This document shows, in pieces, positions 1-43,373 of a stretch of DNA of 43,373 nucleotides. The stretch is from the NCBI GenBank assembly GCA_905612525.1, contig CAJQSG010000030.1, forward strand, positions 1-43,373. Direction: 5' to 3'. Each line of letters starts with the position of its first letter. The stretch's first letter is position 1. The notes below the pieces were generated by a model. That model did no database searches, was not told the DNA's origin, and was given only the letters and a program-made list of their open reading frames with translations. Both the position numbers and the translations under genes were made by a program. Source of the stretch: an uncultured Candidatus Pelagibacter sp. Its GTDB lineage: Bacteria; Pseudomonadota; Alphaproteobacteria; Pelagibacterales; Pelagibacteraceae.

Positions 1-304
1 ATAAATCATTTGGCTTTTTAACCACAATTTTATCTTTATAAAAATTTGATAATACTTTTTTTACCAAAAGACAGTTTATTTTTGTCAAATTATTCAATGA
101 TAATTGAACCATGTTAACTTGGAAAAAAATACTAACAAATAAATTTCCCTTGAATGAGGTCCACTTTTTTCCATATTGACCTCTTCCTCTTATCTGTTTC
201 TCGGCGATTACAATTCCTGATTTATTATTAGTATTTTTAATTATCTGAAATGCTCTATCGTTTGTACTATTTATGATTTTAAAATTAAACTTTTTTAACT
301 TCAT
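1..304 (-). CDS. birA: Biotin--[acetyl-CoA-carboxylase] ligase, N-terminal part (runs off window edge)
   Basis: Manual translation from ATG at 304..302: MKLKKFNFKIINSTNDRAFQIIKN...AEKQIRGRGQYGKKWTSFKGNLFVSIFF...VVKKPNDL; BirA-like GRGxxGxxW and KPND motifs. Start overlaps the nuoN stop (TAATG). Confidence 0.85.
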   Translation of the reverse strand, partial: MKLKKFNFKIINSTNDRAFQIIKNTNNKSGIVIAEKQIRGRGQYGKKWTSFKGNLFVSIFFQVNMVQLSLNNLTKINCLLVKKVLSNFYKDKIVVKKPNDL

Positions 305-1719
305 TAAATTATATTAATACTAGATACAATTTCCACCAGTTTACTGGGAAAGATAAAGTACAGAAGAATTAACAACGTCGAAAAAGTTAATGATATTTTC
401 AACCAAATGCTATGGTCTGTGTCATATTTTTCTCTTTCTTCATCAAAATAAATAACCTTAATTATCCTTAAATAATAAAAGGCAGCTATCACAGTTGATA
501 ATAAACCAACAATTGCAAGAAAATACATTGATTGCTCAATTACAGACTTAAACACATAAAATTTAGCAAAAAAACCGGCTAATGGTGGAATACCAGCCAA
601 TGAAAAAAGTATAACAAGTAATGACAAGGATAAAACTGGATGGTTTTTTGACAGTCCAGATAAATCATCAATAGTTTCAAAATACTGATTTTTTCTTTTC
701 ATCATAAATAAACAGCTAAATAAACCAAGATTCATTACTATGTAGATAGAAATATAAACTATAGATGATTGAATACCTTCGTTAGTTCCAACAGAAAGTC
801 CAGCTAAAGCGTAACCAATATGACTAATAGAGCTATACGCAACTAACCTTTTTAAATTATTTTGTCCAATCGCTGCAACAGCACCAAATATCATTGAAGC
901 AATTGCTAAAAAAATTATGATAGGTTGCCATTGATCAATCATATTAAAAAATGGAACATACAAGAATCTAATAAAGACAGTTAAAGCCGCAACCTTAGGA
1001 ACTATGGCAAAAAATAGTGTTACAGATGTAGGAGATCCTTCATAAACATCTGGTGCCCACATATGAAATGGTACAGCTGATATTTTAAATGCTAATCCAA
1101 CTAAGATAAAAACTATTCCAAATGTTAGTCCATAATGTGTTGAATCCATTGAATTACCAATAATATTAAAATTAGTTGATCTAGAAAATCCATAGATTAG
1201 AGAACAGCCATAAAGTAATAAACCAGAAGAAAGTGCACTTAATACAAAATACTTGAGACCTGACTCAGATGATTTTAATTGATCTCTATTAAATGATGCT
1301 AACACATACAAGGCTAATGATTGTAATTCAAGTCCAATATAAAAAACCATAAGATCATTAGAGCTAATCATAACCATCATTCCTAAAATTGAACAAAGGA
1401 TCAAGATTGGATATTCTATTAAGAAAATCTTAGATATTTTTAAATATTTTGTTGAAATTGATAAAACAAAAGCTCCTCCTAAAATTGTAAGAATTTTCAT
1501 TAAAGATGAGAGGTTGTCGATTACATAACTATTACCAAATAAAGTTATAGCACTATCAAAAGGATTATTTAATATTAAAATTCCAGTAATTAGTAAAAGT
1601 CCTATTGAAAGATTATGAATTAAACTTGAGCTATTTTTTTTAAAAACACCCAAAATCAATAAAAACATTATTGATAAAGAGATAAAAATCTCAGGAGAAA
1701 TAAAATTCAAATTATTCAT
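304..1719 (-). CDS. nuoN: NADH-quinone oxidoreductase subunit N
   Basis: 471-aa polytopic protein with Mrp-antiporter-type motifs (LKYFVLSALSSGLLLYG, KISAVPFHMWAPDVYEGSPT); last gene of the nuo operon. Confidence 0.95.
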   Translation of the reverse strand: MNNLNFISPEIFISLSIMFLLILGVFKKNSSSLIHNLSIGLLLITGILILNNPFDSAITLFGNSYVIDNLSSLMKILTILGGAFVLSISTKYLKISKIFLIEYPILILCSILGMMVMISSNDLMVFYIGLELQSLALYVLASFNRDQLKSSESGLKYFVLSALSSGLLLYGCSLIYGFSRSTNFNIIGNSMDSTHYGLTFGIVFILVGLAFKISAVPFHMWAPDVYEGSPTSVTLFFAIVPKVAALTVFIRFLYVPFFNMIDQWQPIIIFLAIASMIFGAVAAIGQNNLKRLVAYSSISHIGYALAGLSVGTNEGIQSSIVYISIYIVMNLGLFSCLFMMKRKNQYFETIDDLSGLSKNHPVLSLSLLVILFSLAGIPPLAGFFAKFYVFKSVIEQSMYFLAIVGLLSTVIAAFYYLRIIKVIYFDEEREKYDTDHSIWLKISLTFSTLLILLYFIFPSKLVEIVSSINII

Positions 1720-3212
1720 TACTTTAGCACCTCAAGACCAAACATGTTTAGGTTAAAATTATACATTTCAATTAAGTCATATACCGATACTTCAATTGTA
1801 TTAATAAGAGGTTCTGGGTAAAAACCAAAGAATAATACTGGTAAAGCTAAACTCCACAAAATAAATTTTTCTGAATTATCTAAATCAGGTATTTTTAAAA
1901 GATCTTTGTTTGTTAAATTTCCAAAAACTACCCTTCTATATAACCATAACATATAGGCAGCCCCAAAAATCACACCAAAACTAGCAATTACTGCTACTAA
2001 AAAATTATCTTTGAATGCACCCATTAAAATCAAAAATTCACCTATGAAGCCACTAGTACCAGGCAGTCCTAATGCAGCTAAAGTAAATAACATAAATAAA
2101 ATTGAATATTTAGGCATAACAGAAACTAAACCACCATAAGTTTTAATTAATCTTGAATGTATACGATCATAAACTACACCCACACATAAAAATAATGCAG
2201 CTGAAACAAGCCCATGACTAATCATTTGGATTATACTTCCTTCAATACCTTGCTGTGTAATTGTAAAAATTCCTAAAGTTACAAACCCCATATGAGCCAC
2301 GGAGGAATATGCTATCAATTTTTTCATATCTTCTTGCATTAAGGCGACAAGAGATGCGTAAATTATTGCTATTAAGCTTAAAGAATAAACCAAAGGGGTA
2401 AATATTTCAGAGGCTACAGGAAACAAGCCTAATGAAAATCTGATAAAACCATACCCAGCCATTTTTAAAAGAATAGCAGCCAGTAAAACAGATCCGGCTG
2501 TTGGAGCTTCTACATGTGCGTCAGGTAACCAGGTATGGACTGGCCACATAGGTGTTTTAACGGCAAAAGAGCTGAAAAAAGCAAGCCATAATAAGTTTTG
2601 ATATTTTATATCTATGCCTAATTCATAAAGTTGTACTATATCGGTTGTGCCAGCAATCCAATAAATTGAAATTATTGCAACTAACATCAAAACAGACCCA
2701 AGCAAAGTGTATAAAAAAAATTTAAAGGCAGAATAAACTCTTCTTTCACCTCCCCAAATTCCAATAATTAAAAACATAGGAATTAATCCCGCCTCAAAAA
2801 ATAAATAAAATACAACTAGGTCAAGTGAACAAAAAACACCAATCATTAAACTCTCCATTATCAAAATAGCAATAAGAAAATCTCTTAATCTTACTTTAAT
2901 TGTGTTGTTAACTGATATTATGCACAATGGAGTAATAAACGTTATTAGAATTATGAATAAAATTGAAATTCCATCTATACCCACTTTATAATTAACAAAA
3001 CCTTTTAACCACTCTCTATTTTCAACAAATTGAAAGTTTGATGTGGACGAATCAAATAAATACCATAAGTAAATTGAGATTAGAAAATTAACAAAAGAGG
3101 TAAACAGAGCAACATATTTTCCTGTATTTGAATTTTTATCTTTTGAAAATAGTAAAAATACAGCCCCAATAGTTGGTAAAAGAATTAAAGATGATAAAAT
3201 TGGAAAATTCAT
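1719..3212 (-). CDS. nuoM: NADH-quinone oxidoreductase subunit M
   Basis: KTPMWPVHTWLPDAHVEAPTAGSVLLA motif typical of NuoM; operon position. Confidence 0.96.
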   Translation of the reverse strand: MNFPILSSLILLPTIGAVFLLFSKDKNSNTGKYVALFTSFVNFLISIYLWYLFDSSTSNFQFVENREWLKGFVNYKVGIDGISILFIILITFITPLCIISVNNTIKVRLRDFLIAILIMESLMIGVFCSLDLVVFYLFFEAGLIPMFLIIGIWGGERRVYSAFKFFLYTLLGSVLMLVAIISIYWIAGTTDIVQLYELGIDIKYQNLLWLAFFSSFAVKTPMWPVHTWLPDAHVEAPTAGSVLLAAILLKMAGYGFIRFSLGLFPVASEIFTPLVYSLSLIAIIYASLVALMQEDMKKLIAYSSVAHMGFVTLGIFTITQQGIEGSIIQMISHGLVSAALFLCVGVVYDRIHSRLIKTYGGLVSVMPKYSILFMLFTLAALGLPGTSGFIGEFLILMGAFKDNFLVAVIASFGVIFGAAYMLWLYRRVVFGNLTNKDLLKIPDLDNSEKFILWSLALPVLFFGFYPEPLINTIEVSVYDLIEMYNFNLNMFGLEVLK

Positions 3213-5125
3213 TAGTGTAAAATTAAAAATGTTAATAATGCAGAAAGGCCTATTAATATCATAAAGGCGTAATGATAAATAAACCCACTTTGAAATTTGC
3301 TAGCTCTTAATGATAAATTTTTAATTAGTAAAGAAAGACCATCCGGTCCAAACTTATCTATGATTTTTATATCAATTGTTTTCCAAAAGAATAGTCCAAT
3401 TTTTTTTGAAGATTGGATAAATAGGAAGTCGTATAATTCATCAAAATACCATTTATTAACTAAAAAATTATATAAAGGTTTATTAAATTGAACAAATTGA
3501 TTTGGTAATTCTTTATTTTTTACAAATAAATAATAAGCGATTGGAATAGATAAGAGAACAAGTATGGGCGTAATCAAAACAATCCATAACGGTGGGTGAT
3601 CTGTGCTTAATGGGTTTAGAAATTTAATAGACTCTCCCCAAAAGTGATTTTCTCCTCCATGACCAATAAATAAATCTTTAAATAAAAAACCTGAAAAAAG
3701 TGCTCCGATTGCTAGTACAATTAAAGGTATAAGCATAACTAATGGGGACTCATGTATTTCTTCTATTTTTAACTTTTGATTATTATAAGTACCATTAAAT
3801 GTTTTAAAAATTAGTCTCCAAGAATATACTGAAGTAAGTAAGGCTGTTAAAATACCAACACCAGCAGCATAATAACCTACTGTATTACCTCTAAGATAAG
3901 CAAATTCTATAATTGCGTCTTTTGAGTAGAAGCCAGAAAGAAAGGGAAAGCCTGTAAGAGCAAGTGTCCCAATAATCATTAAAATCCAAGTGTAAGGTAA
4001 CTTTTTATACACAGCTCCCATTTGATTAATATCTTGTTCATTCTTAAATGAGTGGATTACAGATCCCGATCCTAAGAAAAGTAATGCCTTGAAAAATGCA
4101 TGAGTAAACAAATGAAACATTGCAACATTATAGGCACCAACACCAGCTGCAAAAAACATATAACCTAATTGACTACATGTTGAATAAGCAATTATCTTTT
4201 TAATATCTGTTTGGACTAAAGCTACGGTTGCAGCAAAAAAAGCAGTTGTCATTCCAACTACTGTAATAATATTTAGGGTTAAAGGAGAGTATTCAAAAAT
4301 TGGAGAGCATCTAACAATCAAAAAAACTCCTGCTGTGACCATTGTGGCAGCATGTATTAGCGCAGATACAGGTGTAGGACCTTCCATAGCATCTGGTAGC
4401 CATGTGTGTAAAAAAATTTGCGCTGATTTACCCATAGCTCCAATAAATAAAAGGATGCAAATTAAATCAATGGACTTGATGCGTATTCCTAAAAATAATA
4501 ATTCTTTGTCAACAATTTGTGGAATTTGTTGAAACACCTCAGAGTAATTAACAGTACCAAATAAATAAAAAATTAAAAATATTCCTAAAGCAAATCCAAA
4601 ATCACCCACTCTATTTACTACAAAAGCTTTTATAGCGGCTGCATTTGCTGTATCTTTTTTATACCAAAAGCCAATTAAAAAATAAGAACAAAGACCCACA
4701 CCTTCCCAACCAAAAAATAATTGAAGAAAATTATCAGATGTAACCAACGTTAACATTGCGAATGTAAAAAGAGAAAGGTATGCCATAAACCTAGGTTTAT
4801 GTGGATCGTGAGACATATAACCAATTGAATAAATATGAACTAATGAAGAAACTAGAGTTACAACAACGAGCATTACCGAAGATAACGCATCCACTTTAAT
4901 AGACCAATTTACATCAAGTGTTCCTGAATTAATCCAAGTAGCAATAACCACATTGTTTTCATATCCGTTAACAATAACTTGATAAAATAAAGTTAAAGAT
5001 AATAATGCTGAAATCGAAACAAATAAACTAGTTATTATCTCTGAATTTCTGTCACCTATAAATTTACCAAAAAAACCAGATGTAATAGATGCTAGTAAGG
5101 GAAGAAATAATAATGCAAATTCCAT
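3212..5125 (-). CDS. nuoL: NADH-quinone oxidoreductase subunit L
   Basis: FFGWEGVGLCSYFLIGFWY and HTWLPDAMEGPTPVSALIHAATMVTAGVFL motifs; operon position. Confidence 0.96.
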   Translation of the reverse strand: MEFALLFLPLLASITSGFFGKFIGDRNSEIITSLFVSISALLSLTLFYQVIVNGYENNVVIATWINSGTLDVNWSIKVDALSSVMLVVVTLVSSLVHIYSIGYMSHDPHKPRFMAYLSLFTFAMLTLVTSDNFLQLFFGWEGVGLCSYFLIGFWYKKDTANAAAIKAFVVNRVGDFGFALGIFLIFYLFGTVNYSEVFQQIPQIVDKELLFLGIRIKSIDLICILLFIGAMGKSAQIFLHTWLPDAMEGPTPVSALIHAATMVTAGVFLIVRCSPIFEYSPLTLNIITVVGMTTAFFAATVALVQTDIKKIIAYSTCSQLGYMFFAAGVGAYNVAMFHLFTHAFFKALLFLGSGSVIHSFKNEQDINQMGAVYKKLPYTWILMIIGTLALTGFPFLSGFYSKDAIIEFAYLRGNTVGYYAAGVGILTALLTSVYSWRLIFKTFNGTYNNQKLKIEEIHESPLVMLIPLIVLAIGALFSGFLFKDLFIGHGGENHFWGESIKFLNPLSTDHPPLWIVLITPILVLLSIPIAYYLFVKNKELPNQFVQFNKPLYNFLVNKWYFDELYDFLFIQSSKKIGLFFWKTIDIKIIDKFGPDGLSLLIKNLSLRASKFQSGFIYHYAFMILIGLSALLTFLILH

Positions 5126-5126
5126 A

Positions 5127-5438
5127 TTATCCCTTCAAACTATTTATCTCTTCAACTCTAATTGTTGATGAGTTTCGATAATAAACTACTATTATGGCTA
5201 AACCTATGGCGGCCTCTGCAGCAGCTACAGTTAGTATAAAGAGAGTAAAAATTTGTCCAGTTATATCATTCAAGAAAATAGAGAAAGCTACCAAATTAAT
5301 ATTCACTGCTAATAGAATAAGTTCGATACTCATTAATATTACTATGATATTTTTTCTATTTAAAAATATACCTACTATACCAATGGTAAATATTATCGCT
5401 CCTAAAGTAAGGTAGTGACCCAAACCTATATCAATCAT
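5127..5438 (-). CDS. nuoK: NADH-quinone oxidoreductase subunit K
   Basis: 103 aa, [24 protein letters not shown]; operon position. Confidence 0.95.
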
Positions 5439-6063
5439 CAGATTTAACTCCTTGATTACTTGGAATATCTATCAACTCAACACCATCAGATCTTTCTCTA
5501 GATATTTGACTAAAATAACTTTGTCTTTTAACACCAGATCTCTGCCTAAAAGTAAGAACAATAGCTCCTACCATTGCAACTAATAAAATCATTCCACTTA
5601 ATTGAAAGATGTGAATGTAGTCAGTATATAAAACATACCCAATAGCATGGGTATTACTAATGTTATTATCTATATTTAACGACATAGATGAAACAAGATC
5701 TGGCTTGTATTTCCACCCTCCAATAACAATAATTAATTCAAAAAATATAATAGTACTAATAATTAATCCAACAGGAATATGTTTTGAGTTCTCTTTTGCA
5801 CTAAACCATTGGTTTTTTTGTTGAGCAACATTAAGCATCATCACAACAAATAAGAATAGTACCGCTACTGCTCCAACGTAAATAATTAACATTATCATAC
5901 CAAGAAATTCAGCACCTATCATGATAAATAAGCAAGAAATACTAATGAAATCTAAAATTAAAAAAAAAACAGAATGAACAGTGTTTTTAGAAACTGTAAC
6001 CATAATTGCAGAAATAATTGCTATTAATGAAAAGATATAAAAAAAAATTGCGTGTGCTAACAT
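5431..6063 (-). CDS. nuoJ: NADH-quinone oxidoreductase subunit J
   Basis: 210 aa, [27 protein letters not shown]; operon position. Confidence 0.94.
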
Positions 6064-6068
6064 AATGC

Positions 6069-6554
6069 TTATCTGTAAGGTTTGTCTGCCTTAATATTGG
6101 CGGCTAAGATATTTTCCCATCTATCTCCATTGTCTAAAAGTTTTTCCTTATTATAATAAAGTTCTTCTCTAGTTTCTGTTGAAAATTCAAAGTTAGGACC
6201 TTGAACAATAGCATCTACGGGGCAAGATTCCTCACAAAGACCACAGTAAATACACTTCATCATATCAATATCATATCGAGTAGTTTTTCGACTTCCATCT
6301 GCTCTTTCGGAAGATTCAATTGTAATTGCTTGAGCTGGGCATACAGCTTCACATAACTTACAAGCAATACATCTTTCTTCACCATCAGGGTATCTTCTTA
6401 AAGCGTGTTCGCCTCTAAATCTTGGGCTAATTTTTCCTTTTTCAAAAGGATAATTTATTGTTTTTTTAGGTTTAAAAAGTTCTCTTAATGCAATAGTAAG
6501 ACCTCCTAAAAAATCTAACATAAAAATTGTTTTAAATATTCTTGAAATTTTCAT
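6069..6554 (-). CDS. nuoI: NADH-quinone oxidoreductase subunit I (2x[4Fe-4S])
   Basis: Two CxxCxxCxxxCP clusters: [24 protein letters not shown]. Confidence 0.96.
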
Positions 6555-6556
6555 AA

Positions 6557-7555
6557 TTAATTAGTTGGTAGTAGGTTAAAATAAAATAAGTAACTTGATG
6601 TGAGAACCACCCACGTCAAAGCTAAAGGTAGAAAAATTTTCCAACCAAGTCTCATCAGCTGATCATATCTATATCTTGGTACAGTAGCTTTTACCAATGC
6701 AAATAGTATAAAAAGAAATAAAATTTTTAAGATCAACCAGATGGCGCCCGGAATTAAAGTGAATGGATAAATTTCAATTGGTGACAACCATCCACCTAAA
6801 AAAAGAATTGATCCCATTGCACACATAAGAAGAATATTTGCATACTCTCCTAACCAAAACATTGCATACATCATTCCAGAGTATTCAGTTTGATAACCCG
6901 CAACAAGTTCTGCTTCTGCCTCTGGTAAATCAAATGGTGGTCGGTTTGTTTCTGCCAAAGCTGAAATAAAGAAGATTACAAACATTGGAAATAATGGGAT
7001 TATAAACCATAAGTTTGTTTGGGCCATAACTATATCGTTTAAGTTTAACGAACCTACACAAAGTAAAACATTAATTATAATAACACCAATTGAAACCTCA
7101 TAAGATACCATTTGGGCTGCTGATCGGATTGCACCAAGAAAAGGATACTTTGAATTTGAAGCCCAACCACCCATAATAATTCCATAAACACCCAAAGATG
7201 AAACTGCAAATAAGTAAAGAATACCAACATTGATATCTGCTAGTACTTGAGTTTCGCTAAAAGGAATAACCGCCCAGGAGATTAACGCCAAAGTCATCGT
7301 AACAATTGGTGCTAATATAAATATAATTTTATTGGAGCTTGATGGAATAATAACTTCCTTAAACATATACTTTAGTGCATCAGCTAATGATTGAAGCAAA
7401 CCAAAAGGTCCAACAACATTAGGTCCCTGTCTTTTTTGAACAAAGGCCCATATACGACGATCAAGCCAAACAACCATTGCAACTGAAACAAGAACTGGAA
7501 CTAATAAAAATAAAATTTTATACGTCTCTGAAAAAATTATACTTAAATAATCCAT
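6557..7555 (-). CDS. nuoH: NADH-quinone oxidoreductase subunit H
   Basis: [58 protein letters not shown]. Confidence 0.96.
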
Positions 7556-7559
7556 TTTA

Positions 7560-9602
7560 TTAACCTTCTGTGCCCGTTAATTTTAAATTTGTCTTAGCAC
7601 TTTTACATTCAAACATGGTTTTCGAAGCTCTTGCTATGGCATTTGAATAATAATAATCTTCATTATTAACTTTTAAAATCTCTTGTTTAAATTCTAAATT
7701 TTCAACATTTAAGGGTTTAATAGATTTACTTTTTTTAATATGTAAATTAATTTGATTAAGCAAACTGCTATCTAACTCATCTTTGTCATTAAATAATTTT
7801 CTATGATTCATTGCTTCTGCTAATTCATTAATTATTAACCAGTCTTCCTTGGCTTCTTCTGGTGGATAAGAGGCTTTATAAGCTTTTTGCATTTTACCCT
7901 CTAGGTTCGTAAAATAACCATTTTGTTCTGTGTATGCGGCGCCCGGAAGTATAATATCTGCAATCTCAGCTCCTTTATCTCCGTGGCTTCCTTGATAAAT
8001 TATAAATTCATCTTTTTTTTTAAATTTAAGATTATCTACTCCCAATAAATAAACAATTTCAAACATATGATTTTCTAAATCTTTTAGTACCTCGTTTGAG
8101 CCATCTACTGTTTTATACAATCCTAAATCAAAGCTACCAACGGTAGATGCATTTTCTGAAATTGTATTTAAAGAATTCCATTCTTCTGATATTTTTTTAT
8201 TTTTTCTTAAAAAAGATTTAACAGATTCAACAATGTATTTTGCAGATTTAGTTTTTAGAGATGACTGACCAAAGATAATCAAAGGTTTTTTGGCCTCTTT
8301 TATTAAGTTCGATATTTTATGATTATCTTCTGTAATTTTTTTAATATTTTCAATATCACCATCTAAAAACTCGTATGGATAAGTCAGATCACCAATATCA
8401 TTTAAAGAAATTATTTTTGTTTTATTTTGTAAGTATGCTTTTCTAATACGTGCATTTAAAATTGTTGCTTCATACCTGGGATTGCTTCCTATAAGTAAAA
8501 TAAAATCCGCTTCTTCTATTCCGTTGATTGTTGAATTGAATAAGTAATTTTCTCTATTTTGAGGGTTTAGATATGTATGATCACTTCTTGATTCAACATT
8601 ATAGGAACCTAGTGTTTTATTGAAAAACTCTTTAAATATATAAAGTGTCTCCATATTAACTAAATCACCAGACATTCCACATATTTTATCTTTGTTAGCA
8701 TTTTTAAATTTGGACTTAATTATATTAAAAACTTCAATCCATGATGCTTTCTCAAATTTACCATTATATTTTATATAAGGCGTATCTAGACGTTGATTTA
8801 ACAAGCCATCACAAGCATATCTTGTTTTATCTGAAATCCATTCTTCATTAATATCTTCATTTATTCTTGGTAAAATTCTTTTTACCTCCCAGCCATATGT
8901 ATCGATTCTTATATTACTGCCGATGGCATCCATTACATCTATAGATTCTGTTTTTTTTAGCTCCCAGGGTCGAGCCTCAAATACATAGGGTTTAGATGTT
9001 AAAGCACCAACGGGACATAAATCTACAACATTAGCTGATAATTCTGATTGCATGGATTGCTCAAGATATGTTGTAATTTCCATATCTTCACCTCTGCCTA
9101 TTGCTCCAATCTCTGTTACACCAGCAACCTCTGTAGCAAATCTAACACATCTCGTACAATGTATGCATCTAGTCATTTGTGTTTTGATTAAAGGTCCCAT
9201 ATTTTTTTCAGAGACTGCTCTTTTATTTTCTTTGTATCTAGACTTATCAACACCATAGAACATGGATTGATCTTGCAAATCACATTCACCACCTTGATCA
9301 CAAACAGGACAGTCTAATGGGTGGTTAGCCAACAAAAATTCCATGACTCCTTTTCTTGCTTTTTCAACAAACTCAGTATTTGTTTTAATATTCATTCCTT
9401 CTGCCGCTGGCATGGCACATGAGGCTACAGGTTTGGGAGATTTTTCTAATTCTACTAAACACATTCTGCAATTTCCTGCTATTGATAATTTTTCATGATA
9501 ACAAAATCTTGGGATTTCAACTCCAGCTTTTTCACAAGCTTGAAGTACAGTTAGCCCCTCTTCAACTTCTATATCAATTTCATTTACTTTTAATTTAAGC
9601 AT
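7560..9602 (-). CDS. nuoG: NADH-quinone oxidoreductase subunit G
   Basis: N-terminal 2Fe-2S and [33 protein letters not shown]; molybdopterin-oxidoreductase-like C-terminal region. Confidence 0.95.
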
Positions 9603-10926
9603 TTTTTTTATCCAATAAGTGTTGATCTATTAAATAGGGAATATTTTTTTCTTTTTTTATAGTTGGGTTAAGATCGTTTCTATCCTCAATCTCTTTTTTA
9701 AAATGTCTTAATAATCCTTGTACAGGCCATGAAGAACCCTCACCAAAAGCACAAATAGTGTGTCCCGCAATTTGATTTGTTACGTCTCCCAACATATCAA
9801 CTTCATCTCTTGATGCTTCACCTTTAGCCATTCTTTCAAGCATTCTCCACATCCACCCTGTACCTTCTCTGCAAGGTGTACATTGACCACAACTTTCATG
9901 TTTATAAAATCTAGCAATTCTTGCCATGCATTTAATTATGTCTTGATCTTTATTAATAACAACTATACCTGCAGTTCCTAATCCACTTTTTTCTGCCATT
10001 AATGAATCAAAATCCATTGTTAATGTCTCACAAGTTTTTTGTGGTATTAACGGCATTGATGAACCACCAGGTATAACTGCTTGTAAATTATCCCACCCAC
10101 CAATTACACCACCAGCATGAACTTCAATTAACTCTTTAAGTGATATACTCATTTCTTCTTCAACGTTACATGGGTTATTAACATTACCAGATATACAAAA
10201 TATTTTTGTACCAGTATTTTTTGCTTTACCCAAAGAAGCAAACCATTTTCCTCCTCTTCTTAATATAGTTGGGACAACCGCTATAGTTTCAACATTATTG
10301 ATTATAGTCGGACATCCATAAAGACCAATTAAAGCTGGGAAAGGTGGTTTTAACCTCGGTAGACCTTTTTTACCTTCTATACTTTCAAGCAAAGCTGTCT
10401 CTTCACCACATATATAAGCACCCGCTCCGTAATGAATATAGATGTCTAAATCCCAACCACTCTCTAATGCATTTTTTCCTATCAAATTTTTTTCATAGGC
10501 TTCATCAATTGCTGCTTGAAGTTTTTTTCCATCTATAAAATATTCTCCTCTTATATAAATATAACAAACATGAGCTTGTACTGCGTATGCGGCAATCAAA
10601 CATCCTTCGATTAATTTATGAGGCTCAAATCTTAAAATATCTCTGTCTTTACAGGTGCCTGGTTCTGATTCATCTGCATTTATCACTAGATAATGTGGCC
10701 TAGAACCTAATTCTTTTGGTGCAAAAGACCATTTTAAACCAGTTGGAAATCCAGCCCCTCCTCTTCCTCTAAGTTCTGAGGCTTTAACTTCATTTATTAT
10801 CCAATCTCTGCCTTTTTCAATTAATTCTTTAGTATTCGTCCAGTCACCTCTTTTTTTTGAAGACTCAACGTCTGAACCATTATCGTTATATAAATTCTGA
10901 AATATTCTATCTTTATCTTTAAGCAT
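9595..10926 (-). CDS. nuoF: NADH-quinone oxidoreductase subunit F
   Basis: [32 protein letters not shown] 4Fe-4S motif. Confidence 0.96.
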
Positions 10927-11527
10927 TTTTTAAATCCATAAGTGTTTTTCTATTGTTCTCAGGTTCATTGTTTATACGACCTCTATATGATCCTGGCTTA
11001 GGTGTTTCACCACTTAAGATTATATCTAAAATTTTTAATGTTTTACCTTTATTTAAATCTTCATAATATTCATCATTTATCTGCATCATAGGTGCGTTAA
11101 CACATGCACCTAAGCACTCTACTTCCATCCAAGAGCAACTTAAATCTTTTGATAATTTATTTTCATTTTCAGAAATTTTTTCTTTACAAGCTTCAACAAG
11201 TTTATGTGCGCCTCTAATCATGCATGGTGTAGTTGTACAAACTTGTATAAAATATTTACCCACAGGAGCAAGATTATACATTGTATAAAATGTTGCTACT
11301 TCGTAAACCTTTATATAGGGCATGTCTAAGAACTTACCTATATATTTCATTGCAGCTAATGGAATCCAGTTACTGTTTTGTTTTTGTGCGATATAAAGTA
11401 AAGCCATTACAGCGCTTTCTTTTTTATCTTTAGGATATTTTTCAGCAATTGATTTAGCTGCTTCTAATGAAGCTGAATTAAATTCGAAATTCTCAGGCTG
11501 TTCTTTTGAAGGTCTTCTTATACTCAT
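10919..11527 (-). CDS. nuoE: NADH-quinone oxidoreductase subunit E
   Basis: [31 protein letters not shown]...[14 protein letters not shown] 2Fe-2S thioredoxin-like fold. Confidence 0.95.
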
Positions 11528-12702
11528 TATCTATCCACCTCTCCAAAAACAATATCTAGCGATCCTAATACAGCAGGTACGTCAGCAAGCATGTGGCCTT
11601 TAATTAAATAATCCATTGCTGCTAAATGAGAAAACCCTGGGGCTCTAATTTTGCACTTATACGGTTTGCTAGAACCATCTGATATTAAATAAACACCAAA
11701 CTCACCTTTTGGAGCCTCTACAGCTGTATAAATTTCATCTTTATCAACTCGGTAACCTTCCGTAAATAGTTTGAAATGATGAATTAAAGCTTCCATAGAT
11801 TGATTAAGATCTTTTTTTGGTGGTGGACTAATCTTTCCATCGGTTGATTTAATTGGTCCTTTAGTCATTTTAGCAAGACATTGTTTGATTATAGAAACAC
11901 TCTCTTTCATTTCATCTATTCTACATAAATATCTATCATAACAATCTCCATTTTTTCCAACAGGTATCTTAAACTCTAGTTGTTCATAACATTCATAAGG
12001 TTGTGATTTTCTTAAATCCCAAGGAACACCTGACCCTCTAATCATAACACCACTAAAAGAATAATCTAAAGCATCTTCTTTAGTCACAATTCCAATATCA
12101 ACATTTCTTTGTTTAAATATTCTGTTGTCTGTTAATAAAGTTTCAAGATCATCAATTATTTTTGGAAATGACATGCAAAACTTACTTATATCCTCCTCTA
12201 GTCCTGTAGGTAAATCCTGATGAACACCTCCAGCTCTAAAATAATTAGCATGCAGTCTTGAACCTGAGGCTCTCTCATAAAAAGTCATTAAAGTTTCACG
12301 TTCTTCAAAACCCCATAACGACGGTGTTAATGCACCAACGTCTAGTGCTTGAGTTGTTACATTTAATATATGACTTAAAATTCTTCCAATCTCACAGAAC
12401 ATAACTCTTATAAATTGAGCTCTTACTGGCACATCAATCTTTAATATTTTTTCAATAGCCAAGGCAAAAGCATGCTCTTGATTCATTGGTGCAACATAAT
12501 CAAGTCTGTCAAAATATGGCACTGCTTGCATATAAGTTTTATTTTCTATTAGTTTTTCAGTACCACGATGCAACAATCCGATGTGAGGATCTGCTTTTTC
12601 AACAATCTCACCATCTAATTCTAAAATTAATCTTAGTACACCATGAGCAGCTGGGTGCTGAGGTCCAAAATTAAGATTTAATGTTTTAGTTTTTTTTGTC
12701 AT
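11527..12702 (-). CDS. nuoD: NADH-quinone oxidoreductase subunit D
   Basis: [22 protein letters not shown]. The ORF track extends to 12762; start reset to the internal Met ([17 protein letters not shown]) by judgement. Confidence 0.93.
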
Positions 12703-13294
12703 TTTCTTGATCTGTTTGTTCTTTAATATATTTTGTTCCTTCCCAGGGGCTTTCGTAATCAAAATTTCTATAGTTTTGTTCTAACTTAACAGGCTCTTTA
12801 ATTACTTTTTTTTGTTCTTCACTATACCTAACTTCCGTATGTCCAGTTAAAGGGAAGTCTTTTCTTAACGGATGACCCTCAAAACCATAATCTGTAAGTA
12901 TTCTTCTTAAATCTGGATGATCTTTAAATTTAACACCATACATATCAAAGACTTCACGTTCCATCCAATTAGCGGCTGGGTATATGGTGGTTAATGAAGG
13001 GATCATTTCATTTTCACTTATAAAATAACTTAATATTATTCGTTGGTTAAATTCGTGACTTAGAAATAAATAAACAACTTTAAACCGTTGAGTGTTTTCT
13101 GGGTAATCTACAACAGTAATATCAATTAATTGTCGAAATTTTGTATTTTTATTACTCTTAATAAACAATGTGACATCAATCAAATCTTTACTATCGATAT
13201 TAATATAAAGTTGCTCATGTCTAATATTAGATTTTTTAATTTTAGTTGTAAGCTCTGAGTTAATTTTTTTTTCAAGATCTGTTAAGTTAATCAT
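12686..13294 (-). CDS. nuoC: NADH-quinone oxidoreductase subunit C
   Basis: [50 protein letters not shown]. Confidence 0.95.
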
Positions 13295-13299
13295 AATAA

Positions 13300-13821
13300 T
13301 TATCTGTCAAAAGATCCTTTATTTCTAATTTTTTTTTGAAGTTGCATAATACCATAAAGTAATGCTTCAGCTGATGGCGGACAACCAGGAACATAAATAT
13401 CAACTGGGACAATTTTATCACAACCACGAACAACAGAATAAGAGTAATGATAATAACCACCACCATTGGCACAACTACCCATAGATATAACATATCTTGG
13501 TTCTGGCATTTGATCATAAACTTTTCTTAAAGCTGGTGCCATTTTATTTGTTAATGTACCAGCAACAATCATAACATCAGACTGTCTAGGCGAACCACGA
13601 GGCGCTGCTCCAAATCTTTCTAGATCATACCTTGGCATTGCAGTTTGCATCATCTCAACAGCACAACAAGCTAAGCCAAAAGTCATCCAATGCAGTGACC
13701 CAGCTCTTGACCAATTAATAAGATTGTCAAGTGAAGTTGTTATAAAGCCATTTTTACTAAAGTCTTCTGAAAGTTTTTTAAATTCTTCTGGGATCTGATT
13801 ATTTTTATTTTCTAAATTCAT
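13300..13821 (-). CDS. nuoB: NADH-quinone oxidoreductase subunit B
   Basis: [46 protein letters not shown]. Confidence 0.97.
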
Positions 13822-13831
13822 ATTTAAATTT

Positions 13832-14200
13832 TTATTCCCAATCTAGAGCACCTTTTCTCCACTCATAAATAAAACCAATCGTAAGTATAAATAAAAAAAT
13901 CATCATTGAAGAAAAACCTAATAAGCCTATGTTTCCTAAAGAGATTGCCCAAGGAAATAGAAATGCTATCTCTAAGTCAAAAATTATAAAAAGAATCGCT
14001 ACTAAATAAAATCTAACATCAAATTCCATTCTTGAATCTTCAAAAGGTTCAAAACCACATTCGTAAGCTGATAATTTTTCAGGATCTGGGTGTTTAGGTG
14101 AAAGAATAAAATTAATTACCACAAATGCACAGCTTAAACCCAGTGCGATTATTAAAAATAATATTATTGGAAGATAATCTTTTAAAAACACTGAAAGCAT
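13832..14200 (-). CDS. nuoA: NADH-quinone oxidoreductase subunit A
   Basis: [44 protein letters not shown]. The longer ORF to 14224 is also possible. Confidence 0.93.
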
Positions 14201-14285
14201 AAATCTATATAACACCTTTTTCAATATGTTGAAGAGAGCAAAAAGGGTAATTTAATGAATATTAACAGCCATAAATTACGAAAAG

Positions 14286-14362
14286 TGGCGGGAGTGAAGG
14301 GACTCGAACCCTCGACCTATCGCGTGACAGGCGATCGCTCTAACCAACTGAGCTACACCCCC
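14286..14362 (-). tRNA. tRNA-Asp (anticodon GTC)
   Basis: Minus strand GGGGGTGTAGCTCAGTTGGTTAGAGCGATCGCCTGTCACGCGATAGGTCGAGGGTTCGAGTCCCTTCACTCCCGCCA; 7-bp acceptor stem, T-arm GGTTCGAGTC, encoded CCA. Confidence 0.95.
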
Positions 14363-14373
14363 ACTTTAGTCTT

Positions 14374-14449
14374 TGGTGGGCAGTAAAGGACTCGAACCTT
14401 TGACCCCCTCGGTGTAAACGAGATGCTCTACCAACTGAGCTAACCGCCC
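14374..14449 (-). tRNA. tRNA-Val (anticodon TAC)
   Basis: Minus strand GGGCGGTTAGCTCAGTTGGTAGAGCATCTCGTTTACACCGAGGGGGTCAAAGGTTCGAGTCCTTTACTGCCCACCA; acceptor stem pairs, encoded CCA. Confidence 0.95.
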
Positions 14450-14601
14450 AAAACCAAATAACGGACTATTTATAACAACTAAATTAGGAATGCAAACTTA
14501 AAAAGAAGGCCTGAGAGGTCTATTAGTGAACAATCGCTTTATCCGTTATCCGTTGCATGAAATATTTGATCATGTATAGATTGTTAGGTAGGTAACTATT
14601 G

Positions 14602-16983
14602 TTATTGAATGCTAGCTTGTGATTTATCGTCTGATTTAGAAATTTTTTCAACTTCTACCCATTCGACTCTTTTTAATTCTTTAGTCAGAGCTATCTTCAA
14701 GACTTCGTCCGCATGCTCTACAGGTGTAATTTTTATGTCATCCGTAATCTTTTTAGGCATATCAACTAAATCTTTTTCGTTTTCCTTCGGTATAATAACC
14801 TGTTTGATCCCAGCTCTATGAGCTGCTAATAATTTCTCCTTTAAACCTCCAATCGGCAAAACTTGGCCAGTAAGTGTGACTTCTCCAGTCATTGCAACAT
14901 CTCTTCTTACAGGGATTTTTGTTATCGCAGAAACTATAGAGGTCACCATTCCAATACCAGCTGAAGGACCATCTTTAGGCGTGGCACCTTCTGGTACATG
15001 AATATGAAAATCTTTTTTTTCAAATAATGGTGGAATAATTCCATAATCTAAACTTTTAGATCTGATAAATGATTTTGCTGCTTTAATTGATTCTTGCATA
15101 ACTTCTCCAAGTTTACCAGTAATTTGCATTCTACCTTTTCCAGGCATAATAACAGTTTCAATTTTAAGAATTTCACCTCCATACTCAGTCCAGGCTAAAC
15201 CAGTAACAACACCGATCTTATCATTATTTTCAAGTTCACCAAAAGTAAATTTTTGAATACCAAGATAGTCATGCAAATTATTTAAGTCTATATTAACTTC
15301 TTTTTCTTCTCCGGATACAACTTTTTTTACAACTTTTCTCGCAACTTTTGATATTTCTCTTTCTAGATTTCTAACACCTGATTCTTTTGTGTAACTTCTA
15401 ATAATTTCTTTAATAATACCTTCAGACAGAGTCATTTCTTTTTCCTTAACACCATTATCTTTAATTTGTTTAGGTAAAAGATATTTATTAGCAATATTAA
15501 TTTTCTCGTCTTCTGTATAGCCAGCTAATCTTATTACTTCCATTCTGTCTAATAATGGAGGCAATATATTAAGAGTGTTTGCTGTCGTTACAAACATCAC
15601 GTCTGATAAGTCATAATCAACTTCTAAATAGTGATCATTAAATGTAGTATTTTGCTCAGGATCTAAAGCTTCGAGCAAAGCAGAAGATGGGTCACCTCTA
15701 TAGTCATTGCCAATTTTATCTATTTCATCAAGAAGAATTAAGGGGTTTTTTGTTCCAGCCTTTTTCATCATTTGAATAATTTTTCCTGGTAAAGAGCCAA
15801 TATAAGTTCTCCTATGACCTCTTATTTCTGCTTCATCACGCATACCACCAACTGACATTCTTACAAATTCTCTGTTAGTTGCTCTAGCAATCGATTTCCC
15901 CAAAGATGTTTTTCCAACACCTGGGGGACCGACTAAGCATAAAATCGGACCTTTAATTTTTTCCATTCTTTTTTGAACCGCTAAAAATTCAATAATTCTT
16001 TCTTTAACTTTATCTAAACCGAAATGATCTGCATCTAATACTGCAAGTGCTTTTTTAAGGTCAATATCAACTTGACTTTTTTTAAACCAGGGCAGATCTA
16101 TCATCCAATCAAGGTAGTTTCTGATAACTGTAGCCTCCGCTGACATAGGGCTCATATTTTTTAATTTTTTAAGTTCTGCCATACATTTTTTTTCTACTTC
16201 TTTTGGCATTTTTGCTTTTATGATGGATTTGTTTAGACTGGAAGTCTCATCTTTTCCATCCTCAATTTCACCTAATTCTTTCTGAATAGCTTTAAGTTGT
16301 TCATTTAAATAATACTCTCTTTGGGTTTTTTCCATCTGTGTTTTAACCCTACCTCTAATTTTTTTTTCCACTCCTATAATGCTAGTTTCATTTTCCATAA
16401 TTTTAATTATAGAATTAAGTCTTTTTTTAACATCAATGGTTTCAAATATTTGCTGTTTTTCTGAAATTGTAGCAGTTAAATGTGATGCAATATTATCTGC
16501 TATATGTGAGGCGTCAGTTAATTTTTTAATATTATTGATTGTTTCACTTGAAACTTTTTTATTAATTGATGTTAGTTTTTCAAGTCTTCTGACGGCAGTC
16601 ATTGCAAGTGGAATTAAATCCTCATCTATTACTACAATATTGTGATGATGGGCGTACTCACATATAATAAATTTATCATTATCTTTAAAATCAAGGATTT
16701 TAACTCTTTTACTTCCTTCAACTAGAACTTTTACTGTTCCATCAGGTAGTTTTAATAATTGAAGAATATTACACTCACAACCATACATAAAAACATCTGC
16801 TTTTTTAGGGTCATCAATCTCTGAGTTTTTTTGTGTAACAAGAATAATTTTTTTGTCTTTTTTCATTACCTCGTTTAATGCGGAAATAGATTTATCCCTT
16901 CCAACAAAAAGCGGAATAACCATGTTAGGAAATACAACTATATCTCTTAATGGTAATAAAGGTTTTTCGATTTTAACATTCAT
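14602..16983 (-). CDS. lon: ATP-dependent protease Lon
   Basis: Walker [16 protein letters not shown]; catalytic [10 protein letters not shown]-terminal [20 protein letters not shown]. Confidence 0.97.
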
Positions 16984-17045
16984 ATCCTAAATATGGATAT
17001 TAAATTTGATATTGCAATAGCTATTTATTGCTTATTAACATAAAA

Positions 17046-18314
17046 TTAGGCTGCAGATATTTTATCTGTCTTACTTTTGCTATTATTTTTTGAATGAACT
17101 ATAATGGGTTGAGTTATTCCTTTGGCTGCACTAGCATCGACAATTACTTCCTCCACATTATCCTGACTTGGTAGATCATACATTGTTTTTAATAGAATGT
17201 TTTCTAAAATAGATCTAAGTCCTCTTGCGCCAGTTTTTTTGTTGATTGCTTTTTGTGCAATCTCTTTAATAGCATTTTCTTTGAAGCTTAGCTTCGCTCC
17301 ATCTAATTTAAATAATTCTTGGTATTGTTTGATCAGGGAGTTTTTAGGCTCCTGTAGTATTTTTACTAAAGATTTCTCATCAAGGTCTTCTAAAGTTGCT
17401 ATCATGGGTAGTCTTCCAATAAACTCTGGAATTAAGCCATATCTCAGTAGATCTTCAGGCTCTAAACTTTTCATCCATTCACCAGTTTTTTTATCATCTG
17501 TTTTTTTGACATTTGCACCAAACCCAATTGAAGTACCTTTATCCCTTTGAGAGATAATCTTGTCTAGACCAGCAAAAGCTCCCCCACAAATAAATAAAAT
17601 ATTAGTTGTATCTACTTGCAGAAATTCTTGTTGAGGATGTTTTCTTCCTCCTTGAGGTGGAACACTTGCAATAGTTCCTTCCATAATTTTCAATAAAGCT
17701 TGCTGCACACCTTCGCCAGAAACATCTCTAGTAATTGATGGATTTTCAGATTTTCTGCTTATCTTGTCAACTTCATCAATATAGACAATTCCTCTTTGGG
17801 CTTTTTCAACATTGTAATCTGCAGCCTGTAATAGTTTTAAAATAATATTCTCAACATCCTCACCAACATAACCCGCTTCTGTTAGTGTAGTGGCATCTGC
17901 CATTGTAAAGGGTACGTCTAAAATTCTAGCTAATGTTTGTGCTAATAAAGTTTTACCGCAACCTGTTGGTCCAACTAGAAGAATGTTAGATTTAGAAAGT
18001 TCAACAGTCTTGCTGCTTTTACTTTCGTAATTAAGTCTTTTGTAGTGATTGTGAACAGCTACAGATAAAACTTTTTTAGCGTGCTGTTGACCAATAACAT
18101 AATCATCCAATACTGCACAAATTTCTTTTGGTGGTGGTAATCCATCTTGATGCTTAACAAAAGTATCTTTACTTTCTTCCTTAATAATATCCATACAAAG
18201 CTCAACACACTCATCGCAGATGAATACAGTAGGTCCTGCAATTAATTTTCTGACTTCATGTTGGCTCTTGCCACAGAATGAACAGTAAAGAATATTTTTA
18301 TTATTAGTAGTCAT
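17046..18314 (-). CDS. clpX: ATP-dependent Clp protease ATP-binding subunit ClpX
   Basis: N-terminal zinc finger [11 protein letters not shown]...[31 protein letters not shown]. Confidence 0.97.
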
Positions 18315-18404
18315 AAATTTTGTAAACGAATCAATTAATGTACTTTAATATAAATGAGTCATACTAATCAAGTGCACGTTTAGCAGCCTACAAGGTGTTG
18401 TGTA

Positions 18405-19016
18405 TTAAGATCTATTTACTACTACTTTGTCAATTAAACCAAAGTCTTTAGCAGTTTCTGGGGTCATGAAATTGTCTCTCTCAAGTGCTTTTTTAACTTC
18501 CTCTACCGATTTATCAGTATGTTTAGAGTAAATTTCATTAAGTCTTTTTTTTAAAGCTAAGACTTCATTTGCATGTATCTCGATATCTGTTGCTTGACCT
18601 TGAAAACCTGCTGAGGGTTGATGTACCATTATACGAGAATTGGGCAATGAAAATCTTTTTCCCTTTGTACCAGCAGCTAACAAAAAAGAACCCATGGATG
18701 CTGCTTGACCAATACACAATGTTGAGACATCAGGTTTAATATATTGAATTGTATCATAAATACCTAGACCAGCAGTAACAAGTCCACCAGGACTATTAAT
18801 ATATAGATTAATTTCTTTTTTTGGATCTTCGGACTCTAGAAATAAAAGTTGGGCTGTAACTAAAGAGGCTACATTGTCATCGATAGGACCTACTAAAAAA
18901 ATTATTCTTTCTTTTAAGAGCCTTGAATAAATATCATAAGCTCTTTCACCCTTGTTAGATTGTTCAACAACCATGGGGACTAAGGTATTCATTTGATTAA
19001 ATAAATTTGTTGTCAT
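18405..19016 (-). CDS. clpP: ATP-dependent Clp protease proteolytic subunit ClpP
   Basis: [44 protein letters not shown] active-site region. Confidence 0.97.
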
Positions 19017-19048
19017 AAAATGATTCTCTTAACTTATACAACTTGTGA

Positions 19049-20467
19049 TTACTTTTTACTAACTTTTTTTGTTGAGGTTTCTTTGGATTTTTTAGTTTTT
19101 AACTTATCTATTTTTTTTTTAGTAACAGCTTTTTTTTCTTTTGGATGGTCGTGATCATGATTGAAATCATGTTCTTGTTTTTGATGCTCTTTTAAAATTT
19201 TTTCTGCTTCTTCTTTGGTAATTTCTTTTTTATTAGGTCTTGCTTTAGTTTTGATTAAATTAATAATTTTTTCTTCATAAACAGTTCCTCTTAAACTTGC
19301 TAATGCAGATGGGTTTTTCTGGTAAAACTCCATAACCATTTTTTCTTGGCCCGGCATCATACTAAGCTGTTTTTGAACTTCTGCTTGAACCTCTTGTTCT
19401 GTAACTTTTATTTTGTTCTTTTCACCAAATTCATTCAAAATTAATCCAACTTTAATTCTTTTTTTAGCTACATCTTCAAAATTTTTTCTACTTTTTTTTG
19501 CATCCTCTTCACTCATACCTTCAGCTAATATCTTAATTTCTTCTTCTATTAAGTTACCTGGAATTTCATCAACTTTGAAATTTTCAATTTCTTTTAAAAT
19601 TTGTTTTTTAGATAATTTATCTAAAGAATTTTGATATTCTTCATTAATTTGTTTTGAGACTAAAAATTTTAAATCTACAAGGTCTTTAGCTCCAAGATTT
19701 TTTGCAAAATTATCATCAATTTTAATATCTTCAGATTTTTTTACAGCTAGAATTTTGCATACAAAGTTAGCTTTTTTCTTTGCAAATTCTTTTTGTGGAT
19801 AATTTTCAGGGAGTACGGCCTCTACTATCTTTTCATCATTTTTTTTTACACCAACTAATTGTTTATCAAACCCTTTAATAAATAAGTCTTTTCCTAGAAT
19901 TAGTTGTGTGTTTTTTCCTTCACCACCAGTAAAATCTTTTCCATCAATAGTAGCTTTGTAGTCAAATACAACTGAATTGCCATCAGCAGCTTTAACTTCC
20001 TCAGCCACATCGGTAAAATTATTTTGGCTTTTTGCTATTTCTTTAATTCTTTTATCAATTTCATCAGTTTTAATTTTAACTGAATATTCGTCATATTTAA
20101 TATTTTCAACTGACTTGAGCTCTACTTTTGGAAGCTCTGTTACAGTCATTACATATTCTAAATCTTTATCTTCACCATAAGTTTTAAGGTCAAGTTTAGG
20201 TTGGCCGGCTGGCTTGATTTTATTATCCTCTAAAGCTTTAATTGATGTATCTTTAAGAACTTTATCGAGGACTTCACTAAAAATTGCTTGTCCAAATTGT
20301 CTTTTAAGAATTTCTTTAGGAACTTTTCCAGGTCTAAAGCCTTTTAAATTTACAGTTTTTTTGATTTCCTCAAACTTTACGTCCATATGTGAATTCATAG
20401 TTTTTTTATCTATGAAGACTTTAACTTCTTTATTTAAACCTTTTACATTTTCAATTGTTACTTTCAT
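19049..20467 (-). CDS. tig: Trigger factor
   Basis: MKVTIENVKGLNKEVKV...KGFRPGKVPKEILKRQFG...FDYKATIDGKDFTGGEGKNTQLILGKDLFIKGFDKQLVG; PPIase domain; Tig-ClpP-ClpX-Lon gene order. ORF-track start at 20521 would run into the tRNA; reset to 20467. Confidence 0.95.
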   Translation of the reverse strand: MKVTIENVKGLNKEVKVFIDKKTMNSHMDVKFEEIKKTVNLKGFRPGKVPKEILKRQFGQAIFSEVLDKVLKDTSIKALEDNKIKPAGQPKLDLKTYGEDKDLEYVMTVTELPKVELKSVENIKYDEYSVKIKTDEIDKRIKEIAKSQNNFTDVAEEVKAADGNSVVFDYKATIDGKDFTGGEGKNTQLILGKDLFIKGFDKQLVGVKKNDEKIVEAVLPENYPQKEFAKKKANFVCKILAVKKSEDIKIDDNFAKNLGAKDLVDLKFLVSKQINEEYQNSLDKLSKKQILKEIENFKVDEIPGNLIEEEIKILAEGMSEEDAKKSRKNFEDVAKKRIKVGLILNEFGEKNKIKVTEQEVQAEVQKQLSMMPGQEKMVMEFYQKNPSALASLRGTVYEEKIINLIKTKARPNKKEITKEEAEKILKEHQKQEHDFNHDHDHPKEKKAVTKKKIDKLKTKKSKETSTKKVSKK

Positions 20468-20482
20468 AATTTTATAACTTTC

Positions 20483-20567
20483 TGGTAGGCGAAAAAGGAC
20501 TCGAACCTTCACATCTTTCAATACTGGTTCCTAAGACCAGCGCGTCTACCAATTCCGCCATTCGCCC
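20483..20567 (-). tRNA. tRNA-Leu (anticodon TAG)
   Basis: Minus strand GGGCGAATGGCGGAATTGGTAGACGCGCTGGTCTTAGGAACCAGTATTGAAAGATGTGAAGGTTCGAGTCCTTTTTCGCCTACCA; long variable arm (class II), encoded CCA. Confidence 0.94.
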
Positions 20568-20667
20568 ATAATTCTTGTGGCTTTATATATTATTGATATC
20601 ATTTGTCCAATGACAATAATTATGAAATATATTAATAATCAATTATATTTAGTATTAATTTAAAAAA

Positions 20668-20919
20668 ATGATTATTTCACCCTGTATAAGCATATGTAAA
20701 ACTGATCCTAGGACAGGCTATTGTTACGGATGTGGTAGAAATAATGAAGAAAAGAAATTATGGAAATTAGAAGATACTTCCAATCAATGGAAGAGTGTTA
20801 ATTTGAACAATATTCAAAAAAGACTTACTGGATGGCAACTAGAAAGTTTTAAAGATTCATATAAATATAAAATAGAAAATGGTATTTCTCTGTTTAAAAA
20901 AAATTTAAATAATGAATAA
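20668..20919 (+). CDS. DUF1289 family protein
   Basis: SPCISICKTDPRTGYCYGCGRNNEEKKLWKL: DUF1289 cysteine pattern CxxxC...CxGCxR. Confidence 0.85.
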   Translation: MIISPCISICKTDPRTGYCYGCGRNNEEKKLWKLEDTSNQWKSVNLNNIQKRLTGWQLESFKDSYKYKIENGISLFKKNLNNE

Positions 20920-21085
20920 ATCTACAGTAGTTATATTTATTTATGCATTGGGAATAATTTTTGGTGCCTTTTTTTTTAATGTTTGGGGTGCTGAGACATC
21001 ATTTGTAAAAACCATGTCAGTATTTATTTGGACAATTATTTTTTTAATAGCACTATTTTATACTGATAAACATGAAAAAAAATAA
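20912..21085 (+). CDS. 57-aa putative membrane protein (absent from the ORF track)
   Basis: Manual translation MNKSTVVIFIYALGIIFGAFFFNVWGAETSFVKTMSVFIWTIIFLIALFYTDKHEKK*; two hydrophobic stretches; start overlaps the DUF1289 stop by 8 nt. Confidence 0.6.
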   Translation: MNKSTVVIFIYALGIIFGAFFFNVWGAETSFVKTMSVFIWTIIFLIALFYTDKHEKK

Positions 21086-21504
21086 TTTTAGAACTGAGTT
21101 TTTTGTACTGTCATTTTTTTGTTTAATTTTCAAGGTATAGTTTTTTCAGAAATAATGCTTTTGACAGGATGTAAAAATTTAAATGATGGTTTTATTAAAA
21201 ATGAATACATTCTAGATTTTGAAAAATCTTTAATGATAAGAAATTATGTTTATGACAACAAAACATATAAAAATTATAAAAGAACAGACTTAAGTGTAAA
21301 GAAAGAGAATATTTTAGAATGGTTTGTGTATGAGGACAAAAATCTAATCTTTACAGATAAAATTGGTTACCCTCAATTTTACACTCAATTAGTTTTTGAA
21401 AAAAAAACCCTATAATTAATATTAGAACTGTAATTAATGGTGAAGAAGCTATTTCAAAAGTATCAACTTGTAATAAAGTAGAGCTTTTTGAAAAAGAAAG
21501 TTAA
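21072..21504 (+). pseudogene. Secreted hypothetical protein disrupted by two apparent 1-nt homopolymer deletions (or sequencing errors)
   Basis: ATG at 21072 gives MKKNNFRTEFFVLSFFCLIFKV*; adding one T to the T7 run at about 21114-21120 joins it to ...FNFQGIVFSEIMLLTGCKNLNDGF...; adding one A to the A9 run at about 21399-21407 joins FEKK to NPIINIRTVINGEEAISKVSTCNKVELFEKES*. Confidence 0.65.
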
Positions 21505-21647
21505 GACTTTTTTTTTGTAGCACTAACCTTGTTGGTCTTGATAATAAAATTTAATTTTTTTGCTCCAAATTTAGTGTTTGTAATATTACTTCGGTGCTTT
21601 GCAAAAGCTTGTTTTTGAGCTAGCTTCATTGCTTTTTTTGATGACAT
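21501..21647 (-). CDS. 48-aa basic small protein of unknown function
   Basis: Manual translation MSSKKAMKLAQKQAFAKHRSNITNTKFGAKKLNFIIKTNKVSATKKKS*; stop overlaps the convergent stop of the frameshifted gene. Confidence 0.45.
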   Translation of the reverse strand: MSSKKAMKLAQKQAFAKHRSNITNTKFGAKKLNFIIKTNKVSATKKKS

Positions 21648-21684
21648 TAATATATTCTATATTTTATTATAAAAAAATATAGCT

Positions 21685-22245
21685 TTAATTATTAGATGTT
21701 TTTTGCCTAGCAAGAATATTAAAATCTTTATCTGCTATGATAATTTCACCTGAAGAAACAGATAAATTTAAAACTTCTAAAATTACAACATAATGTGTAA
21801 CAAAAATTAAGTTACCTTTGCCATTCCACTTTTTTATAAATTCTTTTAATTCTTTAATCTGTTTAGTTTTGTTTTGAGCATGTTTGTGACTAAAAAATGA
21901 ATTTAAAAAGCTTTTAGTTTTGAAGTTTTTAAAGGCATATTTTGCTGTTTGCCTACATCTACACCATTCGCTAGATAAAACTAAGCTACTATCCATATGA
22001 TTTTCTAAAAACAATTTATTAATAGTCTTCGCTTGATCAATACCCTCTTGATTCAAATTCCTCTGTGTAGCACAATTAGATAAATCAAAATTATCTGGAT
22101 CACCACTGCCTGGGGCGTACGCATGTCTTATAAATATTAATTTTTCTCCCTCACTTAGTAAATACTGCAAATCATCATTTGAATTAGCTACCAACGCTGT
22201 ATTAAAGGATATAAATAGAAATATAATAATTTTAATTAACTTCAT
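21685..22245 (-). CDS. Histidine phosphatase family protein with signal peptide
   Basis: N-terminal hydrophobic segment, then LIFIRHAYAPG (RHG-like motif), SSEWCRCRQTA, FVTHYVV. Confidence 0.85.
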   Translation of the reverse strand: MKLIKIIIFLFISFNTALVANSNDDLQYLLSEGEKLIFIRHAYAPGSGDPDNFDLSNCATQRNLNQEGIDQAKTINKLFLENHMDSSLVLSSEWCRCRQTAKYAFKNFKTKSFLNSFFSHKHAQNKTKQIKELKEFIKKWNGKGNLIFVTHYVVILEVLNLSVSSGEIIIADKDFNILARQKTSNN

Positions 22246-22247
22246 TC

Positions 22248-22928
22248 ATGAACATTAAATTTAAAAAACTAAATAATTCAATAATTAAATGTAAAAAGTG
22301 TCCTAGATTAATAAAATTTAGTAAAAAAATTTCAATAATTAAAAGAAAACAAAATATATCAGAAGTTTATTGGGGTAAACCTGTAACAGGGTTTGGTGAT
22401 ATTAAAGCAAAACTAATGATTATTGGTCTTGCACCAGCAGCTCATGGTGGAACAAGAACTGGTAGAGCATTTACAGGTGATAAGTCTGGTAACTTTCTGT
22501 TCAATTGTTTGTACGCAGCAGGTATATCAAATTTACATACGTCAATACATATAAAAGATGGCTTAAAACTTAACAGTACTTATGTCACAAATATCTTAAA
22601 ATGTGTTCCACCAGATGATAAACCTTTGGGTGTAGAACTAAATAACTGTTCAAATTATTTTGATCGTGAAATTCAAGGTTTAAAAAATTTAAAAGTTATA
22701 ATTACATTGGGTAAAGTTGCATTTGATAATTGTTTAAAGTTTTATAAAAAAAATTTTATAATTGATAAAAAATTAATTTTTAAACATGGTGTAAAATATT
22801 TTCTACCTGATGGTAAAATTCTAATCCCTAGTTACCATCCAAGTCCAAGAAATGTTAATACAAAAGTTATAAACATACAAAAGATGATGAGCATACTTAA
22901 AATGGCCAAAAAATTCTCTAAACTTTAA
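22248..22928 (+). CDS. Uracil-DNA glycosylase superfamily, family 5 (UdgB-like)
   Basis: CKKCPRL...GKPVTGFGDIKAKLMIIGLAPAAHGGTRTGRAFTGDKSGNFLF and SYHPSPRNVNT: family-5 UDG motifs. Confidence 0.88.
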   Translation: MNIKFKKLNNSIIKCKKCPRLIKFSKKISIIKRKQNISEVYWGKPVTGFGDIKAKLMIIGLAPAAHGGTRTGRAFTGDKSGNFLFNCLYAAGISNLHTSIHIKDGLKLNSTYVTNILKCVPPDDKPLGVELNNCSNYFDREIQGLKNLKVIITLGKVAFDNCLKFYKKNFIIDKKLIFKHGVKYFLPDGKILIPSYHPSPRNVNTKVINIQKMMSILKMAKKFSKL

Positions 22929-23340
22929 TACTGTCACAAAAATAAGGCTTAAAGTCCTGAAATAGAGCCCCAGGTATTCTCGTGGGTTTACCCTCATTGT
23001 TAACAAAAACTAGATGTACTTTTGCTTCAACTATTATGTCTTCTCCTCTTGTAATAAATTGGTTCATAAAAAAAGATGTTTTTGTGATTGATTTGACAAA
23101 AGATCTAATATTTAATTTATCTTCAAGGTGGGCTGGTTTTTTATATTCGATATTACACGATTTAACTATTATTAGAGATCCAAAATCTTCTTTGATTTTT
23201 TTATTACTAAAGCCTAGTGTAACTAACGCTTCTGTTCGTGCTCGTTCTAGAAATTTTAAATAATTTGCATAATAAACAATGCCACCAGCATCGGTATCTT
23301 CATAATAAACTTTAAGTTTATGAAAAAAATTTTCATGCAT
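22918..23340 (-). CDS. ybgC: Acyl-CoA thioesterase, YbgC/4-hydroxybenzoyl-CoA thioesterase family
   Basis: VYYEDTDAGGIVYYANYLKFLERARTEAL hot-dog fold signature. Confidence 0.9.
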   Translation of the reverse strand: MHENFFHKLKVYYEDTDAGGIVYYANYLKFLERARTEALVTLGFSNKKIKEDFGSLIIVKSCNIEYKKPAHLEDKLNIRSFVKSITKTSFFMNQFITRGEDIIVEAKVHLVFVNNEGKPTRIPGALFQDFKPYFCDSIKV

Positions 23341-23376
23341 ACTTATATGATAACAAAAAAACTATTAAAAACCTCT

Positions 23377-24021
23377 TTATTCTTCAGAAAAATAAATATT
23401 TTGATAATATGATATTGCTTTTAATTTTGAATTATCTGTATCTGTCATTATCGCAACACCAGTTAAATCAACTACATCTAAATCGTGAAATTTCTTAAAA
23501 TGGTCTTTAACGTTAGCTTTAACAGTGACCCATGTATCAAGATTTTCTTTAGTCGTAGACAGAACATAATCAACTGACTTTTTTGTATAAGGACTGCGCC
23601 AATTTTCATCAACATTTTGATTGCTAGAAAAAACATAGTTTATTGCTCTATTAGAAAGCATTGTAGAGCCTGTTTTTTTAATAACAAAAACTCTTGCAGC
23701 ATAATCATGGCCTTTTTTCGTTTTTTCATTGATTCCTGATAAATCTTTTTCAACTTTCCATGTAATGTTAATAAAGGGTGTTTTTGATAAATCGATTTTG
23801 ACTTCCTTGCCTAACCCAGATCCTTTACCCTCAGCTTCTGCTTTAATAAAATTGCCTTTTTCATTTGAGCCTAAACGCCATGTTGTTTCGCCTTTGACCT
23901 TTTTGACTTGCAATGTTTTAAATTCACCTTCTGTAAAATCAAAAACGGTAACTTTTTCGGCTAAAACAATGCTTGAAAATAGGAGAGAGGAAAATAGTAT
24001 TGTTAGAAAATTTTTATACAT
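23377..24021 (-). CDS. DUF3047-like secreted protein
   Basis: Signal peptide; WRLGSNEKGNFIKAEAEGKGSGLGKEVKIDLSKTPFINITWKVEK...DYAARVFVI...NYVFSSNQ...EDWRSPY-like pattern. Confidence 0.7.
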   Translation of the reverse strand: MYKNFLTILFSSLLFSSIVLAEKVTVFDFTEGEFKTLQVKKVKGETTWRLGSNEKGNFIKAEAEGKGSGLGKEVKIDLSKTPFINITWKVEKDLSGINEKTKKGHDYAARVFVIKKTGSTMLSNRAINYVFSSNQNVDENWRSPYTKKSVDYVLSTTKENLDTWVTVKANVKDHFKKFHDLDVVDLTGVAIMTDTDNSKLKAISYYQNIYFSEE

Positions 24022-24111
24022 TAGTATTTGTATATCTATTATTTTTTAAAAAACAATATTTGAACATATTTTCAACAACCTAATATCAACATTGAACGTT
24101 AAAAGTAAGAA

Positions 24112-24231
24112 ATGAAATCAATTTCTATATTTGTGCTCTTAATTTACTGGTCATTTATTTTACTTGCCCCTGTGATCTCTAAAGAAAATAAAGCTGATAT
24201 GGCGATACTTAAAACAGCAGTTAGTAAGTAG
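24112..24231 (+). CDS. 39-aa putative secreted/membrane peptide
   Basis: MKSISIFVLLIYWSFILLAPVISKENKADMAILKTAVSK*; signal-peptide-like N-terminus; 3' end overlaps the convergent SDR gene. Confidence 0.35.
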   Translation: MKSISIFVLLIYWSFILLAPVISKENKADMAILKTAVSK

Positions 24232-24967
24232 ATCTACCACCACTAATATCAAACACAGCAGCAGTTGAAAATGAGTTTTCCTCAGAAGAAAGCCAACAAA
24301 CCAGTGACGTAAACTCTTCTATCTCTAAAAATCTGCCTCTAGGTACTTTTGATAGCATTCTAGCTACATGCTCTTTTGACATTTGGTCTAAAATTCTCGT
24401 TTTGGCACCCGCTGGAGTAACAGCGTTTACAGCAATATTTTTATCAGCTAACTCTTTTCCTAATGATTTAGTTAATCCAATAACACCAGCTTTAGCTGAG
24501 CTATAAGCACTAGCATTAGCATTGCCGTCTTTGCCGGCAACGGAAGCAACGTTAACAATTCTACCATAATCATTTTTAATCATGTAAGGCACCACGTACT
24601 TACAGCAGTTAAATGTACCCATTAGGTTAATTTGAACAATTTTATTCCATTCACTAACATCATAATCCCATAATGATGATGTTGAGCCAGTAATACCGGC
24701 GTTATTAATTAAAATATCAATTTTTGAAGATTTTACTATTTCCTCTACGGTTTCTTTAACATTTTTAAAATTAGAAACATCCACAACATTGTATGAAAGA
24801 TTTGGGTTATCTATTGCTTTGGTAGCTTTTTTTAATTCATCTTCATCAATGTCCCAAATAATAGCTTTTGCACCTGAATTTAAAAAACGCTTAGCTATAT
24901 CCAGACCAAAACCTTGCGCACCACCCGTTATAATTCCTGTTTTATTTTTTAAATCAAATTGATGCAT
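24221..24967 (-). CDS. Short-chain dehydrogenase/reductase (SDR)
   Basis: TGGAQGFGLDIA, NNAG, YSSAKAGVIGLTKSLGKELA. Confidence 0.93.
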   Translation of the reverse strand: MHQFDLKNKTGIITGGAQGFGLDIAKRFLNSGAKAIIWDIDEDELKKATKAIDNPNLSYNVVDVSNFKNVKETVEEIVKSSKIDILINNAGITGSTSSLWDYDVSEWNKIVQINLMGTFNCCKYVVPYMIKNDYGRIVNVASVAGKDGNANASAYSSAKAGVIGLTKSLGKELADKNIAVNAVTPAGAKTRILDQMSKEHVARMLSKVPRGRFLEIEEFTSLVCWLSSEENSFSTAAVFDISGGRSTY

Positions 24968-24971
24968 AAAA

Positions 24972-26429
24972 TTATTTATTAGCCAATAGATAGTAAGTCA
25001 ATGAAGAGATAAAAGCTCCTATCATCCAAGAATAGGAGTGAAAACCCATTAAGTTTACGTTCCAAATTGTTGAGGCAGCAAAAATAAAACCCAATACTAA
25101 CGAATAGATAGCTTTTATGTGCCAACCATTAGAATAAAAATATAAACCATCACTTTCTAGAGAAAAAATATCTTTATTATCAAAATTAGTTTTTTTAACT
25201 AAATAATAATCGATAACCATGACACCAAATAGAGGTCCAAAAAAAGCACCAAAAGTATCCACAAATGCTAAAATTCCAATTTGACTTAATAACGGTAACC
25301 AAAAAATTCCAATAATAAAACCTAATACAGTAATAATCACTGCTGAAGTTTTTAGATTAAGCTTCGTTGGCATAAGGTTTAGCAATGTATTTTGTGTTGG
25401 AATATAGTTAGCAATTAAATTTGTAGATGCAGATGAAAAAATTATAAAAAATAAAACTACTACAGTTAATTCTGTATTATTAATTTTTCCAATTATATCT
25501 GTTGGGTTTGTTAAAATTCTTTCCATATTCTCTAAATTTTTATTTAGAAAAATATCTGCACCAATAACAATAAAGACAGCAAAAAATGAAAAAATTAATA
25601 AATTTAGAATTAAACTTAAATTTCCTTTTTTTAATTCATTCTCATTTTTTACATATCTGCTAAAATCACCATAATTTACTATGACAATTGAGAAATACGC
25701 AAAAACAGTACCCGCCACTGTGATTAGCGGAGCTAAATTACCTTTGTCAAAAAGATTATTAATTGAAAAAATATCTGCAAATGCTGCTGAAACAACTTTA
25801 ACATCATGCAGAAATACCACTAAAAAAAAAATCAGCATTCCCGAGTATACAATAACTGCTGAAAATCTTATAATAGATCTATTAAATTGATGACCTTTAC
25901 TAAATAAGAATGCTTGCAAAATAATAGTAAAAACAAAAGATACCCAATCAATAATATTTAATCCCAAAAAGAAAATTAAAAAAATATCATGATCTAAAAA
26001 AGTGCCATCAAAAGAAAAAATAAAAATTCTTATTAAAAAGCTAAATAATCTTGATAAAAAATAGGTTTGAATACCAAACATAAAAATACCAACCAAGCCT
26101 CTAAAGAGGCCAAAGTATTTTGCTCCCTTTACTCCTAAAGAGCTTCTTAAAATTACTAAAAAAGGTAGACCATATTTTTGTGATGGTTTTCCAATAAGGT
26201 TAGCAAAAAAATAGATAAAAACTGAAGCTATTAGAGTTCCAAATAAAACAACAAAAACATTTAACTCATAAACCAAATAAAGTGACGCTATAAGAGAAAA
26301 TCCAATTATACTTTGAATATTATTTCCCCAAAAACAGAATAAATCTTTCCAATCCCAAATTTTATCATTAGGATTCACTGAAACTAATTCCCAGTTAAGT
26401 AGACTATTTTTTGATTTATTTTGATTCAC
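24972..26429 (-). CDS. NCS1 family nucleobase/hydantoin-type cation symporter
   Basis: NPNDKIWDWKDLFCFWGNNIQSIIGFSLIASLYL; many TM helices; VNYGDFSRYVK; typical NCS1 layout. Confidence 0.85.
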   Translation of the reverse strand: MNQNKSKNSLLNWELVSVNPNDKIWDWKDLFCFWGNNIQSIIGFSLIASLYLVYELNVFVVLFGTLIASVFIYFFANLIGKPSQKYGLPFLVILRSSLGVKGAKYFGLFRGLVGIFMFGIQTYFLSRLFSFLIRIFIFSFDGTFLDHDIFLIFFLGLNIIDWVSFVFTIILQAFLFSKGHQFNRSIIRFSAVIVYSGMLIFFLVVFLHDVKVVSAAFADIFSINNLFDKGNLAPLITVAGTVFAYFSIVIVNYGDFSRYVKNENELKKGNLSLILNLLIFSFFAVFIVIGADIFLNKNLENMERILTNPTDIIGKINNTELTVVVLFFIIFSSASTNLIANYIPTQNTLLNLMPTKLNLKTSAVIITVLGFIIGIFWLPLLSQIGILAFVDTFGAFFGPLFGVMVIDYYLVKKTNFDNKDIFSLESDGLYFYSNGWHIKAIYSLVLGFIFAASTIWNVNLMGFHSYSWMIGAFISSLTYYLLANK

Positions 26430-26454
26430 TCTCTAGATAATAAACTAATAAAAT

Positions 26455-27789
26455 CTACTGTCCATATAGATAGGCCGGAAGCCACAAAGCAATCTGTGGA
26501 AATACTATGATTAAAATTAAACCAATTACTTGGATGACCATAAATTGCATCATGCCATAATAAATATCTTTAAGATCCCACTCTGGAACCACACCTTTTA
26601 AAAAATAAGCAGATAGAGCAACAGGAGGTGATAGCCATGCGGTCTGGAGGTTTACAGCAACAAGTATTGCAAACCAAGTTAAATTAAAACCAAGCGCCTC
26701 AACTAATGGCAATATTATTGGCACTATAATCATAACAATTGGTACCCACTCTAAAGGCCACCCTAAAAGAAAGATCATACCCATAATCATTGCCAGAATT
26801 AAATATCTATTCATTTCTAAACCCAGTAAAAATTCAGTCATAAGCATTGGTGTTCCCAACCTAGCAAATACTGCACCAAAAAAGTTTGATGCTGCAACTA
26901 AGACCATAATCAATGCTGAAATTTCTAATGTTTTAACTAAAGCATCTTGTAATTTTTTTAATGTTAGTTTCCTATATCCTAGGGCTAACAATAGTGATCC
27001 TAAAGCACCGCATCCCGCAGCCTCTGTTGGTGTTGCAAATCCAAATAAAATACTACCTAATGCAGCCGTAACCAATAAAGCTGGTGGTACTAAACCAAAA
27101 AAGAATTCAATCCAAACTTCTTTCATGCTGCCAGCTCTTTGCTCTAAAGGTAAAACTGGACCCAGACTTGGATCTATCCAGCACCTAATTGTTATATATA
27201 AGGCATAAAGTCCTGCTAATAATATTCCTGGTATTATTGCAGCTGCAAAAAGATCTATAACTGGGATTTCCATTATTGGTCCCATCACAACAAGCATAAT
27301 GCTCGGAGGTATTAAAATACCAAGAGTACCACCTGCCGTAATTGTTCCAGCAGCTAACCTGACGTTATAGCCTGATTTGTTCATGGATTTCGCAGCCATA
27401 ATTCCTAAAATTGTTACTGATGCCCCAACAATACCTGTTGCTGCAGCAAAAATAACTGACACAAACAACACAGCATAATACAGCGCACCTCTAACTCTGG
27501 ATAGCATTAGTTGGAAAGCTGAAAATAATCTTTCCATTAATCCTGCTCCTTCCATCATAATACCCATAAAGACAAAGAGTGGGACAGCAGCAAGAGTTTG
27601 CTCGGTCATAACCATTGAAAACTGTAAAGTCATTAAATAAAAAACTAAATGACCAAATCCTAAGAAACCAAATACAAATCCTAAGAAAATTAACGTAAAA
27701 GAAATAGGAAATCCTATGAATATTGCAAATAACATTACACCAATTAAAATAAAACCCAAAATAGCTGGATCAATAAATTCTGCTAACAT
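26455..27789 (-). CDS. dctM: TRAP transporter large permease subunit
   Basis: GFPISFTLIFLGFVFG, LAAVPLFVFMGIMMEGAG, GTLGILIPPSIMLVVMG. Start reset to MLAEFIDPAILGF from the ORF-track start at 27810. Confidence 0.94.
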   Translation of the reverse strand: MLAEFIDPAILGFILIGVMLFAIFIGFPISFTLIFLGFVFGFLGFGHLVFYLMTLQFSMVMTEQTLAAVPLFVFMGIMMEGAGLMERLFSAFQLMLSRVRGALYYAVLFVSVIFAAATGIVGASVTILGIMAAKSMNKSGYNVRLAAGTITAGGTLGILIPPSIMLVVMGPIMEIPVIDLFAAAIIPGILLAGLYALYITIRCWIDPSLGPVLPLEQRAGSMKEVWIEFFFGLVPPALLVTAALGSILFGFATPTEAAGCGALGSLLLALGYRKLTLKKLQDALVKTLEISALIMVLVAASNFFGAVFARLGTPMLMTEFLLGLEMNRYLILAMIMGMIFLLGWPLEWVPIVMIIVPIILPLVEALGFNLTWFAILVAVNLQTAWLSPPVALSAYFLKGVVPEWDLKDIYYGMMQFMVIQVIGLILIIVFPQIALWLPAYLYGQ

Positions 27790-28403
27790 TATTTTTTTTC
27801 TCCAGGCCACTCACCCTTAGTTGATGCCCAATAACTTTTAAGTAATTCTGAAATTCCTTGTATCAACAAAAAAACTATTCCAACCCATAAGCAAGCTTTT
27901 ATAGGCCACATATAAGGCATCCAACCAGAGTCCATAGCTTTTTCACCTCGTTGGAATGACTCATAAACAAAAATATTTGTCATATATAAAAAAACTATAA
28001 GTCCTGGAAAATAAAATATTAAATAAAGCCAAAAATCTACAAGTCCTTGTGTTTTAACTTTAAAATTTCTATATAAAAAATCTGCTCTTATATGAACTCC
28101 CTTAGATAATGCATATCCAGCACCTAGCATAAACATTGCTCCGTAAAGAAAGCGGCTAACATCGTAAGCCCAATATGTTGGTGCTAAAAATAATTTTCTA
28201 GCAAAAACTTCGTAGGTCATAGCTAATATCAAGGGGATAGTTAACCAACAAACAACATTACCCACCCATTTACTAAATAAATCAATTCTTGTAATAGTTA
28301 ACACCATCCATTTTGGCATATTATTAGGCATTTTTCCTGAACTATCTCTTCGTTCAGCTATCATCTCATCAGAAATATCTAATTTGATTGGTTCTTGTGC
28401 CAT
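27789..28403 (-). CDS. dctQ: TRAP transporter small permease subunit
   Basis: 204 aa with 4 TMs, lies between SBP and DctM; LAMTYEVFARKLFLAPTYWAYDVSRFLYGAMFMLGAGYALSKGVHIRADFLY. Confidence 0.92.
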   Translation of the reverse strand: MAQEPIKLDISDEMIAERRDSSGKMPNNMPKWMVLTITRIDLFSKWVGNVVCWLTIPLILAMTYEVFARKLFLAPTYWAYDVSRFLYGAMFMLGAGYALSKGVHIRADFLYRNFKVKTQGLVDFWLYLIFYFPGLIVFLYMTNIFVYESFQRGEKAMDSGWMPYMWPIKACLWVGIVFLLIQGISELLKSYWASTKGEWPGEKK

Positions 28404-28421
28404 AAAATTTTGTGATTAAAT

Positions 28422-28454
28422 AAACAAAGCGGATTTATAAAATCCGCTTTGTTT
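28422..28454 (-). promoter_or_regulatory. Perfect 15-bp inverted repeat, 3-nt loop, between dctP and dctQ (putative attenuator/mRNA-stabilising hairpin)
   Basis: AAACAAAGCGGATTT-ATA-AAATCCGCTTTGTTT on plus strand; every base of the arms pairs. Confidence 0.85.
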
Positions 28455-28474
28455 TAAATTAATAGTTAATTTAA

Positions 28475-29569
28475 TTATTTTAATGTATTTGCGTGAGCCA
28501 TTCCTAGCTTAGCATTAGACATTTGAGCACCACTCCAAAATGGAACAGCTATATCAGCAAAAGCTTTTTGGGAATCCCAAACTTTTTTGAAAAATGCATT
28601 TTCTTTTGAATTTCTCTCTAAAGTAGCTTTAGCTGCTGCCATATACTCTGTAAAGTAATCAGAAGGAGTATCTTCTAAAATAACTCCATGAACCTCTGTT
28701 AATTCTTTTAAAGCCTTACCATTTTCGTAAATTCTATAGCTTAAAGATTTATTCAAAGATGCATTAGCCGCAACTTCCATTGATTTTTTTTCATGTGCCG
28801 AAAATGATCTGTATGTTTTACCGTTAACATAAAAATCAGCATTAACAACTACTTGGTGCAAACCCTGCAAATAATAGTGTTTTAACACCTTTTGAAAACC
28901 AAAGACCATGTCAGGTTTTGGACAACACCATTCAGCAGCATCAATTGTTCCTGCTTGTAACGCTGGAAGAATATCTCCACCACCCATTGCAACAGAAGCT
29001 ACACCAATATCTTTGTAAGTTTGTCCAGGTATTCCTGGAGGAGTTCTGAACTTATATTTTCTAAAGTCAGCCATACTTTCCATTTTTTCTGGAAACCAAC
29101 CCAATGCTTCTGGACCAGCGGGTTGAAGCATAAATCCTTTTATGTCTCTTCCCATTTCTTTCCATAATTGCTCATAAAGCTCTTTACCACCAGCATACTG
29201 AAACCATGATAAAAATGCTATATTATCAATACCAACACCTGAACCTGCTACTGGAGAACCAAATAACATTGTAGCTGGATGGTCACCCCAATAGTGAGTC
29301 CATGCAAAACCACAATCTAATAATCCTTTATCAATTGCATCTAACGTTTCTTTACCACCAACTACAGTGCCTTTTGGTAGGATTTCAAATTTAAGTGATC
29401 CACCAGTTAGTTCAGTTACTGTATCAGTGAAGTCTTTTAACATTGTAACTTCATCTGCTTTCGGATTAAGCACAGTTTGACATTTCAATGTTTTTGCAGC
29501 ATTCGCTCCTGTAACTGTCATAACAGTTAAAAGAAGAGATCCTACAAATAATGATATGATTTTTTTCAT
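28475..29569 (-). CDS. dctP: TRAP transporter substrate-binding protein (DctP-type, TakP-like)
   Basis: Signal peptide MKKIISLFVGSLLLTVMTVTGANAA; LPALQAGTIDAAEW motif; precedes dctQM. Start reset from 29659. Confidence 0.92.
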   Translation of the reverse strand: MKKIISLFVGSLLLTVMTVTGANAAKTLKCQTVLNPKADEVTMLKDFTDTVTELTGGSLKFEILPKGTVVGGKETLDAIDKGLLDCGFAWTHYWGDHPATMLFGSPVAGSGVGIDNIAFLSWFQYAGGKELYEQLWKEMGRDIKGFMLQPAGPEALGWFPEKMESMADFRKYKFRTPPGIPGQTYKDIGVASVAMGGGDILPALQAGTIDAAEWCCPKPDMVFGFQKVLKHYYLQGLHQVVVNADFYVNGKTYRSFSAHEKKSMEVAANASLNKSLSYRIYENGKALKELTEVHGVILEDTPSDYFTEYMAAAKATLERNSKENAFFKKVWDSQKAFADIAVPFWSGAQMSNAKLGMAHANTLK

Positions 29570-29718
29570 ATTAATTTTTCCTCTCATTGTGTTTTTTATA
29601 AAAAAGAACTCTCTCAAAAAAATAAATCTAAAACAAGAGCTAATATCATTATTTACCACCTAATATTACCGTGAACACTAGTATTTTTAATTTTACAGAT
29701 TATAAACTTCCTATTCTT

Positions 29719-31314
29719 ATGGATAATTTTAATTATATAATTATTGGTGCTGGTTCGGCTGGTTGTGTTTTGGCTAATAGACTTTCAAAAAACCCAAACA
29801 ACAAAGTACTTTTAATTGAAGCTGGAGGTAAAGATAACTACCCCTGGATTCATATTCCTGTGGGTTATTTTAAAACCATGCACAATCCAGATGTAGACTG
29901 GTGTTATAATACTGAGCCTGATGAAACTATGAATAATAGATCTATAAGGTATCCAAGAGGTAAAACACTTGGTGGAAGCTCTTCTATTAATGGATTATTA
30001 TATATAAGAGGCCAACATAAGGATTATGATACTTGGAGACAATTAGGAAATAAAGGTTGGGGTTGGAAAGATGTTTTACCTTATTTTATAAAAGCAGAAA
30101 ATCAAGAGAGAGGTCAAAGTGAATTCCATGGTATTGATGGCCCATTATTCATATCTAATCAGAGAATGCACCTTCCGTTGTTAGATGAATTTCAAAATGC
30201 TGCTGAAGAATTTGGTATTCCAAAAACAAGAGATTTTAATACAGGTGACAATCATGGTTGTGGTTACTATCAGGTGACAGTAAAAAATGGTTTTAGATGT
30301 AGTACTGCAGTTGGTTATTTAAACCCTGTAAAAAAAAGACCTAATTTAAAGATTATTACAAAAGCTCATGTTAAAAAAATTAATTTTGAAAATAAAATTG
30401 CTAAAGAAGTTGAGTATTGGATTGAAAATCAACTATTCACTGTAAGTGCAAATAAAGAAATTATCTTATCAGCAGGAGCAATTGGCTCTCCTCAGATTCT
30501 ACAAGTATCAGGCATCGGCAATTCAGAAAAATTAAAAAACCTTGATATTGAAATGGTTCATGAATTAAAAGGTGTAGGTGAAAATTTACAAGATCATTTA
30601 ATGTTTAGACCAATTTATAAAATCCAGAATATTAAATCTTTGAATAAAAAAATTAATAGTTTATTTGGAAATTTGATGATTGGATTAGAGTATGTATTTA
30701 ATAGAAGTGGCCCTATGACAATAGGTGCAAGTCAATTAGGTATGTTTGCTAAAAGTGACCCCACTTTAGAGATGCCAGATCTACAATGGCACGTTCAACC
30801 AATGAGTATGGATACATTGGGTGCTACTAAAAATCATAATTTTCATGGATTCACACCAACTGTTTCAAATATTAGGCCGACAAGTAAAGGTCATATTAGC
30901 ATTGTAGATAGAGATTCAAGAACATTTGCAAAAGTAAAAATGAACTACTTATCAACTGATGCAGATAGAAAAATTGCAGCTGCAGGACTTAAGCTAACAA
31001 GAAAAATTGTTTTAGAATCAGAAACTTTTAAAAAATACAATCCTGAAGAATATCGTCCTGGCCTTCATTTAAATAAAGATGAGGAAATTTTGCAAGCAGC
31101 AGCAGATTATGCCCAAACAATATTTCATCCCGTTGGAACTTGTAAGATGGGTCAAGATGATATGGCTGTTGTTGATGATGAATTAAAAGTTAAGGGTATA
31201 AAAAATTTAAGAGTAATAGACGCTTCAATAATGCCTAATATTACATCTGGTAATACAAATGCTCCTACAATAATGATTGCAGAAAAAGGTGCAGACATGA
31301 TACTAAACAACTAA
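29719..31314 (+). CDS. GMC family oxidoreductase (choline dehydrogenase-like)
   Basis: YIIIGAGSAGCVLANRLS; RGKTLGGSSSINGLLYIRG; NTNAPTIMIAEKGAD. Start reset from 29671. Confidence 0.93.
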   Translation: MDNFNYIIIGAGSAGCVLANRLSKNPNNKVLLIEAGGKDNYPWIHIPVGYFKTMHNPDVDWCYNTEPDETMNNRSIRYPRGKTLGGSSSINGLLYIRGQHKDYDTWRQLGNKGWGWKDVLPYFIKAENQERGQSEFHGIDGPLFISNQRMHLPLLDEFQNAAEEFGIPKTRDFNTGDNHGCGYYQVTVKNGFRCSTAVGYLNPVKKRPNLKIITKAHVKKINFENKIAKEVEYWIENQLFTVSANKEIILSAGAIGSPQILQVSGIGNSEKLKNLDIEMVHELKGVGENLQDHLMFRPIYKIQNIKSLNKKINSLFGNLMIGLEYVFNRSGPMTIGASQLGMFAKSDPTLEMPDLQWHVQPMSMDTLGATKNHNFHGFTPTVSNIRPTSKGHISIVDRDSRTFAKVKMNYLSTDADRKIAAAGLKLTRKIVLESETFKKYNPEEYRPGLHLNKDEEILQAAADYAQTIFHPVGTCKMGQDDMAVVDDELKVKGIKNLRVIDASIMPNITSGNTNAPTIMIAEKGADMILNN

Positions 31315-31907
31315 TGTTTGCAGAATTTTTCGTATCCGAACAACTTATTATATTAACTCAAATAATTTTTATCGATTTAGTTTTGGCTGGAGATAACGCC
31401 ATCATAATTGGCATGGTTGCATCTAAATTCCCAGTAGAGCAAAGAAAAAAGGTAATTTTTTGGGGTATAGGTGGTGCTGTAGTTTTAAGAATTATTTTAA
31501 CAATGATGACTGCTTATTTGCTTCAAATAACAGGGTTAAGACTAATTGGTGGTTTGTTGTTACTTTATATTATTTACAAACTTTATGTCGATGTGATCAA
31601 GGGCCAATCTGGTGACGAGGATGTAAAAATAGATAACTCAAGTTTTATTAAAGCCATATGGACAGTTTTACTTGCAGATTTTACAATGAGTTTGGATAAC
31701 GTTTTAGGTGTTGCGGGCGCTGCAGGAGATCATTATGTTCTACTAGTTTTTGGATTAACTTTATCAATAATTCTTATGGCAACTGCTGCTAATTTAATAT
31801 CAAAATGGATTACTGAGTATAAATGGATTGCTTGGATAGGTTTATTTGCTATTTTAATCGTTGCTGTTGATTTAATATATACTGACATAAAGATACTCCT
31901 ACTTTAA
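31314..31907 (+). CDS. TerC/YjbE family integral membrane protein
   Basis: IIFIDLVLAGDNAIIIGMVAS and LLADFTMSLDNVLGVAGAA. Confidence 0.9.
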   Translation: MFAEFFVSEQLIILTQIIFIDLVLAGDNAIIIGMVASKFPVEQRKKVIFWGIGGAVVLRIILTMMTAYLLQITGLRLIGGLLLLYIIYKLYVDVIKGQSGDEDVKIDNSSFIKAIWTVLLADFTMSLDNVLGVAGAAGDHYVLLVFGLTLSIILMATAANLISKWITEYKWIAWIGLFAILIVAVDLIYTDIKILLL

Positions 31908-32672
31908 ATGTTTAAAAAGATAGACTTAAAAAATAGAACAGCGTTAGTTACAGGTGCTGGGAAAGGACTGGGCAGAGCCACTGCTATTGCTTTAGCGGAA
32001 GCTGGTGCAAAAGTTGTTATAGTTAGCAGAACTCTGTCTGACTTGATCAAAGTTGAAAAATTAATCAAAAAAACTAAAGGCTCGTGTTTAAAATTTGAAT
32101 GTGATGTGACTAATCTTAATAGATTTAAGGATATTTTAAAAAAAATAAAAAAACTAGATATACTAGTTAATAACGCTGGTAACAATCGTCCAGAACATTT
32201 CACAAAAGTTAAAAAAGAAAATATGGAATACTTGGTTGAACTAAATATGAAAGCTGCTTTTAATGTAGCTCAAATGTGCTCTCAAAAAATGGTTGAGTTA
32301 AAAGATAGAAAAAAAGTAGGAGGTTCGATTATTAATATGTCTTCGCAACTAGGAAGGGTTGGCGCTCCAATAAGAAGCGTTTATAATATGACAAAATTTG
32401 GCCTAGAAGGTTTAACAAGGGGTATGGCTCTTGAGTTGGGAAAGTACAATATACGAGTTAACACAGTCTGCCCTACTTTCGTTGCTACTCCTATGGTTAA
32501 AGAATTCTTAAAAAATAAAAAATTTAAGCAGCAAGTATTAGAGAACATTCCTCTTGGAAGACTTGCTGAAGAAAACGATGTCTCAACAGCTGTTGCTTTT
32601 TTAGCAGCTGATAGCTCGAACTCAATTACCGGAACATCATTTATGGTGGATGGAGGATGGACTGCAAAATAA
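31908..32672 (+). CDS. SDR family oxidoreductase, tandem copy 1
   Basis: TGAGKGLGRATA, NNAG, YNMTKFGLEGLTRGMALEL, VDGGWTAK. Confidence 0.93.
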   Translation: MFKKIDLKNRTALVTGAGKGLGRATAIALAEAGAKVVIVSRTLSDLIKVEKLIKKTKGSCLKFECDVTNLNRFKDILKKIKKLDILVNNAGNNRPEHFTKVKKENMEYLVELNMKAAFNVAQMCSQKMVELKDRKKVGGSIINMSSQLGRVGAPIRSVYNMTKFGLEGLTRGMALELGKYNIRVNTVCPTFVATPMVKEFLKNKKFKQQVLENIPLGRLAEENDVSTAVAFLAADSSNSITGTSFMVDGGWTAK

Positions 32673-33436
32673 TGCCTAAATTTTTAAAAGATATTAATCT
32701 AAAAGGCAAAGCTGCACTAATAACAGGTGCAACAAAAGGTATTGGTAGATCAACTGCAGTTGCCATGCATCAAGTTGGGGCTTCTATTATAGCTATTGGT
32801 AGAAATACTCGTGAGCTAGCTTCTTTAAAAAGAAAATTAAGAACAAGAATTCAATGTATTGAATGTGATGTAAATGATTATGAAAAAATTAGCAAAGAAA
32901 TTGAGAAAATAAAAAAAATTGATATTCTTGTTAATAATGCGGGTACGAATTTACCGGAACCTTTTTTAAAGGTTAAAAAATCATCATTAGAAACGCTGTT
33001 AAATATTAATATAAAATCTGCTTTTAATGTGGCAAAACTTTGTACAGAAAAAATGTTAAAACTTAAAAATAGAAAAAAAATTGGTGGCTCTATAATTCAT
33101 ACTTCATCAATGTTTGGGCTTGTAGCAGGACCCAACAGAACCGTTTATAGCATGACTAAATTTGGAATTGAAGGTTTAACAAAAGGGATGGCTGTAGATT
33201 TAGCTAAATTCAATATAAGAGTTAATAGTGTCTGCCCTACTTTTGTTGCAACACCAAGAGCTAAAAAATATTTAGCTAATAAAGAATTTAATAAATACGC
33301 ATTAAGTAATATTCCGCTTGGCAGAATTGCCACAGAAAGTGATGTGGCAACAGCAATTACATACTTAAGCTCTAATGCAGCATCAATGATAACTGGTAGT
33401 TCAATAATTATTGATGGTGGATGGACTGCAAAGTGA
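32672..33436 (+). CDS. SDR family oxidoreductase, tandem copy 2
   Basis: TGATKGIGRSTA, NNAG, YSMTKFGIEGLTKGMAVDL, IDGGWTAK; same 254-aa length as copy 1. Start reset to 32672 (TAATG overlap). Confidence 0.93.
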   Translation: MPKFLKDINLKGKAALITGATKGIGRSTAVAMHQVGASIIAIGRNTRELASLKRKLRTRIQCIECDVNDYEKISKEIEKIKKIDILVNNAGTNLPEPFLKVKKSSLETLLNINIKSAFNVAKLCTEKMLKLKNRKKIGGSIIHTSSMFGLVAGPNRTVYSMTKFGIEGLTKGMAVDLAKFNIRVNSVCPTFVATPRAKKYLANKEFNKYALSNIPLGRIATESDVATAITYLSSNAASMITGSSIIIDGGWTAK

Positions 33437-34224
33437 TGAACAAGTTTTTATTCATAATATCTTTTTTATTTTTTTCACAATTAAATGCTGTTGAATTTAA
33501 AGGTAAGTTTATTCAAGGCCATTTTATTATTGGTAAAACAAATCCTAATACAAAAATTATTATAGATAAAAAAAAAGTTAAAGTTTCAAAAGATGGTTAT
33601 TTTGCTTTTGGAATTGAAAAAGATAGAAAGTTAAATATTGTAATTAAAGAAGGTAACAAAACTATAATTAAAAAAATTCAAAAACGAAAGTATAAGGTTC
33701 AAAAAATAGAAGGATTACCAAAAAAGAAAGTTACACCACCTGAAGAATTTTACGCAAGAATAAAAAAAGAAAATAAGCTAATTGGAAAAGCTAGAGAAAT
33801 TGATAGTGATTTATCATTTTTTAAAGATAAGTTTATTATTCCAGTAGATGATGCGATAATTACTGGTGTTTATGGTAGCCAAAGAATTTTAAATGGTATT
33901 CCTAAATGGCCTCACTATGGATTAGACTTTGCGCAAAAAAAAGGAACTCCTATTAGGGCAATGAATAATGGAGTTGTTACTTTAGCTGAGAAAGATTTGT
34001 TTTATACTGGAGCTACTTTAATTTTTGATCACGGTCATGGTATTTCAACACTTTATATGCATATGTATGAAATTTTTGTAAACGTTGGTGATCATGTTAA
34101 AAAAGGAGATATTGTTGCTACCATTGGAACCAGTGGTAGATCAACAGGACCTCATTTAGACATAAGGCTTAATTGGTTTGGTGCTAGACTAGACCCAGCA
34201 ACTATATTAAACATTCAGCAATGA
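33436..34224 (+). CDS. Secreted M23 family metallopeptidase (LytM domain)
   Basis: Signal peptide; HYGLDFAQKKGTPIRAMNNGVVTLAE; GISTLYMHM; GRSTGPHLDIRL. Start reset to MNKFLFIISFLFF (TGATG overlap). Confidence 0.92.
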   Translation: MNKFLFIISFLFFSQLNAVEFKGKFIQGHFIIGKTNPNTKIIIDKKKVKVSKDGYFAFGIEKDRKLNIVIKEGNKTIIKKIQKRKYKVQKIEGLPKKKVTPPEEFYARIKKENKLIGKAREIDSDLSFFKDKFIIPVDDAIITGVYGSQRILNGIPKWPHYGLDFAQKKGTPIRAMNNGVVTLAEKDLFYTGATLIFDHGHGISTLYMHMYEIFVNVGDHVKKGDIVATIGTSGRSTGPHLDIRLNWFGARLDPATILNIQQ

Positions 34225-34997
34225 AAAAAACATTATTAGAAAGTACAGCTGACAAATTAGTTAATGCATTTATAAATAATAAAATAATTGCACCAATTCC
34301 TACAAAATTTACTAAGAAATTAGGTGAGGCTCAAAAACTAAGAAAACTATGTGAAAGCAAAGTTAAAGATCCAATAATTGGATTTAAAGCAGCAGGAACT
34401 GGATTTCCCATAATGAAAAAATTAAAAGAAAAAGAACCTTTTTATGCGGCTATATTCAAGAAGAATTTTTTAAAAAGTGGGCAAAAAGTTAAAATTAATA
34501 AATCAACATTTGGTATTGAACTTGAAGTTTGTTATTTGATTAAACAATCTTTTTTTTCATCTAAAAGTTCAATCACAATAAAAAATGTTACTAAATATAT
34601 TTCTCACATGGCTCCATGTATTGAAGTGATTGGTTATCGTCAAAGAAAAAAAGGAATTACTTCTTTTGGTGATTTATGTAGTGATTTTGGAGCTAATTTT
34701 AAATTTTTAATTGGCCAGAAGAAAAAATATAAAAGAATTAATATTGGAAACCTTAAGACAATTATTTCAAATAAAAAAATCAAACAAAGTGTATCTGGAA
34801 ATACAAATACTGTTTATATAAACCCTCTTAATTCACTAAGGTTTGTACTTAATAAGTTAAAAAAAGATAAAATTAATCTCAATAAAGACTTCTACGTATT
34901 CACTGGTTCTACCGTAGGTGTTGTTCCTATTTTAGGTAAAGGACTATACGAGGGTAAAGTAGAGAGCTTAGGGTCAGCAAAAGCTATTATTCATTAA
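34221..34997 (+). CDS. 2-keto-4-pentenoate hydratase / fumarylacetoacetase-like family protein
   Basis: FGIELEVCYLI, HMAPCIEVIGYR, SDFGANFKFLIG, TGSTVGVVPILGKGLYEGKVESLGSAKA: matches the hydratase/decarboxylase layout. Confidence 0.8.
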   Translation: MKKTLLESTADKLVNAFINNKIIAPIPTKFTKKLGEAQKLRKLCESKVKDPIIGFKAAGTGFPIMKKLKEKEPFYAAIFKKNFLKSGQKVKINKSTFGIELEVCYLIKQSFFSSKSSITIKNVTKYISHMAPCIEVIGYRQRKKGITSFGDLCSDFGANFKFLIGQKKKYKRINIGNLKTIISNKKIKQSVSGNTNTVYINPLNSLRFVLNKLKKDKINLNKDFYVFTGSTVGVVPILGKGLYEGKVESLGSAKAIIH

Positions 34998-36148
34998 TGG
35001 CATTACATTTCAGCAAAGAAGAATTTGAAAAAAGAAAATCTAAAACTTTAAATTCTATGAAAGAGCTAAATCTTGATGCTCTATTAATGTTTAGGCAAGA
35101 GTCAATGTTTTGGCTTACAGGCTATGACACCTTTGGTTATGTTTTTTTTCAAACCTTAATTTTAGATCAAAAAGGAAATGTAATTTTACTAACAAGAGCT
35201 CCAGACTTAAGGCAGGCACAAAATACCTCTAATATAAAGGATATAAGAATTTGGGTTGATAAGGACAATTCTAATCCAACTGATGATCTTAAAATAATTT
35301 TAAATGAACTAAATTTAAAAGGAAAAAAAATAGGGATTGAATACGAAGCATATGGAATGACGGGCCGTAATGCACTAAGGTTAAATAAATCCTTAGATAA
35401 TTATTGTGATGTTGAGGATCAATCTGAATTAATTACAAAACATAGGGTTGTTAAATCAAAAGAAGAAATTGTTTACGTAAAAAAAGCTGCAGAACTGGCA
35501 GATAAAGCGCTTGATGAAGCTTGGAAATATACAAAAGCAGGCGCAGGTGAAGCAAAAATTTTAGCTGAAATGCAAAGAGTTGTCTTGGAAGGTGGTGGGG
35601 ATTATCCAGCAAATGATTATATAATAGGATCAGGACACAATGCACTTCTTTGCAGATATCAAGCAGAAAAAAGAAATTTATCTCATCAAGATCAATTAAG
35701 CATTGAATGGGCAGGTACATATAAACATTATCATTCGGCAATGTTCAGAACAATTCCAATAGGTAAAGTGAATCATAAGCATATAAAAATGCATGAAGCT
35801 TGTGTTGATGCATTAACTAAATGTGAAAAAAATTTAATTCCAGGTAATACTGTTGGGAGAGTGTTTGACGTCCATGCAAAAACATTTGATGATTTAGGTT
35901 ATAATAATTCAAGAATGAATGCTTGTGGTTATTCATTAGGTTCAACATTTTCTCCGAACTGGATGGACTGGCCAATGCTTTACACTGGTAATCCTTATGT
36001 CATTCAGCCGGGTAACGTGTTTTTTATGCACATGATATTGATGGATTCAGCTAATGAGTTGGCCATGAACTTGGGTGAAACGTACTTAGTAACTGAAAAT
36101 GGTAATGAAAGATTAGGTAAGCAAAAATTGGATTTAGTCGTACTATAG
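34997..36148 (+). CDS. M24 'pita-bread' family protein, creatinase/ectoine-hydrolase (DoeA)-like
   Basis: N-terminal creatinase-like domain (MFRQESMFWLTGYDTFGY), M24 core with SIEWAGTYKHYHSAMFRT and NACGYSLGSTFSPNW. Confidence 0.8.
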   Translation: MALHFSKEEFEKRKSKTLNSMKELNLDALLMFRQESMFWLTGYDTFGYVFFQTLILDQKGNVILLTRAPDLRQAQNTSNIKDIRIWVDKDNSNPTDDLKIILNELNLKGKKIGIEYEAYGMTGRNALRLNKSLDNYCDVEDQSELITKHRVVKSKEEIVYVKKAAELADKALDEAWKYTKAGAGEAKILAEMQRVVLEGGGDYPANDYIIGSGHNALLCRYQAEKRNLSHQDQLSIEWAGTYKHYHSAMFRTIPIGKVNHKHIKMHEACVDALTKCEKNLIPGNTVGRVFDVHAKTFDDLGYNNSRMNACGYSLGSTFSPNWMDWPMLYTGNPYVIQPGNVFFMHMILMDSANELAMNLGETYLVTENGNERLGKQKLDLVVL

Positions 36149-36212
36149 AATTCAAGGTTGTAGTTTGTTACTAGTTTAATTACTTGCTTGAAGCTTTATT
36201 TTTAAAGTTTTT

Positions 36213-36722
36213 TCATTTAACACATTTCCCTATGGAGCCTAATTTACATTTTATTCCATCTATCCAAATTGCATTGTTTAAATTTGCTCCTTCAAAATTT
36301 GAATCTAAAATATTTGCACCAGTAAAGTCTGCCTCAAAAAGATTACTATTAGTAAAATTTGTTTCAATTAAAGATGATCCTTTAAAATTTACCCTTGTTA
36401 GATTGGCACTTAAGAAATTAGCTTTTTCAAAAATGCCTCCTTCAAGATTTGACTCATATAAATTTGTTTTAACAAATGAAGATTCAGAAAAATTACCATT
36501 AGTTAACGTAGAATTCATCATTACACTCTTATCAAATATAACTTTAATAAAACTAATGAATGATAAATTTGAGTTTGGAATATAGGCTCTACTTAGATCT
36601 TGCCCTTCTGAAAACTGACAGTTAGAATAGTCAACTCCATCTGCTGGAGCGTCATCACAACCAGCATTTGCTGGGCTGAAAATCATAAAACTAAACAACA
36701 AAAAACATAAAATTCTATTCAT
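36213..36722 (-). CDS. Secreted pentapeptide-repeat protein
   Basis: Signal peptide, then repeats such as NLFEADFTGANILDSNFEGANLNNA; flanking cysteine motifs. Confidence 0.87.
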   Translation of the reverse strand: MNRILCFLLFSFMIFSPANAGCDDAPADGVDYSNCQFSEGQDLSRAYIPNSNLSFISFIKVIFDKSVMMNSTLTNGNFSESSFVKTNLYESNLEGGIFEKANFLSANLTRVNFKGSSLIETNFTNSNLFEADFTGANILDSNFEGANLNNAIWIDGIKCKLGSIGKCVK

Positions 36723-36874
36723 TAACTGTTACTTTAACACAAAAAATCCTATCATAATATAATTCTAATTATGTTGAAACTTGTACCTTTTTGAAAATTT
36801 ACTTTTTTAGAAAATAAAAGTTTTATACAAATGATCAAAATCAATGATTGACATAAGACTTATACAAAATCTCT

Positions 36875-37489
36875 TTAAAATTGTAATTGTTTAATAATAT
36901 ATTTTTGAAGAGTTATGCTTAAAATAACCACTCCTTTTTTATTTGGGTGAATTCCATCATCTTGGTTAAGGTCTGGATTTAAAGCAACTCCCTCTAACAA
37001 AAATGGTATTAACTTTAAATTATATTTTTTAGCTAAATTTGGATAAATATTATCGAACTTTTTTTTATAACTAAATCCGTGAGTTGTTGGAGCAATCATA
37101 CCAGCTAAAATTATTTCAATATTTTTAAGTTTTGCAATTTGAATGATTTTTTCTAAATTTTTTTTAGTCTCAATGGGGCTTATTCCTCTTAACATGTCAT
37201 TAGCACCCAATCCTAAGATCATCAAATCAATATCAGGTTGAGATAAAGACCACTCAGCTCTATTTAATCCACCAGCAGATGTGCTTCCAGATACACTTCC
37301 ATCAATAACCTTAAAATTATAACCACTGTCATTAAGATCGTTTTGAAGAACAATGACTAAATGTTTTTCCTGTGGAAGGCCATAACCAGCCATTAAGCTA
37401 TCACCAAATAAGATAATTTTTTCTATAGCATTGACGTTTATAGTCACTAGACAGAAGGTAATAATTTTAATAATAAATCTTTGAATCAT
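36875..37489 (-). CDS. tesA: GDSL/SGNH esterase, TesA-like arylesterase
   Basis: ILFGDSLMAGYGLP, GLGANDMLRG, DGIHPNKKG; divergent to ybbA as in E. coli. Start reset from 37642 to MIQRFIIKIITFCLV. Confidence 0.92.
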   Translation of the reverse strand: MIQRFIIKIITFCLVTINVNAIEKIILFGDSLMAGYGLPQEKHLVIVLQNDLNDSGYNFKVIDGSVSGSTSAGGLNRAEWSLSQPDIDLMILGLGANDMLRGISPIETKKNLEKIIQIAKLKNIEIILAGMIAPTTHGFSYKKKFDNIYPNLAKKYNLKLIPFLLEGVALNPDLNQDDGIHPNKKGVVILSITLQKYIIKQLQF

Positions 37490-38153
37490 GGATAGTCTTC
37501 TTAAGCTAAAAAACGTTAATCTTAAATACCTAACTGGTAATGATACTATAAAGGTTTTAAAGAATGTTAATTTAGAGACTAAAAAAAATGAGTCTATTTC
37601 AATAGTTGGAGAAAGTGGATCTGGAAAAACAAGCTTAATCATGCTTGCTGGAGGTTTGGAGAAAACAACATCGGGTAAGATATTTTTTGAAGATCAAGAA
37701 ATATCTAAAATGAATGAAGATGAAGTTTCTAAAATTAGAAGAAAAAATATTGGAATTGTTTTTCAATCTTTCTATCTTATCCCAAATTACACTGCAGTTG
37801 AAAATGTTGCTCTAACCTTAGAGTTAAATAATTTAAAAAACCCTAACGAACGAGCTAAAGAATTGTTGGATCGATTTGGGTTAAAAAATAGGTTTAATAA
37901 TTTACCAAGTCAACTTTCAGGTGGTGAACAGCAGCGTGTAGCAATTGCAAGAGCTATAGCCATGAAGCCTAAGCTAGTATTGGCAGATGAACCTACTGGA
38001 AATTTAGATAGTGAAAATTCACAAATGATTGCAGACATTTTGTTTAAATATATTAAGGAAGAAAAATCATCTTTAATTATGGTCACCCACGATCTGAAAC
38101 TTGCTAATAAAGCAAAAAGAAAAATCAAAATCAAAGATGGAAAAATTGTCTAA
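37488..38153 (+). CDS. ybbA: ABC transporter ATP-binding protein, YbbA/LolD type
   Basis: Walker A GESGSGKTSL, signature LSGGEQQRVAIARA, Walker B LVLADEPTGNLD. Confidence 0.92.
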   Translation: MDSLLKLKNVNLKYLTGNDTIKVLKNVNLETKKNESISIVGESGSGKTSLIMLAGGLEKTTSGKIFFEDQEISKMNEDEVSKIRRKNIGIVFQSFYLIPNYTAVENVALTLELNNLKNPNERAKELLDRFGLKNRFNNLPSQLSGGEQQRVAIARAIAMKPKLVLADEPTGNLDSENSQMIADILFKYIKEEKSSLIMVTHDLKLANKAKRKIKIKDGKIV

Positions 38154-40662
38154 GCTTTCAGAGTACAAGTTGACTTTGGTATATGCCTTAAGAGACTTAA
38201 GCAGAAATTATAAAAAAATTTTTAGTATTATCTTAACACTTTTTATTAGTTTATTTATCTTAAGTTCAATTTTCACAATTGAAGATAGTTTAAACAAAGA
38301 ACTAAATAATAACTCAAGAGCACTTTTGGGTGGTGATATAGAAATTGATTACAATCGTAATGTTGTCAATTTAGATTTAATTAACCAAGTTAAAGAATTT
38401 GCTACTGTTTCTCAAATGGTTGAGTTTAGCACCATGATCTCAACTACTGATAAATCAATATTTTCCAGAATTAAAACAGTAGATGAAAATTACCCATTAT
38501 TTGGCAAAGTGGGTTATGAACCAAGTGGTGCATTTGAAAAGTTACAAACTACAGAAAACACAATACTTGTTAATGAAAATATTTTCAAAAATCTTAATTT
38601 AGAAATAAATGATAAAATCAAAGTTCAAGACAAACTTTTTACTGTAATTGGTATTGTAAAATCTGTGCCTGATATTGGGGGTGCTTTTGTATTTGGTGAT
38701 TTTGCCTTAGCAGGAAAACAAACATTAGAACTGTTAAAACTTAATAATTTAGGTAGCTTTTTAAACTATGAATATAAAGTAAAATTTAATGAGAGGGATA
38801 ATCCAAAAACTTTATCTAAAAGGATTGAACAATTATTTAAAGATGAAAAAAAAGTTAGACTTAGATATCATGAAAAATCTGATGGTCCTTTAAAGAGAAT
38901 AATTGATAATTTCTCTCAATTTTTGTCCCTTGTATCAATTAGCGCAATGTTAATTGCTGGAATTGGGATTGCTAACACCCTACTTTCATTCATAAATCAG
39001 AACAATATGTCTATAGCAGTTAAGAAGTCTTTAGGCTTTTTCTCAAAGGATATTAAAATAGTCTACTATCTACAATTACTCATTTTATTATTATTAATTT
39101 CTATCGCGGCCTACTCTTTTAGTTTCTTTCTAGTCCCTATTGTGGATGTTTATTTGTCAGCTGGTCTTGGGTTAAATATTGAAGGTAGTTTTTCTATTAT
39201 TAATTATTTCAAAGTTTTTTCAGTAGGTTTATTAGTATTAGTAATATTTTCTATACCAACCATTAATGCAATTGATCAGATTAAAGCTTCAAACTTGTTT
39301 CGTAATGTATTTCAAAACCTTCAGTTTTATTATTCTAAAAAATCAATCGTTTTAAGTCTATTTTTATTATCGATTTTGATTTCTTTATTTACTATTGGTT
39401 CAGCTCGACCCATTTTTAGCTTGGGTTATTTTGGAGCTTTCTTTGTTTGTCTATTGGTCTTCTATTTATTATCAAACTTAATTATTAAATTATTCAAAGG
39501 ACTTAAAGAGCATCCAAATATTTCAATTAAAGTATCGGTTAAAAATATCACTCAAACTAAAAGTATTACTCCTATAACTATTATGTCCTTAGGTTTAGGT
39601 GTCACCTTATTGTTAACTTTAGCTTTTGTTGGTTCAAACTTTAAAAGAGAAATTGCAAAATCTATACCAGAACTTGCTCCTGATTATTTTTTCATTGGTA
39701 TTCAAAACGATGAAAGGCAAATATTTGAAGATTTAATTTTTGATATGGATAAAGAAGCTAACCTTGAAGTTGTACCTATGGTCTCAACGGGTATTGTAAA
39801 AATTAATGGAATAGATCCAAATAGTTATATCGATTCGAGTAATGACAGCCACTGGGTAATTAGAAATGACAGAAGGTCTTCTTGGGCTGATAAAGTTTTA
39901 AAAGATAATCCGATTGTTGCCGGTGAATGGTGGGATTTAAGCAGACCTGATAAACTTCAAATTTCACTTGATAATAAAATTGCTAAAGATTTTAATATTG
40001 AAATTGGTGATATTTTTACACTAAATATTTATGGTCGTGAAATTGAAGGTGAGATCGTAAACTTTAGATTGGTTAACTACAGAGATTTTACTATTAACTT
40101 TGCAATGTTATTAAATCCTCAGTTTGCAAAAAATATACCTCATGAATATTTGGCCACTGCAAAGTTTAAAAGTTTAGAAAATTTTAACGAAATTGTCTTG
40201 TTGGATAAAATGCCTAGTCTTTCTATTATAAAAATTACTGATTACTTGGAAAAAGTAACCGATCTATTAAACAAAGTGTTTATTGCTGTAACTGTTATTT
40301 CCGCAATAACTATAGTCATTGGTTTAATTGTCATATCAAGCGCAATTATAGTTCAGGGAAAAATTAAAGAATTTCAAAACTTAATATTTAAAATTCTAGG
40401 CTTTTCTAAGGTTGAGGTTGTGCTCTCTTCAATCATTGAGTTTTTTATTATATTCACATCCATAATTCTAATAGCTCTATTTTTTGCAGTTATAGGTTCA
40501 CAATTTATCATCGAAAATATTTTCCAAATTACTTGGATGTTTGATTTGGCAATATTTTTAAAGGTAACTATTGGTATTGGACTTGCTACATTAATTTTAA
40601 TTATGATTACTAATTTTAAGTATTTAAGCCCTAAAGTTTACCCACTTATAAGAAATCAATAA
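38137..40662 (+). CDS. ybbP: ABC transporter permease, YbbP/FtsX-like
   Basis: Large permease with MacB/FtsX-type repeats (LLAGIGIANTLLSFINQNNMSIAVKKSLGF); follows ybbA with 17-nt overlap. Start reset from 38101. Confidence 0.88.
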   Translation: MEKLSKLSEYKLTLVYALRDLSRNYKKIFSIILTLFISLFILSSIFTIEDSLNKELNNNSRALLGGDIEIDYNRNVVNLDLINQVKEFATVSQMVEFSTMISTTDKSIFSRIKTVDENYPLFGKVGYEPSGAFEKLQTTENTILVNENIFKNLNLEINDKIKVQDKLFTVIGIVKSVPDIGGAFVFGDFALAGKQTLELLKLNNLGSFLNYEYKVKFNERDNPKTLSKRIEQLFKDEKKVRLRYHEKSDGPLKRIIDNFSQFLSLVSISAMLIAGIGIANTLLSFINQNNMSIAVKKSLGFFSKDIKIVYYLQLLILLLLISIAAYSFSFFLVPIVDVYLSAGLGLNIEGSFSIINYFKVFSVGLLVLVIFSIPTINAIDQIKASNLFRNVFQNLQFYYSKKSIVLSLFLLSILISLFTIGSARPIFSLGYFGAFFVCLLVFYLLSNLIIKLFKGLKEHPNISIKVSVKNITQTKSITPITIMSLGLGVTLLLTLAFVGSNFKREIAKSIPELAPDYFFIGIQNDERQIFEDLIFDMDKEANLEVVPMVSTGIVKINGIDPNSYIDSSNDSHWVIRNDRRSSWADKVLKDNPIVAGEWWDLSRPDKLQISLDNKIAKDFNIEIGDIFTLNIYGREIEGEIVNFRLVNYRDFTINFAMLLNPQFAKNIPHEYLATAKFKSLENFNEIVLLDKMPSLSIIKITDYLEKVTDLLNKVFIAVTVISAITIVIGLIVISSAIIVQGKIKEFQNLIFKILGFSKVEVVLSSIIEFFIIFTSIILIALFFAVIGSQFIIENIFQITWMFDLAIFLKVTIGIGLATLILIMITNFKYLSPKVYPLIRNQ

Positions 40663-40830
40663 TTTTTTGATTTGCATGAAGTTCTGATAATTTTCTAGCA
40701 GCGGATAAACCTGTGTAACCAGCACCTACTATTAACCAGTCACAGAATTCATTTTTTTCTAAAGTTTTTATATTAGATCTTGCATCAGGTCATTGATCCA
40801 ACCACACCTATTATCATTAACTACATTCAT
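40663..40830 (-). pseudogene. N-terminal remnant of a FAD-dependent (DAO-type) oxidoreductase, possibly TauY-like
   Basis: Manual translation: ATG at 40830 gives MNVVNDNRCGWINDL..., then in another frame PDARSNIKTLEKNEFCDWLIVGAGYTGLSAARKLSELHANQKII, which stops being family-like at the ybbP end. GAGYTGLSAAR is a Rossmann FAD motif. Confidence 0.7.
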
Positions 40831-40838
40831 GTAGTTAA
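40817..40838. repeat. Near-perfect palindrome, 10-bp arms with 2-nt centre
   Basis: TTAACTACAT-TC-ATGTAGTTAA; all 10 pairs match. Confidence 0.8.
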
Positions 40839-40850
40839 ATTATGACAGAT

Positions 40851-40871
40851 AAGATATTTTTAAAAGATCTT
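40851..40871 (-). terminator. Possible hairpin at the xsc 3' end
   Basis: AAGATATTTT-T-AAAAGATCTT, 9 of 10 pairs; overlaps the xsc stop codon. Function as terminator is unproven. Confidence 0.3.
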
Positions 40872-42654
40872 AAGATACCAATGAAGGTTGCTTAATCATG
40901 TCTTCTTTATTGATCCCCGCAACTTTAACAGGAGCTTTCATTGCATCTCTTCTGAAAGGCTCACCCAGTTCTTGGTTTAGAATTACTTCAATAAATGTTG
41001 TAATTCCTTTCTTTTGATCTTCACAAGACTGTTTAATAGCAGCTGTGGTCTCTTCCATTGTACGAACCGTAACTCCTTTTAATCCACAAGCATCAGCAAC
41101 TTTTGCATAACTTAAATTAGGATCAAGTTCTGTTCCAATAAAATTATCATCATACCATAAGGTTGTATTTCTTTTTTCCGCTCCCCACTGATAATTTCTG
41201 AAAATTACCATTGAAATTGCTGGCCATTCAGGTCTTGCCACGGAACTCATTTCGTTCATACTTATTCCAAACGCACCATCTCCTGCAAAACCTATTACTG
41301 GTGTATCAGGACATCCAATTTTTGCTCCAAGAATCGATGGAAAACCATAACCACATGGACCAAATAATCCCGGTGCTAAATATTTTCTACCTTTTTCGAA
41401 TGTAGGATAAGCATTTCCAATTGCACAGTTATTACCAATATCACTTGATATAATTACATCATCAGGCATACCTGCTTGAATTCCTCTCCATGCTTCTCTA
41501 GGAGACATTCTATCTGCATCCCTTTTTCTAGCCTCAGCATTCCAAACTGTACCTTCATCATCATCCTCGTGATCTAAGCTTGACAATTCTTGTAACCAAG
41601 CTGATTTAGTTTGGTGAATAGTATTTTTTCTTTCTTCTCTATTCGTATCTCCTGCTGTTGGGGAGAGTTGAGCTAAAATTTGTTGAGCTACTAGTTTTGC
41701 ATCCCCACAAATACCAACTGATACTTTTTTAGTTAAACCAATTCTATCTGAGTTCATATCAACTTGAATGATGCTTGCGTCTTTTGGCCAATAATCCATT
41801 CCATAACCTGGTAAAGTTGAGAAAGGATTTAATCTTGTACCAAGTGCAAGAACAACATCTGCTTTGCTAATTAATTCCATTCCAGCTTTTGATCCATTAT
41901 ATCCTAATGGTCCAGCAGCTAATGGGTGACTCCCAGGAAAGCTGTCATTATGTTGGTACCCAGAACAAACTGGGGCATCTAGTTTTTCAGCTAATTTTTT
42001 ACAATCTTCAATCGCTCCACCAATCACAACACCAGCACCAGATAATATTACTGGAAACTTAGCATTTGATAATAAGTCAGCAGCTTTTTTAATTGCCTCA
42101 ACACCACCTGCTTGTTTTTCTAATCTTACAATTGGAGGAAGGTCTATATCGATTACTTGTGTCCAATAATCTCTTGGAACATTTATTTGTGCTGGAGCTG
42201 ATCCTCTAATTGCTTTTTCGATTACTCTATTTAATACTTCTGCCATTCTTGAAGGGTCTCTAACTTCTTCTTGATAGCAAACCATATCTTTAAATAAATT
42301 CATTTGTTCTACTTCTTGAAAACCACCTTGGCCCATAGTTTTATTTGCAGCTTGTGGTGAAACTAAAAGTAACGGTGTGTGATTCCAGTATGCAGTTTTA
42401 ATTGGTGTAACAAGACCAGTAATTCCAGGGCCATTCTGTGCAATAACCATTGACATTTTACCAGTAGACCTGGTGTAACCATCTGCAATTAATCCACCAT
42501 TAGTTTCGTGTGCTACATCCCAAAAAGTTATTCCAGCATCAGGAAAGATATCTGAGATAGGCATAAAGGCTGAACCAATTATTCCGAATGCGTGTTCAAT
42601 TCCGTGCATTTGTAAAACTTTTACAAAAGCTTCTTCTGTTGTCATTTTGGTCAT
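40870..42654 (-). CDS. xsc: Sulfoacetaldehyde acetyltransferase
   Basis: TPP-enzyme with Xsc-like N-terminus TTEEAFVKVLQMHGIEHAFGIIGSAFMPISDIFPDAGITFWDVAHE and NVPRDYWTQVIDIDLPPIVRLE. Confidence 0.92.
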   Translation of the reverse strand: MTKMTTEEAFVKVLQMHGIEHAFGIIGSAFMPISDIFPDAGITFWDVAHETNGGLIADGYTRSTGKMSMVIAQNGPGITGLVTPIKTAYWNHTPLLLVSPQAANKTMGQGGFQEVEQMNLFKDMVCYQEEVRDPSRMAEVLNRVIEKAIRGSAPAQINVPRDYWTQVIDIDLPPIVRLEKQAGGVEAIKKAADLLSNAKFPVILSGAGVVIGGAIEDCKKLAEKLDAPVCSGYQHNDSFPGSHPLAAGPLGYNGSKAGMELISKADVVLALGTRLNPFSTLPGYGMDYWPKDASIIQVDMNSDRIGLTKKVSVGICGDAKLVAQQILAQLSPTAGDTNREERKNTIHQTKSAWLQELSSLDHEDDDEGTVWNAEARKRDADRMSPREAWRGIQAGMPDDVIISSDIGNNCAIGNAYPTFEKGRKYLAPGLFGPCGYGFPSILGAKIGCPDTPVIGFAGDGAFGISMNEMSSVARPEWPAISMVIFRNYQWGAEKRNTTLWYDDNFIGTELDPNLSYAKVADACGLKGVTVRTMEETTAAIKQSCEDQKKGITTFIEVILNQELGEPFRRDAMKAPVKVAGINKEDMIKQPSLVS

Positions 42655-42766
42655 AATAATTGGCCTTTCTGTCTAAGTTGTTTAAAAATTTTATAAATTA
42701 ATTTGTTAATTTAAAGGATTAATATATAAGAATTAGAAAATTTCAAACAAACAAATCGACACAATT

Positions 42767-43051
42767 ATGGCTACAGATATCATTATACATGACGAAAAAG
42801 ACAACGTAGGAGTGGTTGTTATTGATAAAATTATTCCAAAACAAGATTGTGCTTGCTGGATTATGGAGAATGATAAAACAATTCAAATTCAATCTGTAGA
42901 TGAAATTCAATTAGGACATAAGATTGCAATGGTTGACCTTAATGAAGGTGATACTATTTTGAAATATGGTCATGACATTGGAAAAGTAGTTAAATCAATC
43001 AAAAAAGGTGAGCATGTTCATGTTCACAATGTTAAAACGAAGAAGTGGTAA
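42767..43051 (+). CDS. suyA: UxaA/SAF-domain protein, probable (R)-sulfolactate sulfo-lyase subunit alpha
   Basis: 94-aa SAF domain ([14 protein letters not shown]...[46 protein letters not shown]), followed by the large subunit and next to xsc. Confidence 0.78.
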
Positions 43052-43056
43052 AAAAT

Positions 43057-43373
43057 ATGGAAATTCCAAAAAGTTTTTTAGGTTATAAAAGAGAAAATGA
43101 CCGAGTTGGTACTAGAAATCATGTAATTATCTTACCTGTAGATGATATTTCAAATGCCTGTGCTGAAGCTGTAGCAAATAATATTAAAGGTACAATGGCC
43201 CTTCCTCACTCTTATGGGAGACTTCAATTTGGAGCAGACTTAGATCTTCATTTTAGAACAATGATTGGGACTGGAAAAAACCCTAACGTTGCTGCTGTAA
43301 TTGTTATTGGAATTGAGCCTAAATGGACAAAAAGAATTGTTGATGAAATTGCTAAAACTGGAAAACCAGTAGA
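43057..43373 (+). CDS. suyB: UxaA family large subunit, probable sulfolactate sulfo-lyase subunit beta (truncated by window end)
   Basis: Manual translation [59 protein letters not shown]...; GYKRxxGRVGTRN-type start. Confidence 0.75.

Follow-up and report, generated by a model that had tools for sequence, protein, structure and literature searches.

A very probable pseudogene behind xsc in Pelagibacter: the 5' end of an accessory FAD oxidoreductase gene distinct from TauY

Among the DAO-superfamily flavoproteins encoded beside xsc, the gene of sulfoacetaldehyde acetyltransferase, TauY of the Sinorhizobium meliloti SMb21529 type has been tested genetically (PMC4254191). We used the xsc clusters of Sinorhizobium, Cereibacter, Paracoccus, and Aminobacter as the TauY reference set, and in these clusters an NTF2-like TauX and an FAD protein are encoded directly before xsc. 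The Candidatus Pelagibacter gene described here is also a DAO-superfamily gene beside xsc, but it follows xsc where TauY precedes it, shares 20–23% identity with TauY proteins whose genes adjoin xsc together with tauX, falls in a separate clade, and lacks the partner TauX. DAO-family FAD oxidoreductases from other proteobacteria (Leisingera, Acinetobacter, and Oceanisphaera plasmids) belong to the same clade as the Pelagibacter gene and are 35–39% identical to it over the full length; some of them adjoin RidA, cupin, or TRAP-transporter genes, and they are unlinked to xsc. Our literature search found no paper describing the xsc-linked oxidoreductase gene of Pelagibacter.

The stretch of DNA analysed as a whole (hereafter the window) comprises 43,373 nt from an uncultured Candidatus Pelagibacter sp., whose draft genome (G000) amounts to 802 kb in 53 contigs and is 64.67% complete. 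Directly behind xsc, the window holds a 168-base stretch that we consider, with high confidence, to be a pseudogene that retains the 5' end of a 434-codon FAD oxidoreductase gene, accessory and specific to Pelagibacter, which belongs to the DAO superfamily and is not TauY. In the reading frames of 40,600–40,900, an ATG at 40,830 on the minus strand, 39 nt from the xsc stop at 40,870, opens MNVVNDNRCGWINDL, after which the PDARSNIKTLEKNEFCDWLIVGAGYTGLSAARKLSELHANQKII block follows in a different frame. The dinucleotide-binding N-terminus of an FAD oxidoreductase continues one frame over and stops at the stop codon of the convergent ybbP gene, and the interval 40,659–40,830 represents the first ~57 codons of an FAD-dependent (DAO-fold) oxidoreductase gene. 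A 44-residue block of the remnant matches intact genes of 430–460 codons in 25 genus-mates (best E-value 2.7e-19, 81% identity), so the remnant is not a chance reading frame. At the DNA level, the region is 96% identical to that of the relative G332 over 242 nt (E = 1e-109), and alignment with G332, G267, and G255 places the absence of one base from the window at codon 15–16. The remnant differs from the G332 gene by five nonsynonymous and two synonymous changes over 56 codons, which are too few to prove relaxed selection. The domain profile search of the window did not list the remnant itself, which is too short. The preliminary description had reported a decayed DAO-type gene, co-oriented with and directly behind xsc, with this start and gap, a frameshift near codon 15, and a truncation at the ybbP stop; the reading frames and the intact copies at the same junction in relatives bear it out, with the truncation falling inside the repeat shared by the deletion ends (Table 1).

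Table 1 Features of the xsc–ybbP junction and its neighbours in the window.
Feature	Coordinates	Strand	Evidence or remark
First remnant segment: from the start codon through codon ~15 (MNVVNDNRCGWINDL), up to the one-base frameshift	40786..40830	-	Reading frames, alignment
Second remnant segment: codons ~16-58, read after the frame change (DARSNIKTLEKNEFCDWLIVGAGYTGLSAARKLSELHANQKII), dinucleotide-binding N-terminus	40659..40788	-	Reading frames, homologue matches, alignment
Junction of the deletion: repeat of 4 nt (minus-strand TTAT) common to both deletion ends, overlapping the ybbP stop codon	40659..40662	.	DNA alignment
xsc: sulfoacetaldehyde acetyltransferase, intact, 594 aa	40870..42654	-	Passes equivalog profile TIGR03457 (955.7 bits, cut-off 676.4)
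ybbP-like FtsX/MacB permease, convergent with the remnant	38101..40662	+	C-terminus unaltered by the deletion
Small subunit (suyA-like) of a split enzyme of the UxaA/galactarate-dehydratase type, divergent from xsc	42767..43051	+	

A comparison of the xsc–ybbP junctions of related SAR11 genomes, suggested in the preliminary description, revealed how the gene was interrupted. The DNA search took in 399 genomes of the genus, one genome per species, and in three close relatives (G332, G267, and G255; 93–96% identical to the window over the remnant) an intact 434-codon gene lies between xsc and ybbP. The alignment gap in the window runs from codon ~58 of the oxidoreductase gene to the ybbP stop. 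In G332, TTAT stands at both ends of the segment missing from the window, with a copy-to-copy length of 1,136 nt, and the C-terminus of ybbP is identical between the window and G332. Two signs of a pseudogene are present, namely an intact orthologue at the equivalent position in close relatives and inactivating lesions (the one-base frameshift and the 1,136-nt deletion). These comparisons show that one base was lost at codon 15–16 and that the segment was deleted between two TTAT copies, of which one stands at codon ~58 and its partner at the stop of the convergent ybbP; slippage or end-joining at this short repeat is the probable mechanism. The loss would have been tolerated because the enzyme is accessory and other routes can feed xsc, the most plausible being a taurine transaminase together with an alanine dehydrogenase, both encoded on another contig of this genome. 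A tree of xsc DNA places the window genome, with strong support, inside a set of relatives whose oxidoreductase is intact, and the break is therefore recent and lineage-specific. The remnant is ordinary gene loss, cleanly resolved in a streamlined bacterium, with both lesions and the repeat still readable and a working gene in close relatives. Separately, G255 has a tandem duplication of the 3' terminus of its intact oxidoreductase gene immediately ahead of the ybbP stop (L103, about 11,220–11,285), which indicates that the convergent junction itself is prone to short rearrangements.

The intact 434-aa gene of G332, G267, G255, and G026 occupies, like the remnant, the orthologous position and strand behind xsc, with two genes inserted between xsc and the oxidoreductase in G026. 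Among the intact copies of G332, G255, G267, G501, and G026, dN/dS is 0.09–0.15, and the gene is therefore under purifying selection where it is present; this full-length, constrained gene contrasts with the ~57 frameshifted codons of the window. Within the family sample, half of the 50 other genus-mates carry the oxidoreductase and 25 do not, and xsc is kept in 24 of the 25 without it, which makes the oxidoreductase accessory. Where the gene is found, it lies on the xsc strand within 9 kb of xsc in 24 of the 25 genomes (the exception is G083) and directly behind xsc in 17, and the linkage persists in genomes with genes inserted between the two. Such linkage could be a legacy of ancestral gene order, or it could be functional, as in the oxidation of another sulfonated amine. 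G276 shows an independent decay of the gene, with 73 N-terminal codons left 3.4 kb behind xsc, and the gene is frame-broken in G447 and G547, possibly through assembly errors.

The genes between xsc and the oxidoreductase or TRAP block vary. In G026 (L071, 14,012–16,378) they are a flavin-monooxygenase-like gene (533 aa) and an SDR gene. Several genus-mates carry in this interval a ~611-aa NodU/CmcH-type carbamoyltransferase (L079, 8,310–11,729; L088, 5,428–7,794; L089, 9,245–11,615; L157, 10,461–13,905; the family is shown for L079), accompanied by a ~127-aa protein for which NCBIfam returned no match.

Transamination of taurine with pyruvate, coupled to alanine recycling in the Tpa/Ald pathways, is expected to be encoded by a transporter, a transaminase, and an alanine dehydrogenase lying together. 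This arrangement is found on another contig (C4) of the window genome, where a TauA-like binding protein, a TauB-like ATPase, and a TauC-like permease are encoded beside an omega-aminotransferase (2,264–3,610 of C4; NF052567, 577.6 bits, cut-off 500) and an alanine dehydrogenase (TIGR00518, 479.4 bits, cut-off 391.85). The closest solved structures to the aminotransferase are beta-alanine/omega-amino acid:pyruvate transaminases, and from its sequence and context the enzyme is predicted to act on taurine, which would give an alternative route to sulfoacetaldehyde. The gene block is conserved both in genus-mates with the oxidoreductase (G026 and G074) and in others without it (G097 and G143). 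The TauA-like binding protein is nearly universal in the genus, and its correlation with the oxidoreductase is uninformative. The predicted sulfonate block on C4 (L181, 1,103–8,569) also holds an L-sulfolactate-dehydrogenase-like gene (best profile NF040650, below cut-off), which is unmatched in G097 while the rest is conserved in the four genus-mates checked.

We weighed the pseudogene reading against two other explanations of the remnant. One is that the remnant derives from TauY and marks the loss of taurine dehydrogenation in a genome that kept xsc and suyAB, as the preliminary description had proposed; we regard this as most improbable. The DAO fold and the place and strand directly behind xsc would agree with it, as would the adjacency of TauY and xsc in Sinorhizobium, Cereibacter, and Paracoccus. 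The low identity to TauY given above and the opposite side of xsc on which TauY lies speak against it, and in the maximum-likelihood tree the Pelagibacter family and its non-SAR11 relatives form one group that a branch of length 2.98 with 100/100 support separates from TauY. Neither the window nor any of the Pelagibacter loci retrieved contains a match to TauX. Outside SAR11, the best matches are other FAD (DAO) oxidoreductases away from xsc, a non-taurine DAO family; within about 10 kb of the nearest of these homologues there is neither a true xsc nor TauX, the single weak Xsc match there (22% identity) being a distant ThDP enzyme. On these grounds we rejected the TauY identity of the remnant, and a nucleotide-binding motif alone is insufficient to call an xsc-adjacent gene TauY. 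A lost taurine-dehydrogenase step is likewise unsupported, in view of the retention of xsc in nearly all genus-mates without the gene and of the route predicted on C4. Because a route to sulfoacetaldehyde is plausibly retained without the oxidoreductase, the remnant does not point to a broken taurine pathway, which looks complete in the absence of this gene. An intact tauXY was searched for in the available 64.67% of the genome and not found. The other explanation is an assembly or amplification artefact, in which a chimeric or miscalled junction hides a gene that is intact in the real cell; this we find very unlikely. It draws on the fragmented, incomplete draft and on the uniqueness of the junction, which is absent from every other genome searched (the 399 genus genomes, the named genomes, and viral contigs). 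The incompleteness of the draft also means that a second intact copy could lie elsewhere in the genome. However, a shared repeat of 4 nt is too short to mislead a k-mer assembler, both sides of the junction match the relatives in order and orientation, the frameshift is an independent second lesion within the same remnant, and the oxidoreductase gene is broken or absent in relatives too. Loss of an accessory gene in a real cell is thus the reading that we retain.

The role of the intact gene is a related question, and the gene itself, as a Pelagibacter-specific oxidoreductase linked to xsc, is the useful lead. The orthologue is placed in the DAO superfamily by PF01266 (139.6 bits, cut-off 27.9, positions 1–351 of 353). 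The best NCBIfam matches to the whole protein, L-pipecolate oxidase AmaA (NF050086) and a putative aminophosphonate oxidoreductase (TIGR03329), reach about 110 bits, far under their curated cut-offs of 600 and 632.8. From fold and family, the enzyme probably oxidises an amine or amino acid. A low-confidence AlphaFold model (pLDDT 62) matches glycine and sarcosine oxidases, which confirms the superfamily only; these predicted likenesses fit an amine or amino-acid substrate and nothing further. A profile search of solved structures returned no match to the oxidoreductase at E 1e-6, and the genes around the closest homologues outside SAR11, which include regulators and TRAP transporters along with other unrelated genes, gave no clear signal of a substrate. 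It is conceivable, though unlikely, that the gene encodes an unrecognised, TauX-independent flavin dehydrogenase specific to Pelagibacter that delivers sulfoacetaldehyde to Xsc from taurine, N-methyltaurine, or a related sulfonated amine; the window genome would then have lost a side route while the transaminase route stays. The persistence of the xsc linkage despite inserted genes is consistent with such a sulfonate-amine dehydrogenase, as are the amine oxidases of the glycine/sarcosine type that are the nearest folds to the weak model. Inherited position alone can explain the linkage, however, no homologue outside Pelagibacter lies near a true xsc, and the gene is missing from half of the xsc-bearing genus-mates. 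If the enzyme did feed Xsc, it would have been gained by, or kept in, part of the genus, and its presence or decay would mark differences in sulfonate use among SAR11 strains.

A second SAR11 DAO family, represented in G026, G035, G063, and G170 and giving the best SAR11 matches to TauY (26–30% identity), was considered and rejected as the xsc-linked gene. It occurs in 4 of 197 family genomes (L123–L126), lies away from xsc, and groups with TauY on long branches only; a search of the 64.67% complete window genome found no match to this TauY-like family.

Around the remnant, the window xsc gene is very strongly constrained, with dN 0.0018 and dS 0.30 against G332. Further along the window (26,455–33,436), TRAP transporter genes stand divergent from a GMC oxidoreductase of the choline-dehydrogenase subfamily, after which come genes for a TerC-family protein and two SDR dehydrogenases. 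An isethionate route through the GMC oxidoreductase and the TRAP transporter (26,455–31,314) was considered, but it is conjectural, as the profile names the choline-dehydrogenase subfamily only. The whole block is conserved near xsc in many relatives and is possibly another substrate-uptake-and-oxidation module.
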